From contig NZ_CP119809.1 in the NCBI RefSeq assembly GCF_029338395.1, positions 3,038,001-3,102,000 of the forward strand: 64,000 bases of DNA, in the 5' to 3' direction. The notes under the pieces are model-generated. The model was not told the origin of the DNA, did no database searches, and saw only the letters and a program-made list of their open reading frames with translations. The translations under genes were made by a program, and so were the position numbers. This document shows, piece by piece, positions 1 through 64,000 of this stretch. Each line of letters opens with the position of its first letter. Position 1 is the stretch's first letter. This DNA is from Halorussus caseinilyticus. Lineage in GTDB: Archaea > Halobacteriota > Halobacteria > Halobacteriales > Haladaptataceae.

Positions 1-255
1 CTGCGCGCGGAGGGTCTCGACGTGACCTACGACGACTCTGGTAGCATCGGCCGACGCTACCGCCGACAGGACGAGGTGGGCACGCCGTTCTGCGTCACGG
101 TGGACGACGAGACTGCCGACACCGTGACCCTCCGGGAGCGCGACTCGACCGAACAGGTCCGAGTCGCCATCGAGGACCTGCCGGACCTGCTCACGGACCT
201 CCGCGAGGGCGAGACCACCTTCGCGGACCTCGACGCGCCCGCCGCAGAACAGTAA
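1..255 (+). CDS. glyS: Glycyl-tRNA synthetase, C-terminal end (partial)
   Basis: This is the 3' end of a gene that begins before the window; it is open from base 1 in the frame that ends with TAA at 253-255. The visible 84 residues are the tail of the anticodon-binding domain of a class II synthetase. The segment [19 protein letters not shown] (from about residue 14) is characteristic of GlyRS, where it forms the last strands of that domain. The enzyme charges tRNA-Gly in the cytoplasm. The next gene starts 2 bases after the stop, so the two are probably co-transcribed. The assignment rests on the conserved tail only, because the catalytic domain lies outside the window. Confidence 0.85.
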
Positions 256-257
256 CC

Positions 258-842
258 GTGTCCCTGCCCAGCGAGGTCAAGCGCCGGATGGTCCACGTCT
301 CCGGGACGGGGTATCCGGCGCTGTATCTGCTCGGCCTCGTGAACTACGACCAGTTACGACTCCTGCTCGTGGCGAGTTCGGTCGCCGCAATCGTGCTGGA
401 GACGATTCGGTTGTTCGTGGGTCTCGACTGGCGCATCTTCGAGGAACTCACCCGCGAGTACGAGCAGGACAACCTCGCTGGCTACGCGCTGTACATGTTC
501 GGCATGACCGCGGCGGCCCTCGCCTTCGAACCGCGGATAGCCATCCCCGCGATGCTGATGCTCACCATCGCCGACCCGATTAGCGGACTCGCGGGGTCGG
601 GCGAGTTGGGCGTGAAGGCGACTCACACCCTCCTGCTCACGTTCGGGGTGTGTCTGCTCATCACCAGTCTGTCGGGGCTTCCGCTCGTCGCCGCCGTTCT
701 CGGTGCGCTGGCCGCGACACTCGCCGACGGGATGAAGCCCATCGTCGCGGGCTACGTCATCGACGACAACCTCACGATTCCGGTCGGGTCTGCGGTGGCG
801 ATGTATCTGGCGTTGCGCTACCTGCCGACGGTTTCGCTTTAA
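258..842 (+). CDS. Dolichol kinase / CTP-dependent lipid kinase family membrane protein
   Basis: The product is a 194-residue membrane protein starting with GTG, 2 bases after the glyS stop. After a short basic N-terminus (EVKRRMVHVSGTGYPALYLL) there are about five or six hydrophobic helices. The loops LTIADPISGLAG and LADGMKPIV resemble the CTP-binding loops of dolichol kinases and phosphatidate cytidylyltransferase relatives. In archaea such proteins probably phosphorylate polyprenols or act in lipid head-group metabolism. The family is clear but the substrate is inferred. A T-rich hairpin directly after the stop suggests that transcription ends here. Confidence 0.7.
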   Translation: MSLPSEVKRRMVHVSGTGYPALYLLGLVNYDQLRLLLVASSVAAIVLETIRLFVGLDWRIFEELTREYEQDNLAGYALYMFGMTAAALAFEPRIAIPAMLMLTIADPISGLAGSGELGVKATHTLLLTFGVCLLITSLSGLPLVAAVLGALAATLADGMKPIVAGYVIDDNLTIPVGSAVAMYLALRYLPTVSL

Positions 843-844
843 GC

Positions 845-868
845 AATATTTTTGTTTCTTTTAGAAAT
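845..868 (+). terminator. AT-rich hairpin/T-run terminator
   Basis: Directly after the stop codon of the lipid kinase gene comes AATATTTTTG followed by the small hairpin TTTCT-TTT-AGAAA (855-867). Archaeal termination needs mainly U-tracts, and this is the only one before the next gene. A sister copy follows mdh near 6582-6594. Confidence 0.5.
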
Positions 869-875
869 GTTCTGT

Positions 876-1288
876 TTTGTCAGAGAACGGTGGATGTTGT
901 TGTCGGTTCTCGTCGCGGACGTAGTGAGGAAGTTCTAGAAAGCCCTCGCTCTCTCCGCAACAGCACCGCAACCGCGGGAACTACGACGGCAAAGAAGTCT
1001 CAGAAAGCCCCCGCCCGCTCGCGGTCGCTCAGTGACATATTCTCGCGCCTCACTTCGTTCGGCGCTCGAATAGGGGTCACTGAGACGACCACGGTAAACG
1101 CGAGCGGGCGGCCCCTTTCATCCACCCAAACCGGTGGGTTGGTCGGCCGAGCGCGTCCCCGTGGGAGGTAACGCCGAGCGCATCTCGGCAGGTGGTCGGC
1201 CGGGCGCGTTTTCGTGGTTTGATTGGCCGGGCGCGTCCCGGTGGAACGTTCCACCGGGCGCGTTCCACTTTCACCCCGATAGGCGAAT
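876..1288. other. Intergenic region with large imperfect palindrome and GGCCGGGCGCGT repeats
   Basis: No gene is supported here. Bases 1011-1111 form a nested inverted repeat: outer arms CCGCCCGCTCGCG (1011-1023) and CGCGAGCGGGCGG (1099-1111), inner arms CTCAGTGAC (1028-1036) and GTCACTGAG (1076-1084). The centre continues the symmetry imperfectly. From about 1140 to 1262 there are four degenerate direct copies of a G(A/T)GGCCGGGCGCGT-like unit. The region could fold as a cruciform or act as a terminator for upstream transcription. It has no transposase or flanking duplication that would make it a mobile element. Confidence 0.5.
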
Positions 1289-1289
1289 C

Positions 1290-1296
1290 CTTTAAT
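1290..1296 (+). promoter_or_regulatory. TATA box of hef (leaderless)
   Basis: The element CTTTAAT lies about 29 bases before the ATG at 1322. This is the spacing expected when transcription starts at or next to the start codon. No Shine-Dalgarno sequence precedes the ATG. Confidence 0.5.
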
Positions 1297-1321
1297 CACT
1301 TGACGACCAACCTGCCCACGA

Positions 1322-3715
1322 ATGGCGACGACCGGGGACCAGCAGTACGTGGACCACGAACTCCTCGTCCCGGAGTTCATCGAGCGCCGGATGTACCAGT
1401 TGCAACTCGCGGGGTCGGCGAAGAGCCGCCACACCTTGGTCTGCCTGCCGACCGGACTCGGCAAGACCACCGTGAGTCTGCTGGTCACGGCCGAGCGACT
1501 GTCGAACGTGGGCGGTAAGAGCCTGTTGCTCGCGCCCACGAAGCCCCTCGTCCAGCAACACGCCGACTTCTACCGGGAGGCCCTCCGAATTCCCGACGAC
1601 GACATCGTGGTGTTCACCGGCGAGGTGTCGCCCGACGAGCGCACGGAACTCTGGCAGAGCGCGACAGTCGTCATCGCGACGCCGCAGGTCGTGGAGAACG
1701 ACCTCGTGGGAAGCCGAATCGACCTCGGGCCCGTCTCGCACGTCACCTTCGACGAGTGCCACCGCGCGACGGGCGACTACGCCTACAACTACATCGCCGA
1801 GCGATACCACCAAGACGCCAAGAAACCCCTCGTCACGGGAATGAGCGCCTCGCCCGGTGGCGACGAGGAGGAGATTCTGGAGGTGTGCGAGAACCTCGGC
1901 ATCGACAACGTGGAGGTGATGACCGAGGAGGACTCCGACGTAGACGAGTACACCCACGACACCGATGTCGAGTGGGAACGCGTCGAGTTGCCCGACGAGG
2001 TGCTAGAGATTCGGGACGCCCTCAACGAGGTGGTCGAGGACCGACTGGCGAAGTTGAAGGAACTCGGCGTCACCCGCAAGACCAGCGCCGACCTCTCGGA
2101 GACCGACATCAAGAAGATGCGCGCGGAACTCCAGCAACTCATCGACAACGACCAGTCCGAGGGGTTCAAGGGGATGTCGGCGCTCGCCGAGATTCGAAAG
2201 CTCCGGACAGCCGTCACCTACGTCGAGACCCAGAGCGTCGAAGCCCTCCGGCGGTACTTCGAACGCCAGCGCAACGCCGCCCGGTCGTCGGGCGCGTCGA
2301 AGGCCAGCCAGCGGTTCGTCTCCGAACCCAAAGTCAAGGAAGCGATGCGCAGAGCCGAGGAGTACGACGGACTCCACCCGAAGTACTCCCGTGCCCGGAT
2401 GCGAATCGCCGAGACGCTCGGCATCGAGAACGGCGAGCGAGTCATCGTGTTCACCGAGTCGCGCGACACCGCCGAGGCCCTGACCGACTTTTTGGGCCAG
2501 CACTTCGACGCCCAGCGGTTCGTCGGACAGGGCGACAAGGACGGAAGCGACGGGATGACCCAGAACGAACAGCAGGACGTGCTGAACCGCTTCAAGGCCA
2601 ACGAGTTCGAGGTACTGGTCTCGACTTCGGTCGCCGAGGAGGGTCTGGACGTGCCCGAGGTGGACCTCGTGCTGTTCTACGAACCGGTCCCCACGGCCAT
2701 CCGGTCCATCCAGCGCAAGGGTCGGACCGGCCGACAGGCCAAGGGTCGGGTCGCGGTCCTGCTCGCCGAAGACACCCGCGACGAGGCCTACTTCTGGATT
2801 TCCAAGCGCCGCGAGAACGAGATGGAAGACGAGTTGCGGAAGCTGAAGGGAGTCGCCGACGAGGTGGAAGAGGAACTGGACGACTCTCAGCGACAGTTAG
2901 GCGACTTCGGTCCGCCCGGCGAGGCGGACGGAGACGGGTCGAAGACCGAAGTCGAACCCGGCCTTCGGAAGTTCGACGCGGGCGGCGAAAAGACCGAAGC
3001 AGAGAGCGAGGAATCGGCCGCTGACGACGGGGGCGTCGTCGCCACCGCCGAACCAGACGGCGAGACGGTCGAAATCGTGGCCGACCAGCGCGAACTCGAC
3101 TCGACTATCGCGCGGGACCTCTCGACCCGCGACGGAATCGAGACCCGCCTCGAAACGCTCTCCGTCGGTGACTACGTGCTGAGCGACCGAGTGGTAGTCG
3201 AGCGCAAGTCGGTCTCGGACTTCCTCGACACCCTGACCGGCGGCGACCGGTCGATGTTCGAGCAGGTCGGTGACGCGACCCGACATTACGCCCGGCCCGT
3301 CCTGATTCTGGAGGGCGGGGACCTCTACGAGAAGCGAAACGTCCACCCCAACGCGGTTCGGGGTGCGCTGGCGTCGCTGGCGGTCGATTTCGGCGCGAGC
3401 GTTCTGAGGACGACCGACGAGGACGACACCGCCGACCTGTTGGAAGTCGTCGCCACCCGCGAACAGGAGCGAGACGGCCGAGAGGTGTCCGTTCACGGCG
3501 AGAAGGCGAGCAAGACGCTGGCCGAACAGCAGGAGTACGTCGTCTCGTCCATCGCCGACATCGGTCCCGTGACCGCCCGGTCGCTCTTGGAGGAGTTCAA
3601 GACGGTCGAAGCGGTGATGACGGCCCGAGAGGACGATTTGCTGGAGGCTCAAGGCGTCGGTGAAGTCACCGCCGAGCGAATCCGAGAAGTCGTCGGAAGC
3701 GAGTACGACCGGTAG
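1322..3715 (+). CDS. hef: Hef: XPF/FANCM-type helicase-nuclease
   Basis: This 797-residue protein has the full Hef architecture. A superfamily 2 helicase occupies about residues 15-520, with Walker A PTGLGKTT at 43-50 and the DECH box at 144-147. A charged linker rich in Glu and Asp follows (about 520-580). An ERCC4-type nuclease then has the signature ERKSVSD at 627-633, where Glu, Arg, Lys and Asp are the catalytic set. Two helix-hairpin-helix motifs end the protein (about 725-795). Hef processes stalled forks and branched DNA and is the archaeal relative of FANCM, XPF and MUS81. All catalytic residues are present. The gene appears to be transcribed alone from a leaderless promoter. Confidence 0.96.
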   Translation: MATTGDQQYVDHELLVPEFIERRMYQLQLAGSAKSRHTLVCLPTGLGKTTVSLLVTAERLSNVGGKSLLLAPTKPLVQQHADFYREALRIPDDDIVVFTGEVSPDERTELWQSATVVIATPQVVENDLVGSRIDLGPVSHVTFDECHRATGDYAYNYIAERYHQDAKKPLVTGMSASPGGDEEEILEVCENLGIDNVEVMTEEDSDVDEYTHDTDVEWERVELPDEVLEIRDALNEVVEDRLAKLKELGVTRKTSADLSETDIKKMRAELQQLIDNDQSEGFKGMSALAEIRKLRTAVTYVETQSVEALRRYFERQRNAARSSGASKASQRFVSEPKVKEAMRRAEEYDGLHPKYSRARMRIAETLGIENGERVIVFTESRDTAEALTDFLGQHFDAQRFVGQGDKDGSDGMTQNEQQDVLNRFKANEFEVLVSTSVAEEGLDVPEVDLVLFYEPVPTAIRSIQRKGRTGRQAKGRVAVLLAEDTRDEAYFWISKRRENEMEDELRKLKGVADEVEEELDDSQRQLGDFGPPGEADGDGSKTEVEPGLRKFDAGGEKTEAESEESAADDGGVVATAEPDGETVEIVADQRELDSTIARDLSTRDGIETRLETLSVGDYVLSDRVVVERKSVSDFLDTLTGGDRSMFEQVGDATRHYARPVLILEGGDLYEKRNVHPNAVRGALASLAVDFGASVLRTTDEDDTADLLEVVATREQERDGREVSVHGEKASKTLAEQQEYVVSSIADIGPVTARSLLEEFKTVEAVMTAREDDLLEAQGVGEVTAERIREVVGSEYDR

Positions 3716-3914
3716 CGATACCACTCGGTTGTGAACAGTGGTGAACGATTCGGGGGAACCGGTCGTTACCGCGTCCGAGTTCGGGGTCCCTGCGTGCGAA
3801 ACCGTGGCTTACTCGCGGGTAGGAAGAGTGTAATATCCTGTTTTCGGTCGAAACTCGGTAAAACGGCCGTGACGACTTAAGGCTCCCAAGAATCTTTGAG
3901 TAGCTACCGAGTAA

Positions 3915-4223
3915 ATGAAATACGAACGGCCTTCCACCGAGGACACGACGGGAAGTGCGAGTTCGCTCTACGGCGAGTCGAACCACGAAGCCGAGGGAAG
4001 CCGCGACGAGCGGACGCTGTACGGCGAGCCGTGTCACGAGGTCGAGTCGGACCGCAACGAGCAGACGCTGTACGGCGAACCCCAACACGAGAGTCAGGAC
4101 GAGCGCCGCGAACTCCCGGACGTGGACCTCCTGTTTGCGCGGATGCGCGCCGAGTCCGTCACCGGCCCGACCGTGCTACCACCGCGTTTGGAGTCGCAGA
4201 CGGCGAACACTACGGAACGATAG
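3915..4223 (+). CDS. Small acidic protein with three LYGE-x2-HE repeats
   Basis: The 102-residue product is not recognised. Its first half carries three copies of a 17-residue repeat with the invariant core LYGE(S/P)xHE, at residues 18-25, 35-42 and 52-59, separated by Asp/Glu/Arg-rich spacers. The second copy holds the only Cys. The C-terminal half (DVDLLFARMRAESVTGPTVLPP) is non-repetitive. A TTAA element at 3877-3880 lies about 37 bases before the ATG, so the leader would be short. The gene converges on the universal stress protein gene and overlaps it by 14 bases at the 3' ends. There are no membrane segments or signal peptide. A regular period and an intact frame support a real protein. 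Confidence 0.6.
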   Translation: MKYERPSTEDTTGSASSLYGESNHEAEGSRDERTLYGEPCHEVESDRNEQTLYGEPQHESQDERRELPDVDLLFARMRAESVTGPTVLPPRLESQTANTTER

Positions 4224-4602
4224 TCACCGGCACTACTTCTTCTTCGACCACGGTGTGGGCCGCGCTTCCGAGGATAGCCCGACTGATAGCGCCGCTCCCG
4301 TGGTGACCCATGACAACGTGGTCGTAGCCGCGTTCCTCGACGAGTTCGAGTACGTCCTTGCCGACACGCTCGCCCGGTCGGAATTCGAGGTTCACGTCGG
4401 TCGAGACTTCGGGTTCGTCGGCGATACCGGCCGCTTCGAGGCGTTCTCTGGCGCGCCGGAGGATGTCGTCGGTCGCGTCGGTCTCGGTGTCGGTGACGTG
4501 GACGACGTGGAGCGACCCCTCGAATCGCCGGGCGAACTCGATAGCGAAGTCCAGCGCGCGGAAACTGCACTCCGAGCCATCGACGGGGACGAGAATTTCC
4601 AT
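4210..4602 (-). CDS. Universal stress protein, UspA family
   Basis: The 130-residue single-domain protein has the Usp fold. It begins with MEILVPVDGSECS, the first strand with the nucleotide-contacting Asp. Near the C-terminus it has GHHGSGAISRAILGSAAHTV, matching the ATP-binding G-x2-G-x9-G-(S/T) motif. It is therefore likely an ATP-binding Usp. Such proteins are small cytoplasmic dimers linked to stress survival, and the specific target is unknown. The 3' end overlaps the convergent repeat-protein gene by 14 bases. Confidence 0.93.
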   Translation of the reverse strand: MEILVPVDGSECSFRALDFAIEFARRFEGSLHVVHVTDTETDATDDILRRARERLEAAGIADEPEVSTDVNLEFRPGERVGKDVLELVEERGYDHVVMGHHGSGAISRAILGSAAHTVVEEEVVPVTIVP

Positions 4603-4629
4603 GCGCTCACGAGAACGGGACGCGACGAG

Positions 4630-5427
4630 TTAACGGTTCGCCCGGTCGAGCGCGGCGAGGGCTTCCGCGGCCTCGCGGGTGGCCGCCAGCAGGTCGCGCG
4701 AGCGGGCCACGTCGTCGGTCCCCTCGGCCTCGCGCGCGAGGGCGGTCAGTTTTCGGACCAGCGACTCGCGGGCGGTAGCGAGATTGGCCGCGTCGTCGCC
4801 CGCAGTGCGCGCGGGTTCGCGGGCGCGTTCGGGGTCACGCCCGTTCGCAGGCGCGTGAGCGTGCGCTCGTTCGCGCCCGGCGTGGTCGTGTTCGTGCGCG
4901 CGTCCGGCGTCGGCGGACGCGCGCCGGTCTCCGGAGGTGTGGCGATTCCCGGACGCGCGCTGGTCGCTCTGCTCGGAAGGGGGTCGGCGCACGTTCGACC
5001 GGTCTACGTGTCTGTCGGCGACTCGAACCCCGTCGATTTCGACGCGGGGTTCGTCGTCGGTGGCTCGGTCGGCCGGTTCCGCGGACCGGTCGGCCGATTG
5101 CTCCACCGAGTCGGCCGATTCCGCGGACGAGTCCGCGGAATCGGCCGCGGAAGCGTCCCGCGGGGCCTGTCCGTCGGAGTCCGCCTGCGCCTGTTCCTGC
5201 GCGCTCGCGTCGGTCCCGTGCTGGCAGGTCGGACAGAACTCCTGTCCGTCGTATCGAAAGATGGGGTCGCCACACTCGTTGCAGTGCTTGCCCGTCATCG
5301 TCGCGCCCTGAAGTAGGAGTTCGCTCATCCGGCGGGTGTTCTCGCGGTCCTTCTCGTCGCGCTCGTACTTCTCTCGAAGTTTCTCGCGCTCGGCCTCCTT
5401 GTCGAATCCCGAATCGTCGCTACTCAT
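4630..5427 (-). CDS. Sjogren/scleroderma autoantigen 1 (p27) family zinc-ribbon protein
   Basis: The start is placed at the ATG at 5427, because the acidic N-terminus conserved in the family begins there and upstream codons give an atypical basic stretch. The 265-residue protein opens with a charged helix (residues 8-33). A zinc ribbon follows with Cys 49, 52, 65 and 68 (CNECG and CPTC), which is the autoantigen p27 signature. A long low-complexity region rich in Asp, Ala, Ser and Arg comes next, then a C-terminal helical segment (about 215-265). The function in archaea is unknown. A 34-bp inverted repeat at 5113-5146 lies inside the low-complexity part. The gene is divergent from mdh. Confidence 0.8.
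   Translation of the reverse strand: MSSDDSGFDKEAEREKLREKYERDEKDRENTRRMSELLLQGATMTGKHCNECGDPIFRYDGQEFCPTCQHGTDASAQEQAQADSDGQAPRDASAADSADSSAESADSVEQSADRSAEPADRATDDEPRVEIDGVRVADRHVDRSNVRRPPSEQSDQRASGNRHTSGDRRASADAGRAHEHDHAGRERAHAHAPANGRDPERAREPARTAGDDAANLATARESLVRKLTALAREAEGTDDVARSRDLLAATREAAEALAALDRANR
5113..5146. repeat. Intragenic inverted repeat (15 + 4 + 15)
   Basis: GGCCGATTCCGCGGA (5113-5127) is repeated in perfect inverse complement at 5132-5146 after a 4-base centre CGAG. It lies in the disordered linker of the autoantigen p27-like protein and belongs to the group of intragenic palindromes described under findings. Confidence 0.8.
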
Positions 5428-5545
5428 GTGCGTTAGAAGGCGTTCCTGCCCGAAAAAGCTCTTGTCTCGGGAGAAGTACGACGATAGTCGAAGCCGAAAA
5501 CGTCGCCTGACGACTTCAGACGTAGTTTTTCGGCGGTTCCGAAGC

Positions 5546-5551
5546 ACTTAA
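5546..5551 (+). promoter_or_regulatory. TATA box of mdh (leaderless)
   Basis: ACTTAA lies about 31 bases before the ATG at 5580, the geometry of a leaderless haloarchaeal transcript. No Shine-Dalgarno motif is seen. Confidence 0.45.
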
Positions 5552-5579
5552 CGGAGTTCCGGGCGGCGTTTTACGTGGT

Positions 5580-6494
5580 ATGACGAAAATCAGCGTGGTC
5601 GGCGCGGCCGGAACCGTCGGGGCCGCGGCGGCGTACAACATCGCGCTTCGGGACATCGCGGACGAACTGGTACTCGTAGACATCCCGGACAAGGAGGAGG
5701 ATACCGTCGGGCAGGCCGCCGACGTGAACCACGGGGCCGCCTACGACTCGAACACCACGGTTCGACAGGGCGGCTACGAGGCGACCGAAGGCTCCGACGT
5801 GGTGGTCATCACGGCCGGAATTCCGCGACAACCCGGTCAGACCCGCATCGACCTCGCGGGCGACAACGCGCCCATCATGGAGGACATCGGGTCGTCCATC
5901 GCGGAGTACAACGACGACTTCGTGACCGTCACCACCTCGAACCCGGTGGACCTGCTGAACCGCCACCTCTACGAGACGGGCGACCGAGCGCGCGAGAAAG
6001 TGGTCGGCTTCGGCGGCCGACTCGACTCCGCGCGCTTCCGCTACGTGCTGAGCCAGCGATTCGACGAACCCGTCCAAAACGTCGAAGCGACGATTCTCGG
6101 CGAACACGGCGACGCGCAGGTGCCGGTCTTCTCGAAGGTCCGCGCGAACGGCAAGGACCCCGAGTTCAGCGACGACGAGAAAGAGGAGATTCTCGAAGAA
6201 CTCCAGACCAGCGCGATGAACGTCATCGAGAAGAAGGGCGCGACCGAGTGGGGTCCCGCCACCGGCGTCGGCCACATGGTCGAAGCTGTGGTCCGAGACA
6301 CCGGCGAGGTCCTGCCGGGGTCCATCAAACTCGAAGGCGAGTACGGCCACGACGACGTTGCGCTCGGCGTCCCGCTGAAACTCGGCGAGGGCGGCGTCCA
6401 AGAGGTCGTGGAGTGGGACCTGACCGAGTTCGAGCGCGAACAACTCGGTGAGGCCGCGGACAAACTGTCCGAGCAGTACGACGAAATCGCGTAG
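5580..6494 (+). CDS. mdh: Malate dehydrogenase (LDH-like type)
   Basis: The 304-residue enzyme oxidises malate to oxaloacetate with NAD+ in the citric acid cycle. The Rossmann motif GAAGTVG is at residues 8-14, and the adenine-ribose Asp follows in LVLVDIPD. The substrate loop IPRQPGQTR contains the Arg that selects dicarboxylic malate over lactate. The catalytic His lies in [17 protein letters not shown]. The sequence closely follows the well-studied haloarchaeal tetrameric malate dehydrogenases, with abundant surface acids. The gene has its own leaderless promoter and is followed by a T-rich terminator about 85 bases after the stop. Confidence 0.96.
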
Positions 6495-6570
6495 CCGCGC
6501 CGAGTACCCGACCCCCGATTTTTTACACATCGGCTATCGAACAAGAGGGACAACTACCGCGTTTCTTGTG

Positions 6571-6594
6571 CCTTATTTTTGTTGCTTTTAGCAA
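6571..6594 (+). terminator. T-rich hairpin terminator after mdh
   Basis: TTATTTTTG is followed by the hairpin TTGCT-TTT-AGCAA (6582-6594). It closely resembles the element after the lipid kinase gene at 845-868, including the CTTTTAG core. The remaining gap to the Hel308 promoter (6600-6766) is GC-rich and has no gene that I can support. Confidence 0.5.
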
Positions 6595-6766
6595 TATGTA
6601 GTCAGTTTCAGCGGCGACAGGCGGACCAGTCCACTGAGGCGTGCGCTCGCTGTGACGACCGCCGGAACCGGACGAGCCACGGGTCGAGCGAGCGGACGTA
6701 TCCCGCAGACGACCGCCGAAAACGACCGGTCGTCACCGACTCCGACCCGACGTAGCGACCCGACAG

Positions 6767-6772
6767 TTTAAA
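6767..6772 (+). promoter_or_regulatory. TATA box of the leader ORF and Hel308
   Basis: TTTAAA lies about 29 bases before the ATG at 6799, so the transcript should begin at or very near that ATG. The Hel308 start at 6834 would then be internal, about 35 bases into the RNA. Confidence 0.6.
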
Positions 6773-6798
6773 CCAGAAGACGCGCCAAAGGCGGACTA

Positions 6799-6837
6799 AT
6801 GACTACGTTCGTCTCCCTCCGGAGGTGGTCGGCGTGA
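6799..6837 (+). CDS. Possible 12-codon leader peptide upstream of Hel308
   Basis: A short frame encodes [12 protein letters not shown]. Its ATG sits at the predicted transcription start. Its TGA (6835-6837) overlaps the GTG start of Hel308 (6834-6836) in a GTGA arrangement. Within it, CGGAGGTG (6819-6826) forms a strong Shine-Dalgarno sequence for Hel308. A leaderless mini-ORF translationally coupled to a helicase gene is the natural reading. It could also be a chance ORF, since the peptide itself is not known. Confidence 0.35.
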
Positions 6838-9077
6838 CCGTCGAAACCTCCGACATTCCCGACCTGCCGGAGGGCGTCCCCGAACACTTCCGCGAGCAGG
6901 GCATCGAAGAGTTGTACCCGCCCCAAGGCGAGGCGGTCGAGGCCGGAGTCGCCGACGGCGAGTCCGTGGTCGCCAGCGTCCCGACCGCTAGCGGGAAGAC
7001 GCTCGTCGCGGAGTTGGCGATGTTGACGAGCGTCGCCCGCGGCGGGAAGGCACTCTACATCGTCCCCCTGCGAGCGCTCGCCAGCGAGAAAAAGGCGGAG
7101 TTCGAGGAGTTCGAGCAGTACGGCATCGACGTGGGCGTCTCGACCGGCAACTACGACAGCGACGGCGACTGGTTGGGCCAGAAGGACATCATCGTCGCCA
7201 CCAGCGAGAAGGTGGACTCGCTCGTCCGGAACGGCGCGAAGTGGGTGGACGAGTTGACCTGCGTCGTGGCCGACGAAGTTCACCTCGTGGACTCGAAGAA
7301 CCGCGGCCCGACGCTCGAAGTCACCCTCGCCAAACTCCGAAAGCTGAACGAGAACCTCCAGACCGTCGCGCTCTCAGCGACGGTCGGCAACGCCGACGAG
7401 ATAGCCGACTGGCTAGACGCGACCCTCGTGGACTCGACGTGGCGACCAATCGACCTCCAGAAGGGGGTGTTGTACGGCCAAGCCCTCCACTTGGACGACG
7501 GGTCGAAGAAACAGATTTCGCGGGGCAACGAGAAGGCCACCGCCGCGCTGGTCGAAGACACCCTGGCCGACGAGGGGTCGTCGCTCGTGTTCGTCAACTC
7601 CCGGCGGAACGCCGAGGCCGCCGCCAGACGCCTCGGGGACGTGACCCGCGACTACCTCACGCGCGAGGAACAGGCCGAGTTGCGCGACATCGCCGCCGAC
7701 ATCCGGGACGCCAGCGACACCCAGACGAGCGACGACCTCGCCGACGCCGTGGCGAAGGGTGCGGCGTTCCACCACGCGGGTCTCTCCGGCGAAAGCCGCG
7801 AACTCGTGGAGGACGCCTTCCGCGACCGACTCGTGAAAGTTATCTCGGCGACCCCGACGCTCGCGGCCGGAGTCAACACGCCTTCCCGCCGGGTCATCGT
7901 CCGCGACTGGCGGCGCTACGACGGCGACGTGGGCGGGATGCAACCCCTCGACGTGCTGGAGGTCCACCAGATGTTCGGCCGGGCGGGACGCCCCGGACTC
8001 GACCCCTACGGCGAGGCGGTTCTCATCGCCAACAGTCACGACGAGTTGAACGAACTGTTCGACCGCTACGTCTGGGCCGACCCCGAACCCGTCCGGTCGA
8101 AACTCGCGGCCGAACCCGCACTCCGGACCCACATCCTCGCCACCGTCGCCTCCGGGTTCGCCGACAGCGAGGACGAACTCGTCTCCTTTCTCGAACGCAC
8201 CCTGTACGCGACTCAGACCGACGAGACGGGCCGCCTCGAAACCGTGACCCAGAACGTCCTCGACTATCTGGAGCGAAACGAGTTCCTCGAACGCGAGGAC
8301 GGCGGCCTGCGCGCCACCGGACTCGGCCACCGCGTCTCGCAACTCTACGTGGACCCGATGAGCGCCGCCGAGATTATCGACGGTATCCGGGACGCCGACG
8401 ACCGACCGACCGCGCTGGGGCTGTACCACCTCGTCTCGCGCACCCCCGACATGTACGAACTCTACCTGCGGTCGGGCGACCGAGAGGAGTACACCGAACT
8501 CGCCTACGAGCGCGAAACCGAGTTCCTCGGGTCGATACCCTCGGAGTTCGAGGACCACGCCTTCGAGGACTGGCTCTCGGCGCTCAAGACCGCCCGCCTG
8601 CTTGAAGACTGGGCCTCGGAGTTGGACGAAGACGAGATTACCGACCGCTACGGCGTCGGTCCGGGCGACATCCGCGGGAAGGTCGAAACCGCCGAGTGGT
8701 TGCTCAACGCGGCCGAACGACTCGCGGGCGAACTCGGTCTCGACTCCGGCCCGGCAATCCGCGAGGCGAAAAAGCGCGTCGAGTACGGCGTCGCAGAGGA
8801 ACTGCTCGACCTCGCCGGAGTCAGGAACGTCGGCCGCAAGCGCGCCCGGCGACTCTACGAGGCGGGCATCGAGAACCGGGCGGACCTCCGCGAGGCCGAC
8901 AAGTCGGTCGTTCTCGGTGCGCTCCGTGGCCGACGCAAGACCGCCGAGAGCATCCTCGAAAATGTCGGCCGGAAGGACCCCGACCTGACCGGCGTCGAAG
9001 CGGACGGCGAGGCCAGCGCCGAACCCACGAGCGCGGACGACGAAAGCGGCCAGCAGAGCCTCGGTGACTTCGAATGA
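6834..9077 (+). CDS. hel308: Hel308 ATP-dependent DNA helicase
   Basis: The GTG at 6834 is chosen because GGAGG at 6821-6825 lies 8 bases upstream; the earlier in-frame GTG at 6825 would lie inside that Shine-Dalgarno sequence. The product is 747 residues. Walker A PTASGKT is at about 50-56, the DEVH box at about 147-150, and motif VI is [10 protein letters not shown] winged helix and ratchet domain follow, then a C-terminal helix-hairpin-helix ([20 protein letters not shown]). Hel308 is a 3'-5' superfamily 2 helicase that unwinds lagging-strand forks. The C-terminal tail ends QQSLGDFE, which resembles a PCNA-interacting peptide. Cgi121 follows with only a short gap. Confidence 0.95.
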
Positions 9078-9093
9078 GTCGGAGGGATTCCGC

Positions 9094-9650
9094 GTGAGAC
9101 TCGTCGAAGGCCGCGCCGACATCGCCGACCTCGACGCCTTCCTCGAAGACATCGGAGAAATCGCCGACGAGTTCGACTGCGCGATACAGGCGTTCGACGC
9201 CGACTACGTGGTCGGGGAGTCTCACCTCCGGACGGCGGTCGAACGCGCGGACCGCGCGTTCGACCGCGGCGAGAACGTCGCCCGCGAGCGGGCGGTCGAA
9301 ATCCTGCTGTACGCCGCGGGCCGACGGCAAATCGACCGCGCGCTCCGGATGGGCGTCGGCGAAGGCGAGTCCGACGTGGTGGTCGTCGTCCACTCGCCGA
9401 CGGGCGACGCCGAGAGCGAACGCGCGGCCGCCGAAGCCGTGAGCGACCTGCTCGCGCCTGCGCCCGCAGAGGCGGGCGCAGACGAGGAGCGGGCGAGAGC
9501 GCGCCCGCGGGCGCGCTCTCGCCCGACCGCATCGACCGCGAGGGAGTCCGGGAGTTCTTCGACGTGAGCGAGACCGAACTGGCGGCGACCGACGCCAGCC
9601 TCGCGGACCTCGTATGCGAGCGCGTGGCCCTGCTGGACGTGGAGAAGTAA
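9094..9650 (+). CDS. cgi121: KEOPS subunit Cgi121, reading frame broken by a palindrome
   Basis: Cgi121 is the regulatory subunit of KEOPS, which makes the N6-threonylcarbamoyl-A37 modification of tRNA. The N-terminal part (VRLVEGRADIADLDAFL onward, including RERAVEILLYAAGRRQIDRAL) matches the family. The start at GTG 9094 has GGAGG at 9081-9085; an alternative GTG lies at 9064. After about residue 130 the frame turns into an Arg/Pro/Ser run and stops at 9567. The normal C-terminus (REFFDVSETELAATD, then CERVALLDVEK) is encoded in a second frame ending with TAA at 9648-9650. A net loss of one base, or gain of two, within about 9480-9524 explains this. That span contains a perfect 34-bp palindrome. 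The break may be a sequencing artefact or a real mutation. Confidence 0.75.
9491..9524. repeat. Perfect 34-bp palindrome at the Cgi121 frame break
   Basis: The 34 bases beginning GGGCGAGAGCGCGCCCG read identically on both strands with no spacer. The segment is extremely GC-rich and coincides with the point where the Cgi121 frame changes. Such a sequence can extrude as a cruciform and is prone to replication slippage and to base-calling errors. Confidence 0.9.
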
Positions 9651-10161
9651 GCCGAAAGAAAGGTCGCCGACGTGTCGCCGTTCCAGCCGCGACTTCCCCG
9701 AGGAGTCAGGGAGCAGGCCTACCCTACTGTGACTCCGTGCGGGTCATTCGCCGATACGCGACGTACAGCCCGATACACGCTGTTACCAACTCGACGACAG
9801 CTTTCGTCGTCTGTAGGGCGGTCATCGCTTCGACTAAGACCACGGCTGGATAGGACGTGGTTATCGTGATGCCACCGCCGGAAGCGGTGACGTTCGACTG
9901 AATATAACACTAAAGTAAAAGTGCGACTATTTAGACTAAGTTAGTTGTCTCTACTTGAGGTTCCTACTCTCTATCGGAGAAATGTCTCTTCGAAGCTTAC
10001 TGCCAAAAATGCATCAGTTGTGTGCGGTGACACAACGATGCCACGTCCTATCCACTGAAGTATACTGTTCGGCTACTAATAGGCTTTATTCTCCCGAGTC
10101 GGGAGTGAAATAACTTAAACCAGCCAGCAGGGTTACGGACTTCACGACCCTATCGAAGGAC
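9651..10161. other. Intergenic region with a possible truncated membrane-protein fragment
   Basis: The region is about 510 bases and turns AT-rich between about 9900 and 10010. On the minus strand a short frame ends with TAG at 9724-9726 and is open to about 9905. From a GTG at 9843 it would give 39 residues, including the hydrophobic stretch VVELVTACIGLYVAYRRM. This resembles the first helix of small haloarchaeal membrane proteins, but it is too short for one, so it may be a remnant. Near 10091-10105 lies the dyad CTCCCGA-G-TCGGGAG, followed by CTTAAA at 10114-10119, the likely promoter of the next gene. Confidence 0.35.
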
Positions 10162-10524
10162 ATGGCCGACGACCCGGACCCCGAGCGCGAACAGCGACAC
10201 GCCCGCGAGCGCCAGCACGAGCGGACCGAGCGCGTCGAGGACATGTTCGGCGAGGCGGGGCAGATGCTCGGCGAACACAAGTACCCCGTGACCGGCGAGG
10301 AACTGGCCGCCGAGTACGCCGACCAACCCCTCGACTTGCAGAACGAGACCGAATCGCTCGGAAGCGTCTTCGACCGACTCGTGGACGAGCGATTCGAGTC
10401 GGCCGACGAAGCGCGCGAAGCGGTCTACAACGAGTTGACCGGCGAAGCGGGCGGTCCCGAGGAGTACAACGACCAGCGCGCGGTCGGCAAACTGGACGAC
10501 GAGACGACCGACGACGCTAACTGA
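10162..10524 (+). CDS. DUF5789-like small acidic protein
   Basis: The 120-residue soluble protein has a strongly charged N-terminal helix (residues 1-40). The conserved core is KYPVTGEELAAEYADQPLDL followed by ETESLGSVFDRLVDERFESADEAREAVYNEL. This arrangement is typical of the haloarchaeal DUF5789 family, whose function is unknown. It has no Cys, no signal peptide and no membrane segment. It is transcribed alone, with CTTAAA about 45 bases before the ATG. An ORB-like box follows 28 bases after the stop. Confidence 0.7.
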   Translation: MADDPDPEREQRHARERQHERTERVEDMFGEAGQMLGEHKYPVTGEELAAEYADQPLDLQNETESLGSVFDRLVDERFESADEAREAVYNELTGEAGGPEEYNDQRAVGKLDDETTDDAN

Positions 10525-10551
10525 AGGGCCGACGCTCCTCACGGCGAGACG

Positions 10552-10573
10552 TTCCAGTTGAAACGAAGGGGTT
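10552..10573 (+). promoter_or_regulatory. ORB-like element (distal, left of origin)
   Basis: TTCCAGTTGAAACGAAGGGG fits the pattern TTCCANNNGAAAC followed by a G-string. It lies about 10 kb from the origin core. Orc1/Cdc6 binding is inferred from similarity to the boxes at 20584-20604, 20777-20797 and 21380-21401. Confidence 0.6.
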
Positions 10574-10782
10574 AAATGCGAAGACGGCGGCGGTCCCGAG
10601 GAAGGCCTTTAAAACACGGGGGTTCGATTTGGCCGCGTTCTCTCTCGTTTTAGCGTAGGGAACTTCATTCTTTCGGGTCAGCGTCGATAGCGACCGTTCG
10701 GCGGGGACGCGGCAGTTTACTTCGTCCAAGTGGTCGAAAAACGAGCGCATAACAAAACCGCCAGACTCCCATCTCGGAGTGA

Positions 10783-12116
10783 ATGACGAGTATCGCAATC
10801 GTCGTGTTGGACACCCTCCGGTACGACGCCTTCCGGGACGCGTTCGACTGGTTGGACGGCCGGTGGTTCACCGCGGCGTACTCTACTTCCCACCGGACGA
10901 TTCCGGCCCACGCCTCGCTGTTGACCGGGCGCTACGCCAGCGAAGTCGGCGTCCACGGGAAATCCCCGTCGCTCGACTGCGACCGACCGGTCCTGACCGA
11001 GCGACTTCGAGACGCTGGCTACCGGACTCGGATGTTCACCGGTAATCCCGAAATTTACCGGTACGACGGGTGGGAACGGGGATTCGACCAGCGCGTCGGG
11101 CAGGCGAGCCTCGGACTCTCCGACGACGCCTTCGACTGGGCATCGTTCGGGTACGACACCGACCGCGAGGGGCCGTTGCTCTACCTCGATGCGCTTTTGC
11201 GCGTCCTGTCGGGCGACTGCGCGACACTCCCCTCGCTTCGGGAGGGGTACCGACTGTTCACCCGGTCGCGGGTCTACGGCGGCGGCGACGGACTCCGCAG
11301 GCGAGTCCGGCGGACCGACTTCGGCGACGACGATTTTCTGCTCGCCAACCTCATGACCGCTCACACGCCGTACTACCCGCCTGACAGCGGCGACCCCGTG
11401 GTGGTGCTGGCCGCCGACGCGCTCACGGGGTCCGTCGAAAATCCCGACCGTGTTCGGCGGGCGTACCGGGCGGGAGTAGAGCATCTCTCGGACCTCTACC
11501 GTGAGGTGTACGCCGACCTCCGCAAATCGTTCGACTACGTGGTGACGCTCTCGGACCACGGCGAACTCCTCGGCGAGCGAGGGATGTGGAACCACTCGCT
11601 GGGTCTCGACCCGGAACTCGTGCGGGTTCCGCTGGTCGTCTCCGGCGACGACGTGGAACCGGGCGTCTGCGACGAGGTAGCGAGTCTGCTGGACGTGCAT
11701 CGAACCGTCGCGGACCTCGCGGGCGTCGAAATCGAATCCCGCGGTCGGAACCTGCTCGAATCGCCCGCCCCAGTCGCTCGACTCGTAGAGTACCACGGAC
11801 TCGTCCCGTTCCGCGACCGGCAGTTCGAGCGCCGAGGCGTGCCTCGGGCGGAACGCGACCGGTGGGACCGACCGCTCGACGGGTTCGTCGCGCCCGACGG
11901 CTTCTACGGTACGAGACCCCGGACGGATTTCGGTCGGTCGGCGACGAGCGCCAATCGGCCAGCGACGAGTCCGAAGGCGACTCCGGAGTCGCCTTCGGAC
12001 CGGAACGACGACTGGCCGAACTGGTCGCGTCCATCGACCGGCGGGAAGTCGATAGCGAGGACGTTATGGTCGCCGAGGACGTTCGGAACCGCCTCGAAGA
12101 CCTCGGGTACGCGTGA
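10783..12116 (+). CDS. Sulfatase / alkaline-phosphatase-fold hydrolase, frame broken near 11910
   Basis: The N-terminus MTSIAIVVLDTLRYDAF carries the metal-binding Asp of the alkaline phosphatase superfamily. STSHRTIPAHASLLTG holds the position of the catalytic nucleophile, here a Thr or Ser rather than the Cys of true sulfatases. VTLSDHGELLGERGMWNHS supplies the second metal site. Known relatives include sulfatases, phosphonate hydrolases and phosphoglycerol transferases. At about 11905-11912 the frame shifts: the conserved tail YETPDGFRSVG to RNRLEDLGYA is encoded in another frame ending at 12116, while the original frame runs through unrelated sequence to 12129. A single missing base explains this. 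A 32-bp palindrome lies 60 bases downstream. Confidence 0.75.
11969..12000. repeat. Perfect 32-bp palindrome within the sulfatase-like gene
   Basis: The 32 bases starting GTCCGAAGGCGACTCC are identical on both strands with no spacer. In the restored frame the palindrome encodes a Ser/Glu/Gly-rich linker before the conserved C-terminal helix. Confidence 0.9.
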
Positions 12117-12174
12117 GCGCGAACTTTAGTCCGCGATTTGTCGAGCTTATGAAACGGTTGCAACGGTGTCCGGG

Positions 12175-12181
12175 GATTTAA
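12175..12181 (+). promoter_or_regulatory. TATA box of the zinc-ribbon microprotein
   Basis: ATTTAAC lies about 28 bases before the GTG codons at 12206 and 12209, which suits a leaderless transcript. Confidence 0.45.
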
Positions 12182-12205
12182 CGGGTCGAACGTCTCCGCA
12201 GAGGC

Positions 12206-12352
12206 GTGGTGGTCTACCAGTTGGAATGCGTAGCGTGCGAAGAGTTGCGCGTCGGCAGGGAAACCGACGAGGGGATTCGACCCGTCCGGGACGTGTGCCC
12301 CGAATGCGGTTCCTCCGAATACGAGGTCTTAGCCCATGATTCCGAGGACTGA
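12206..12352 (+). CDS. 48-residue zinc-ribbon microprotein
   Basis: A short frame starts at GTG 12206 (or 12209) and ends with TGA at 12350-12352. It encodes VVYQLECVACEELRVGRE followed by a short spacer and VCPECGSSEYEVL. The two pairs CVAC and CPEC are 24 residues apart, a classic rubredoxin-like or zinc-ribbon knuckle pair. The TATA box spacing suits leaderless translation. Small zinc-finger proteins of this size are abundant in haloarchaea and several affect motility, biofilm or stress responses; no specific role can be assigned here. It is not joined to either neighbour. Confidence 0.65.
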   Translation: MVVYQLECVACEELRVGRETDEGIRPVRDVCPECGSSEYEVLAHDSED

Positions 12353-12421
12353 CTTGCCGCGAAACGACACTACTCACCACGTATTTCTTTTATGAAACAG
12401 GAGTGGGACCGAGACGTTTTG

Positions 12422-12988
12422 CTAGGGGAACTGGGGACAGTCGATTCGACTGACGGAATCTAATTTGAGGGCGTGACGTTTCATCCAGCCTTCTTCGACG
12501 CCCATCTGATACGTCGCTTTACAATATTCTTCGTCCGTCAGTATCTCGTCTCTGCGTAAGCGTTCGAACGCGTAGTTCGGGAGGTCGATACGCGTGTCGA
12601 GTGCCGCCCCACCTACATCCTCTTTTAAACGCTGAAAACGCTCGATAGCGTCGAAGTCGAACAGGAGGACGAATTTCACGTCCTCGGGATGATTTCTGAA
12701 GATGGTCTCTAGGCTTCGTTCCCCTTGATTCTCTACCCCCGATTCGTACGGTTCGACGAAGCGAACGTCCGGATTCCGATTTTCCCGAAGTAATTGCAGA
12801 TACTTCTCGCACGCTCTTTTCTGGAAGAAATCGTCGCAACTGCTCTTTTGACGCTTGACTTCTTCGTTACACACGTTCGACGTTTCCATCTGAAGCGTCT
12901 GGAAGACGACTGACGCGTAGTTCGTCTTGCAGTACGCGACGAGACTACTTGTATCTACTAAAAGCGGCTTTACCTCACGGCAACTCAT
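12422..12988 (-). CDS. PIN-domain-like protein (possible toxin)
   Basis: The 188-residue product starts at ATG 12988. The segment VKPLLVDTSSLVAYCKTN has the first strand and catalytic-type Asp of PIN nucleases. A second acidic stretch follows (VCNEEVKRQ) and a third is FVLLFDFDAIERF. Base composition is clearly less GC-rich than the flanking core genes. A small acidic protein gene lies 68 bases upstream on the same strand, an arrangement like type II antitoxin-toxin pairs. The PIN assignment rests on the N-terminal motif and spacing of acids, so it is tentative. The cell target would be RNA if correct. Confidence 0.45.
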   Translation of the reverse strand: MSCREVKPLLVDTSSLVAYCKTNYASVVFQTLQMETSNVCNEEVKRQKSSCDDFFQKRACEKYLQLLRENRNPDVRFVEPYESGVENQGERSLETIFRNHPEDVKFVLLFDFDAIERFQRLKEDVGGAALDTRIDLPNYAFERLRRDEILTDEEYCKATYQMGVEEGWMKRHALKLDSVSRIDCPQFP

Positions 12989-13056
12989 CGCCAAGCAGTA
13001 ATAAAGGCAGTTACAAGTACCTGACTACTTAGAAGAGACCTGACGCAGAACCACCG

Positions 13057-13251
13057 TCAACGGTACAGTTCGTCGGACTCAACCTCGGGTTCGGGTTGAG
13101 AACGAAGTACGTCCTCAACGTTCGAGAGTTGACGAACGTCGTCCCACTCGCTCCCGAAGAATCTACGGGCCTCCTCTTCGGTAATATCGCCCGCACGGAG
13201 GGCATCGTACACTTCCGGTTTTGTGTCCGGGAGTTCGGTGGTTTGGGTCAT
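13057..13251 (-). CDS. Small acidic protein, possible antitoxin partner
   Basis: The 64-residue protein contains the helical stretch PEVYDALRAGDITEEEARRFFGSEWDDV and an acidic tail. No DNA-binding motif is obvious. It precedes the PIN-like gene on the same strand by 68 bases. Upstream on the minus strand an AT-rich TATA element (about 13275-13290) is well placed to start the pair. Antitoxin function is inferred only from size, charge, order and spacing. Confidence 0.5.
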   Translation of the reverse strand: MTQTTELPDTKPEVYDALRAGDITEEEARRFFGSEWDDVRQLSNVEDVLRSQPEPEVESDELYR

Positions 13252-13373
13252 CTATAGTGCACTTATGGCCACACACAGTTATAAAATTTTTCTATTTTTA
13301 AACATCTGCCGCGCTATAGGCAACACGGGTCGATAACGAGCGAAGCACGACGGAGCGAAAAACGATTCGGGAG

Positions 13374-13446
13374 TAGTCCCACCAGGATTCGAACCTGGGT
13401 CGAAGCCCCCAGAAGGCTTCAGGATTGGCCACTACCCCATGGGACT
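13374..13446 (-). tRNA. tRNA-Gln(CUG)
   Basis: On the minus strand a 7-bp acceptor stem AGTCCCA/TGGGACT encloses standard arms. The anticodon loop TTCTGGG gives anticodon CUG between the stems AAGCC and GGCTT. The T-arm is CCAGGTTCGAATCCTGG. The discriminator base is A and CCA is not encoded. The length is 73 bases. No intron or partial duplicate is seen, so the tRNA has not been visibly used as an integration site. Confidence 0.95.
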
Positions 13447-13588
13447 CTGCACTCTCCGATACTCGCCGGGGGAATGTAAGCGTTGCGCGTTGGCTCTCGC
13501 GTGGCAACTTTTCACACCCTCTCGCGGGGAGTTCGCCGGAAGTGCATAAACCAACACCTATTTGCTCCCGAAGTACGCACGTTCTTGT

Positions 13589-14164
13589 ATGTACATCGGA
13601 CGATTCGTCGTCGTCGGACCCGAAATCGCGGCGTACCGCGTCTCCTCGCGGTCGTTCCCGAACCGGAAGATTATCGAGCGCGATTCGGCGCTGACCGTCG
13701 CGCCGACCGAAGACGCCCCCGAGACGGACAACCCCTACATCTCGTACAACTGCGTCCGGACCGCCGACGCCGCGGCGGTCGTCGGCAACGGGTCGCACGT
13801 AGACCCCATCACCGAGAAACTCGAACTCGGCTATCCCGCGCGCGACGCCCTCGCGGAGAGTCTGCTGGCACTCGACTACGAGAAGGACGATTACGACACG
13901 CCGCGAATCGCCGGGACCGTCGGCGACGACGGGGCCTACGTCGGCATCGTGCGCAAGGACGCCCTGCTGGTCCGCGAGGTGTCGGAACCGACGCTGGTGG
14001 CGACCTACGGGCGAGACGCCCCCGAAGCGTTCGACTTCGCGGCCGAAACCGCAGACGAGGCCGCGGCCGACGCCTACGAACTCGACTTCGAGCATCCGGT
14101 CTGCGCCGCCGGGGTCGCGCGGACCGACGACGGGTTCGAGTTCGCCGTCGAGAACCGGAATTAA
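13589..14164 (+). CDS. purO: IMP cyclohydrolase, archaeal PurO type
   Basis: The start is set at ATG 13589, giving [20 protein letters not shown], the family's conserved opening. PurO closes the ring of FAICAR to form IMP in the last step of purine synthesis in archaea. The 191-residue protein matches the family length and includes the conserved [10 protein letters not shown] and YISYNCVR segments and the acidic [18 protein letters not shown] helix. Its neighbour downstream is an unrelated phosphoesterase 25 bases away, possibly co-transcribed. Confidence 0.93.
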
Positions 14165-14189
14165 GTCCGGGGCGTCCCAAGTACGGGGT

Positions 14190-14849
14190 ATGAAAGTCGG
14201 CGTTCTCTCCGATATTCACTCGAACCGGGTCGCGTTCGAGGCGGTCTTGGACGACATGCCGGACGTGGACGAACTCGTCTGCGCGGGCGACGTGGTAGGG
14301 TACAACCCGTGGCCCGCCGAGTGCGTCGAGATGGTCCGCGAACGCGAGATTCCGACGGTGATGGGCAACCACGACCGGGCGGTAGCCTCGGGCACGGCGT
14401 TCCGGTTCAACGCGATGGCGAAAGCGGGCGTCGAACACGCCCGCGAACGCCTGACCGACGACCAGTTGGACTGGCTAGACGGTCTGCCGAACGAACGTCG
14501 GTTGTTCGACGGCCGGGTGAAAGTCGTCCACGGCCACCCCGACGACCCCGACCACTACACGATGCCCAGCGAGTTCTCCCCGAGGTTGCTCGGCGACGAG
14601 GACGTGTTAGTGATGGGCCACACGCACGTCCAGCACACCGAACGGTACGCCGAGGGCGTCGTGATGAACCCCGGAAGCGTGGGCCAACCCCGCGACGGCG
14701 ACCCGCAGGCGGCCTACGCGGTTCTCGACGTGGACGACCTGACGGTCGAAGAGCGCCGCGTGGCGTACGACATCAACGCCGTCCAATCGGAAGTCGAGGC
14801 GGTCGGACTCCCGACCAGAATCGGGGCGCGACTCGAAGACGGGAAGTGA
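14190..14849 (+). CDS. YfcE/MJ0936-family metallophosphoesterase
   Basis: All five calcineurin-like metal motifs are visible in this 219-residue protein: SDIHSN (residues 7-12), CAGDVVGYN, VMGNHDRAV, VVHGHP and VMGHTHVQ. Together they form a two-metal phosphodiesterase site. Archaeal relatives hydrolyse phosphodiesters in vitro and the physiological substrate is unknown. It follows purO by 25 bases. An AT-rich element follows the stop. Confidence 0.92.
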   Translation: MKVGVLSDIHSNRVAFEAVLDDMPDVDELVCAGDVVGYNPWPAECVEMVREREIPTVMGNHDRAVASGTAFRFNAMAKAGVEHARERLTDDQLDWLDGLPNERRLFDGRVKVVHGHPDDPDHYTMPSEFSPRLLGDEDVLVMGHTHVQHTERYAEGVVMNPGSVGQPRDGDPQAAYAVLDVDDLTVEERRVAYDINAVQSEVEAVGLPTRIGARLEDGK

Positions 14850-14865
14850 AGTCGAGGGCAGAAAG

Positions 14866-14903
14866 AAACAAAAACATTTCTAAAAGCAATATTTTGTTGT
14901 CTC
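14866..14903. terminator. AT-rich hairpin element after the phosphoesterase gene
   Basis: AAACAAAAACATTTCTAAAA is followed by GCAATATTTTGTTG. The inverse of this sequence contains ATTGCTTTTAGAAATG, nearly the same core as the hairpins at 845-868 and 6571-6594. The T-run on the plus strand would end transcription from the left. Confidence 0.45.
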
Positions 14904-15000
14904 AGATGCAGGTATAGTAGTTCGGAACCGTCGGGACCCCGAAAAAGGCGCGACCCGGAACTCCGTCACTGCTTTGAGGTCGCCCGCCAAAGCCCGAACC

Positions 15001-15246
15001 ATGCGAATCGAGTTCGACCGCGACACCTGCACCGGGATGTTCCAGTGTACCGCCGAGTGGGACGCCTTCGAGGAGAACCGCGACGACGGCAAGGCCGACC
15101 TCGTGGACGCCGAGGAGGAAGACGACGACGTGTTCGTGCGCGAGGTGCCCGAGGACGCCGAGTTCGACGCGAAGATGGCCGCGCGGGTCTGCCCGGTGGA
15201 CGCCATCAGGGTCTACGACGACGACGGCGAGCAACTCGTCCCCTGA
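15001..15246 (+). CDS. Small ferredoxin
   Basis: The start is ATG 15001; an upstream in-frame start would add an atypical basic peptide. The 81-residue acidic protein has DTCTGMFQC near the N-terminus and RVCPVDAI near the C-terminus. This gives three Cys in a C-x5-C...CP arrangement, which fits a single 3Fe-4S cluster or a 4Fe-4S cluster with a non-Cys ligand. A long acidic insert (about residues 30-55) separates the halves, as is common in halophiles. Its redox partner is not evident from neighbours. A strong inverted repeat follows 4 bases after the stop. Confidence 0.8.
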   Translation: MRIEFDRDTCTGMFQCTAEWDAFEENRDDGKADLVDAEEEDDDVFVREVPEDAEFDAKMAARVCPVDAIRVYDDDGEQLVP

Positions 15247-15249
15247 GTT

Positions 15250-15280
15250 CGCTCTGGCGTCGCTCAGCGACGCCAGAGCG
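15250..15280. repeat. Perfect inverted repeat after the ferredoxin gene
   Basis: CGCTCTGGCGTCGCT and its exact inverse complement flank a single central C (15 + 1 + 15). It lies directly after the stop and could act as a terminator or as a barrier protecting the 3' end. It has no T-run. Confidence 0.85.
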
Positions 15281-15289
15281 TATCAGTAG

Positions 15290-15311
15290 TTCCAGACGAA
15301 ACGGAGGGGTT
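15290..15311 (+). promoter_or_regulatory. ORB-like element (distal, left of origin)
   Basis: TTCCAGACGAAACGGAGGGG matches the origin boxes fully over the GAAACGGAGGGG half. It lies in an intergenic spacer about 5.3 kb from the origin core. Confidence 0.65.
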
Positions 15312-15404
15312 CGCGGGAGCGAAAGCGGTGGTCGCGGGACGGAATCGGGTACAAAAACGGTCGTGCGGGCCGAAGGAAAGTCCGCGAATCGAACTGCGGT
15401 GGTG

Positions 15405-15500
15405 TTACTCGGTCGTAGACTCCTCGACGCTCTCGCCGTCGTCAGCGTCGGGATATAGCTGTTCCTCCCAGCCGGGTTCTGTGTATGTCCCCCAGTTCAT
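15405..15500 (-). CDS. Possible 31-residue acidic microprotein
   Basis: A minus-strand frame from ATG 15500 to TAA 15405 encodes MNWGTYTEPGWEEQLYPDAD followed by an acidic Glu/Ser/Thr tail. The composition is typical of halophilic proteins (acidic, with Trp and Tyr) and unlike a random frame. It lies 73 bases downstream of the DUF7089-type gene on the same strand and so may be its distal partner. No homologue is known to me. Confidence 0.35.
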   Translation of the reverse strand: MNWGTYTEPGWEEQLYPDADDGESVEESTTE

Positions 15501-15573
15501 TTGACAACACCAGTTCGTTCGCCGTAGAGGCCTAAAATCGTTTCGCAGACCGCAAAATCATCGTGTGAGACAT

Positions 15574-16344
15574 TCACGCAAACGTCTTCTCGGCCCACTT
15601 CACCGCGTACTCCGGGCCGTGGCTCCGGTAGGCTTCGGTGTCGAGCGCCGCGAACGGCGCGGGGAGTTTCAGACCGTGTTTCACCGCGGCGCAGGCGAAC
15701 TCCGCGGCGTCCGCGAAGTCGGTCTCGTCGCGCGCCATCGACGCCGGAAGCCCCTCCAGACGCGGTTCGATGCGCTCGCCAGCGTCCTGCCACGCCGCGA
15801 ACAGGCGCGGGTGGTCGTCGTCCCACCCGGCGAACACCTCGCGGGTGTGGAGTCCGAGGTAAGCGTCGTAGAGCGCCGCCGCGATTTGATAGACGCTCCC
15901 GCCGTCGAACGGGAGCGCGGCGTCTAGCGCGAGGTACTGGTCCTCGAAGAATCCGAGGAAGTGTTCGGGGAGTCCGGTGCCGATTTCGACCAGCGCCTCG
16001 GCTATCAGGAAGTCCACGAAGTCGTCGGGCGACCCCTGCACGCGGGCCTTCACGAACGCGACCGGCGGGTCGGTCTGGCGCGTCCACGCCACGCTCCCGT
16101 CGCCGGGCATCCCAACGGTGAAGTCCGTCGAGGCGAACCGCCGGAGGAGTTCCGGCGCGTCCTCGGGTAGCCACTCTTCGGGGTAGGTGAGGGGGTCGAG
16201 GGCGTCCACGAGCAAGCCGAGGTCCTCCGCTCGCTCGGGTGCCAGCGTCTCGAAGTCCGACCCCGAGTCGAGGACCAGCGCCTCGGGAGCGTGAGACTCG
16301 CGGACCGCCGCGACCTCTTCGGACGGCGACCGTTCTTCGAACAT
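15574..16344 (-). CDS. DUF7089-type haloarchaeal protein
   Basis: The start is ATG 16344, which overlaps the stop of the upstream microprotein gene (TGATG). The 256-residue soluble acidic protein contains TSTDFTVGMPGDGSVAWTRQT-like segments (about residues 70-90) and LVEIGTGLPEHFLGFFEDQY in the middle, which I associate with the haloarchaeal family DUF7089. No catalytic motif is evident. Translational coupling to a 30-residue membrane peptide suggests a joint role, possibly at the membrane. Confidence 0.65.
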   Translation of the reverse strand: MFEERSPSEEVAAVRESHAPEALVLDSGSDFETLAPERAEDLGLLVDALDPLTYPEEWLPEDAPELLRRFASTDFTVGMPGDGSVAWTRQTDPPVAFVKARVQGSPDDFVDFLIAEALVEIGTGLPEHFLGFFEDQYLALDAALPFDGGSVYQIAAALYDAYLGLHTREVFAGWDDDHPRLFAAWQDAGERIEPRLEGLPASMARDETDFADAAEFACAAVKHGLKLPAPFAALDTEAYRSHGPEYAVKWAEKTFA

Positions 16345-16436
16345 CAGGCGGCGAGCCAGAGGTTCGCCAGCAGTGCGACCGACAGAACCGTGACGATACC
16401 GACCGTTGCGACGACGATTTTGGTTGCCTTGCTCAT
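16344..16436 (-). CDS. 30-residue single-helix membrane microprotein
   Basis: From ATG 16436 to TGA 16344-16346 the frame encodes a lysine-containing start (MSKATK) followed by IVVATVGIVTVLSVALLANL and WLAA. This is one complete transmembrane helix with a positive N-terminus. Its stop codon overlaps the ATG of the following DUF7089-type gene, so the two are translationally coupled. The codon choice (GTC, ATC, GTT) and the overlap argue for a real gene. It is too short for most gene finders. Confidence 0.65.
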   Translation of the reverse strand: MSKATKIVVATVGIVTVLSVALLANLWLAA

Positions 16437-16586
16437 GTTCGGTCGTTCGGGCGCGAGCGTTTAAAACTGTCAGGTTTGGGTCGGCGGATTCGGTCCGAGC
16501 GTCGTCCGTCTCGGACGACGCTCGGGATGGAGGTCGGTCGGGCAGAGGACGGCCGGACAGAGGGCGGTCGGGCGTCGTCCGCCGGG

Positions 16587-18065
16587 TCAGTCCGCCTCGG
16601 TCCCGGCCCCGATGTCGGACTCGCGGGCGATTCGTTTCCACTCGCCGGTCCAGAACCTGAAGACGTTGACCCCCGCCCGGAGGTACATGTCGCCGAGGAT
16701 GGAGACGTAGATTGCGGCCAGTCCCCACCCGAGTCCCGGCGCGAACTGCCAGTCGGCGACCGAGAAGAGGACGACGCCGGGCGCGACGGCGAGGAGTGAC
16801 ACCGGGAGTTTGAAGAGGTACGTCCCGGCGAACGCACCGTAGAAGGGCCATCGCGTGTCGCCAGCACCCCGAAGTCCTCCGCGCATCGTCCGCGAGACGC
16901 TGAACGCCGCGACACCCAGACCGAACACGCGGACGAAGGTGACGGTCATCTCGACGTGTTCGGTCCCGAACGACACCGCGACGGGCCGGGCCGCCGCGAC
17001 CAGCGCCGCGCCGATGAGCAGTTGGGTCACGAGCGCGATGCGGAGCGTCTGCCACCCGTACTCGGTGGCTTCGTCGTCTTCGCCCGCACCGATTGACTGG
17101 CCGACCAGCGTCGAGGAAGCCGTCGAGTAGCCCCACGCGGGCATCAGCGCGAGCAACATGACCCGCCGACCGATGGCGTAGGCCGCGACGACCGGTGTTC
17201 CCAGCGTCGTCAGGACCAGCAGGAAGGGGAACCGCCCGAGCGTCCGCGAGAGGCGGGTCCCCGCCAGCGGCGCACCGACCCGGACGATTTCGCCCGCAAT
17301 CGACCAGTCCCACTGCTTGCCTCCGAGTCGAAGTCGAACCGAGTAGCGACCCGAGAGAAGCGCCACCGTGAAGATGACCGCCGCGAGGACGTTGGCGATG
17401 GCGGTTCCCCACGCCGCGCCCGCGACCCCCAACTCGGGGAACGGCCCGACGCCGAAGATGAGGACCGCGTTCAGGAAGATGTTGGTCGGGAGCGTGAGCA
17501 GGCGGACGTACATCGGAGTCCGGGTATCGCCGACGCCCGCGAGCGCACGGGCCGCAATCATGCTCCAGAACCGGAACGACACCGAGAGCATGATGATGCG
17601 GAGGTAGATTGCACCGAGTTCGATGGTCCGAGCGTCGTCGGTCAGCACGTCTATCATCGGTTCCGCGTACGCCCACGTCGCCGCGGTCATGGGAACCGCG
17701 AGCAGGAGCGCCAACCAGAGCGACTGCTTGATGGCGAAGTTGGCCTTCGCTCGCTCGCCCGCGCCCTCGAACCGCGAGACGACGCTGATGGTGCCGCTCG
17801 TTAGCGCCAGCGAGAGACCGAACGGGATGAAGAAGTACTGAAAGCCGAGTTCGAGCGCCGCGACCGCCTCGTCGCCGAGCGCCCGCCCGACCATGAAGAA
17901 GTCGGCCACGCGAAGGAGCGTCCGCATCCCGCCAGTGACCATCACCGGGACCGCGAGGTCGAACGCCTCTTCGCCCTTCTCGCGGTCCAACAGGCCGAGG
18001 CGAGCCAACGCCACCGGAAAGAGAAACGCGACACTCTGCGCTCGGCGCTTGGCGTCGTCGAGCAT
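16587..18065 (-). CDS. MATE-family efflux transporter
   Basis: The 492-residue protein has about 12 hydrophobic helices in two similar halves. The first half begins LAVPVMVTGGMRTLLRVADFFMVGRALG, the canonical MATE helix 1. MATE transporters export cations, drugs or metabolites using Na+ or H+ gradients. The C-terminus is a short charged tail. A second, different MATE gene lies near 55-56 kb; the two are not recent duplicates. The substrate is unknown. Confidence 0.9.
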   Translation of the reverse strand: MLDDAKRRAQSVAFLFPVALARLGLLDREKGEEAFDLAVPVMVTGGMRTLLRVADFFMVGRALGDEAVAALELGFQYFFIPFGLSLALTSGTISVVSRFEGAGERAKANFAIKQSLWLALLLAVPMTAATWAYAEPMIDVLTDDARTIELGAIYLRIIMLSVSFRFWSMIAARALAGVGDTRTPMYVRLLTLPTNIFLNAVLIFGVGPFPELGVAGAAWGTAIANVLAAVIFTVALLSGRYSVRLRLGGKQWDWSIAGEIVRVGAPLAGTRLSRTLGRFPFLLVLTTLGTPVVAAYAIGRRVMLLALMPAWGYSTASSTLVGQSIGAGEDDEATEYGWQTLRIALVTQLLIGAALVAAARPVAVSFGTEHVEMTVTFVRVFGLGVAAFSVSRTMRGGLRGAGDTRWPFYGAFAGTYLFKLPVSLLAVAPGVVLFSVADWQFAPGLGWGLAAIYVSILGDMYLRAGVNVFRFWTGEWKRIARESDIGAGTEAD

Positions 18066-18156
18066 CGGATACGGGAATTTGTGAGGCCGGGGGTAAACAG
18101 TTTTGTCAAGACCGCGTGGATTTCCGGGGCTTCGAGGTGGAGGAGTGTGGCCGAGG

Positions 18157-18891
18157 TCAGCGCTCGGTCGAGTCCCACGCGTCGGGAACCTCGATGACGT
18201 ACTTGCCGTCCTCCTTCAGCGAGATGATGTACTCCTCGCGCTCGTACAGTTCCATCAGGTTGAGTTCGTACTGGCCGGGTTCGACGATTCTGATGCTCTC
18301 GAACTGGCTGTTGAGTTCCTCGCGGAGTTCCTTCAGACCGGGGTTCTCGTCGTCGGGCGACTCTACGACTTCGGCTTCCGAATCCGAGTCGGCGGTGGGT
18401 CCGGCCACTTCCTCCGGCGGTTCGTCCGGAAGTTCCGACTCGTCGACTACGTTGCGCCGAGCGTTCGCCTGCGCAGAGTCCTCGGCGACCGGAGCAGAAT
18501 CGTCGGTGACCGGAGAAGAGTCTTGGCCGTCGGTAGCCGGAGCGGAGTCGTCGGTGGCCGAGGCAGGACTCGCGTCGGCGTCGTCGCGCGTACTCACCCA
18601 GTCACGGACCGTCGCCGCCGCTCTGTTCACTGCACTGCCGCCGTCGTCGCCCCCCGTTTCGGGTGCGGTGGCGATTTCGGATGCGTCGCCGACAGTGGAC
18701 CCGGTATTCTCGGGCGTCTTCTTCCGTGCGGTCGCGGCAGACGCTCTCCCGCCGGTTTCACCAGCGTTCCCATCTGCGGCTCCCGCGGGGTCGAACTGGA
18801 ACTTGTTCCCGCCACAGTCGGGACAGCCCGAGAGCATCTCCTTGGAACCGTCCTCGAACGACCGGCCGCAGGTGGTACACTGGTGGGGCAT
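18157..18891 (-). CDS. arvC: OapC/ArvC family zinc-ribbon protein
   Basis: The 244-residue protein starts MPHQCTTCGRSF and has Cys 5, 8, 23 and 26 forming a zinc ribbon. A long acidic, Ser/Asp-rich linker fills about residues 45-180. The conserved C-terminal domain ends with YELNLMELYEREEYIISLKE and DGKYVIEVPDAW. It is the third gene of the operon, and its ATG overlaps the stop of arvB (TAATG). OapC was named as an origin-associated protein. The operon has also been linked to extracellular vesicle formation through the GTPase gene. Confidence 0.85.
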   Translation of the reverse strand: MPHQCTTCGRSFEDGSKEMLSGCPDCGGNKFQFDPAGAADGNAGETGGRASAATARKKTPENTGSTVGDASEIATAPETGGDDGGSAVNRAAATVRDWVSTRDDADASPASATDDSAPATDGQDSSPVTDDSAPVAEDSAQANARRNVVDESELPDEPPEEVAGPTADSDSEAEVVESPDDENPGLKELREELNSQFESIRIVEPGQYELNLMELYEREEYIISLKEDGKYVIEVPDAWDSTER

Positions 18892-19280
18892 TATTTACGT
18901 GAGACGAGGGCGCTGATGAGGTTCTCGTCCTTGTGGAGCGTCTCGATTTGGTTCGCCGGGCCGATGACCGTAAGCTTGTGCGTGGACTCCTTGCCCATCA
19001 ACCGGTCGAGGAAGCTCTGGTCTGCAGTTTCGGACCGGGGGTAAGTCTCTATCTCGATACCGTTGAACTCGTCGGGACTGATTTCGGTCATCGTCACCTC
19101 GATGAGTTTGCTCTCCTCGTCCGGCGAGAGACCGGTTTCGAGGATGACGATATTGCCGTCGCGAACCCCGTCGAGAATCATCCGAATCTTCTCCATCGAC
19201 GCCATCTCCGCCATGCGGTCGGCACCGATGAGGTCGATTTGGACGCCGTCGTTCGGGCCATCCCCTGTCACTTCCGGCAT
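18891..19280 (-). CDS. arvB: OapB/ArvB family protein (DUF2073)
   Basis: The 129-residue protein opens with an acidic tail and then GVQIDLIGADRMAEMASMEK, followed by RDGNIVILETGLSPDEESKL, the DUF2073 signature. It has no membrane segment. It begins 4 bases after the stop of arvA and overlaps arvC by one base, so the three are a tight operon. The molecular function is not established; it presumably acts with the GTPase. Confidence 0.88.
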   Translation of the reverse strand: MPEVTGDGPNDGVQIDLIGADRMAEMASMEKIRMILDGVRDGNIVILETGLSPDEESKLIEVTMTEISPDEFNGIEIETYPRSETADQSFLDRLMGKESTHKLTVIGPANQIETLHKDENLISALVSRK

Positions 19281-19284
19281 GGTA

Positions 19285-19926
19285 TCACCCGAAGTACTCC
19301 GCGATTTTGTCGTACACTTCGTCCATGTTCTCGCCTTCGAGTGCCGAGAGCGGGATGGTCTCGTGCTGTGGGAAGGCGTTTCGGATGCGCTGGACGCTCG
19401 AATCTTCGAGGTCGGTCTTGTTGGCGAGGATGAGGACGGGGAGGTCTTGGCTCTCGATGATACCGATGAGCATCGTGTTGACCTGCGTGAACGGGTCAGT
19501 CGTGCTGTCGAGAACGTAGATTACGCCGTCTACGTCCTCCCGGAGCCAGTGCATCGCCTCCGCGACGCCTTCGGTCGCTTCGCGGGAGCGCCGCACGGCG
19601 TCCTCTTTGTCCATGTCGTGGTCGATGAACTCCTCGTAATCGACTTTGGTCGTGACGCCCGGCGTGTCCACGATGTCGATTGACACCGTCTTGCCGTCGC
19701 GCTCGATTTCGACGTTCTCTTTTCGACGTGCCCGACGGGTTTCGTGTGGAATGTGACTCTCCGGGCCGACTGCGTCGCCGGTCCAGTCGCGGGCGATACG
19801 ATTAGCGAGAGTCGTCTTTCCGGCATTTGGCGGGCCGTAGATACCGATACGCTTCGGCTCCTGCGCGGAGAAGAGCTTGTCCGTAACGCGGGAAATGCTG
19901 TCTTTCAGGTCCGTAAACAATCCCAT
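19285..19926 (-). CDS. arvA: Era-like GTPase OapA/ArvA (archaeal vesiculating GTPase)
   Basis: The start is ATG 19926, preceded by GGAGG about 6 bases upstream; an upstream in-frame GTG (19968) lacks this. The 213-residue protein has the G1 loop GPPNAGKT (31-38), G3 DTPG (87-90) and G4 NKTD (169-172). A basic segment HETRRARRKEN follows the switch I region. It belongs to the OapA/ArvA family, known from the conserved position next to oriC1. In Haloferax it is reported to drive extracellular vesicle formation. It leads the arvA-arvB-arvC operon, transcribed away from the origin. Confidence 0.88.
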   Translation of the reverse strand: MGLFTDLKDSISRVTDKLFSAQEPKRIGIYGPPNAGKTTLANRIARDWTGDAVGPESHIPHETRRARRKENVEIERDGKTVSIDIVDTPGVTTKVDYEEFIDHDMDKEDAVRRSREATEGVAEAMHWLREDVDGVIYVLDSTTDPFTQVNTMLIGIIESQDLPVLILANKTDLEDSSVQRIRNAFPQHETIPLSALEGENMDEVYDKIAEYFG

Positions 19927-20335
19927 CCTTTCCTCCCAGACCCCACTATCGGCGAGTGAAACCGTCACGGGGGCTGTTGCGCGAATAACTATATCCTACC
20001 TACTTAAACCTATGTCAGACACGACTCGGGAAAAATGACTTATTTTCTTTTATGAAACAAAATCATTTCACGACACGAGTTCGCTTGGATTCTCGACTTT
20101 CGGCCGGAGCGAGAAGATAGCGACCGATTAGAGAACGGGCGTAATTGTAGGAATAATGAAATAGGTGCGGTGTTGAGCGATTGAGGCGGCGTCAGACGAT
20201 TGTGCAGGGTCAGGCTGGTCGTGGTCGTAGAGAGCAAAGAGGACCGTGGACGGAGCGTTTCGAGTCGAACCGGAGCAAAGGGAAGAATCAAAAGTGAGGG
20301 GTAGTAGAGACGTATCGGACGAGTAACGGGACTGA

Positions 20336-20357
20336 TTCCAGTTGAAACAGGGGGGTG
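20336..20357 (+). promoter_or_regulatory. ORB in oriC1 (left, outer)
   Basis: TTCCAGTTGAAACAGGGGGG is a direct-orientation box about 250 bases left of the inverted core box. The G-string is intact. Confidence 0.75.
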
Positions 20358-20454
20358 TATTCTCTCGAAGGCGGATAGGAACTGGCCGACGACTGGACGA
20401 AGACGGTACCGAGACGGTCGAAATCTGGAAAGGAAGGACGAGTCGAAAACAGAT

Positions 20455-20506
20455 GTCGGAAAGTAGAGTCGGAAGGTAGGGTCGGAAGGTAGAGTCGAAC
20501 AGTGAG
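20455..20506 (+). repeat. 13-bp tandem iteron-like array in oriC1
   Basis: Three consecutive 13-mers of the form GTCGGAA(A/G)GTAG(A/G) begin at about 20455, 20468 and 20481. A degenerate fourth, GTCGAACAGTGAG, starts at 20494. The array is purine-rich and lies 75 bases left of the inverted ORB. Confidence 0.75.
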
Positions 20507-20579
20507 CGAGAGGATAGTAGAATCGTAGACGATGGGGACTCGTAGACGACAGTAGACGTGTCAGTTGCTCGTTCCCCCT

Positions 20580-20604
20580 CCCCCACCCCTTCGTTTCGGG
20601 TGGA
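20580..20604 (-). promoter_or_regulatory. Inverted ORB, left arm of origin core
   Basis: Read on the minus strand this is CTCCACCCGAAACGAAGGGG followed by TGGGG. It is the exact inverse complement of 20777-20801 over 25 bases. Confidence 0.85.
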
Positions 20605-20649
20605 GAATGTGGAGAAGGACCCCCCGGTGGGTGGCGGAGGTTGTTTCCG

Positions 20650-20740
20650 CGGGAAAATAACCGCTCAATAACCAAATATACTGTATTTGGCTAGTTTGCG
20701 GATACCGTTTCTTCTCTGCCGTAATAAATCTTTCCAGTAT
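20650..20740. other. AT-rich DNA unwinding element
   Basis: Between the inverted ORBs the sequence becomes AT-rich (for example AAAATAACCGCTCAATAACC and CCGTAATAAATC). It includes the small hairpin CCAAATA-TACTG-TATTTGG at 20672-20690. It is the most easily melted stretch between the two core boxes. Confidence 0.7.
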
Positions 20741-20776
20741 CTAGGCACCCCCCACCCACCCCACCACCTTCTCACG

Positions 20777-20801
20777 CTCCACCCGAAACGAAGGGGTGGG
20801 G
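20777..20801 (+). promoter_or_regulatory. ORB, right arm of origin core
   Basis: CTCCACCCGAAACGAAGGGG plus TGGGG, the mirror of 20580-20604. The shared 25 bases extend beyond the minimal ORB into a long G-string. Confidence 0.85.
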
Positions 20802-21042
20802 GAGGTCCCCTTCCGTTCCATCCCTTCATCCTACCACCCCTCGTCCGACCTCCGGCTCACTTCACTCCGTCCTACTCGTGTCACAATTTGACTTGTGCCC
20901 GTCGTGAACAATCAACGCGGGATGTTCGATTCAAACTCCGGATAACTTCGTACGATTTCGACCGGCTTTCGAACGGCCTCACACCACACCATACTCGGCG
21001 ACTCGACACGAAATGCCGCCGTCTCTCGTCTCGAAAGACTCG

Positions 21043-21064
21043 TTCCACGTGAAACGACGAGGGA
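21043..21064 (+). promoter_or_regulatory. ORB-like element with weak G-string
   Basis: TTCCACGTGAAACGACGAGG keeps the dyad core but its G-string is interrupted. Confidence 0.5.
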
Positions 21065-21379
21065 ACCGATGATACAGAACGACAAAGCGAGTAGAACGAC
21101 AGACGATGCAGGTGACGAGGTATCACAAAGAACTCGGAAATCGCCGAACTGGAGATTGCCGATTTAGAGTATTCCGACACTATTCGGCTTCTACTCCCCG
21201 TTTCTGGCCTTTCAAAACCTCTCGGTATTTTGCCCAAATCGACCGAAAGAAGAAAGAGTTTAATACCCTGCTGGACCTTTGGTTCTTCTGCATCAACTGG
21301 ACGCGCCCGTCGCTTCTCGGATTCGGCATCCCGTCGCTTTCGGTCGGTTCTGCCGAAATCTGCTCGCGCGTCGCGCGTC

Positions 21380-21401
21380 TTCCACCTGAAACGGAGGGGT
21401 C
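21380..21401 (+). promoter_or_regulatory. ORB immediately upstream of orc1/cdc6
   Basis: TTCCACCTGAAACGGAGGGG ends about 13 bases before the orc1 ATG. A bound initiator would cover the transcription or translation start, which suggests autoregulation. Confidence 0.75.
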
Positions 21402-21412
21402 GGAACGAACGC

Positions 21413-22903
21413 ATGACAGACGAAAACACCCAACCGACGGACGACGCGGTCGATGTCAGCCCCGACCGTAGCTTCGACAACGTCGATTTGGACGACGTGG
21501 TCTTCGACGACGAGGGCGACGACCAAGGGCTATTCGACGACCTGCTGTCCGGCGAACCGATATTCGAGAACAAGGAGGTCCTGCGGCCGTCGTACACGCC
21601 ACACGAACTCCCACACCGGAAGGACCAAATCAACAACATGGCGACGATTCTGGTCGCCGCGCTTCGGGGCGAGACGCCCTCGAACATCCTCATCTACGGC
21701 AAGACCGGGACTGGCAAGACTGCCAGCGCGAAGTTCGTCAGCAAAGAACTCGAAAGCACGTCCCAGAAGTACGACGTTCCCTGCAACGTTGAGTACATCA
21801 ACTGCGAGGTCACCGACACGCAGTACCGCGTCCTCGCGCAACTCGCCAACAAGTTCATCGAGAACAACCAAGCGTTCGTCGAGGACCGCATCGCGGAACT
21901 CCAGACGCTCCGCGAGGAAGCGACCGCCGACCCTGCCAGACTCGGAGACACCGGGTTCGACTCCCCGGATGCTGTCGATGCGCGCATCGAGGACTTGCAG
22001 GACGACCGCGAAGAGATGGAGTCGGTCCCCATGACGGGGTGGCCGACCGACCGCGTGTACAACACGTTCTTCGAGGCCGTAGACTACGAGGAGCGGGTGG
22101 TCGTCATCATGCTGGACGAAATCGACAAACTGGTCGAGAAGTCGGGCGACGACACCCTCTACAACCTCTCGCGGATGAACTCCGAGTTGGAGAACTCGCG
22201 GGTCTCCATCATCGGCATCAGCAACGACCTGAAGTTCACCGACTTCCTCGACCCGCGCGTGAAGTCCTCGCTCGGGGAAGAGGAAATCGTCTTCCCGCCG
22301 TACGACGCCAACCAGTTGCGGGACATCCTCCAGCACCGCGCGGAAGTCGCGTTCAAGGCCGACGCGCTCAGCGACGATGTGATTCCGCTCTGCGCCGCGT
22401 TCGCCGCCCAAGAACACGGCGACGCCCGGCGCGCGCTAGACCTGCTTCGGACCGCGGGCGAACTCGCCGAACGCGACCAAGCCGAGGGCGTCAACGAGAA
22501 GCACGTCCGGAAGGCCCAAGAGAAGATAGAACTCGACCGCGTGGTCGAAGTCGTCCGCACCCTCCCCACCCAGTCGAAACTCGTTCTCTTCTCCATCATC
22601 TCGCTGGAGAAGAACGGCGTCCACAACGTCAACACCGGCGAGGTGTACAACATCTACAAGCGCCTCTGCGAGGAGATAGACGCCGACGTACTCACCCAGC
22701 GCCGCGTGACCGACCTCATCAGCGAACTCGACATGCTCGGCATCGTCAACGCGGTGGTCGTCAGCAAGGGTCGCTACGGCCGGACGAAGGAAATCAGCCT
22801 CTCGGTGCCGATAGACGAGACGGAGGCGGTCCTGATGTCCGACTCCCGACTCGGCGACATAGAGAGCGTCCAACCGTTCGTTCAGGCGCGATTCGACAAC
22901 TGA
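21413..22903 (+). CDS. orc1: Orc1/Cdc6 replication initiator
   Basis: The start is ATG 21413 (MTDENTQPTDD), since the longer upstream frame would run through the ORB at 21380. The 496-residue protein has an acidic N-terminus and an AAA+ core. Walker A is GKTGTGKT (96-103) and Walker B is LDEID (234-238). The sensor-2 region is GDARRALDLLRTAGELAE. A C-terminal winged helix (about 400-496) binds ORBs. A Glu/Arg-rich helical insertion fills about residues 155-205. The protein recognises the adjacent boxes and loads MCM. Direct adjacency to oriC1 fits the cognate initiator. Confidence 0.96.
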   Translation: MTDENTQPTDDAVDVSPDRSFDNVDLDDVVFDDEGDDQGLFDDLLSGEPIFENKEVLRPSYTPHELPHRKDQINNMATILVAALRGETPSNILIYGKTGTGKTASAKFVSKELESTSQKYDVPCNVEYINCEVTDTQYRVLAQLANKFIENNQAFVEDRIAELQTLREEATADPARLGDTGFDSPDAVDARIEDLQDDREEMESVPMTGWPTDRVYNTFFEAVDYEERVVVIMLDEIDKLVEKSGDDTLYNLSRMNSELENSRVSIIGISNDLKFTDFLDPRVKSSLGEEEIVFPPYDANQLRDILQHRAEVAFKADALSDDVIPLCAAFAAQEHGDARRALDLLRTAGELAERDQAEGVNEKHVRKAQEKIELDRVVEVVRTLPTQSKLVLFSIISLEKNGVHNVNTGEVYNIYKRLCEEIDADVLTQRRVTDLISELDMLGIVNAVVVSKGRYGRTKEISLSVPIDETEAVLMSDSRLGDIESVQPFVQARFDN

Positions 22904-22931
22904 AGACGTAGTTCGGCGACCGAGAACGTAG

Positions 22932-23735
22932 CTACGCCGCGCCGGAGAACTGGAGGCGAACCCACCCGAGCCACGGGACGCGGACCTCGGCGGTGCCCCG
23001 GACCCAACTCGGCCTCACGGGGTCGCTGAGCGCGCCGCCGCCCCACGACGCTTGGTCGTAGAAGCTGTTTGCGTCACCTTTCGTGATGAACCCGGAGTTC
23101 GGGGCCGGGCAGTTCGTCAACTCCTCGCAACTGTCGGCGGAGATGTACTGCTTGTCGGCCTCGTCGTACCAGTTCTCGCCCTCCTCGACCCAGAATCTGG
23201 CGCGGTGGATGATGGGTGTCTCGTATTCTCTCCCGTCGGGTTGGTAGATGATTACGTCGCCGTAGTTGTTGAAGGACTTGTACCCTTTCTCCTCGCCGCC
23301 CCGATACGTGACGACTCCGGTGTTCGCGTGAGCGGCCGCGGGCGCGAGACGACCTTCCTCCATGATGAACACGAGGTCGCCTTTCTGCATGTGGGGTTCC
23401 ATGCTCCCGCTCTCGATGGCGACCATCGGGGGCCAGACGCCGCTGACGGCGAACAGAAGGAGACCGATAGCGATGACGATACCCGCACTGCTCAACATCT
23501 CGCGGACGAACACGACCGCCCCGTTGTCGCTGTTGCGGAACCGGCGGACGAGTGCGCGGGGACCCGTTCCCTCCTCGCGTTCGCCGCCGTCGGGTCGCGT
23601 CCGGCGGGTCGCGCGCTCGCTCCCGGAGCGCACAGACCCGTCCGCGGCCGCGTCGTCAGACTGCCCGTCGGACGGAGCGACCGGACTAGTGGTCCGGTCC
23701 TCGTCCGACGGGGGACCGTCTCGGGAAGAATTCAT
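22932..23735 (-). CDS. sec11: Signal peptidase I (archaeal/Sec11 type)
   Basis: The start is placed at ATG 23735, with AGGTG shortly upstream; an in-frame GTG lies 9 bases earlier. An acidic cytoplasmic N-terminus of about 70 residues precedes one membrane helix (SSAGIVIAIGLLLFAVSGVW). The catalytic Ser lies in ESGSMEPHM (about residue 111), and PIIHRARFW supplies the His that replaces Lys in Sec11-type enzymes. It cleaves signal peptides on the outer face of the membrane. The gene faces orc1 convergently with a 28-base gap, a neighbour order often kept around oriC1. Confidence 0.92.
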   Translation of the reverse strand: MNSSRDGPPSDEDRTTSPVAPSDGQSDDAAADGSVRSGSERATRRTRPDGGEREEGTGPRALVRRFRNSDNGAVVFVREMLSSAGIVIAIGLLLFAVSGVWPPMVAIESGSMEPHMQKGDLVFIMEEGRLAPAAAHANTGVVTYRGGEEKGYKSFNNYGDVIIYQPDGREYETPIIHRARFWVEEGENWYDEADKQYISADSCEELTNCPAPNSGFITKGDANSFYDQASWGGGALSDPVRPSWVRGTAEVRVPWLGWVRLQFSGAA

Positions 23736-23799
23736 CGGACACACCTTACCGTTCCGAGGTTGTCAATTTTCCGGGTGCGGTACGCGGACGTTGGGAACG

Positions 23800-23821
23800 T
23801 TCCACACGAAACGGTGGGGTT
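23800..23821 (+). promoter_or_regulatory. ORB-like element upstream of sec11
   Basis: TTCCACACGAAACGGTGGGG, a full match with an intact G-string, 65 bases before the sec11 start on the other strand. Confidence 0.65.
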
Positions 23822-23951
23822 CTGCACGAGAAGCGTCGGATTTCCCGACGGAAAGCGGGCCACCCGACGGAAACGACGAGGATACCCGTGAGACGTGACG
23901 AGACGACTCCACAGGAAACGCCGGGATACCTGTGAGAAGCGACAAGGAGTA

Positions 23952-23973
23952 CTCCACGCGAAACCACGGGGTT
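23952..23973 (+). promoter_or_regulatory. ORB-like element, end of the phased array
   Basis: CTCCACGCGAAACCACGGGG, the best-preserved member of the 45-bp-spaced series. Confidence 0.55.
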
Positions 23974-24357
23974 CTCCGAGGGACGAACGGCGGACCAGAC
24001 GACTGAGCCTGTTCTAGAACCTCTTAGAATATAAAAATATGTCTTTAAGACATAATATAATTGCTTTCGGACGGCAGAAGGTTTCCGACCGCTATCCTTC
24101 GCTCGTCGAGGGCACGCGTTCGCGCGGACACGCAAATGCGTGTCCGCGCATCTGCGCGTCGTCGTCGCTAGTCACCACTAGTCGCCACGGCGACGTTAGT
24201 CACCACGGCGAGACTTCTCTGTGAGTCACCACGACGGAACCGCTAGATTAGTCCCCACGACGGGACCGCTGGTCGTGGTTCGTCGTGGTTCGGTAGCCTC
24301 CCCCGTGGCCTACCGCGGTCCGCTATCCTTTTGACGAACCCCCGGAATTGAACGAAC

Positions 24358-25998
24358 GTGCCGCTGGAGACCCCCGCTCGTATAGTTAGCGAACTCACCA
24401 GTCGGGGCTACAACGCAGACCGGGAAGCGGTGACGCTCCTCGCGGGGGCCGACGACCCGCGCGCCGCCCTCGACGTGGCCGTCGAACGCGCGCCCGACGA
24501 CGCGCTGAAACTCTCGGCGGACCACGTCGAGCGCGTCCTCACGGAGCGTTCGGCCGACGGCGACACCTCAGTTTCGACTGGAAGCGAAAGCGGAAATAAC
24601 CCGCAGGTGAAAGCGAGGCCTCCAACCGAAACGGAGGGGATGAGTGTCGAGGGGACGAACGACGAGGGAGTGGGCGACGGGGGAGTAGGCGACGAGAGAG
24701 ACGAGGATTCGGAAGGCGTCGGCGAGGACGTTATCGACGTGTCCCGTCCCGACGAGTCGGTCCGGGACCCGAATTTCGACGCCCGGTCGCTCGACGTGTC
24801 GGGCGACATCACCGGCGAGAGTACCGGAACCGGCGAGTACGAGGATTTCGTCTCCGTGTTTCGGGACCGGTTCGAACGCCTCTCCAAGCAGTTGCGCTCG
24901 CGGGTCAATGCCCGCCCGACCTCCGCGGTGCAGGCGATGCCCGGTGGCGGCGAAACCGCCATCGTCGGGATGATAAGCGACATTCGCTCGACCGCCAGCG
25001 GGCACTGGCTCATCGAGTTGGAAGACACGAGCGGAACCTACCCCTGCCTCGTGATGAAAGACCGCGAGTTCGCGGACCTCGTGGACGAACTCCTCTTCGA
25101 CGAGGTAATCGCCGTGGAGGGCACCCTCTCGGACGACAACGGCGACGGCGACGGCATCCTGTTCGTGGACTCGCTTTACTTCCCGGACGTGCCCCGGACC
25201 TACAAGCCCTCGACGGCCGACCGGCACGTGCAGGCCGCCCTCATCAGCGACGTTCACGTCGGTAGTCAGGAGTTCATGGCCGACGCGTGGTCGCGGTTCG
25301 CCGACTGGCTTTACACCGAGGAGGCCGAACGCGTCGAGTACCTCCTCGTCGCGGGCGACATGGTGGAGGGCGTCGGCGTCTACCCCGACCAAGACGAGGA
25401 ACTCGACATCGTGGACATCTACGACCAGTACGAGCAGTTCTCGGAGTATCTGAAGGAAGTGCCCGGCGACCTCGAAATCATCATGATTCCGGGCAACCAC
25501 GATGCGGTGCGCCTCGCCGAACCCCAACCGGGATTCGACGAGGAGTTGCGCGACATCATGTCGGTCCACGACGCCCGCATCTCGGGCAACCCCTCGACGG
25601 TCACCGTCGAGGGCGTGGACGTGTTGATGTACCACGGGGTCTCGTTGGACGAGGTTATCGCGGAACTCCCCGACGAGAAGGCCAACTACGACGAACCCCA
25701 CAAGGCGATGTATCAACTCCTGAAGAAGCGCCACGTCGCGCCGCAGTTCGGCGGCAAGACCCGACTCGCGCCCGAGGAGAAAGATTACCTCGTGATGGAC
25801 GACGTGCCGGACGTGTTCCACACTGGCCACGTCCACAAACTCGGGTGGGGCAAGTACCACAACGTTCTGGCGGTCAACTCCGGGTGCTGGCAGGAACAGA
25901 CCGCCTTCCAGAAGTCGGTGAACATCGACCCCGACGCCGGGTTCGCGCCCATCTTAGACCTCGACACTCTCGACATGACCGTCCGGCAGTTCAGCTAA
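24358..25998 (+). CDS. polB: DNA polymerase D small subunit (DP1)
   Basis: The 546-residue product starts at GTG 24358. It has an N-terminal helical domain (about 1-65), a long acidic Gly/Asp-rich linker, an OB-fold (about 195-280) and a calcineurin-like phosphoesterase domain. The latter keeps DVHVGSQEF (Asp 298), GDMVEG, GNHD (379-382), MYHGVSLDE and HTGHVHKLG. In PolD this subunit carries the Mre11-like 3'-5' proofreading nuclease. An ORB-like sequence lies within the linker coding region at 24620. Position beside oriC1 and orc1 is typical. Confidence 0.95.
   Translation: MPLETPARIVSELTSRGYNADREAVTLLAGADDPRAALDVAVERAPDDALKLSADHVERVLTERSADGDTSVSTGSESGNNPQVKARPPTETEGMSVEGTNDEGVGDGGVGDERDEDSEGVGEDVIDVSRPDESVRDPNFDARSLDVSGDITGESTGTGEYEDFVSVFRDRFERLSKQLRSRVNARPTSAVQAMPGGGETAIVGMISDIRSTASGHWLIELEDTSGTYPCLVMKDREFADLVDELLFDEVIAVEGTLSDDNGDGDGILFVDSLYFPDVPRTYKPSTADRHVQAALISDVHVGSQEFMADAWSRFADWLYTEEAERVEYLLVAGDMVEGVGVYPDQDEELDIVDIYDQYEQFSEYLKEVPGDLEIIMIPGNHDAVRLAEPQPGFDEELRDIMSVHDARISGNPSTVTVEGVDVLMYHGVSLDEVIAELPDEKANYDEPHKAMYQLLKKRHVAPQFGGKTRLAPEEKDYLVMDDVPDVFHTGHVHKLGWGKYHNVLAVNSGCWQEQTAFQKSVNIDPDAGFAPILDLDTLDMTVRQFS
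24620..24641 (+). promoter_or_regulatory. Intragenic ORB-like element in polB
   Basis: CTCCAACCGAAACGGAGGGG lies in the part of polB that encodes the variable acidic linker. It matches the origin boxes over GAAACGGAGGGG. Confidence 0.5.
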
Positions 25999-26033
25999 CT
26001 TCGGGCCGGTCCTCGGCGGGTTCGTGTTCTTTG

Positions 26034-26055
26034 TTCCACTTGAAACGGAGGGGTG
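26034..26055 (+). promoter_or_regulatory. ORB-like element (distal, right of origin)
   Basis: TTCCACTTGAAACGGAGGGG lies between polB and the convergent GNAT-like gene, about 5.3 kb from the origin core. Confidence 0.65.
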
Positions 26056-26061
26056 AGCAGG

Positions 26062-26550
26062 CTACGGGGTCGTCGTGTCGAGGCGATACTTGACGGTCCG
26101 GCCCCCCTCGAACCGCGGGCCGGTTCCGACGCGCCGGAACCCGGCGTCTTCGACCACCGTTCTCGTCTCCGCTTCGTCTTCGGGAACCAGTGCTTCGACG
26201 GCCATGCCTTCCTTTCGAGCGAATCGAACGGGTTCCTCCAGCAATCGCTCGCGCGCGGCCCGCGAACCTCGGAGGTAGGTCACGCGGACGGTTCCGGGCA
26301 TCGCATCGAACCCCACGAAACCGGCGACTTCGGGTCGCCCGCCGTTCGGCCCGTCGGCGTCTTCGTCCACGCCGTCGTCGCTGTCGGCGGCGTCTCCGTC
26401 GCCTCCCTCGGTGGCATCGTCGGACTCCTCTCCGCGCTCGGCCACTCTGACCGTCCGGTCGTGGATTACGTTGCGCATCACCTCGGCGGGAGCGTCGGCG
26501 AGTTCGCCGAGTACGTCCCCGTCCTCTTCGACTGCATCTCGCACGCGCAT
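26062..26550 (-). CDS. GNAT-like acetyltransferase-fold protein
   Basis: The 162-residue protein begins MRVRDAVEEDGDVLGELADAP, the usual first strand and helix of GNAT proteins. An acidic linker of Asp/Gly/Glu (about residues 40-70) is inserted. The remainder contains VTYLRGSRAARERLLEEPVR and ALVPEDEAETRTVVEDAGFRR, the last resembling the late helix and strand of GNAT folds. The acetyl-CoA loop is not clearly preserved, so activity is uncertain. It converges on polB. Confidence 0.55.
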   Translation of the reverse strand: MRVRDAVEEDGDVLGELADAPAEVMRNVIHDRTVRVAERGEESDDATEGGDGDAADSDDGVDEDADGPNGGRPEVAGFVGFDAMPGTVRVTYLRGSRAARERLLEEPVRFARKEGMAVEALVPEDEAETRTVVEDAGFRRVGTGPRFEGGRTVKYRLDTTTP

Positions 26551-26671
26551 TGTTCACGTATCGACCGCCGACTAAGTTAAAGCCCGCGGGGAACTCGTGG
26601 TTGATTCGCCGACGTGTTGGATAGGATATACACGAACAGGGCTTTTTCTCTCGGGAACCTATCTCGTGGGT

Positions 26672-27841
26672 ATGACTGACACGGACGGCGCGGAACCGGA
26701 CGACCCCGACGCTCGGACCGACACCGATTCGTCCGACACCGACGCGCCCAGTTTGGGCGCGTCGGTGTCGGACGAATCGAACCGCTGTGACTTCTGTCGC
26801 CTCCCGTGCCCGACCGACCCGGTGACGCTCGAACGCGAGTCGTCGGTCTACGAGTTCTGTACCGAGGCGTGCCGGGACGCGATGGTCGAGAGCGACCGGG
26901 TGTTCACAGAGTACCACGGCTTTCGCCGCATTCGAACCGGCGTCTCTGGCTTGGACAAGTTCCTCCCGCAGGGGTTCCCTCGAAACTCGTTCGTCCTGCT
27001 GGCGAACGACGAGGGGTCGCGCGACGACGCGCTCCGGGCCGAACTCGTCTGGCGGGCGCTCGAACGCGACGAACCCGCCGCAGTCGTCACCTTCACCGAA
27101 CCCGCCATCTCGGTCGTCGAGGGGTTCCTCTCGCTCGACTGGAACGTCCTGCCGTATCTGGAGTCGGGCCAACTCCACATCGTGGACTGTTTCACCTACC
27201 GGATGGACGACCGGGACCGCGAGCGCATGTTCGAGCGGATGGACGAGTGGAACCGCCACATCTACGGCATCACCGAGCGAGTGACCCGGACCGTTCGGGA
27301 CCCGACCGACGTTATCGAACTCCACAACAAACTCGACAACTGCCTCGAGGGACTGGAGATGAGCGACTGCGGGGTGGTCGTCATCGACTCGCTGACCGAG
27401 TTCGGCACGCTCGTCCAACCCGTGCAGGCGTACAACTTCGTCAAAGACGTTCGCGCCGACGTGTGTAAGGGCCGGTTCGTCCCGGTCTTCGCGGGCGCGA
27501 CGTTCACGAGCGAGGAGGACACCTTTCCCCACGACCTCGGCTACGCCGTAGACGGCATCGTGGACATGCAGGTCAACGGCTCTATCGTGGAGGACACGCT
27601 CATCAAGCGCATCCGCATCCGGAAGATGAACGGCGTGTTGGCGATTCCCGAGTGGGTGGCCTACGAGTTTACCGGGGGCGACGGACTCGTCACCTTCGAC
27701 CCGATGGCCGAGATAGACGAGACGTACGAGGACGGCGACGAACGCGACGGCGGCGACGAACACAGACGAAACAGACTCGACCGACCCCGAGACAACTCTA
27801 ACCCGGAGGACCCGGAGTTCGTGGAGACTGGTCGCCGGTAG
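26672..27841 (+). CDS. RecA/KaiC-superfamily protein with N-terminal TRASH-like zinc finger
   Basis: The start is ATG 26672. Residues 39-67 hold Cys 39, 42, 46, 63 and 67 in a CDFC...EFCTEAC pattern like TRASH or MYM zinc knuckles. The rest resembles RadA/KaiC-type ATPase domains: GVSGLDKFLPQGFPRNSFVL aligns with the usual GVSGLD(E)-G-P-G-S entry. The P-loop is lost, because the expected GxxGxGKT is replaced by ANDEGSRDDA. The Walker B-like strand GVVVIDSLTEFG is kept. It is probably a non-hydrolysing regulator. A 25+3+25 inverted repeat lies in the linker coding sequence. It sits near oriC1 but its role is unknown. Confidence 0.6.
   Translation: MTDTDGAEPDDPDARTDTDSSDTDAPSLGASVSDESNRCDFCRLPCPTDPVTLERESSVYEFCTEACRDAMVESDRVFTEYHGFRRIRTGVSGLDKFLPQGFPRNSFVLLANDEGSRDDALRAELVWRALERDEPAAVVTFTEPAISVVEGFLSLDWNVLPYLESGQLHIVDCFTYRMDDRDRERMFERMDEWNRHIYGITERVTRTVRDPTDVIELHNKLDNCLEGLEMSDCGVVVIDSLTEFGTLVQPVQAYNFVKDVRADVCKGRFVPVFAGATFTSEEDTFPHDLGYAVDGIVDMQVNGSIVEDTLIKRIRIRKMNGVLAIPEWVAYEFTGGDGLVTFDPMAEIDETYEDGDERDGGDEHRRNRLDRPRDNSNPEDPEFVETGRR
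26726..26778. repeat. Intragenic inverted repeat (25 + 3 + 25)
   Basis: The arm beginning GATTCGTCCGACACCGACGC (26726-26750) is repeated as its exact inverse complement at 26754-26778 around GTT. It encodes residues 19-36 of the zinc-finger RecA-like protein, a disordered Asp/Ser linker. Confidence 0.9.
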
Positions 27842-27871
27842 CAAAGCGGTGTGGTGGCAAGCTTCTCAGAC

Positions 27872-27967
27872 ATGGAAGCAGTTATCTGCGTTCCAGAGTT
27901 AGCCTCTCGCATGCATCTGTGTCCCATACTGGATTCCCCGAATCTGCAGGTGATAGTATGCGAGTAG
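27872..27967 (+). CDS. Possible 31-codon leader ORF overlapping aspartate kinase
   Basis: A frame from ATG 27872 encodes MEAVICVPELASRMHLCPIL followed by DSPNLQVIVCE. It stops at 27967, 10 bases inside the aspartate kinase gene. Its lower GC content and hydrophobic composition differ from neighbouring proteins. It may be a leader peptide that couples translation, or simply chance. Confidence 0.2.
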   Translation: MEAVICVPELASRMHLCPILDSPNLQVIVCE

Positions 27968-29136
27968 TAGCGAAGTTCGGCGGAACGAGTCTCGGAAGCG
28001 GCGACCGAATCAACCGGGCCGCGGACTCGGTGGCCGGTGCAGTCGCCGAAGGCCACGAAATCGCGGTGGTCGCCAGCGCGATGGGCAACACCACCGACGA
28101 ACTCTTGGACGACATCGAGTTCGAGACCGACGAGGCCGACCGAGCCGAAATCGTCAGCATGGGCGAGCGGACCAGCGTCCGGATGCTGAAAGCCGCCTTA
28201 GCCGCCCGCGGGGTCGAAGCGGTCTTCGTGGAACCGGGAAGCGACCGCTGGCCGGTCTTCACCGACGAACACGGCGAACTCGACGCCGAGAGGACCAAAG
28301 AGGCCGCCGCGGAACTCGCCGCGGAACTCGACGGCGTGGTCCCGGTCATCACCGGATTCCTCGCGGAAGACCCCGAGGGCAACGTGACGACGCTCGGACG
28401 CGGCGGGTCCGACACCACTGCGGTCATGCTCGGTAACTACATGGCCGCCGACGAGGTGGTCATCGTGACCGACGTGGAGGGCGTGATGACCGGCGACCCC
28501 AGCGTCGTGGAAGGCGCGCGCAACGTCGGCGAAATCTCGGTGGACGAACTCCGCAACCTCTCGTTTCGCGGCGCGGAGGTCGTCGCTCCCAGCGCACTCT
28601 CGTACAAGGACGAAAACCTCAGCGTCCGCGTGGTCCACTACCAGCACGGCGACCTGTTGGCGGGCGGTACCGATGTCGTCGGCGAGTTCGAGAACCTCAT
28701 CGACATGCGCGAGGAACCGCTGGCCTGCCTCACCGTCGCGGGGCGGGCCATCCGAAACCGACCGGGAATCCTCCAAGAACTCTCGACCGCGCTCGGCGAC
28801 AGCGACATCAACGTCGATGCGGTCGCAAGCGGGATGGACTCGATTACCTTCTACGTGGACGAGACGGTGGCCGAACGCGCCGAGAACATCCTCCACCGCG
28901 AGGTCATCGAAGTCGATTCGCTGTCGAGCGTCACCGTCGAGGACGACGTGGCCGCCATCCGCGTGATGGGCGGGAAACTCCCGAACCAACCGGGCGTCAT
29001 CCGGAACCTCGTCAATCCGATTGCGGAGGAACACATCAACATCCACGACCTCATCACCAGCGCGACGAGTGTCGCGGTGTTCGTGGACTGGTCGGACCGC
29101 GAAGCGACGCTGGAGATTATCCAGAACCAACTCTAG
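27958..29136 (+). CDS. lysC: Aspartate kinase
   Basis: The start is ATG 27958, giving MRVVAKFGGTSLGSGDRI, the conserved phosphate-binding opening KFGGTS. The 392-residue enzyme has the kinase domain (about 1-235) with GRGGSDTTAVML and VTDVEGVMTGDP. Two ACT domains follow (about 260-390), including VAGRAIRNRPGILQELSTAL and VMGGKLPNQPGVIRNLV. It phosphorylates aspartate, the first step to threonine, methionine and lysine. The paired ACT domains predict feedback control by a product amino acid. Confidence 0.94.
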   Translation: MRVVAKFGGTSLGSGDRINRAADSVAGAVAEGHEIAVVASAMGNTTDELLDDIEFETDEADRAEIVSMGERTSVRMLKAALAARGVEAVFVEPGSDRWPVFTDEHGELDAERTKEAAAELAAELDGVVPVITGFLAEDPEGNVTTLGRGGSDTTAVMLGNYMAADEVVIVTDVEGVMTGDPSVVEGARNVGEISVDELRNLSFRGAEVVAPSALSYKDENLSVRVVHYQHGDLLAGGTDVVGEFENLIDMREEPLACLTVAGRAIRNRPGILQELSTALGDSDINVDAVASGMDSITFYVDETVAERAENILHREVIEVDSLSSVTVEDDVAAIRVMGGKLPNQPGVIRNLVNPIAEEHINIHDLITSATSVAVFVDWSDREATLEIIQNQL

Positions 29137-29614
29137 CCCACCACCTTTTTTCTTCGTCGGGTGGCCGCAGGCCGAGGGCCTGCGGCCACCACTCCTCGAA
29201 AAAGCTGCACCGTCAGAGACAAGCTCTGACGAGCCTTCGTTCGCTTTGCTCACGAAGAGACCAAAAAGGCCGCTCGCTCACTCCCTCCGGTCGTTCGCTC
29301 TGAGCCTCGGGGTCGGCGTCGTTCTCACCCGCGGTCGCTCGCCCCGGAACGCTTTTCACGGATTACGGACAACTTCCGGGTATGCCATCCGAACCCCTCA
29401 GCGGTGGTAGCGTTCGCCAGCCACGGCACCACTCCGCGGGGTTCGGCTTCTTCTTCGCGTCCTGACCGGGCGGCGGACTCCCGGCCGAGCGAGGACCTCG
29501 GCGGGGACGAAACCGCTCTCGCGCGGACGACTCCGACGAGTCGGAGTCGTCCGCGCTTCAGAAACGATAAACGGACGCACGGGCACGGTATCAGCAAAGA
29601 GAGCCTGACGCACG
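29137..29614. other. Intergenic region with terminator and palindromes
   Basis: The run CCTTTTTTCTTC at about 29146-29157, directly after lysC, is the likely terminator. Next comes the hairpin GTGGCCGCAGGCC-GAG-GGCCTGCGGCCAC at 29161-29189 and CGTCAGAG-ACAAG-CTCTGACG near 29210-29230. Bases 29521-29556 form a 16+4+16 inverted repeat starting GCGCGGACGACTCCGA. No gene is supported between lysC and pheS. Confidence 0.55.
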
Positions 29615-31123
29615 ATGAAACTACCCGAATCACAGGTCGCGGTACTGCAAGCCGCGAGCGCGAACGACGCACGGAGTATCGAACGACTGGCAGACGAAAC
29701 CGACCAGAAGCCCGAGACGGTGACGGGCGCGGCCTTCGAGTTGGAGTCGGCGGGTCTGGTCGCAGTCGAAGAGTCCACCGACGAGACGGTCGAACTCACC
29801 GACGAGGGCCGCGAGTACGTCGAAGACGCCCTGCCCGAGGTCCGACTCTACGAGACCGCACTCGAAGCGGGTGCCGACGAGGAACCCGCCCAGATGGGCC
29901 GCGTCATCGGCCAGTCCGGTCTCGAAGGCCCGCAGGTGGACATCGCCCTGTCGAACTACGCCCGGAAGGGCTACGGCACCATAGAGAGCGGCGAGATTAC
30001 CGCCGACCCGGACGCCGACCCCGAGAGCGACGCCGAGGCGAGCGCACTCGCGGCGCTCGACGGGGGCGAGCCGGTCGAAGACGAGTCGGTCCTCGACCAG
30101 TTGGAGAGCAGGGGTCTCGTGTCGATTGCCGAGTCCACGGTGCGCTCGGTGACGCTGACCGACGAGGGCGTGACCGCGCTGATGGAGGGCGTCGAGACGG
30201 CCGAGACTGTCGGTCAACTCACTCCCGAGATGCTGACCTCCGGCCAGTGGCGCGACGTGGAGTTCGCCGAGTACAACGTCGAGGCCGACGCCGAGGAGGT
30301 CACGGGCGGCAAGACCCACATCCTGCGCCAGACCGCCAACCGCGTCAAAGACACGCTGGTCGGCATGGGCTTCGAGGAGATGGAAGGCCCGCACGCCGAC
30401 GCGGACTTCTGGATAAACGACGCGCTGTTCATGCCCCAAGACCACCCGGCGCGGACCCACTGGGACCGGTTCGCCCTCTCGAACCCGACCGAAATCGGCG
30501 ACCTGCCCGAAGACCTCGTAGAGCGAGTCGAGAACGCCCACCACGAGGGCGTCGGCGAAGACGGCGAGGGCTACCACTCGCCGTGGTCCGAGGACTTCGC
30601 GCGGGCCATCGCGCTCCGGGGCCACACCACCTCGCTGTCGATGCGCTACCTCTCGGGCCACGAAATCGGCGACTTGGAGCCGCCACAGCGGTTCTTCAGC
30701 GTCGAGAAAGTGTATCGGAACGACACGCTCGACCCGACCCACCTGCTGGAGTTCTTCCAAATCGAGGGGTGGGTGATGGCCGAGGACCTGTCGGTCCGGG
30801 ACCTGATGGGGACCTTCGAGGAGTTCTACGAGCAGTTCGGCATCACTGACCTGCGGTACAAGCCCCACTACAACCCCTACACGGAGCCGAGTTTCGAGCT
30901 GTTCGGCGAACACCCCACCACGGGCGAGTTGGTCGAAGTGGGCAACAGCGGGATGTTCCGCGAGGAAGTCCTCCGACCGCTCGGCGTCGATTGCGACGTG
31001 ATGGCGTGGGGACTCTCGCTCGAACGCCTGCTGATGCTGATGTACGGTTTCGAGGACATCCGGGACATCCACGGGACGCTGTGTGACCTCGAACTGCTCC
31101 GCGAGACGGAGGTGCTGCACTGA
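29615..31123 (+). CDS. pheS: Phenylalanyl-tRNA synthetase alpha subunit
   Basis: The 502-residue protein has the archaeal-type N-terminal extension of winged-helix repeats (about 1-230), which contact tRNA. The class II catalytic core has motif 1 (GFEEMEGPHADADFWINDALF), motif 2 around VEKVYRNDTLDPTHLLEFFQ, and motif 3 (AWGLSLERLLML). It pairs with PheT as an alpha2-beta2 enzyme. The stop codon overlaps the start of pheT (TGATG), so the subunits are translationally coupled. Confidence 0.96.
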   Translation: MKLPESQVAVLQAASANDARSIERLADETDQKPETVTGAAFELESAGLVAVEESTDETVELTDEGREYVEDALPEVRLYETALEAGADEEPAQMGRVIGQSGLEGPQVDIALSNYARKGYGTIESGEITADPDADPESDAEASALAALDGGEPVEDESVLDQLESRGLVSIAESTVRSVTLTDEGVTALMEGVETAETVGQLTPEMLTSGQWRDVEFAEYNVEADAEEVTGGKTHILRQTANRVKDTLVGMGFEEMEGPHADADFWINDALFMPQDHPARTHWDRFALSNPTEIGDLPEDLVERVENAHHEGVGEDGEGYHSPWSEDFARAIALRGHTTSLSMRYLSGHEIGDLEPPQRFFSVEKVYRNDTLDPTHLLEFFQIEGWVMAEDLSVRDLMGTFEEFYEQFGITDLRYKPHYNPYTEPSFELFGEHPTTGELVEVGNSGMFREEVLRPLGVDCDVMAWGLSLERLLMLMYGFEDIRDIHGTLCDLELLRETEVLH

Positions 31124-32847
31124 TGCCTGTCGTAGACATAAACCCCGACGAACTCCGCGAGTTGACCGGCCACGACGAGAAGTCCGACGACGAACTCGTA
31201 GACGACCTGTTCGCGCTCGGTCTCGAATTCGAGGGTCGAACGGAGGACGACGACCTCCAGTTGGAGTTCGCGCCCGACCGACTCGACCGACTCTCGGTCG
31301 AAGGGGTCGCGCGCTCGCTTCGCTACCAGTACGGCGACGACCGGGGAATCTACGTCCCCGGCACCAACGACGCCGACTGGACCATCGAAGTCGATGAGTC
31401 GGTCCCCGACGAGCGACCCTACGTCACGGGCGCGGTGATTCGGGACGTGAGCCTCGACGACGAGGCGTTGAACTCGCTCATCCAGTTGCAGGAGAAACTC
31501 CACGCGACGATGGGCCGCAAGCGCGCGAAGGGCGCAATCGGCATCCACGACCTGACGATGCTGAAAGGCGAGGCGCTCACCGAAGAGGAGTCGGAAGTGG
31601 GCAAGTCCATCACCTACCGGGGAATCGACCCCGACGGCGACCGGTTCGTCCCCCTCGACGCGGACGCCGAGATGACGCCCGAGGAAGTCCTTCGCTCGCA
31701 TCCGACCGGCGAGACTTACGCCGACCTCGTGTCGGAGTACGACCGCTACCCCGCCATCTACGACGACATCGGTCTGTTCTCGTTCCCGCCGGTCATCAAC
31801 GGCCGCCGGACCGAGGTTTCGACCGACTCGCGGGACCTGTTCGTGGAACTGACCGGCACCGACCAGTGGACCATCGACCACATGTGCAACATCATCTGCT
31901 ACGCGCTGGACGCCCGCGGCGCGAAGGTCGAGGAGGTCGAAGTCCGCTATCCCGACCGGACGCTCGTCCGTCCCGACTTCGAGGTCCGCGAGAAGACGGT
32001 GACCCACGAGGACGTAGAGAGCATGCTCGGCATCGACCTGAGCGCAGAGCGCGTGCTGGACCTGCTCGAACGCTCGGGTCTCGACGCCGAAGTCGAGGAA
32101 GTCGGCGACGACGAACTCGCCTACGAAGTCGAAGTGCCGCCCTACCGGGTGGACGTGCTTCACCCCCTCGACATCGTGGACGACGTGGGTCGGGCCTACG
32201 GCTTCAACGACCTCGAACCGCGCTACCCCGACGTGGGGACGGTCGGCGGCCGACACGCTCGGTCGAAGTTGGAGGACGCCGCCCGTGAGGTGCTGGTGGG
32301 TCTCGGCTTCGAGGACCTGCTCAACTTCCACATGATTAGCGAGGAAGAGAACTTCGACCGGATGAGCGTCGCTCCGGACGACGACGCCTTCGGCGCGGAC
32401 GAACCCGCGACTATCCTCGAACCCTACAGCGAGGACTACACCATGCTCCGGACGTGGGCGCTCCCCTCGTTGCTGATGGTGCTGGAGAACAACACCCACC
32501 GGGCCTACCCGCAGGACCTCGCGGAAGTCGGATTCTCGGCCCGCGTGGACGACGGCCAGAACACCGGACTCGCCGAGCGCCGGACGGTCGCTGGCGTCCT
32601 CGCGCGCCACGACGCCTCCTACGAGGACGCGAAGGCCCGACTACAGGCCATCGCGCGCAACTTCGACGCGGAACTCGAAACGCCCGCGACCGACCACCCG
32701 ACGTTCATCGACGGCCGCGCGGCATCGGTCGTCATCGACGGCGAGTCGGTCGGCGTCGTCGGCGAGGTTCACCCCGAGGTGCTGGTCGAACACGACTTGG
32801 AGTTGCCGGTGGCGGCGTTCGAGTTCCGACTCGACGCGCTGGAATAG
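31123..32847 (+). CDS. pheT: Phenylalanyl-tRNA synthetase beta subunit
   Basis: The 574-residue archaeal-type beta subunit starts MPVVDINPDELRELTGHDEK. It contains the B1 domain, the B3/B4 editing module (about 100-270, with the GIHDLTMLKGEALTEEESEV region), B5 (about 280-350) and a catalytically inactive synthetase-like domain. The C-terminus is ELPVAAFEFRLDALE. Editing of mischarged Tyr-tRNA-Phe occurs in this subunit. The ATG overlaps the pheS stop. Confidence 0.96.
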   Translation: MPVVDINPDELRELTGHDEKSDDELVDDLFALGLEFEGRTEDDDLQLEFAPDRLDRLSVEGVARSLRYQYGDDRGIYVPGTNDADWTIEVDESVPDERPYVTGAVIRDVSLDDEALNSLIQLQEKLHATMGRKRAKGAIGIHDLTMLKGEALTEEESEVGKSITYRGIDPDGDRFVPLDADAEMTPEEVLRSHPTGETYADLVSEYDRYPAIYDDIGLFSFPPVINGRRTEVSTDSRDLFVELTGTDQWTIDHMCNIICYALDARGAKVEEVEVRYPDRTLVRPDFEVREKTVTHEDVESMLGIDLSAERVLDLLERSGLDAEVEEVGDDELAYEVEVPPYRVDVLHPLDIVDDVGRAYGFNDLEPRYPDVGTVGGRHARSKLEDAAREVLVGLGFEDLLNFHMISEEENFDRMSVAPDDDAFGADEPATILEPYSEDYTMLRTWALPSLLMVLENNTHRAYPQDLAEVGFSARVDDGQNTGLAERRTVAGVLARHDASYEDAKARLQAIARNFDAELETPATDHPTFIDGRAASVVIDGESVGVVGEVHPEVLVEHDLELPVAAFEFRLDALE

Positions 32848-33074
32848 CTCCGGGTACTCTTTTCGGCCGTGTGCCGCGGTTTCTTTTCCCGTACTGCGGT
32901 TTGCCGAGAGAGCTAACTTCAGACTTGAGCAAATCATACCGCACCTCGTCCTTCCCACCCTCCTCACTCCCGCGCTTCGCGCGGTCGTTCGTCCCTCGCA
33001 CGAGCCGCTCCTTCGGTCCGCTCGGCCGTCGCTCCCGCGCGCCGACCGCACGGAATCGACGGCCGAGCGGAGTT

Positions 33075-34184
33075 TCACTCCAAGTCCGCGCCGATTGCGT
33101 CTTCCACCGAGTCGAAGCCGTCGCGGTCTAGCAGGTCGAGCAGACCCCGGTTGATGTCGCGGGCGATAGAGGGACCGCGGTAGACCAGTCCGGTGTAGAG
33201 TTGGACCACGTGCGCGCCCGCACGAAGCTTCCTGTAGGCGTCCTCGGCGGTGAAGACGCCGCCGACGCCGACGACCGGAACGTCTACGCGCTCGGCGACG
33301 AATCTGACCATCCGGGTCGCGCGCGGTTCGATTGGCTTGCCGGAGAGTCCGCCCTCCTCGGCGCGGTTGTGGCTTCGGAGCGTCGCGGGGCGGTCGGTCG
33401 TCGTGTTCGTGGCGATGACGCCATCGAGACCGAGTTCGTTCACGAGGTCGAGGGCGTCCTCGACTGCCGAGTCCGGCAGGTCGGGCGAGAGTTTGACGAG
33501 AAGCGGACTCGCGCCCGCGTCCTGTAGCGTCGTGAGGATGGCTTCCATCGAATCGCGGTTCTGCAAGTCGCGGAACCCCTCCGAGTTGGGGCACGAGACG
33601 TTGACGACGAAGAAGTCCCCGCCGCCGGACGACCGTCCGTCCGGCGAGGTCCCACTCGACTCGCTCGCGGGACCACCGTCGGCGACTCGTTGATAGGTGT
33701 AGCGGTAGTCTTCGGGCGCGTCGTCGATAGCGACGTGTTCGGTCTTGGCGAGGTTGACGCCGACCGGCACGTCCACGTCCGCGGCGGCGAGGCGCTTGCC
33801 TACCACGTCCGCGCCGTGGTTGTTCAACCCCATCCGGTTGACGATGCCCTCGTCCTCGCGCAGGCGGAACATCCGCGGGCGAGCGTTCCCCGACTGGGGG
33901 TCGGCGGTGACGCCGCCGACTTCGACGTGGCCGAACCCGAGACTGGCCAGCAGGGAGGGTACCTGTGCGTTCTTGTCGAATCCTGCGGCCACGCCGACCG
34001 GATTCGGAAACTCGTTGCCGAAGGCTTCGACGCGGAGACGGTCGTCGGCGATGGTGTATCGCTTTCGGAGCGCGTCCGCTATCGGCGTTCCCTGCGCGAC
34101 GCGCATCCCCGCGTGTACGGCGTCGTGTGCCGTCTCCGCGGGAAGTCCGAAGAGCAGTGGTTTCACCAACTGGTAGACGTTCAT
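33075..34184 (-). CDS. pyrD: Dihydroorotate dehydrogenase, class 2 (quinone)
   Basis: The 369-residue enzyme begins with a membrane-associating helix (LVKPLLFGLPAETAHDAVHA), typical of class 2 enzymes that reduce quinone. FMN- and substrate-contacting segments include NPVGVAAGFDKNA, NRMGLNNHGAD, NVSCPNSEGFRDLQ (Ser as catalytic base) and GVGGVFTAEDAYRKL. A hydrophilic insertion (GGPASESSGTSPDGRSSGGG, about residue 172) precedes DFFVVNVSCPN and is encoded over a short inverted repeat. It forms orotate in pyrimidine synthesis. Confidence 0.95.
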   Translation of the reverse strand: MNVYQLVKPLLFGLPAETAHDAVHAGMRVAQGTPIADALRKRYTIADDRLRVEAFGNEFPNPVGVAAGFDKNAQVPSLLASLGFGHVEVGGVTADPQSGNARPRMFRLREDEGIVNRMGLNNHGADVVGKRLAAADVDVPVGVNLAKTEHVAIDDAPEDYRYTYQRVADGGPASESSGTSPDGRSSGGGDFFVVNVSCPNSEGFRDLQNRDSMEAILTTLQDAGASPLLVKLSPDLPDSAVEDALDLVNELGLDGVIATNTTTDRPATLRSHNRAEEGGLSGKPIEPRATRMVRFVAERVDVPVVGVGGVFTAEDAYRKLRAGAHVVQLYTGLVYRGPSIARDINRGLLDLLDRDGFDSVEDAIGADLE

Positions 34185-34229
34185 CGTACGTTTACCCTGA
34201 TTCCGGTGGCAAAAAGCCCTCGTTCCGGG

Positions 34230-34427
34230 TCAGAATTCGTGTTCGACCTCGTCTTTGTCAGCCTTCTGGATGATGATTTTGTCTTCCCTGACGCGCACGA
34301 ACACCTCGTCGCCGATGTCCATGCCAGCGACGGCGAGTTCGTCCTCGTGCAGGTTGATGTGGACGTTGTGATACTCGCCGTCCTCGCCTTTCGCGCCACT
34401 GGGGCTGAGCTTCTTTTTCCGTACCAT
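34230..34427 (-). CDS. Small AbrB/SpoVT-like protein
   Basis: The 65-residue protein begins MVRKKKLSPSG. The core GEYHNVHINLHEDELAVAGM is followed by DIGDEVFVRVREDKIIIQKA, which has the swapped-hairpin pattern (two strands, Gly-Asp turn, basic-acidic strands) of AbrB-like DNA-binding proteins. It is probably a dimeric regulator or nucleoid protein. Its upstream region holds CTTAAGTATAAT on the minus strand (about 34457-34468), a strong TATA element. Confidence 0.6.
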   Translation of the reverse strand: MVRKKKLSPSGAKGEDGEYHNVHINLHEDELAVAGMDIGDEVFVRVREDKIIIQKADKDEVEHEF

Positions 34428-34634
34428 CGCGGTATTGTACGCATACGTTCGCCCCAGATTATACTTAAGTGTTTTCTACCGCCCTACCCGTTGTCGTTCT
34501 CCCCTCGCTCGTCTCCCGTCCCGCCACCGCTACGACGCCGTTGTCTCGACTCGAAAAACCGGGGGAAGAACCGCACGACGGCGCAATTTCGGTATATAAG
34601 GCTTCTGGCTAGAATGGCTCATATCGGCGATATA

Positions 34635-34640
34635 TTTATA
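34635..34640 (+). promoter_or_regulatory. TATA box of the MC1 gene
   Basis: TTTATA ends 22 bases before ATG 34663, with its centre about 26 bases away. The transcript should begin at or next to that ATG, leaving a 15-base stretch with GGAGG before the second ATG at 34678. Confidence 0.6.
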
Positions 34641-34677
34641 ACGAGTCCTGTGCTGGATTGTCATGGAGGAAAAAACC

Positions 34678-34986
34678 ATGGTACGTGAAGACGGTAAACG
34701 GAATTTCGCGCTTCGAGAATCGGACGGCGACGAGAGTAGTGTCTTTTCAGGAAACACTCCCCGACAGGCCGCACTGAAAGCGGCCCGTCGCCTCGACCCG
34801 GCGGCGTCGGAGGACGCCGCCGACCGAACCGAACTGCGACTTCGGGAGAAGGGAACGGACAAGGTTCACATCTACGACGGCTGGGCGTGGCACGAATCTG
34901 CTCCCGACGACAAACCCGACTGGATGCCGGACGAGATTACCGAGGCCAACGTCTCGAAACAGGGTATCGAACACCTCGATGAGTAG
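34678..34986 (+). CDS. MC1-family chromatin protein
   Basis: The protein starts MVREDGKRNFALRESDGDES at ATG 34678, preceded by GGAGG at 34665-34669. An in-frame ATG at 34663 would add MEEKT. It shows the MC1 fold signature: KRNFALR, FSGNTPRQAALKAARRL, ELRLREKGTDKVHIYDGWAW and PDWMPDEIT followed by VSKQGIEHL. MC1 is a monomeric, strongly DNA-bending architectural protein of methanogens and haloarchaea. Here it is far more acidic than methanogen versions but keeps the basic and aromatic DNA-contacting positions. Confidence 0.92.
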   Translation: MVREDGKRNFALRESDGDESSVFSGNTPRQAALKAARRLDPAASEDAADRTELRLREKGTDKVHIYDGWAWHESAPDDKPDWMPDEITEANVSKQGIEHLDE

Positions 34987-35400
34987 AGCGGTCGGGAACG
35001 ACTTTTCCAACCGTTTTCACCGTCTTCGACTAGCTATATCTTCTTTGCGTGCGCGTGAGAAATAGTGGGACCGCGCTGTCCGTAGACCTGCCTACGAGGG
35101 CGACACTCACCGGGACGACTGTACGACGCGGAGGATGACCGGTTGTCCTCTACCTGCGCCACACACTTCTCCGACGCGTGATTCCTCGACGCGAACTCTC
35201 GGTTCTCCCCGAGTCGCCAGAAGTGATTGGCACGTTATCTCACCCCGATGTCGGTTCGGTTCGACGGTCTTAAGTGTAACCCCGGCCTTCGTTAGAATGC
35301 GAACGAGGTCCGGTGGTTTGGGCCTCCGGGAGACGCCAAAAATCGACGCCTTTTTAAGGCGTCTCGGCGGTCTCTCGAAACACGCCCTCAATCCGTTGCC

Positions 35401-35406
35401 CTTAAG
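35401..35406 (+). promoter_or_regulatory. rrn promoter TATA box (dyad 35389-35427)
   Basis: CTTAAG follows TGCC and lies between CAATCCG (35389-35395) and CGGATTG (35421-35427). An inner TGCCC/GGGCA stem encloses it. Confidence 0.7.
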
Positions 35407-35482
35407 TGTATAGGGGCACTCGGATTGGATGTCGCCGTCGTCCTGCGATTTCGGACGACGACAAGACGCCCAATCCGATGCC

Positions 35483-35488
35483 CTTAAG
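35483..35488 (+). promoter_or_regulatory. rrn promoter TATA box (dyad 35471-35509)
   Basis: CTTAAG lies between CAATCC (35471-35476) and GGATTG (35504-35509), with inner CCC/GGG. It is 82 bases downstream of the preceding promoter. Confidence 0.7.
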
Positions 35489-35565
35489 TGTAACAGGGTA
35501 TTTGGATTGAGTGTGAACGAGCCTTCGGGGGTCTACCCACCGAAGGACGAACCAAGTTCGGTGCC

Positions 35566-35571
35566 CTTAAG
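35566..35571 (+). promoter_or_regulatory. rrn promoter TATA box (dyad 35553-35593)
   Basis: CTTAAG lies between CAAGTTC (35553-35559) and GAACTTG (35587-35593), with inner CCC/GGG. The arm sequence differs from the two upstream copies on both sides together. Confidence 0.7.
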
Positions 35572-35672
35572 TATGAAGGGTTCCTTGAACTTGAATGCAG
35601 AGAAAGATTCGACGTGATTCGCGGGACGTTCGATTCGTCCCGCGTTCTCGGAACCGACGAGGTTTCGATGGG

Positions 35673-35678
35673 TTTAAG
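35673..35678 (+). promoter_or_regulatory. rrn promoter-proximal TATA-like box
   Basis: TTTAAG is flanked by GGTTTCGATGGG on the left and CCAATCGAAGCC on the right, again an imperfect inverted repeat centred on the box. Confidence 0.55.
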
Positions 35679-35762
35679 ACCAATCGAAGCCAACGTTCGG
35701 GTCCGAAGGAAATGAGGATTCCACCCCTGCGGTCCGCCGTACACGATGGAATCTGATGTTAG

Positions 35763-35789
35763 CCTTGGCAGTTCGGTGACACCCGACCA
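35763..35789 (+). other. 5' half of the pre-16S processing stem
   Basis: CCTTGGCAGTTC (35763-35774) pairs with GAACTGCCAAGG at 37467-37478, and CCCGACCA (35782-35789) pairs with TGGTCGGG at 37452-37459. The unpaired bases between the helices form a bulge-helix-bulge-like site cut by the tRNA-splicing endonuclease. EndA is encoded at 48.7 kb. Confidence 0.8.
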
Positions 35790-35888
35790 ACGACGCGGTT
35801 TGGGGTCGTCGAACTGACGGACCATAGAAGATAGACACGATACATGTGTCTCCGCCAGAAACCCACCGAGCCTCTGTGCTCGGCAACC

Positions 35889-37359
<1,471 letters not shown>

Positions 37360-37451
37360 AACGCACGGGACCAAGCGACACGCTTGGCCCACCACCCGTC
37401 CGTCACTACGACGGACACACGAGGGTTCCTCGACGACCTCGACCACCTCGA

Positions 37452-37478
37452 TGGTCGGGCACCTTAGAACTGCCAAGG
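37452..37478 (+). other. 3' half of the pre-16S processing stem
   Basis: TGGTCGGG and GAACTGCCAAGG pair with 35763-35789 across the 16S gene. Confidence 0.8.
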
Positions 37479-37508
37479 CTGACGCACACCTTCCCCGGCG
37501 AGGGGAAC

Positions 37509-37580
37509 GGGCCCATAGCTCAGTGGTAGAGTGCCTCCTTTGCAAGGAGGATGCCCTGGGTTCAAATCCCAGTGGGTCCA
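37509..37580 (+). tRNA. tRNA-Ala(UGC)
   Basis: The acceptor stem GGGCCCA/TGGGTCC encloses a normal cloverleaf. The anticodon stem CTCCT/AGGAG holds a TTTGCAA-type loop with anticodon UGC. The discriminator is A and CCA is not encoded. Its place between 16S and 23S is standard in haloarchaeal rrn operons. Confidence 0.97.
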
Positions 37581-37608
37581 TACCCCGGACTGGAGTGAAA
37601 CCGTGTCC

Positions 37609-37614
37609 CTTAAG
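37609..37614 (+). promoter_or_regulatory. Internal promoter in the 16S-23S spacer
   Basis: CTTAAG is enclosed by CCGTGTCCC (37601-37609) and GGGAGACGG (from 37615), an 8-of-9 inverted repeat with TTAAGT as loop. It lies downstream of tRNA-Ala and about 190 bases before 23S, so it could drive 23S, 5S and tRNA-Cys separately. Confidence 0.55.
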
Positions 37615-37728
37615 TGGGAGACGGCGTAACGTTCAGGTCCGGAAGACCGATGCACCACCCCGTGAAAGCGCGGGTGGGAAGGGTTCGATGCACGCTCCTA
37701 TACCACCTATAGGACGTGGCAATGACGA

Positions 37729-37767
37729 CCGTATGTACGTGCAATCCAGGCGTCCACTGGATCCGAC
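37729..37767 (+). other. 5' half of the pre-23S processing stem
   Basis: A 21-base arm (37729-37749, beginning CCGTATGTACGTGCAATC) pairs perfectly with 40763-40783. After a bulge, CTGGATCCGAC (about 37757-37767) pairs with GTCGGGTCCAG (40746-40756) with one wobble. This is the bulge-helix-bulge type processing site of 23S. Confidence 0.8.
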
Positions 37768-37803
37768 CGACCGGGTCACAGTGCGACCAACAATTCCAAC
37801 AGC

Positions 37804-40717
<2,914 letters not shown>

Positions 40718-40745
40718 CTCATATTGCCGCACTGCACCCGAGAAG

Positions 40746-40783
40746 TCGGGTCCAGGCGCTATCTGGATTGCACGTACATACGG
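40746..40783 (+). other. 3' half of the pre-23S processing stem
   Basis: GTCGGGTCCAG and the 21-base arm ending GTACATACGG complement 37729-37767. Confidence 0.8.
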
Positions 40784-40796
40784 TTACACCATCGAA

Positions 40797-40844
40797 CTAC
40801 CGACGTTGGACACATGGTTCGCGGTTCGATTCCGCGAGTCGGCG
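40797..40844 (+). ncRNA. tRNA-like element preceding 5S rRNA
   Basis: Directly before 5S lies a partial tRNA: a perfect T-arm (CGCGGTTCGATTCCGCG) followed by AGTCGGCG, whose GTCGG can pair with CCGAC just after position 40798. It lacks a full anticodon arm. In Haloferax a similar tRNA-like structure is cut by tRNase Z to make the 5' end of 5S rRNA, and the position here is identical. Confidence 0.75.
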
Positions 40845-40967
40845 TTAAGGCGGCCAGAGCGGCGGGGCGACACCCGTACCCATCCCGAACACGGAAGTTA
40901 AGCCCGCCTGCGTTTCGGCAAGTACTGGAGTGCGCGAGCCTCTGGAAACCCCGATTCGCCGCCTCCC
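40845..40967 (+). rRNA. rrf: 5S ribosomal RNA
   Basis: It begins TTAAGGCGGCCAGAGCGGCG and ends GATTCGCCGCCTCCC, so the ends pair through GGCGGC. The landmarks CCCGTACCCATCCCGAACAC and GTACTGGAGTGCGCGAGCCT agree with haloarchaeal 5S RNA. The length is about 123 bases. Confidence 0.97.
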
Positions 40968-41100
40968 ATTCATATCAGACCCCGCGACGGCATCCCGCCG
41001 TCGCGGGGTTTGTTCATTCTGAACCACGCCCGCGTAACAGCGGCAACCTCCGCCGAAGACCGCTATATTTAAGCGCGCCGAGCGATTAGCAGAAAGTAGC

Positions 41101-41176
41101 GCCAAGGTGGCAGAGTCCGGCCGAACGCAGCGGCCTGCAGAGCCGCCTACCGCCGGTTCAAATCCGGCCCTTGGCT
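41101..41176 (+). tRNA. tRNA-Cys(GCA)
   Basis: The acceptor stem GCCAAGG/CCTTGGC encloses the anticodon stem GCGGC/GCCGC with loop CTGCAGA, giving anticodon GCA. The T-arm is GCCGGTTCAAATCCGGC. The discriminator is T. It is the last gene of the rrn operon, as in other haloarchaea. TATTTAAG at 41064-41071 gives it a possible promoter of its own. Confidence 0.96.
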
Positions 41177-41450
41177 TTTCTACGCGAAACAAAGAGAAGG
41201 AGCGATGGCCATATCTGTTCGAACTCCGGAAAACTCGCTAACGCTTCGTCTTCCGCCGGTTCGAATCCGCTCGTAGTTTCTCACGTCGTTCAGATACGCG
41301 AGTATTACGCGGTTCCCGAGGTCCGTCGACGAGTATCGTTCGGTGACTGACGAGTATTTCCGAGCGGGTGTCAATTGCACGTTGTTTTCCGGCTCGTCGC
41401 TCGGTCTGAGTGGCGTATGATTTAAGATATATCCGTAGCAAGAGAAAACC

Positions 41451-41834
41451 ATGCTTGACCGACGGTCACTACTTCAGGGTCTCTCTGTCACTGGTCTTAC
41501 CAGTCTTGCGGGATGTGGCGGTAGCCTCGACTTCGGCTCTGACCAGACGACCGACACCCAGCAGACGCCGGAGACGACGACAGTAGGGACGACGACATCG
41601 GTTCGGACGACGACGACCACCGTCGGTGCCGCAACCGTCGGTGGGACGACCGGCGACGACACCGAGACGACCGGCACCTCGTCGCCGACGGTGCCGACGA
41701 CGGCCACGACGGAGACGACCACCGACGATTCACCGAACCAAGGCAACGGTGGTTCTCGGCCGCCTGCTACGACCGAAACGGGTTCTGACGTGGGTTCGGA
41801 CATCTACGTCGGTAACGATACGGATGTCAACTAA
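41451..41834 (+). CDS. Tat lipoprotein with Thr-rich stalk
   Basis: The 127-residue protein starts MLDRRSLLQGLSVTGLTSLAGC, a twin-arginine signal with a lipobox (LAGC), so it should be exported folded and lipid-anchored at Cys 22. Almost all the rest is a Thr/Ser/Asp/Gly stalk, probably glycosylated, with no globular domain. TTTAAGATATAT about 25-30 bases upstream is a strong promoter. The stop is 11 bases before the beta-helix gene, so the two likely form an operon. No function is recognised. Confidence 0.7.
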   Translation: MLDRRSLLQGLSVTGLTSLAGCGGSLDFGSDQTTDTQQTPETTTVGTTTSVRTTTTTVGAATVGGTTGDDTETTGTSSPTVPTTATTETTTDDSPNQGNGGSRPPATTETGSDVGSDIYVGNDTDVN

Positions 41835-41845
41835 AAACGAAATTT

Positions 41846-43777
41846 ATGGCTGACAAAGTTCTCTTTCAGACCGACGACGCACTAAGCGAAACCAATCTCG
41901 CCGCTCGCCGTGCGCGCGACAACAGCACAGACTACGTTGAGCGCGGACTCGCGGTTACGCCCGACTGGGCGAACGGCAAGTTCGATGTCAGTGCCGGACA
42001 CGCCGTCCTCAAGAAGAACGTGAAAGCGTACGATGTCTTCGCCGACCCCCGGAGTGGTCTCTCACTGGCCGACTCATCGGGGACGAACTACGTCTTCTTG
42101 GTCGTAGACCCCAGCAACCGGAACGACGTGACAATCGAAGTCAACGCCGATGGCTCTGCTCCGGGCAGTCCCTCGCTGTTGATTCAGAAACTCGACGCGG
42201 CCGCCAAAACCTCGTCGGCGGTGAACCGCCGACCCTCCGCGAGTTACGACTCGATTTCGGGCGTAGCCGACACGTTCGTCACTTCGACTTCGGAACTCGA
42301 ATCTGCGTTCGCTAACCTCTCTGCTGGCGAAACGCTCCGTATCGCGCAACCCGACACGCCGTACCGACCGGGTCAGTGGCTCGACATCGACGCCAACTAC
42401 GTCACCGTCCTCGCCGAAAGCCAGTTCGCGCGGGACGGTCAGCCGCTAATCAAGCCCGCAGACGGGAGCAACGTCGGTGGAGTTCGGGTCGGGCACGACT
42501 CCGCGACGAAACACGTCCGCGTCGAGGGACTCGGCTTCCACGGGAACAGTGGGAACATGTCCGGAACGGCGAAGCGTCTCCACGCGTTCGTCGCCGACCA
42601 GAACGCCTCCCACGTCACGTTCCGCGACAACTACGCGACCCAGACCCACCCGTATCACGAACTCAACTCCGGTGGGAGCGGGTTCACCGTTCGGAAGAAC
42701 GCGGCGAACGTCGAACTCGTCGGAAATCGCGTCGATGACATCGGTGACCGGGGCATCCAAGCCGCTGGTACGAACCTCCTCGTCCGCGGCAACGTCCTCA
42801 CGAACGGCTACGGTGACAGTATCTCGCTCAACGTCACGGAACCCGACGACGACTCGTACATCGCCAAGAACGCGAGCGTCGTCAACAACTTCGGACGCGA
42901 CAACGCGAAGGGTAGCATCGTCGCGTTCGGGAAGTCGGCTTCGCGGAACACGACCCCGAGGAGCGAGCGGGGTTACTTCGCCGTCGTCGGGAACGTGGGA
43001 GCGGGCCAACATCGCAAACTCATCCAGTTCGGGCGAAACGCGGTCAACGTGAAGGCGGTGTCGGCTATCGGGAACGTCGGTGACGGGCGGAACGCCGACC
43101 ACTTCGGCATCCGAAGCGCGGTCAGAAGCGAGGACTCGTGGGTGAACATCAGTAACAATATTCTGCTCGGCTACAACTACGGCGGCGTCAGGGTCACGAA
43201 GGGTCACAACGTCAACGTCTCGAACAACCTCATCGCGGGCGTCGGTGGCGAGGGAATCGTCACTTCGGGATACTCGAATCACAAGGTTACCGGAAACATA
43301 GTTCGGAACGCCGGAACCGTCGGTGTCAAAATGGTGAACCAGATGGCTCCTGCGACGGTCGCTCAGAACCAGATTCGTTTCTGTCAGGAACAGGGAATCG
43401 TCGTCAATCAGGGCGGCACCGCCAGTGACCGCGGCGTCACCGTCTACGGCAACTCGCTCGACGCGAACAACCAAGGCAGTAACGGCGTCCCGGAACTGGA
43501 TGTCCAAACTCAGAACGTACTCGCCTTCGGGAACCACGTAGCGACCCGCGGCGGGAGCGCCTCGTTCTCCGACGCCGGAAGCGGAAATCTCTGGGTCGGA
43601 AACATGGCTCCCGCGGACGGGAGTGCGTGGTCGCTGGGGTCCGCGACGGGAGTCCGAACGATGGCGAACCGGCCGAACCCGGCCGGGGAAGGCTTCGTCG
43701 TGACGACACCGGACGGCACTGCCGAGTACGAGATTACCGTGGACAACAACGGGTCCGTCACGACGACGCAGCTCTGA
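41846..43777 (+). CDS. Right-handed parallel beta-helix protein
   Basis: The 643-residue protein has no signal peptide. Residues 1-130 resemble attachment or tail-fibre-like N-terminal domains (MADKVLFQTDDALSETNLAA, then VFLVVDPSNRNDVTIEVNAD). From about residue 150 the sequence is a beta-helix of short repeats with N-ladders, for example NASHVTFRDN, NVELVGNRVDDIGDRGIQ, NVSNNLIAGVGGEGIVTSG and KVTGNIVRNAG. Such folds bind or cleave polysaccharides and occur in viral spikes and surface enzymes. It follows a Tat lipoprotein gene by 11 bases. The lack of an export signal is odd for a surface protein. Activity is unknown. Confidence 0.75.
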   Translation: MADKVLFQTDDALSETNLAARRARDNSTDYVERGLAVTPDWANGKFDVSAGHAVLKKNVKAYDVFADPRSGLSLADSSGTNYVFLVVDPSNRNDVTIEVNADGSAPGSPSLLIQKLDAAAKTSSAVNRRPSASYDSISGVADTFVTSTSELESAFANLSAGETLRIAQPDTPYRPGQWLDIDANYVTVLAESQFARDGQPLIKPADGSNVGGVRVGHDSATKHVRVEGLGFHGNSGNMSGTAKRLHAFVADQNASHVTFRDNYATQTHPYHELNSGGSGFTVRKNAANVELVGNRVDDIGDRGIQAAGTNLLVRGNVLTNGYGDSISLNVTEPDDDSYIAKNASVVNNFGRDNAKGSIVAFGKSASRNTTPRSERGYFAVVGNVGAGQHRKLIQFGRNAVNVKAVSAIGNVGDGRNADHFGIRSAVRSEDSWVNISNNILLGYNYGGVRVTKGHNVNVSNNLIAGVGGEGIVTSGYSNHKVTGNIVRNAGTVGVKMVNQMAPATVAQNQIRFCQEQGIVVNQGGTASDRGVTVYGNSLDANNQGSNGVPELDVQTQNVLAFGNHVATRGGSASFSDAGSGNLWVGNMAPADGSAWSLGSATGVRTMANRPNPAGEGFVVTTPDGTAEYEITVDNNGSVTTTQL

Positions 43778-43839
43778 GACGCCCTCGTACCCCGGCTTCG
43801 ACCGAGCGATTCGGGAATCCGAACTCACCGGGAGGCAGT

Positions 43840-44544
43840 CTAACGTTCTCGAAGCACCGGAATCTCCGCGATTCGCTCGTCTGTCAGTTCCTCTCGAAAC
43901 ACGCCCGTCGGTCGCTCGAACTCGGTTTCGGTCCGAATCGTTCGCGTCGGTGTCACCACGAGGTCCATCGGCACGTCGTGGTCTTCGACCGGCACGTCTT
44001 CTTCGACCACCTGCGAGTCGTGGACCGTCGTGGCGACTGGCGTCTCCGGACCGACGAGTTCCAACTCCCGGAGGACCGCGTATTCGAGGTCACTGTACCC
44101 CTCGCCCTTGCCGACTCGCGCGCCCGCCGCGGTGACGGCGACGCTCCCCGAGACCACGAGGTCGATTTCCGGCACTTCGTCGGGACCCACCTGCCGGGCG
44201 TGCGATTCGACGTGCGAGATGGTCGGCGCGCTGTCGTACTCCTCGGGCGGAATCTCCGCGGGGTCGAGTTCGTAGAAGGGCTTCTCGTCACGGAGTCTCG
44301 GCACGGCCATGTAGACGGTCTTTTCCTCCCGGAGCGCGCGCCGACGGACGGGCAGTTGAGGCGCGTCGGGGTTGGCTTTGAGGGCGTCGGCAGACTGCCA
44401 CTCGTCGGTCTCTGCGAGTCGGTCGGCGGCGTTCCCGGCCCCCTCGAAGTTCGGGATGCGGTCGTGGGGCGGGAAGGGAAACCGCGCGATGCCCTCGGTT
44501 TCGAGGTGGTCCCAGATTCTCTCGCGGAGGGCCTGTTTGTCCAT
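43840..44544 (-). CDS. 5-formyltetrahydrofolate cyclo-ligase family protein
   Basis: The 234-residue protein starts MDKQALRERIWDHLETEGIA. It has the family's basic RRRALREEKTVYMAVPRL segment and a GARVGKGEGYSDLEYAVLRE motif, which forms the ATP and folate site in 5-formyl-THF cyclo-ligases. The enzyme would convert 5-formyl-THF to 5,10-methenyl-THF. Its ATG directly follows the stop of the upstream oxidoreductase gene (TAGATG), so the two are an operon. In haloarchaea this group is sometimes a variant of unknown substrate. Confidence 0.82.
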   Translation of the reverse strand: MDKQALRERIWDHLETEGIARFPFPPHDRIPNFEGAGNAADRLAETDEWQSADALKANPDAPQLPVRRRALREEKTVYMAVPRLRDEKPFYELDPAEIPPEEYDSAPTISHVESHARQVGPDEVPEIDLVVSGSVAVTAAGARVGKGEGYSDLEYAVLRELELVGPETPVATTVHDSQVVEEDVPVEDHDVPMDLVVTPTRTIRTETEFERPTGVFREELTDERIAEIPVLRER

Positions 44545-45525
44545 CTATCGACCCTCCACCTCGACGGACTCGCCGCGTTCGGCGCTCTCGTACAGCGCGT
44601 CGATAGTCTCCATGTTCCGGACCGCTTCGTCGGCGTCGGTGTGCGGAGTCCGACCCGCCTCGACGCACGCCGCGAAGTGTTCGACCTCCAGTCGGTACTG
44701 GTCGGTCGGGTCGAACGTCTCGACTGCGTGGCGGCCGCCCACCTCGTACTCCAGTTCGACGCCGCCCTCGCCGCGCGGGACGAACGCCTCGCGCGCTTCG
44801 AGCCACCCGTTCTCTGCCTCGACGCGGTACCACTGGGCGTCGGCAGTCTCGAACCCGCAGGACACCTCCGCCGTTTTCCCCTCTCCGTACTCCAACACGC
44901 CCGCGAGTTTCGTGTCTACGCCGTAGTCGCCCGCGTCGTGGGTCGTCGCGTACGCTCGGTCGGGTTCCCCGAGGAAGCGTCTGGCCGCGCTGACCGCGTA
45001 ACACCCCACGTCCATCAGACTCCCGCCCGCGAGGTCCGAGTCGAGGCGGACGTTCTCGGGGTCGTCCATCGGGAACTGGAAGGCGGCCTTCACCGAGCGA
45101 ACGTCGCCCAGTTCCTCGCGGACGATTTCGACCGCGCGCTCGGTTCGGGGGTGGTAGCGGTACATGAACGCCTCCATCAGGGTCACGCCTCGCTCGGCGC
45201 AGTAGTCGCCGACTTCGCGGGCTTGGTCGGCGCTGACCGCGAGGGGTTTCTCGCAGAGGACGTGGAGTCCCGCGTCGGCGGCCTTCTTGGTCCACTCGGC
45301 GTGGAGTGCGTTCGGCAGGGGGTTGTACACCGCGTCCACGTCGTCGTCCGCGAGCAGTTCGTCGTAGGAACCGTACGCACGCGGGACGCCGAACGCGTCG
45401 GCGAACGCATCGGCCGACTCCGGGTCGCGCGAAGCGACCGCGAGGACATCGTGGTCAGTGGCTCGAATCGCGGGGACGACCGCCGCGCGCCCGATGTTGG
45501 CAGTGCTGATGACGCCGAAGTTCAT
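44545..45525 (-). CDS. Gfo/Idh/MocA family oxidoreductase
   Basis: The start is ATG 45525 with GAGGTG about 8 bases upstream; an in-frame GTG lies 9 bases earlier. The N-terminal Rossmann fold (MNFGVISTANIGRAAVVPAI) is followed by LHVLCEKPLAVS, the conserved EKP that carries the catalytic Lys. The C-terminal domain has GGSLMDVGCYAVSAARRFLG, with the typical D-x-G-x3 segment. Members oxidise sugars such as xylose or inositol with NAD(P). The substrate is not determined. Confidence 0.88.
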   Translation of the reverse strand: MNFGVISTANIGRAAVVPAIRATDHDVLAVASRDPESADAFADAFGVPRAYGSYDELLADDDVDAVYNPLPNALHAEWTKKAADAGLHVLCEKPLAVSADQAREVGDYCAERGVTLMEAFMYRYHPRTERAVEIVREELGDVRSVKAAFQFPMDDPENVRLDSDLAGGSLMDVGCYAVSAARRFLGEPDRAYATTHDAGDYGVDTKLAGVLEYGEGKTAEVSCGFETADAQWYRVEAENGWLEAREAFVPRGEGGVELEYEVGGRHAVETFDPTDQYRLEVEHFAACVEAGRTPHTDADEAVRNMETIDALYESAERGESVEVEGR

Positions 45526-45764
45526 GTCCGACACCTCGCGCGCCCGGCAGAAAAAGTCACAGTTCGAGACGCGGGCGGTCCGGCGCTCGTCGTGCCGGAC
45601 GAATAATCTCCGGCACGAGGTCCGCAGTGGCGGGTCCCATCTCCGAATCCCGTCTCGGAAAGCATCTCTCGGTTCGCTCCCGTCCTATTCGCCCCCGATT
45701 CCGGCGGCCCGTTCTCATCGCCGAAAAGTAATCATTAAACCGCCCGCGTCGAAACGGTTCGAAC

Positions 45765-46577
45765 ATGCAACGACGAGCCGCGACGGTGTACGCCGTCCTC
45801 TTTCTCGTAATCGCCGCCGGGTCCTACTCGCTCATCGGAGTGGCCCAAGAGCCGGGGATAGACGTGCAAGGGGAGACGTACGCCCAGAACGACACGCTGA
45901 CCGTCAACGGCTACGAGTACACGGTCACGTCGCTCGGCGACGGAGAGGGAACGCTCACCCGCGTCAACGAGTCGGCGCGCTACACCGCGGAGTTGGCGAA
46001 CAACTCCACGACCCAGTTGGACAACTCCACGTACCGGGTCTTCATCCCGAACGAGTCCGACCCCAGTCAGTTCACGCTCCGTCAGGAGTTCAACCTGAGC
46101 GAGAACGTCACCACGGTCACGCAGAACGAAACCGAGTACGTCGTGGTCGACGACGGCCAGAACAAGTCGCTCGTTCCCGTCGAGGAGTACAAGAACCAGC
46201 AGTTCGGCGAACCCGAGACCCGCGAGTACGCCGAAGGCGACGACTTCCAGTACGAGGGCAACCGGACCACGGTGACGAACGTCACCGCCGACGCCGCGTC
46301 GGTGGCGTGGACCGCGCCGCGAGCGACGGAGAACTCGCTGAGCGAGGGCACGAACCTCACGCTCGGCCCCGAGAACGACAACGAGACGTTCGTCGCGCAC
46401 TTCCCCGAAGGTGAGGAGGGCGTCGTTCAACTCGGTTCCGACCCCGCCGCCTACCAGTCGGAAGTCAGCGACATCGACAACTTCGACGAGCGCATCGCGG
46501 GTCTGTGGGGTATCGCCATCCTGAGCGTCCTCACAGTCATCCTGCTGTTCGGTCTCGCGTTCCTGCCGAACAAGTAA
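45765..46577 (+). CDS. Membrane-anchored protein with glycosylated extracellular domain
   Basis: The 270-residue protein has an N-terminal helix (YAVLFLVIAAGSYSLIGVA) and a C-terminal helix (GLWGIAILSVLTVILLFGLAFL). Between them lies an acidic extracellular domain with many N-x-S/T sequons (for example NNST, NDTL and NVT). It has no recognised fold. The architecture suggests a surface sensor or envelope protein. TTAAAC lies about 30 bases before the ATG, so it is probably leaderless. Confidence 0.65.
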   Translation: MQRRAATVYAVLFLVIAAGSYSLIGVAQEPGIDVQGETYAQNDTLTVNGYEYTVTSLGDGEGTLTRVNESARYTAELANNSTTQLDNSTYRVFIPNESDPSQFTLRQEFNLSENVTTVTQNETEYVVVDDGQNKSLVPVEEYKNQQFGEPETREYAEGDDFQYEGNRTTVTNVTADAASVAWTAPRATENSLSEGTNLTLGPENDNETFVAHFPEGEEGVVQLGSDPAAYQSEVSDIDNFDERIAGLWGIAILSVLTVILLFGLAFLPNK

Positions 46578-46789
46578 CCGCCGCGCTCGGTTTCTCCGCG
46601 ACTTCGGTTCGTCGCGCCCGATTGTCAGCGACGATGCCGTCGGTTCAGCGGTTCGCTCGTCGCCGCTCGTGCCCCGGTCCGGAACACTATATCTGTGTCT
46701 AACGAACCAGTTTCATTGTGAGAGGAATATTTTTATTTCTCCCCGCGCGGTCCGGTCTCGCGGCGGTCCGTCGAACCGCCGCGAGACCC

Positions 46790-46937
46790 CTGCCCGACCA
46801 GCACGAGAATCGCCTCGAGACTGAACAGTTCGGCCGCGTTCGAGTCCCCGGTTCAGTTCCGGGCGACCCACGCCAGTCCAGCGCCGACGGCGATGGCCGC
46901 CACCGCGCCGAGGGCCTGCCCGACCAGCACGAGAATC
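46790..46937 (+). repeat. 21-base direct repeat around the end of a small membrane protein gene
   Basis: CTGCCCGACCAGCACGAGAA occurs at about 46790 and again at about 46916. The second copy encodes ILVLVGQ on the minus strand within the 66-residue gene. The first lies after that gene's stop but is in the same frame. A 13+7+13 hairpin (GTCTCGCGGCGGT and its inverse) adjoins the first copy at about 46754-46787. It looks like a partial duplication of the gene end. Confidence 0.6.
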
Positions 46938-47053
46938 CCGCCGGACTTGTACGCCCACGGCGTGCCGACGATGGTCGCAAGTCCGATGAGAACGAGCAGT
47001 ACGCCGAAGCCGATACCGAGCGGTTCGAGTCTGTCCGCGTTCGCGGTCGCCAT
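46853..47053 (-). CDS. Small two-helix membrane protein
   Basis: The 66-residue protein has a short acidic start (MATANADRLEP) and two helices, LGIGFGVLLVLIGLATIVG and GILVLVGQALGAVAAIAVGA, ending LAWVARN. The function is unknown. The second helix contains the segment duplicated downstream. Confidence 0.65.
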   Translation of the reverse strand: MATANADRLEPLGIGFGVLLVLIGLATIVGTPWAYKSGGILVLVGQALGAVAAIAVGAGLAWVARN

Positions 47054-47125
47054 GTGTCGTCCCTCCGGGCGCGAGGGGTTAACTGTTGTTGAAACGACCG
47101 ACGACCGTCCCGGAAGGGAACGCCG

Positions 47126-48715
47126 TCAGTCTCGCTTGCGGTCGCTGTCCAACTGGATGTCGGCCTGCTCCAGCAGGTCTTGGACCTCCTCGCGCTTCTC
47201 TTGGTGGTCTTCGAGGAACTCGCGCATCAACTGGGCGGCCTGCTCCTTGCAGTCGCCACAGAGTCGCTCGCCGCCGACACACTCGTCGTAGACCTCCTTG
47301 GCGAACTCGTCGTCGTCGCCCGCCAGCAGGTAGGCGTAGAGTTCGTACACCGGACACTCGTCTGCCTTCCCGCCGAGTTCGCGCTGTTTCTCGGCCGTCT
47401 CCCGGCCGCCGGTGGTCGCGGCCTTCACCTTGTCGTAGCCGTCTTCGGGGTCGTCAAGCAGGCTGATGTGACTCGCCGGGACCGACGACGACATCTTCCC
47501 GCCGGTCAGTCCGGTCATGAACCGGTGGTAAATCGAGGAGGGCGCGACGAACCCGTAGCCGCCGTGGTCGAGTTCGACCTCGCGGGCCAACTCTTCGGCT
47601 TCTTCCCGAGACAGGTCGAACGAATCGACGTGTTCGTCGAAGACGCGCTTTTCGCCCTCCACGGCGTCGATGAGCGCCTCGAACGCCTCGTCGGTCGCGT
47701 TCCGGTCGAGGAACCGCACGCGGGGCCGGAGAGGTTCCTTTCCCGCCTCGCGTAGCTTCTTGGTCGCGCTCTCGCGGGCGTCGTCGGGAGCCATCTCGTC
47801 TGTTATCCAGTCGGCGGCGTCCTCGCACCGAACCGGTCCGTCGCCGCTCCCCTCGGCCTCCTCCGAGAGCGCCGCGTACGCCGCCGCGAGCAGTTCGCGC
47901 TCCTCGGCGTCGGCCTCGAAACTCGCGTAGGCCTTCGTCACGCCGAAGTAGCCCATCCGGGCCGCGAGGTCACGCGCGAGGCGGACGTGGGGGTCTTGGT
48001 CCGGGCCGACCGGGATGACCGTCGGCTTGGGTTCGTCCAGTTGCGGATAGAGGATGTCGGCCATCTGGGTCACGACGCTCTGCATGTGCGAGACGCTGGT
48101 CTCGCCCGAGAAGCCGTAGATGTTCTCCAACTCCGAGAAGTTGGCCTCCGACCCCAACTCGAACGCGAGGTCCTGCACGTCCCGGTCGCCCGACTGCCGG
48201 TAGAGGGTCCCCTCTTCCGGGTCGAATCCGAGTGCCAGAAGCGACAGGAGATAGTCGCGGGCGTGCTGGTCGATTTCGGCCCACGTCATCCCGCGGGCGC
48301 TGTGGGCTTCGAGGTCGGCGATGAGCGCGTAGGCGTCCCCGCCCTGCTGTTGGTGCCAGATTATCTCGTCGAAGACCAACTTGTGGCCGATGTGGGGGTC
48401 GCCGGTCGGCATGAACCCCGAGAGCGCGGCGAAGGGTTCGTCGTCGCGCATCGCGTCGGCGACCCGGCGGTAGTCCCGGTGGCCGAAGATGACCCCGCGG
48501 CGCATCAGGTAGTGGGGGTCCGGAACTTCGGGAAGCACCTCGTCGAACTCTTCGATTCCGAACTCCTCGAACAGTTTCCGGTAGTCCGAGACGGTCGCCG
48601 ACCCCCACGGGTCGAGCGCAACGTCGTCTCCGCCCTCTTCTGCGGCGGTCCCACCGTCGGGAAGCGGTTCTTTTGCTGTCTCGTCCTCGCGTTGGCTGTC
48701 GGTGTCTCGTGTCAT
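47126..48715 (-). CDS. trpS: Tryptophanyl-tRNA synthetase
   Basis: The 529-residue class I enzyme has an acidic N-terminal tail and the HIGH motif in SGFMPTGDPHIGHKLVFDEI. The KMSKS motif appears as GGKMSSSVP. Long halophilic acidic insertions occur in the middle (for example SEEAEGSGDGPVRCEDAADW). Cys pairs near the C-terminus (CPVYELYAYLL and CVGGERLCGDC) are as in archaeal TrpRS. It lies 13 bases downstream of endA on the same strand, so both are likely one operon. Confidence 0.96.
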   Translation of the reverse strand: MTRDTDSQREDETAKEPLPDGGTAAEEGGDDVALDPWGSATVSDYRKLFEEFGIEEFDEVLPEVPDPHYLMRRGVIFGHRDYRRVADAMRDDEPFAALSGFMPTGDPHIGHKLVFDEIIWHQQQGGDAYALIADLEAHSARGMTWAEIDQHARDYLLSLLALGFDPEEGTLYRQSGDRDVQDLAFELGSEANFSELENIYGFSGETSVSHMQSVVTQMADILYPQLDEPKPTVIPVGPDQDPHVRLARDLAARMGYFGVTKAYASFEADAEERELLAAAYAALSEEAEGSGDGPVRCEDAADWITDEMAPDDARESATKKLREAGKEPLRPRVRFLDRNATDEAFEALIDAVEGEKRVFDEHVDSFDLSREEAEELAREVELDHGGYGFVAPSSIYHRFMTGLTGGKMSSSVPASHISLLDDPEDGYDKVKAATTGGRETAEKQRELGGKADECPVYELYAYLLAGDDDEFAKEVYDECVGGERLCGDCKEQAAQLMREFLEDHQEKREEVQDLLEQADIQLDSDRKRD

Positions 48716-48728
48716 AGTCTCACTCGTG

Positions 48729-49769
48729 TCATGGCGTCAGTCGGCCTACGGAAATCCAGTCGGTTATCTCTTCGTTCGGTCCTACGAGCGCAAAAATCAT
48801 CCGCTTCCTGACCCCGTGAGCGAGACGCACGTCGAGCGCGAGGTCCCGCGGCGAGAACACGTGGTCGGCCGGAAGCACGCGAATTAGACACTCCGAGTGG
48901 CCCAAATCATCGACCGACTCCACGTCGGCGTAGGTCCGGAAGTCCGCCCCGAACTTGAATCCGGTCTTGGGGACGACACCGCGCTCCCGGAGCGCCCGGT
49001 ACACCCGAAGCCGTCGGTCGAATCGCGCGCCTTCGACCTCCCGGCCGCGCTCGCGGACCGTCTCGGCGTCCGCGTCGAGCGAGAGGACGCCCTCGCTGGC
49101 GAGATAGGCCGCCTCCACGAGCGACAACTGGAGCGCGCTCGGCACGTCCCGGTTCGGGTCCCTGCCGTCGAGCGGTTGGCCGTAGAAGCCTCGCTCGTGG
49201 AGCGTCTCGGGTGGGTCCCACACCAGCACGCGGTCGTCTACCACGTTGCCCGGAACGCCCCGCGGGAGGTCGGTGCCCGAACTCCCCCGGAGGTCGGCCC
49301 GGTCGGTTTCGAGGTAAGTAATCTCGCTCTCTTCGTCCACCACCGCGAGTACCACGTCGCCCAACTCCTCGGCGGGCACGTCTGCGCGCTCGCTGGCGAC
49401 CCGGATTTGGTAGAGAACCGCGTCGTCCCACGGTCCCTTCCCGCGGGGGTAGACCACGAAGTCGGAGTTCGACCGCGGGGCATCGACCCACCCGTCGCGG
49501 GCAGGCGAGAGGTAGAACCCTCGGTCCCGCAGGTCGGCGTACACCAGAAACCGGGTCGTTATCTCCTCGCCCGCGTCGGCGAGGAACTCTCGGAAGCCCA
49601 TCTTCTCCACGCTGTCGATGTCGCCCTTGAACAACAGGTAGGCGGCCTCGACCCGCGAGAGTGCGACTTCCTGCCCGCCGAGCGGTCGGCCGTACCCGCT
49701 GGAGTCGTAGTAGCGCTGGCGGGCGTCACCGCCGACCACCACTTCGTCGTCACGCAGGCGTCCGTCCAT
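48729..49769 (-). CDS. endA: tRNA-splicing endonuclease EndA (two-repeat form)
   Basis: The start is ATG 49769; longer frames give an Arg-rich non-halophilic extension. The 346-residue protein contains two similar halves (each with a YGRPLGGQEVALSRVEAAYLL-like segment), the fused form of haloarchaea. The C-terminal half has the catalytic set: Tyr in FRTYADV, His in LGHSECLIRV and Lys in AHGVRKRMIFALV. It removes bulge-helix-bulge introns and trims pre-rRNA. It precedes trpS, and tRNA-Trp is a classical intron-containing substrate in this group. Confidence 0.93.
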   Translation of the reverse strand: MDGRLRDDEVVVGGDARQRYYDSSGYGRPLGGQEVALSRVEAAYLLFKGDIDSVEKMGFREFLADAGEEITTRFLVYADLRDRGFYLSPARDGWVDAPRSNSDFVVYPRGKGPWDDAVLYQIRVASERADVPAEELGDVVLAVVDEESEITYLETDRADLRGSSGTDLPRGVPGNVVDDRVLVWDPPETLHERGFYGQPLDGRDPNRDVPSALQLSLVEAAYLASEGVLSLDADAETVRERGREVEGARFDRRLRVYRALRERGVVPKTGFKFGADFRTYADVESVDDLGHSECLIRVLPADHVFSPRDLALDVRLAHGVRKRMIFALVGPNEEITDWISVGRLTP

Positions 49770-49792
49770 AGGCGTCGTTCCGGTTCGCGGCG

Positions 49793-50569
49793 TCAAACGG
49801 TTTCCGGTGTCTCGTCGCAGTCGGCGTCGAGACACCGCGAGTCGCCTCGGCACGTCGGGTCGTCGCCGCGTCCCGAGTCGCTCGGGACGCGGGGGAGACC
49901 GCAGTCGCAGGTCCCGACTACCGACCGGTCGGGGAGCGTGAACGTCTCTTCGCAGTCGGGGGAGTTCTCACACCCGAGATAGAGGGTGCGCTCGCGCAGG
50001 ACCCGAAGGTCTCCGTCGCAGTCGGGACACGACCACTCGCGGTCGAATCGCTCGCGGACCGCGCCGTCCAAGTCCTCGCAGTCGCGGTCCACGCAGAGTT
50101 CGAACCGCGCGCCGCGTTCGACTGCCATCCGGGGCAGGCCGCAGTCGCAGGTCGAATCGAGCATCGCGGCGTCACGCGGCAGGCCGTACTCGGCCGGGCA
50201 GTCGAGGCAGGTGACTGCCCCGCGAGCGCGGACTAGCGTGCCGTCACACTTCCGGCAGGTGCCGACCCGCGTTCCCGCCGGAGTCGCGTCGTGGCGCGCG
50301 TGGTCGGGGTCGCCGTGGCTCTCGACGCGGAGGCGCTCGCGGTCCTTGACGGCGACGATGGCAAAGCCCCCGTCGCCGTCGGTTTCGCGGTGGACTGCCT
50401 CCGCGCGGGTAAGCCACGCGACCGGTTGGTACCCCTCGGCGTCGTGGACGAGGACGGTTCCGTCCGGCTTGTGGACGACTACGACTCGGCCTCGCTGGTG
50501 GCAGGAGTCGTCACTGCTCCGATGGGTCGTCGTACACTCTCCGGCGTAGACGTGGACGGTTTCGGTCAC
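49793..50569 (-). CDS. NucS-like N-terminal domain fused to topoisomerase-type zinc fingers
   Basis: Residues 1-90 resemble the N-terminal DUF91 domain of NucS (RVVVVHKPDGTVLVHDAEGY, then VAWLTRAEA). The NucS nuclease domain is absent. Instead several C4 zinc fingers follow: CRKCDGT with CLDC, CDCGLPRMAVERG with ELCVDRDC, CPDCDGDLRVL with GCENSPDC, and CDCGLP. These resemble the C-terminal fingers of topoisomerase I. It is probably a DNA-binding protein, possibly for mismatched or single-stranded ends. It lies just upstream of endA on the same strand. Confidence 0.72.
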   Translation of the reverse strand: MTETVHVYAGECTTTHRSSDDSCHQRGRVVVVHKPDGTVLVHDAEGYQPVAWLTRAEAVHRETDGDGGFAIVAVKDRERLRVESHGDPDHARHDATPAGTRVGTCRKCDGTLVRARGAVTCLDCPAEYGLPRDAAMLDSTCDCGLPRMAVERGARFELCVDRDCEDLDGAVRERFDREWSCPDCDGDLRVLRERTLYLGCENSPDCEETFTLPDRSVVGTCDCGLPRVPSDSGRGDDPTCRGDSRCLDADCDETPETV

Positions 50570-50620
50570 GGGAAGGGTTCGTCCCGTTCTCGGATGTAAA
50601 CCTTCGCCCGACCGACGCGG

Positions 50621-51457
50621 TTACTCCGTCGCCGTGGTTTCGGCTTCCTCGGTCGTCTCGCCGTCGTCGGTAGTGACGCCGCCAGCGTCCTCCGGGACGA
50701 CGAGGACCTGAATCGAGTCGGACACGTCCGGGTACTCGTAACCGTCGTCCACGTCCTCGATGCGTCGGACCGGCGCGTCTTCCTCGGGTCCGGTGTTCGG
50801 CCCGGACTGACGCGGGGCCTGATTCGGCCCGGCACCGGGTGCCTCGTTTCGCTCGGTCCCCGCGTCCCAGAGCGCGACCTGTCCGGTCACGTCCCCCGAG
50901 ACGGGGTCGCCGTCGCGGAAGAACTCGATGCCGTTCGGTCCCGGCGCGAAGAAGAGGTCGTTCGACGGCACGAACATCGTGGCGAACGAGAGTCGGTCGC
51001 CCGGCGCGGCCTCCACCTGAAAGCCGTAGGCGTCGCCGGGACCGATGGGACCGGGTTCGCCACCCGCGACGGGCGTGTCGAACGTGCCGCTGGCGACGAT
51101 GCCGTCAGCGCCCTCGATTGCGCTCGCCAGTTGCGAGGGGTCGCCGTCCTCCGCGAGTGCCTCCAGTCCTTCGGGTGCCGACTCGTCGGACGCGAACAGT
51201 TGCACGCTCGGCGAGTGGGCCGCGTACACCCCCGGCGAGAGGACGACCGGTCCCGGTTCGCCGCCTTCGGGTTGCAGTGCGTCCGGTCCGGAGGCGTTGA
51301 CGATGCGGACCTGAAACGCCGTGGTCTCCCCGCGTGCGGTCGTCGTTCCTGCTTCGGTGGTCGTCTCCTGCGCGCCCGCGACGCCGACGGCCGTCAACGC
51401 GCTCGCGACGCCCGTCAGAACTGTCCGCCGAGTCGTCGGTATCGAGTCGTTCGTCAT
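50621..51457 (-). CDS. Tat-exported spondin-domain protein
   Basis: The start is ATG 51457. TTRRTVLTGVASALTAVGVAGA is a twin-arginine signal. The mature part (FQVRIVNASGPDALQPEGG to ALWDAGTERNEAPGAGPNQAP) matches the spondin N-terminal fold, which in bacteria and archaea is a secreted beta-sandwich. APGAGPNQAPRQSG is a typical spondin-like signature. The C-terminus is Thr/Glu-rich. It is likely a surface protein that binds metal or ligand, with unknown function. Confidence 0.82.
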   Translation of the reverse strand: MTNDSIPTTRRTVLTGVASALTAVGVAGAQETTTEAGTTTARGETTAFQVRIVNASGPDALQPEGGEPGPVVLSPGVYAAHSPSVQLFASDESAPEGLEALAEDGDPSQLASAIEGADGIVASGTFDTPVAGGEPGPIGPGDAYGFQVEAAPGDRLSFATMFVPSNDLFFAPGPNGIEFFRDGDPVSGDVTGQVALWDAGTERNEAPGAGPNQAPRQSGPNTGPEEDAPVRRIEDVDDGYEYPDVSDSIQVLVVPEDAGGVTTDDGETTEEAETTATE

Positions 51458-51637
51458 GTTTCGTCGGGAGAACGCCAACCGAGCGGATAAACCGGTTCCG
51501 TCGTTCACGCCCGAAAGTCGACCGTTCGACGCGGCAACGACCATTGCGACCGGGTAACGACGTATCTCCGCTGGAAACTCCGGCTTTCCGTCCGGTCGGA
51601 GGGAACGCCTTTCTCCGTCCGTCCCGTCGTCTCACTC

Positions 51638-52285
51638 GTGCAATCGAAGGCTGTGCTGTTCGACATGGACGGCGTTATCGTCAACTCCGAACGCTACTGG
51701 GTCGAGACCGAGCAGACCGACATCCTGCCCTCGGCCGTCTCCGGGTCGGCCGACACCTCCGAGACGACCGGGATGAACTTCCGGGAAATCTACGACTACC
51801 TCGAAGCGCGCCACGAGATGACCGCGAGTAAAGACGAGTTCGTCGCGCGCTACGAGGAGGCCGCCCGCGACATCTACGGCGAGAAGGTCGATTTGCAGGC
51901 GAACTTTCGGGACCTCGTGGCCGACCTCCGCGCGGAGGGCCGGACCGTCGCGCTGGTCTCGTCGTCGCCCCACGACTGGATTTCTCGGATGTTGGACCGT
52001 TTCGACCTCCGGGAGTCGTTCGACCGGGTGATTAGCGCCGAGGAAATCGACGCCAAGAGCAAGCCCGAACCCGACGTGTACGAGTACGCCGCCGAACAGG
52101 TCGGCGTCGCGCCCGAGGCGTGCATCGCCGTCGAGGACTCGGAGAACGGCGTCGAGTCGGCCGAGCGCGCCGGGATGCGGGTCGTGGGCTACCGCAACCA
52201 GTCCGACGAGCGGTTGGACCTGTCGGCCGCCGACGCGGTGGCGGAGTCGCCCGAGGAGTTGCGGTCGATTCTGCTCGGCGAGTGA
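51638..52285 (+). CDS. HAD-family phosphatase (beta-phosphoglucomutase/phosphoglycolate type)
   Basis: The 215-residue product starts at GTG 51638. Motif I is FDMDGVIVNSE, motif II is VALVSSSPHDW, motif III is Lys in AKSKPEPDVYEYAAEQ, and motif IV is CIAVEDSENGVESAERAG. The cap domain is helical (subtype I). The SSP-type motif II and the cap suggest a phosphoglucomutase or sugar-phosphate phosphatase. The exact substrate is unknown. Confidence 0.88.
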   Translation: MQSKAVLFDMDGVIVNSERYWVETEQTDILPSAVSGSADTSETTGMNFREIYDYLEARHEMTASKDEFVARYEEAARDIYGEKVDLQANFRDLVADLRAEGRTVALVSSSPHDWISRMLDRFDLRESFDRVISAEEIDAKSKPEPDVYEYAAEQVGVAPEACIAVEDSENGVESAERAGMRVVGYRNQSDERLDLSAADAVAESPEELRSILLGE

Positions 52286-52606
52286 GTCCCCCGGGAGCGT
52301 TGCTCCCGACGACACCGGCAGGCGCTCCTGATAGGCCTCGCGCGGACGGGTGCGGCGCGCACGCGCCGCGCCCGTCCGCACCGGAACGCCGGGTGAAACG
52401 GACCGCGCGGACGGTCAGAACAACCTAGACAGTGCTAAAGCATAGCTATATTTAGCTAAAACAAACGTAGAGATTTCTAATCCGCACAGACAACTCTCAC
52501 GAGGTCCCTCGACGCGCGAACTTCCGCTGGCGAATCCGTCCCTGATTCCGACCCCGCCGTTCCGAGAGAGAAACGCCTTTCCTCCCCCGACCCCGTGAGA
52601 CGAACG
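52286..52606. other. Intergenic region with near-perfect palindrome
   Basis: Bases 52342-52379 form an 18+2+18 inverted repeat with one mismatch, beginning GCGGACGGGTGCGGCGCG. An AT-rich stretch (about 52430-52480, including GCTATATTTAGC) follows. No gene is supported. The helicase promoter is not obvious. Confidence 0.5.
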
Positions 52607-54955
52607 ATGGAAGTCGCCGAGGCAGTCCCCGACCCCGAGTTCGCCGAGGTGTTCCCGTTCGAGGAGTTCAACGACATGCAACGCGAGGTCGTAGACGCGC
52701 TCCTCGAAACCGACGAGAACGTGGTAGCGAGTGCGCCGACTGCCAGCGGCAAGACGGCGCTGGCGGAACTCGCCATCTGTCGGACCCTCGAAGCGGGCGG
52801 CACCGCGCTGTTCGTCGCGCCGATGCGCGCGCTGACCAACGAGAAGGAGAGCGAGTGGGAGCGGTTCGAGGAGTTGGGCTACTCCGTCTACGTCGTCACG
52901 GGCGAACGCGACCTGAACCCCCGACGGGCCGAGCGCGCCGACATCCTCGTGATGACCCCCGAGAAGACCGACTCGGCGACCCGCAAGCACGATTCGCGCC
53001 GGTACGCCTTCATCCGCGAGGTGGACTGTTGCGTCATCGACGAGGTTCACCTGCTCGATTCGGAGAAGCGCGGGAGCGTCCTCGAAGTCACCGTCTCGCG
53101 CCTGCGGCGACTCTCGGACCCCCGCGTGGTCGCGCTCTCGGCGACGATGCCCAACGTCTCCGACGTGGCCGATTGGCTCGACGCACCCCCGGAAAACACC
53201 TTCCAGTTCGGCGACGACTACCGGCCGGTAGACCTCAACTCGGGGGTCAAGACCTACACCCACGGCGACAACTCCTTCGCCGACAAGTACCGCCGACTCT
53301 ACCGGGCGCTGGACCTCGCGGAACCGCACATCCGCGACGACGGGCAGGCGCTCGTGTTCGTCTCCTCCCGGCAGGACACCGTACAGGCCGCGAAGAAGGC
53401 CCGCGACGAAATCGGCGAACGAGACGTTCCGATGGGCGCGCGCGGCGACTACGACTTTCACAACGAGGCCGACGACCTCCAGAACGACACGCTCCGGAAG
53501 TCGGTGCTGGACGGCGTGGCCTTCCACCACGCGGGTCTCTCGAAGGGCGACAAGGACCGGGTGGAAGAGTGGTTCAAGCAGGGTAAGGTTCAGCTCCTGT
53601 TCTCGACCTCCACGCTCGCGTGGGGCGTCAACCTCCCCGCCAGATGCGTCGTCCTGCGGGACACGAAGCTTCACGACCCCCTCGAAGGCGAGGTGGACAT
53701 GAGTCCGCTCGACATCCTCCAGATGCTCGGCCGTGCCGGACGCCCCGAGTACGACGACGTGGGCTACGGATGGGTCGTCTGCGACCACGCCGAGGCCGAC
53801 AAGTACCGACGCCTCCTGCGCGAGGGGAAGGAAATCGAGTCGCGCCTCGAAGCGGACTTGGACGCCCACCTCAACGCCGAAATCGCCATGGGGACCATCC
53901 GGGGTCTCGAAGACGTGATGGAGTGGCTCGAAACCACGTTCTACTACGTCCGAGCGCGGACCGAACCCGACGAGTACGGCTTCGAGAACCTCCGCGACCG
54001 GGTTCGGGACACCCTCGAACGTCTCGTGGAACGGGGCTTCGTGGAGACCGGCGAGGGTCTCGACGTGTCGGCCACGGCGCTCGGCCGACTCGCCTCGAAG
54101 TTCTACCTTCGACTCGACACCGCCGGGGAGTTCCGTGACCTCGCCGAGCGCGACGACATCGGGACCGCCGAGGTACTCCGGACCGTCGCGGACGCCGCGG
54201 AGTTCGACAGCGTGAGCGCCCGCCAGTCCGAACGCGAAGCGGTCGAGTCGGTGCTGGTGGGCCAGAACGCGGGCGACTTGGACCCCGGCGCGCGCAAGAT
54301 TCTCGCAATCCTGCGCTCCACCATGACGGGCACGACGCCCGGCGAACTCCGGAGCGACGCGTGGGTCATCACCCAGAACGCGCTCCGACTGCTCGCGGCG
54401 CTTCGCGCCTTTTTAGAACGCTTCGACCGACCTCGCGCCGCGAACCTCGCGCGCCGGGTCGAGGCCCGCATCGAACACGGCGTGAGTTCCGACGCGGTGG
54501 GTCTGACCGCAATCGACGGCGTGGGTTCGGGTCGGGCGAGTAAGCTGGCGAAAGAGGGCATCGCCACGCCCGCGGACGTGCGCGAGGCGGGCGAAGACGG
54601 ACTCGTGGATGCGGGTCTCTCGGCCGGAGTCGCCGAGGCGGTCCTCGAAAGCGCCAGCGACCTGCCTCGCGTCGAAGTCGAGTGGGGTTCGTTCCCCGAC
54701 TCGGTTCCGCAGGGCGAAAACGACATGCGAGAGGTCACGGTGCGGAACGCGGGCGACGGCGCGCAGGCCGGAATCCGTGTGACCGTCAACGGCGTCGAGA
54801 TGACAGAGACGACCACGTACCTCGACGGCGAGACGACCGTTCCGGTGGGCGTCTTCGGTGGGACCGCCGACGAGATGGAGTACGTCGTCGAAGTCGCGTT
54901 TCCCGAGTTGCCCGTCCTTCCGGCGACCGACTCGCGGACGGTTCGGGTTCGCTAA
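52607..54955 (+). CDS. Second Hel308/Brr2-like superfamily 2 helicase
   Basis: The start is ATG 52607. The 782-residue protein has Walker A PTASGKT (about 44-50), the DEVH box in CCVIDEVHLLDS, motif III ALSATMPN, and motif VI MLGRAGRPEY. A Sec63-type helical region with helix-hairpin-helix (GLTAIDGVGSGRASKLAKEG) follows. The last 90 residues form a predicted beta-sandwich (EVTVRNAGDGAQAGIRVTVN), absent from the Hel308 encoded at 6.8 kb. Overall it is closer to the Brr2/Hel308 branch than to RecQ. Its role may overlap Hel308 in fork repair. Confidence 0.88.
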   Translation: MEVAEAVPDPEFAEVFPFEEFNDMQREVVDALLETDENVVASAPTASGKTALAELAICRTLEAGGTALFVAPMRALTNEKESEWERFEELGYSVYVVTGERDLNPRRAERADILVMTPEKTDSATRKHDSRRYAFIREVDCCVIDEVHLLDSEKRGSVLEVTVSRLRRLSDPRVVALSATMPNVSDVADWLDAPPENTFQFGDDYRPVDLNSGVKTYTHGDNSFADKYRRLYRALDLAEPHIRDDGQALVFVSSRQDTVQAAKKARDEIGERDVPMGARGDYDFHNEADDLQNDTLRKSVLDGVAFHHAGLSKGDKDRVEEWFKQGKVQLLFSTSTLAWGVNLPARCVVLRDTKLHDPLEGEVDMSPLDILQMLGRAGRPEYDDVGYGWVVCDHAEADKYRRLLREGKEIESRLEADLDAHLNAEIAMGTIRGLEDVMEWLETTFYYVRARTEPDEYGFENLRDRVRDTLERLVERGFVETGEGLDVSATALGRLASKFYLRLDTAGEFRDLAERDDIGTAEVLRTVADAAEFDSVSARQSEREAVESVLVGQNAGDLDPGARKILAILRSTMTGTTPGELRSDAWVITQNALRLLAALRAFLERFDRPRAANLARRVEARIEHGVSSDAVGLTAIDGVGSGRASKLAKEGIATPADVREAGEDGLVDAGLSAGVAEAVLESASDLPRVEVEWGSFPDSVPQGENDMREVTVRNAGDGAQAGIRVTVNGVEMTETTTYLDGETTVPVGVFGGTADEMEYVVEVAFPELPVLPATDSRTVRVR

Positions 54956-54960
54956 TCAGG

Positions 54961-56358
54961 TCAGTCGGCGCTCGCGCTCGCTTTCTCCGCGGCGCGCTTC
55001 AACATCCCTCTGTTGGTCGTGTAGTAGTAGTAGATACCCGCGCCGGTCGCACCGATGACGTTCGAGAGCGTGACCGCCCAGAACACCGCGTGGACGCCGA
55101 AATCGAGCCAGAGCGCCCCGACCGCCGCGATTGGGAGCCTGATTGCCCAGTACTTCAGGAGTCCGATGACCATGCTGACTTTCGTCCGGCGCGCGCCGTT
55201 GAATCCGGCGTTGAACATGTACGACGCGCCGAGCGCCCAGTAGCCGAGAACCAGAATCTTGAGGTAATCGACGGTCAGGCGGAATCCGTCGGGGGTCATG
55301 TCGGGCACGAACACGTTGACCAGCATCTCGGGCGCGACCCACTGGACGACGCCCGCGAGCGTGAGACCGACCGCGGCGATGGCCGCACCGACCCACGTCG
55401 TCCGGCACGCCCGGTCGGGCTTGTCCGCGCCGAGGTTCTGGCCGACTATGCTCTGGGCCGCGCCCGAGAGTCCCTGCGCCGGGATGAACGCCACGCTGGA
55501 GATTCGCGCCCCGACCGTGTAAGCCGCGACTGCGGCCGCCCCGCCAACCGCCGAGACGAGCGCGATGATGAGGACGCGGACCAACTGGCTGAGGCTTCGC
55601 TGGGCACCGGTCGGAACCCCGATTTCGAGGATTTCCCGGTACACGTCCAAGTCGAAGCCGACAGCCTCTCGGCGGAGTACGAACCCGCTCCGGCCTTTCA
55701 GGAACAGGCCGAGTGCGAACAGGAACCCGACGGTGTAACCGATTGCCGTCGCCAGCGCCGCGCCGCGGACCCCCATCGACTCGAACGGTCCCCATCCGAG
55801 GATGAGGAACGGGTCGAGTCCGATGTTGACGACGACGGCGATGACGTTGACGTACATCGCGGCCCGTGAGTCGCCCCATCCGACGAATCCCCCTTCGAGC
55901 GCGTCGCTCATCACCGACGAGGGGAAGCCGAGCATGTACGTCCCGAGGTAGGTGACTGCGAGCGTCGTCACCTCGCTTCCGGACATTAGGAGTTCGATGA
56001 TGTTCTCGGCACTGAAGATGACGAGTACCGCGACGACGCTCCCGCTCAGAAACCCTAACGTCAGTCCGTGAAACGCTGTTCGGCATCCCTCCTCGGTGTT
56101 GTCGGCCCCGACGCGTTGGGAGACGATGACCTGCGTCCCAGTGGACACGACGATGGCGGCACTGTAGATGAGCGCTATCACGGGAAAGTTCACGCCGACG
56201 GCGGCGACTGCGTTCTCGCCGAGTCGTCCGACCCAGAACGTGTCTACTATCTGCTGGGCTACTTGTACGAGATTTTGGACGACTAGCGGTGCTGCGAGAA
56301 ACAGCAGGGAACGAACGAGCGAACCATCGGTGATTTCCTCCCGCGATACGCCTACCAT
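54961..56358 (-). CDS. MATE-family efflux transporter (second)
   Basis: The start is ATG 56358 (MVGVSREEITDG); longer frames add an Arg/Ser-rich non-halophilic segment. The 465-residue protein has about 12 helices. It begins SLLFLAAPLVVQNLVQVAQQ and then IVDTFWVGRLGENAVAAVG, the classic MATE helix 1. The internal repeat ARISSVAFIPAQGLSGAAQS marks the second half. It is clearly distinct from the MATE protein at 16.6-18.1 kb, so the two probably have different substrates. Confidence 0.9.
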   Translation of the reverse strand: MVGVSREEITDGSLVRSLLFLAAPLVVQNLVQVAQQIVDTFWVGRLGENAVAAVGVNFPVIALIYSAAIVVSTGTQVIVSQRVGADNTEEGCRTAFHGLTLGFLSGSVVAVLVIFSAENIIELLMSGSEVTTLAVTYLGTYMLGFPSSVMSDALEGGFVGWGDSRAAMYVNVIAVVVNIGLDPFLILGWGPFESMGVRGAALATAIGYTVGFLFALGLFLKGRSGFVLRREAVGFDLDVYREILEIGVPTGAQRSLSQLVRVLIIALVSAVGGAAAVAAYTVGARISSVAFIPAQGLSGAAQSIVGQNLGADKPDRACRTTWVGAAIAAVGLTLAGVVQWVAPEMLVNVFVPDMTPDGFRLTVDYLKILVLGYWALGASYMFNAGFNGARRTKVSMVIGLLKYWAIRLPIAAVGALWLDFGVHAVFWAVTLSNVIGATGAGIYYYYTTNRGMLKRAAEKASASAD

Positions 56359-56518
56359 TTTTCCCCTTCTTCGACAATGATAGAATGCCGCTACTGATGA
56401 TAAATTTTCCGATGTGTCTGTGTGATTCGATACGCCGTTCCATGACACCCATCTAACTGTTAATCCGATTTCTGGTCGGGGAGAATATATAGTTACCTCT
56501 CTTCGGTCGAAACGTACC

Positions 56519-57154
56519 ATGCTTGGAGCGGAACGCCGCGCGGTCGCCACCCGCGCGCCAGACCTCGCGGGCCTCACGCCCGGCCGCACCGGAAACCTGA
56601 GCGTCCGTCGGGACGACCGATTCGCGGTCACGCCGACGGGCGTCGCCTACGACCGAATCGACGCCGAAGACGTGCCCGTGGTCTCTCTGGAGGGCGAACA
56701 GGTCGGCGGCGGGACTGCCCCGTCGAGCGAGACGCCGATGCACGCCGCGGTCTACCGCGAGTTCGACGCGGGGGCTATCGTCCACACGCACTCGCCGTGG
56801 GCCTCGACGCTGGCGATTCTGCGGGAGCCGATTCCGCCGGTCCACTACATGCTCGCGCTCGCCGGAACGACGGTTCCGGTCGCCGACTACGCGACTTACG
56901 GCACGGCCGAACTCGCCGAAAACGCGGTGTCGGCGATGGACGCGGCCGACGCCGAGGCGTGCTTGCTCGCCAACCACGGCTTGCTGGTGACGGGCGAGGA
57001 CGCCGACGCCGCGCTCGAAACCGCGGTCAACGTGGAGTACACGGCCCGCATCTACTGTCAGGCGAAGGCGTTCGGCGAACCGGAACAGTTGAGCGCCGAG
57101 GAGATGGGAGACGTGGCCGAAAAGTTCGAGGGCTACGGGCAGGACGAAGATTGA
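56519..57154 (+). CDS. fucA: Class II aldolase, L-fuculose-phosphate type
   Basis: The 211-residue enzyme has the zinc site IVHTHSPWAS and the third ligand in LANHGLLVTG, with the catalytic acid in PSSETPMHAAVY. TPGRTGNLSVRRDD is the phosphate-binding loop. It belongs to the AraD/FucA family that cleaves or condenses sugar phosphates. The substrate may be fuculose-1-phosphate or a related phosphate. TATATAG about 25-30 bases upstream gives a leaderless transcript. Confidence 0.88.
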   Translation: MLGAERRAVATRAPDLAGLTPGRTGNLSVRRDDRFAVTPTGVAYDRIDAEDVPVVSLEGEQVGGGTAPSSETPMHAAVYREFDAGAIVHTHSPWASTLAILREPIPPVHYMLALAGTTVPVADYATYGTAELAENAVSAMDAADAEACLLANHGLLVTGEDADAALETAVNVEYTARIYCQAKAFGEPEQLSAEEMGDVAEKFEGYGQDED

Positions 57155-57163
57155 ACCTGTCGC

Positions 57164-57275
57164 AATTCGTGCCCTCGACTCCCATGATTCGTGCCCTCGA
57201 ACCCCATGTTCAGTCTCCGGCGCGTGCTGGAGCGACTCTCGTGTCGCTCCAGCTCCGCGCGAGGGACTGAACGAC
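57164..57275. repeat. Tandem 22-base repeat and hairpin downstream of fucA
   Basis: ATTCGTGCCCTCGA(C/A) followed by (T/C)CCCATG is repeated twice in tandem just after the fucA stop (about 57164-57208). A hairpin with arms GCTGGAGCGAC and GTCGCTCCAGC follows (about 57225-57252). It may be a transcription end structure. Confidence 0.5.
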
Positions 57276-57398
57276 CGCGCTCTGCGCGGGAGTGAGGAGG
57301 CTGGGGAGGTGTGAGGCTCACGATTGCTGTGAGACCGATTGTTGTCGAGGAAGTTACGTCCAGCAAGAGGATACTTGCTGAAGGTCCGCCCGGTACGC

Positions 57399-57737
57399 TC
57401 AGGACTCGGTGTTCGTGTTCTCGGTGTCCGTGTCGGTGCGTGTGGTCGCGTCGGTCCGAGTCGTCGCGTCGCGCTGGCGGCGCTCGCGCGCGGCCCGCCG
57501 ACTCGCCCGACCCATCTTATAGCCGGTGTACAGCAGGTAGACGCCCGCCACGCCGACGAGGACGTAGACGAGGTACTCGACCGTTTGTGCCGGACCGGGC
57601 CTGAAGATGGGTTCCAGCACCAGCGCGACGACGTTGACTGCCTCGCCCGTGAGTCCGGTGACGCCGAGGATGCCCCACGTGATGGCACCGACGGCGGTGA
57701 GCAGGATGGCGAGCCAGTCGAGACCGTTGGTCTTCAT
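57399..57737 (-). CDS. DUF378-like small membrane protein
   Basis: The 112-residue protein starts MKTNGLDWLAILLTAVGAITW and continues GILGVTGLTG, then YLVYVLVGVAGVYLLYTGYK. These two helices around a Trp-Gly turn are the DUF378 pattern. The C-terminus is a charged Arg/Thr/Glu tail with short TTRTDA-type repeats. The function is unknown. Confidence 0.75.
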   Translation of the reverse strand: MKTNGLDWLAILLTAVGAITWGILGVTGLTGEAVNVVALVLEPIFRPGPAQTVEYLVYVLVGVAGVYLLYTGYKMGRASRRAARERRQRDATTRTDATTRTDTDTENTNTES

Positions 57738-58190
57738 GTTCGGGGGTACGGTTTTGACGGGCTTTGTTATTCGGGCCTTAGCGCGACGGAACAGTGCCGT
57801 ACTTCGGTTTCGAATCGTTCCGCGGGACTCCGACTAGGCGGTTTCGGTTGCGTCTCTTCGAGTCGGTCCGCGACTCGTCGGTGAGAGACGAGAGCGGCGA
57901 AAGACTAGCTCCGCGCCGACCCGGAAAGATAGGCATAGATATTTAAAGAGATGAAAAACAATGCTTCAGGAAATAAAAAAGTTGCTTGCACGCGACGCGG
58001 CGGCCGAGGACAAACACGAACAGCGCGACGAGGAGCGCGCCCGCGACCGGTACTTCCTCCCGACCACACCATCGCGTCAACTGCGAACACACTCGTAAAA
58101 AATCCACCCCGCCGCACCAAAATCGACCAAACGCCCACCTACGACCGGAATACCCTATCCTTTTCACCACCCGCGCCCAACACACGCCCA

Positions 58191-59138
58191 ATGAGTCGCC
58201 GCCGGAAACCCGATTGGCTGAAGATGCGACCGCCCTCGGGCCGGGAGTTCACGGGCATCAAGCAGACCCTGCGCGACCACGACCTCAACACCGTCTGCGA
58301 GGAGGCCAACTGTCCGAACCTCGGCGAGTGCTGGAGCGGAAAGAACTCCGAGTCGGGAGGCACTGCGACGTTCATGCTGATGGGCGACCAGTGTACTCGC
58401 AACTGCGGATTCTGCGACGTGGACACCGGCGGCGGGCAACCGCTAGACCCCGACGAACCCGCGAACGTGGCGAGCGCCGTCGCCGAAATCGGTCTCGACT
58501 ACGTGGTCCTGACCTCCGTTGACCGCGACGACTTGGAGGGGCAGGGCGCGGCCCACTTCGCCCAGACGATTCGGGAAATCAAGGAGCGCGACCCCTCCAT
58601 CCTCGTGGAAGTCCTCATCCCGGACTTCCGCGGCGAGGCGGACCTGATTCGGAAGATTATCGACGCCGAACCCGACGTAATCGCGCACAACGTCGAGACC
58701 GTCGAGCGTCTTCAACAACCGGTCCGGGACCCACGCGCTGGCTACGAACAGAGCCTCGCGGTCTTAGAACAGGTCGAACGCGAGTCCGACATCTACACCA
58801 AGACTTCCATCATGCTCGGCGTCGGCGAGTACGACCACGAGGTCTACCAGACGCTCAGCGACCTCCGTGAGGCGGACGTGGACGTGGTGACTCTCGGTCA
58901 GTACCTCCGACCCTCCCGCGACCACCTCGACGTGTCGAGTTACGTCCATCCCTCGAAGTTCGAGACGTGGCGGCGGGTCGCCGAGGACGAACTCGACTTC
59001 CTCTACTGCGCCAGCGGTCCAATGGTCCGGTCGTCGTACAAGGCGGGCGAACTGTTCGTGGACGCCGTGATTCGGGACGGCAAGTCGGTCGAACAGGCCC
59101 GCCGCGAGGCCCGCAACAGCGTCACCGCCTCCGACTGA
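58191..59138 (+). CDS. lipA: Lipoyl synthase
   Basis: The start is ATG 58191. The 315-residue enzyme has both iron-sulfur motifs: CEEANCPNLGEC for the sulfur-donating auxiliary cluster and CTRNCGFC for the radical SAM cluster. Near the C-terminus is GPMVRSSYKAGE, whose RSS Ser ligates the auxiliary cluster. It inserts sulfurs into octanoyl groups to make lipoyl. Its place just before the 2-oxoacid dehydrogenase genes fits its role in activating the E2 component. Confidence 0.95.
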   Translation: MSRRRKPDWLKMRPPSGREFTGIKQTLRDHDLNTVCEEANCPNLGECWSGKNSESGGTATFMLMGDQCTRNCGFCDVDTGGGQPLDPDEPANVASAVAEIGLDYVVLTSVDRDDLEGQGAAHFAQTIREIKERDPSILVEVLIPDFRGEADLIRKIIDAEPDVIAHNVETVERLQQPVRDPRAGYEQSLAVLEQVERESDIYTKTSIMLGVGEYDHEVYQTLSDLREADVDVVTLGQYLRPSRDHLDVSSYVHPSKFETWRRVAEDELDFLYCASGPMVRSSYKAGELFVDAVIRDGKSVEQARREARNSVTASD

Positions 59139-59433
59139 TTCACTCTCGCCGATTGCGGTTCGACTTCCGTTTCCGACCGTTTCGACCGTCGTGTCGCCAA
59201 AAACGAATTTGCGCCGCGATTCACGCAATACTTGCCGTTCGTTCACCCAGACCCCCCTAAATTGCGACGATGGACGACAAACGTCTACTGCTTCGGGAAA
59301 AAATTTAGAAAAAAGGGATTACGGCCGAGAGAAGTGAGGATTTCCACTGGAAACTCCCGCAAGAATCGTACCTATGGAAAGTTAGTTACGAAAACCCTAT
59401 AATGCGTGGCCGTGACCTATTCGATATGTCAGG

Positions 59434-60555
59434 ATGGGTTCGACCGTGAGTATTGTACACCAAGACCCCCAGGACCGCGTACAGGTCCTCGACGAGGACG
59501 GCAACGTGGTAGAGGGCGCGGACGTGCCCGACATCTCCGACGAGGAGATGGTGGCCATGTACCGCGAGATGAAGCTCACCCGTCACTTCGACGAGCGAGC
59601 GGTCTCGCTCAACCGACAGGGGCGGATGGGAACGTACCCGCCGCTCTCCGGACAGGAGGGTGCCCAAATCGGAAGCGCCCACGCGCTGGCCGACGACGAC
59701 TGGTTGTTCCCGAGTTACCGCGAACACGGCGCGGCGCTCGTCCGCGGCCTGTCGCTGAAACAGACCCTGCTGTACTGGATGGGCCACGAGCAGGGTAACG
59801 CCATCCCAGACGACGCCAACATCTTCACCGTCGCGGTGCCCATTGCTACCCAGATTCCCCACGCGACGGGCGCGTCGTGGGCCTCGAAACTCAAGGGCGA
59901 GGACAAGGCGTTTCTCTGTTACTTCGGCGACGGCGCGACCAGCGAAGGCGACTTCCACGAGGGTCTGAACTTCGCGGGCGTCTTCGACACCCCCACGGTG
60001 TTCTTCTGTAACAACAACCAGTGGGCTATCTCCGTCCCGCGCGAGCGCCAGACCGCCTCCGCCACCATCGCGCAGAAGGCCCAAGCCTACGGTTTCGAGG
60101 GCGTGCAGGTGGACGGCATGGACCCCCTCGCGGTCTACAAGGCGACGAAGGACGCCATCGAGAAGGCCAAGAACCCCGGCGAAGACGACCTGCGTCCGAC
60201 CCTCATCGAGGCAGTCCAGTACCGTTACGGCGCACACACCACGGCCGACGACCCGTCGGTCTACCGCGACGACGACGAGGTGGAGAAGTGGAAGCAGAAA
60301 GACCCCATCCCGCGACTGGAGTCGTTCCTGCGTGACCGCGGCGTTCTCGACGACGAGAAGGTCGAAGCCATCGAACAGGAGGTCAAAGAGGAAGTCGCGG
60401 ACGCCATCGACGCCGCCGAAGCGGTCGAGCGTCCCGACCCCGCGGAAATCTTTGCGCACGTCTACGCCGACATGCCGAAGAAGCTACAGGAACAACTCGA
60501 CTGGTTCGGTCGGATTCGAGACGAGTACGGCGACGAGGCACTTCTGGAGGACTAA
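59434..60555 (+). CDS. pdhA: 2-oxoacid dehydrogenase E1 component, alpha subunit
   Basis: The 373-residue subunit starts at ATG 59434; a GTG at 59446 is an alternative. The thiamine diphosphate motif [20 protein letters not shown] and the downstream NNNQWAIS are intact. The segment [20 protein letters not shown] is the regulatory or activation loop. The gene starts an operon: E1beta begins 3 bases after its stop. The substrate may be pyruvate or branched-chain 2-oxoacids. Haloarchaea oxidise pyruvate through ferredoxin oxidoreductase, so the physiological role is uncertain. Confidence 0.92.
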
Positions 60556-60558
60556 ACA

Positions 60559-61560
60559 ATGAGCCAAGCAGAACAAGAGCAAGAGACCGAGAACCTGACG
60601 CTGGTTCAGTCGGTTCGAGACGGACTGTACACCGAGATGCAACAGGACGACGACGTACTCGTCATGGGCGAGGACGTTGGGAAGAACGGCGGCGTGTTCC
60701 GCGCGACCGAAGGACTCTACGACGAGTTCGGCGAGAACCGCGTCATCGACACGCCGCTGGCGGAGTCGGGCATCATCGGGACCGCAATCGGGATGGCGGC
60801 CTACGGCCTGAAACCGATTCCGGAAATCCAGTTCATGGGGTTCATCTACCCCGGTTTCGATCAAATCGTGAGCCACGCCGCGCGCATGCGGACCCGTAGC
60901 CGTGGCCGGTTCACCTGCCCGATGGTCATCCGCGCGCCCTACGGCGGCGGCATCCGCGCGCCGGAACACCACTCCGAATCGACCGAGGCGTTCTTCGCCC
61001 ACCAGCCGGGTCTGAAGGTGGTCATCCCCAGCACGCCCTACGACACGAAAGGTCTGCTCACGTCGGCCATCCGCGACCCCGACCCCGTGATGTTCCTCGA
61101 ACCGAAACTCATCTACCGGGCGTTCCGCGGCGACGTGCCGACCGAATCCTACGAGGTGCCCATCGGCGAGGCCGCCGTCCGGACAGAAGGGACCGACATC
61201 TCCGTGTTCACGTGGGGTGCGATGACTCGACCGACCGTCGAGGCCGCCGAGCAGTTGGAGGGCGAAATCGACGTAGAAGTCGTCGACCTACGGACCGTCT
61301 CGCCGCTCGACGAGGAGACCATCGTGGAGTCGTTCAAGAAGACGGGCCGGGCGGCGGTCGTCCACGAAGCGCCGAAGACCGGCGGACTCGGCGCGGAAAT
61401 CTCCTCCATCATCCAAGAGGAGGCCCTGCTGTATCAGGAGGCCCCCGTCGAGCGCATCACCGGATTCGACACGCCGTTCCCGCTGTACGCGCTCGAAGAC
61501 TACTACCTACCCGAACCGGCCCGCATCAAGGAAGGCATCCGGGACGCCGTGAGTTTCTGA
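60559..61560 (+). CDS. pdhB: 2-oxoacid dehydrogenase E1 component, beta subunit
   Basis: The 333-residue subunit contains VMGEDVGKNGGVFRATEGL with the catalytic Glu, PIPEIQFMGFIYPGFDQI, and the ILE-like cation loop GIIGTAIGMAAYG. The C-terminal transketolase-type domain ends with RITGFDTPFPLYALEDYYLP. It forms the alpha2-beta2 E1 with the upstream gene. The E2 gene starts 3 bases after its stop. Confidence 0.94.
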   Translation: MSQAEQEQETENLTLVQSVRDGLYTEMQQDDDVLVMGEDVGKNGGVFRATEGLYDEFGENRVIDTPLAESGIIGTAIGMAAYGLKPIPEIQFMGFIYPGFDQIVSHAARMRTRSRGRFTCPMVIRAPYGGGIRAPEHHSESTEAFFAHQPGLKVVIPSTPYDTKGLLTSAIRDPDPVMFLEPKLIYRAFRGDVPTESYEVPIGEAAVRTEGTDISVFTWGAMTRPTVEAAEQLEGEIDVEVVDLRTVSPLDEETIVESFKKTGRAAVVHEAPKTGGLGAEISSIIQEEALLYQEAPVERITGFDTPFPLYALEDYYLPEPARIKEGIRDAVSF

Positions 61561-61563
61561 ATC

Positions 61564-63078
61564 ATGGTACGAGAATTCAAACTGCCCGACGTTGGCGAAG
61601 GCGTCGCCGAGGGCGAAATCGTCAGTTGGCTGGTCGAAGAGGGCGACCCCGTTACCGAAGACCAAGCGGTCGCCGAAGTCGAGACAGACAAGGCAATCGT
61701 TGAGGTGCCCTCGCCAGTCGACGGCACGGTCCGGGAAATCATCCCCGAAGAGGGCGAAGTCGTGGAAGTCGGGTCGGTCATCATCACCTTCGACGTGGAG
61801 GGAGAGGAAGCCGAACCCGCGGACGAGACGACCGAGAGCGCGACGAGCGAGCAGTCCACCGAGTCCCAGACCGAGACCGCAGAAGAACCCGAAGTCTCCG
61901 CCGACGAGGAAGTCTCGACCGGCGAGGGCCGCGTGTTCGCCGCGCCGAGCGCACGCCGACTCGCCCGCGAACTCGGCGTGAACATCGCCACGGTCGAAGG
62001 AACCGGTCCGAGCGGTCGCGTGACCGAACAGGACGTGCGACAGGCCGCCGAGTCGCCCGACGTGCAGGACACCTCCGGAAGCACGGAAGGCCCATCGCCG
62101 ATGGACTCCTCGGGTTCGACCGGCGGCCCGAGTCCGGAATCGACCGGCGGTGCCACGAGCGGACCCGCACCGGAGTCGGCCGACCGCGACCGGACGCTGG
62201 CCGCGCCCGCGACCCGACGTATCGCCGAGGAACAGGGCGTGAACCTGAACGCGGTCCCGGCGACCGAACAGCGAGACGGCGAGGCGTTCGTCACCAGCGA
62301 GGCCGTGATGCAGTACGCCGAGGCCCAACAGCAGGCCCAGCAGGAACAGGCCGAGACTGCCGCCGCGACCCCGGCGGGCGAACAGGTCGAGCGCATCCAG
62401 TACAAGGGCGTCCGCAAGACCATCGGCGACGCGATGTCTCGGTCGAAGTACACCTCGCCCCACGTCACCCACCACGACACCGCAGTCGTGGAGAATCTCG
62501 TGGACACCCGCGAGCGACTCAAGCCCAAGGCCGAAGAGCAGGGCATCCGCCTGACCTACATGCCGTTCGTCATGAAGGCCGTGGTCGCCGCGCTCAAACA
62601 GCATCCGAAACTCAACGCCGAACTCGACGAGGAGGCTGGCGAAATCCTGCGCAAGAAGTTCTACAACGTCGGTGTGGCGACGGCGACCGACGCCGGACTC
62701 ATGGTGCCCGTGGTCGACGACGTAGACCAGAAGGGCCTGCTTCAGATTTCCAGCGAGGTCAACGAAGTCGTCCAGAAGGCCCGCGACCGCTCCATCTCGC
62801 GCGACGAACTGCAGGGTTCGACCTTCAGCGTCACCAACTTCGGCGCTATCGGCGGCGAGTACGCCACGCCCATCCTCAACTACCCCGAAGCGGCCATCCT
62901 CGGCATCGGCGAACTGAAACAGCGCCCCGTCGTGGAGGACGGCGAAGTCGTTGCCAAACACACCCTCCCCATCTCGCTGTCCATCGACCACCGCATCGTG
63001 GACGGTGCCGACGCCGCGGCGTTCGCCAACACGTTCATCGAGTACGTCGAGAACCCCGAACTCCTGCTTCTGGAGTAA
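61564..63078 (+). CDS. pdhC: 2-oxoacid dehydrogenase E2 (dihydrolipoyl acyltransferase) with two E3-binding motifs
   Basis: The lipoyl domain (1-80) carries the lipoyl Lys in EVETDKAIVEV (Lys 43). After an acidic linker comes a peripheral subunit-binding motif (VFAAPSARRLARELGVNIAT, about 122-160). A second similar one (TLAAPATRRIAEEQGVNLNA, about 210-250) is unusual. The acyltransferase core follows (about 275-504) with the catalytic motif SIDHRIVDG. It transfers the acyl group from E1 to CoA. The duplicated binding motif may recruit both E1 and E3. Confidence 0.92.
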   Translation: MVREFKLPDVGEGVAEGEIVSWLVEEGDPVTEDQAVAEVETDKAIVEVPSPVDGTVREIIPEEGEVVEVGSVIITFDVEGEEAEPADETTESATSEQSTESQTETAEEPEVSADEEVSTGEGRVFAAPSARRLARELGVNIATVEGTGPSGRVTEQDVRQAAESPDVQDTSGSTEGPSPMDSSGSTGGPSPESTGGATSGPAPESADRDRTLAAPATRRIAEEQGVNLNAVPATEQRDGEAFVTSEAVMQYAEAQQQAQQEQAETAAATPAGEQVERIQYKGVRKTIGDAMSRSKYTSPHVTHHDTAVVENLVDTRERLKPKAEEQGIRLTYMPFVMKAVVAALKQHPKLNAELDEEAGEILRKKFYNVGVATATDAGLMVPVVDDVDQKGLLQISSEVNEVVQKARDRSISRDELQGSTFSVTNFGAIGGEYATPILNYPEAAILGIGELKQRPVVEDGEVVAKHTLPISLSIDHRIVDGADAAAFANTFIEYVENPELLLLE

Positions 63079-63287
63079 GGTAGCGTCTTTCGCTCGTTTT
63101 TTGCGCTGTGTCGGTTCCGGTCTTTGGTCTCACGACTGCGACCCGCAAGTGGTCGCGCTGGCACGCGCCGAAGATTCACAGAAGAACCGACGTACTCCTC
63201 CCGCCGAACATCCGTGAATTGCTAACACGACGGCCTCGCCGCAAAATCCACCTGATTTTTTACCCAGAAGGACGAGTTTCCAAACAT

Positions 63288-64000
63288 ATGGTCGTCGGAG
63301 ACATCTCGACGGGAACGGACGTGTTAGTAATCGGCGCGGGACCGGGCGGATACGTCGCCGCCATTCGCGCGGGCCAGTTGGACTTGGACGTGACGCTGGT
63401 GGAGAAAGACGCCTACGGTGGGACCTGCCTCAACTACGGATGCATCCCCTCGAAGGCGATGATTACGGCCTCGGACCTCGCTCACGAGGCGGGCCACGCC
63501 GAGGAGATGGGCATCTACGCCGACCCCGAGGTGGAGATGGGCGAGATGGTCGGTTGGAAAGACGGCGTGGTTGACCAGTTGACCGGCGGCGTCGAAAAGC
63601 TCTGCAAGGCCAACGGCGTCGAACTGATGGAAGGTCGCGCGGAGTTCGCCAGCGAGGACAAGGCCCGCATCGTCCACGGCGGCGAGGGACAGGGTTCCGA
63701 GACCGTCGAGTTCGAACACGCCATCGTTTCGACTGGAAGTCGGCCCATCGAGGTGCCGGGCTTCGACTTCGGCGACGACCCGGTACTCGACTCCCGGCAG
63801 GCGCTTGCGCTGGAGGAGGTGCCCGAGAGCCTCGTCATCGTCGGCGCGGGCTACATCGGGATGGAACTCGCGGGGGTCTTCGCCAAGTTGGGGACCGACG
63901 TGACCGTCGTGGAGATGCTGGACTCCGTGCTTCCGGGCTACGAGGACGACCTCGCGCGCCCCGTCAAGAAGCGCGCCGAGGAGTTGGACATCGACTTCCA
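63288..64000 (+). CDS. lpdA: Dihydrolipoyl dehydrogenase E3 (5' part)
   Basis: The gene starts at ATG 63288 and continues past the end of the window, so 237 residues are visible. The FAD-binding motif is VIGAGPGGYVAA, and the redox disulfide lies in GGTCLNYGCIPSKA. The second dinucleotide motif (VIVGAGYIGMELAGVFAKLG) begins the NAD domain. E3 reoxidises the lipoyl group of E2. It is separated from E2 by 209 bases, so it may also use its own promoter. Confidence 0.95.
   Translation, partial: MVVGDISTGTDVLVIGAGPGGYVAAIRAGQLDLDVTLVEKDAYGGTCLNYGCIPSKAMITASDLAHEAGHAEEMGIYADPEVEMGEMVGWKDGVVDQLTGGVEKLCKANGVELMEGRAEFASEDKARIVHGGEGQGSETVEFEHAIVSTGSRPIEVPGFDFGDDPVLDSRQALALEEVPESLVIVGAGYIGMELAGVFAKLGTDVTVVEMLDSVLPGYEDDLARPVKKRAEELDIDF

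Follow-up and report, generated by a model that had tools for sequence, protein, structure and literature searches.

The closest described relative of the locus analysed here is the origin oriC1 of Haloarcula hispanica, which is impaired by loss of either ORB, requires its G-strings, and is enhanced by an inner G-rich repeat (PMC3936714). The G-string is a halophile-specific extension of the ORB (PMC3528665), and it has been attributed to contact with the AAA+ domain of Orc1 (PMC3528665, PMC3936714). At another origin of the same organism, oriC2, an ORB-rich region named oriC2D exerts negative control. The functions of the core ORB and of its G-string, as well as titration by extra ORBs (at oriC2), have in this way been published for relatives of the present organism (PMC3936714). 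Haloarchaea are often polyploid and carry several origins, which gives interest to the way in which they control initiation.

Here, we analyse the spacer between the small GTPase gene arvA/oapA (ArvA being the name used in PMC10927574) and the initiator gene orc1 within a 64-kb stretch of Halorussus caseinilyticus DNA (hereafter, the window), in which an earlier note had described a complete oriC1-type origin. Besides this origin, we report a set of ORBs outside the spacer, above all a pair lying inside the gene for the small subunit of PolD, which were absent from the earlier note. A search of the open-access literature yielded neither a description of ORBs within PolD nor any genome-wide haloarchaeal Orc1 map, and both the satellite archipelago around the origin and the PolD pair appear to be unreported.

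Results

The origin spacer and its gene context

The position between arvA and orc1 that had been given for the origin is borne out, with the GTPase gene forming the upstream boundary (followed by OapB and OapC) and the initiator gene directly adjoining the spacer on the other side (Table 1). This initiator is an oriC1-type orc/cdc6 gene, with one orthologue per relative (77-97% identity in the first set of relatives). About a dozen further Orc/Cdc6 paralogues, one of which has an internal stop codon, are found on contigs C1-C5 of the genome. The cumulative skew of the 64-kb window reaches only a local maximum, at around 19-21 kb, and carries no information by itself.

Table 1. Features of the oriC1 region, in window coordinates.
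Feature	Coordinates	Strand	Evidence or remark
Satellite ORB, 28 nt past the stop codon of a gene	10552..10571	+	Counterpart in congeners at ~-10 to -14.7 kb
Satellite ORB downstream of the stop codon of a ferredoxin-like gene	15290..15309	+	Counterpart at ~-6.5 kb in most congeners
OapC	18157-18891		PF09845; comes after OapB
OapB	18891-19280		PF09846; comes after arvA/oapA
arvA/oapA, small GTPase (ArvA/OapA), upstream boundary of the origin	19285..19926	-	MMR_HSR1 domain
arvA-orc1 spacer	19927-21412		Between minus-strand small GTPase gene and plus-strand orc1
Extra direct ORB, left of core	20336..20355	+	ORB match; conserved in genus
Left core ORB with outward (left) extended G-string	20577..20605 (box 20586-20605)	-	Inverted repeat with 20777-20805, exact over 29 nt; conserved across 16 Halorussus spacers
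Inner G-rich inverted repeat, left arm	20626..20637	+	GGTGGGTGGCGG; 11/12 match to right arm
AT-rich element, putative unwinding element	20657..20740	.	63% AT; ~20690-20735 conserved in genus
Inner G-rich inverted repeat, right arm	20749..20760	-	11/12 match to left arm
Right core ORB with outward (right) extended G-string	20777..20805 (box 20777-20796)	+	Exact 29-nt repeat; conserved in 16 Halorussus spacers
Weak extra ORB	21043..21062	+	2 mismatches
Conserved block containing a TATA-like TTTAATA; putative promoter and transcript start of orc1	21246..21306	+	Near-invariant in 16 Halorussus spacers
ORB at -33 from the orc1 start codon	21380..21399	+	Same offset in nearly all Halorussus and Haladaptatus
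orc1 (Orc1/Cdc6 initiator)	21413..22903	+	NF001625, 659.7 bits; Cdc6_lid and Cdc6_C domains
Satellite ORB between signal peptidase and PolD genes	23800..23819	+	ORB match
Weaker ORBs between signal peptidase and PolD genes	23907-23926, 23952-23971		3 mismatches
PolD small-subunit gene (DP1), carrier of the embedded ORB pair	24358..25998	+	NF003116, 969.6 bits, full length
Embedded pair, left ORB, in coding sequence	24564..24583	-	ORB match; codon-level selection
Embedded pair, right ORB, in coding sequence, 56 nt from left	24620..24639	+	ORB match; codon-level selection
Satellite ORB just past the PolD small-subunit stop, convergent spacer	26034..26053	+	24-91 nt after the stop in 15/16 Halorussus

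The core of the spacer is a pair of ORBs, each continued outward by GGGGTGGGGGAGG, whose arms form an inverted repeat that is exact over 29 nt and stretches to 38 nt at 89% (20577-20614 / 20768-20805). An exact inverted repeat of this length, over ~200 nt, is far beyond chance. The exact inverse orientation of the two ORBs, which had been claimed over 25 bases, holds over these 29 nt, and the 25-nt ranges themselves were off by one (20581-20605 is the exact reverse complement of 20777-20801, and 20580-20604 is not). The description of the core as a mirror image has to be replaced, the structure being an inverted repeat; the reversed ORB consensus has no match in the window at up to four mismatches.

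Between the two core ORBs lies the AT-rich element that had been recognised there, with an AT content well above the window mean of 36% and within the top 0.16% of the window's 84-mers. It is accompanied by an inner G-rich inverted repeat, which is found here and is not a requirement in every species. The further direct ORBs that had been pointed out in the spacer are also present, one of them in a weaker form. When the 16 Halorussus spacers are compared, the footprint shows islands of conservation at the end with the arvA promoter, at the extra ORB on the left, at the two core ORBs, in a portion of the AT-rich element, in a near-invariant block upstream of orc1 and at the -33 ORB, and the remaining sequence is poorly conserved. 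The near-invariant block would hold the orc1 promoter.

Additionally, this block of ~60 nt is followed by a well-conserved stretch, and the conserved region as a whole (21246-21366) exceeds what a core promoter would need, possibly including a conserved 5' leader. We also observed that the left flank of the core (20236-20575) is 68% purine on the plus strand, within the top 0.1% of the window, and that the right flank (20807-21006) is pyrimidine-rich, a tendency which is common to many, not all, congeners.

The same core is present in 87 of 90 loci, the remaining three contigs holding just 0.1-1.3 kb upstream of orc1, and the spacing of the core pair ranges from 178 to 424 nt across loci. In the consensus built by position from the 87 loci, the extension TGGGGG after GGGG is found only in the two core box classes; the PolD boxes and those located at -33, ~-6 kb, ~-11 kb and ~+4.5 kb end at GGGGT. 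The core pair is therefore distinct, by its extended G-string, from every other ORB around the origin, in line with the published requirement for the G-string (PMC3936714). It had been suggested from the shared G-string that selection acts on more than initiator contact, an argument which fails because the G-string is a known part of the initiator site, namely the halophile ORB extension, and is essential for oriC1 (PMC3528665, PMC3936714).

Based on the anatomy, the gene context and the conservation in some 90 relatives, the reading as an oriC1-type origin is well supported, and we have hardly any doubt that the spacer is a chromosomal replication origin, a haloarchaeal oriC1. Its anatomy is ordinary, since this architecture has already been published as haloarchaeal oriC1 and mutationally tested in Haloarcula hispanica; its activity in the present strain is a prediction.

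An archipelago of ORBs around oriC1

The strict ORB pattern, TCCANNNGAAACNNNGGGG, has 13 matches in the 4.39-Mb genome, 10 of them in a 15.5-kb stretch around oriC1; the same genome contains no match to the reversed pattern. This clustering is found throughout the 14 fully listed Halorussus genomes, where 103 of the 135 exact matches fall between -15 and +10 kb from orc1 (per-genome binomial P of 2e-11 to 1e-20) and a few sites lie 90-150 kb from oriC1. The positions are shared between species, with sites at ~-10 to -14.7 kb, at ~-6.5 kb, at -0.9 to -1.7 kb, in the core and at -33, and downstream with a pair between ~+2.8 and +3.2 kb and a further site between +4.1 and +5.3 kb. Across 80 named loci, drawn from many genera, 462 ORBs were found at up to two mismatches, against none for the reversed consensus; 272 of them belong to the spacer and 84 to a second strong cluster at +2.5 to +5 kb. 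A chance origin of the matches was rejected, given that the reversed-pattern controls gave no match. The strict pattern is absent at the genome's other orc loci, and the boxes are therefore specific to the oriC1 initiator.

At a much greater distance (~148 kb from oriC1, positions 2910923-2910941 of contig C1), an ORB-like sequence, CTCCAGTCGAAACTGRGGGGT in most cases, lies in the coding frame of argD. Its codons CTC CAG TCG AAA are kept in 18/18 Halorussus and not in the outgroups, and the box may be either a distant ORB or a genus-level coincidence; its dismissal as plain coincidence, as one of the sites 90-150 kb off, has become uncertain with this codon identity in all 18 congeners. An exact ORB match is found just 5' of a CapA-like gene (2907166-2907184 of the same contig, ~152 kb from oriC1), and in several congeners, too, the vicinity of the argD box (a few kb) contains an exact match.

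An ORB pair inside the PolD small-subunit gene

The two ORBs embedded in the PolD small-subunit gene point outward, with the same polarity as the core pair, and sit in a linker that differs wildly in length and sequence from one species to another. Their box consensus is the same as that of the core except for the missing extended G-string, and the interior of the pair is not strongly AT-rich (39% vs 34% AT). Allowing up to four mismatches per box, the pair was found in 53 of 73 non-redundant genes from many haloarchaeal genera (control, 0), with a start-to-start spacing of 56 nt in 47 of these 53 loci and of 53, 68, 71 or 74 nt in the others, all of them in frame. The exact pattern of the pair is present in 53 of 145 genomes from the order, almost always as a single copy and almost always 62 nt in length, and its reversed control gave no match. 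Where polD is 12-60 kb away from orc1 (194 kb in one genome), the pair is still present or has kept at least one box; in a few lineages it is degenerate or missing, with one or both boxes lost.

The codon usage of the boxes is highly unusual for these GC-rich genes, in which codons ending in A and codons ending in T make up only 5-6% each. At the third positions of the box codons, T is found in 67/73 (4.7 expected), 63/70 (3.4) and 61/70 (4.2) of the sequences, and A in 67/73 (3.2 expected), 57/70 (3.8) and 68/73 (17.2), while the amino acid varies in most box columns (e.g. among S, T, V, A and P). The same bias is obtained with one sequence per genus (33 representatives, which are related, making P-values indicative only). 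When the 513 well-filled codon columns are ranked by their excess of A/T-ending codons, the top six are exactly the six box columns. Because the six strongest columns are all box columns, selection at the PolD boxes almost certainly acts on the DNA, which would give the pair a DNA-level function.

Discussion

The features described above can be combined into a working mechanism. Orc1, made next door, would bind both outward-pointing core ORBs, with its winged helix reading the TTCCA...GAAAC part of the box and its AAA+ domain reading the G-string, after which the AT-rich element between them would melt and MCM would be loaded. The extended halophile G-string probably marks the pair that fires. 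The satellites, on the other side, are most likely sites for this same Orc1 at which the DNA stays closed, and would hold the protein near the origin (as a reservoir or by titration), thus tuning the timing and frequency of core firing; the copy at -33 probably also damps orc1 expression. The account as a whole, with the core pair firing oriC1 and the satellites acting as a local reservoir or titrator of Orc1, seems to us evenly poised between right and wrong. The titration role of the satellites is proposed more tentatively, as a possibility falling a little short of even, for we infer both the binding of Orc1 and its function there.

We further propose, with the scales level, that the PolD gene doubles across haloarchaea as an origin control element, in which the 56-nt pair in the disordered linker would bind Orc1 and regulate oriC1 together with the satellite ORBs. 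The fixed spacing of 56 nt suggests a defined complex of two Orc1 molecules rather than loose titration. Three observations count against the whole account: this rigidity exceeds what simple titration would need, the pair has remained in polD where that gene has moved, which also fits a polD-linked role, and one or both boxes have been lost in a few lineages.

The main rival explanation, which we consider unlikely, takes the satellites and the PolD pair as operators, with Orc1 coupling the expression of orc1 and of the PolD small subunit to replication, either as a transcription factor or as a roadblock. The position of the -33 ORB downstream of the conserved putative orc1 promoter fits autoregulation, and the pair travels with polD on relocation of the gene; however, several satellites are found past stop codons or between convergent genes and not at promoters, on which ground we set promoter operators aside as a general account of these sites, and the PolD pair lies within a gene, at a variable distance from its start. 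It is improbable that the satellites are secondary sites of MCM loading and initiation, forming an initiation zone around oriC1. The PolD pair shares the outward polarity of the core pair, but it has neither the AT-rich interior nor the extended G-string, which is essential at the H. hispanica core (PMC3936714).

A role of the archipelago in organising or segregating the origin region, in the manner of a centromere made of scattered sites, appears more improbable still. Bacterial parS sites concentrate near the origin, and the ~ten sites gathered close to oriC1, with a few others 90-150 kb away, resemble them in this respect; nevertheless, no partition protein is tied to the sites, and Orc1 is the only plausible known reader. 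As for the spacer itself, it could be thought of as a dormant or decayed origin, given the dozen or so other Orc/Cdc6 paralogues of the genome and the existence of dormant origins among haloarchaea (PMC4595724), but all its elements are intact and conserved across the genus, and we regard this as very improbable. Finally, the idea that the PolD pair is a mere conserved peptide motif with codons that happen to resemble an ORB can practically be discarded, despite its constant reading frame and some recurring residues (VSTG, PxETKG), as rare codons ending in A or T are retained even though the amino acid differs, in the six most extreme columns of all, and the codon test thereby rejects a purely protein-level account.

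Returning to the origin-control account, the PolD pair offers a concrete cis element that synonymous recoding could eliminate while leaving the protein unchanged, and it is present in tractable genera (Haloarcula and some Haloferax). The pair is also a clear case of DNA-level information laid over a coding sequence, and origin maps limited to intergenic spacers miss such likely initiator sites.

Among the known systems, the spacer belongs to the same class as the orc/cdc6-adjacent origins surveyed in 15 haloarchaeal genomes, with which it shares the ORB carrying the halophile G-string; that survey covered intergenic orc flanks only, coding-sequence sites being outside its scope (PMC3528665). 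With oriC1-cdc6A of Haloarcula hispanica, it has in common the two inverted G-string ORBs around an AT-rich element, the inner G-rich repeat and the adjacent oriC1-type orc/cdc6 gene; the work on that origin deals with the spacer only, and ORBs in PolD and wider satellites are unmentioned there (PMC3936714). The satellites are closest to oriC2D of the same organism in having extra initiator boxes outside the minimal origin, for which initiator titration has been proposed, but oriC2D packs 11 ORBs into 722 bp, forming a dense intergenic cluster that serves another initiator (PMC3936714), whereas the oriC1 sites described here are scattered over ~15 kb. Additional ORBs outside the minimal origin were found in our case and a dense intergenic cluster next to orc was not; as the sites are scattered and partly in coding sequence, we therefore do not file them as a member of oriC2D. 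A broader parallel can be drawn with the datA-type titration sites of bacterial DnaA, which are likewise clusters of initiator boxes outside the origin that tune initiation; initiator and boxes are unrelated, and the likeness is an analogy of working and not one of membership.
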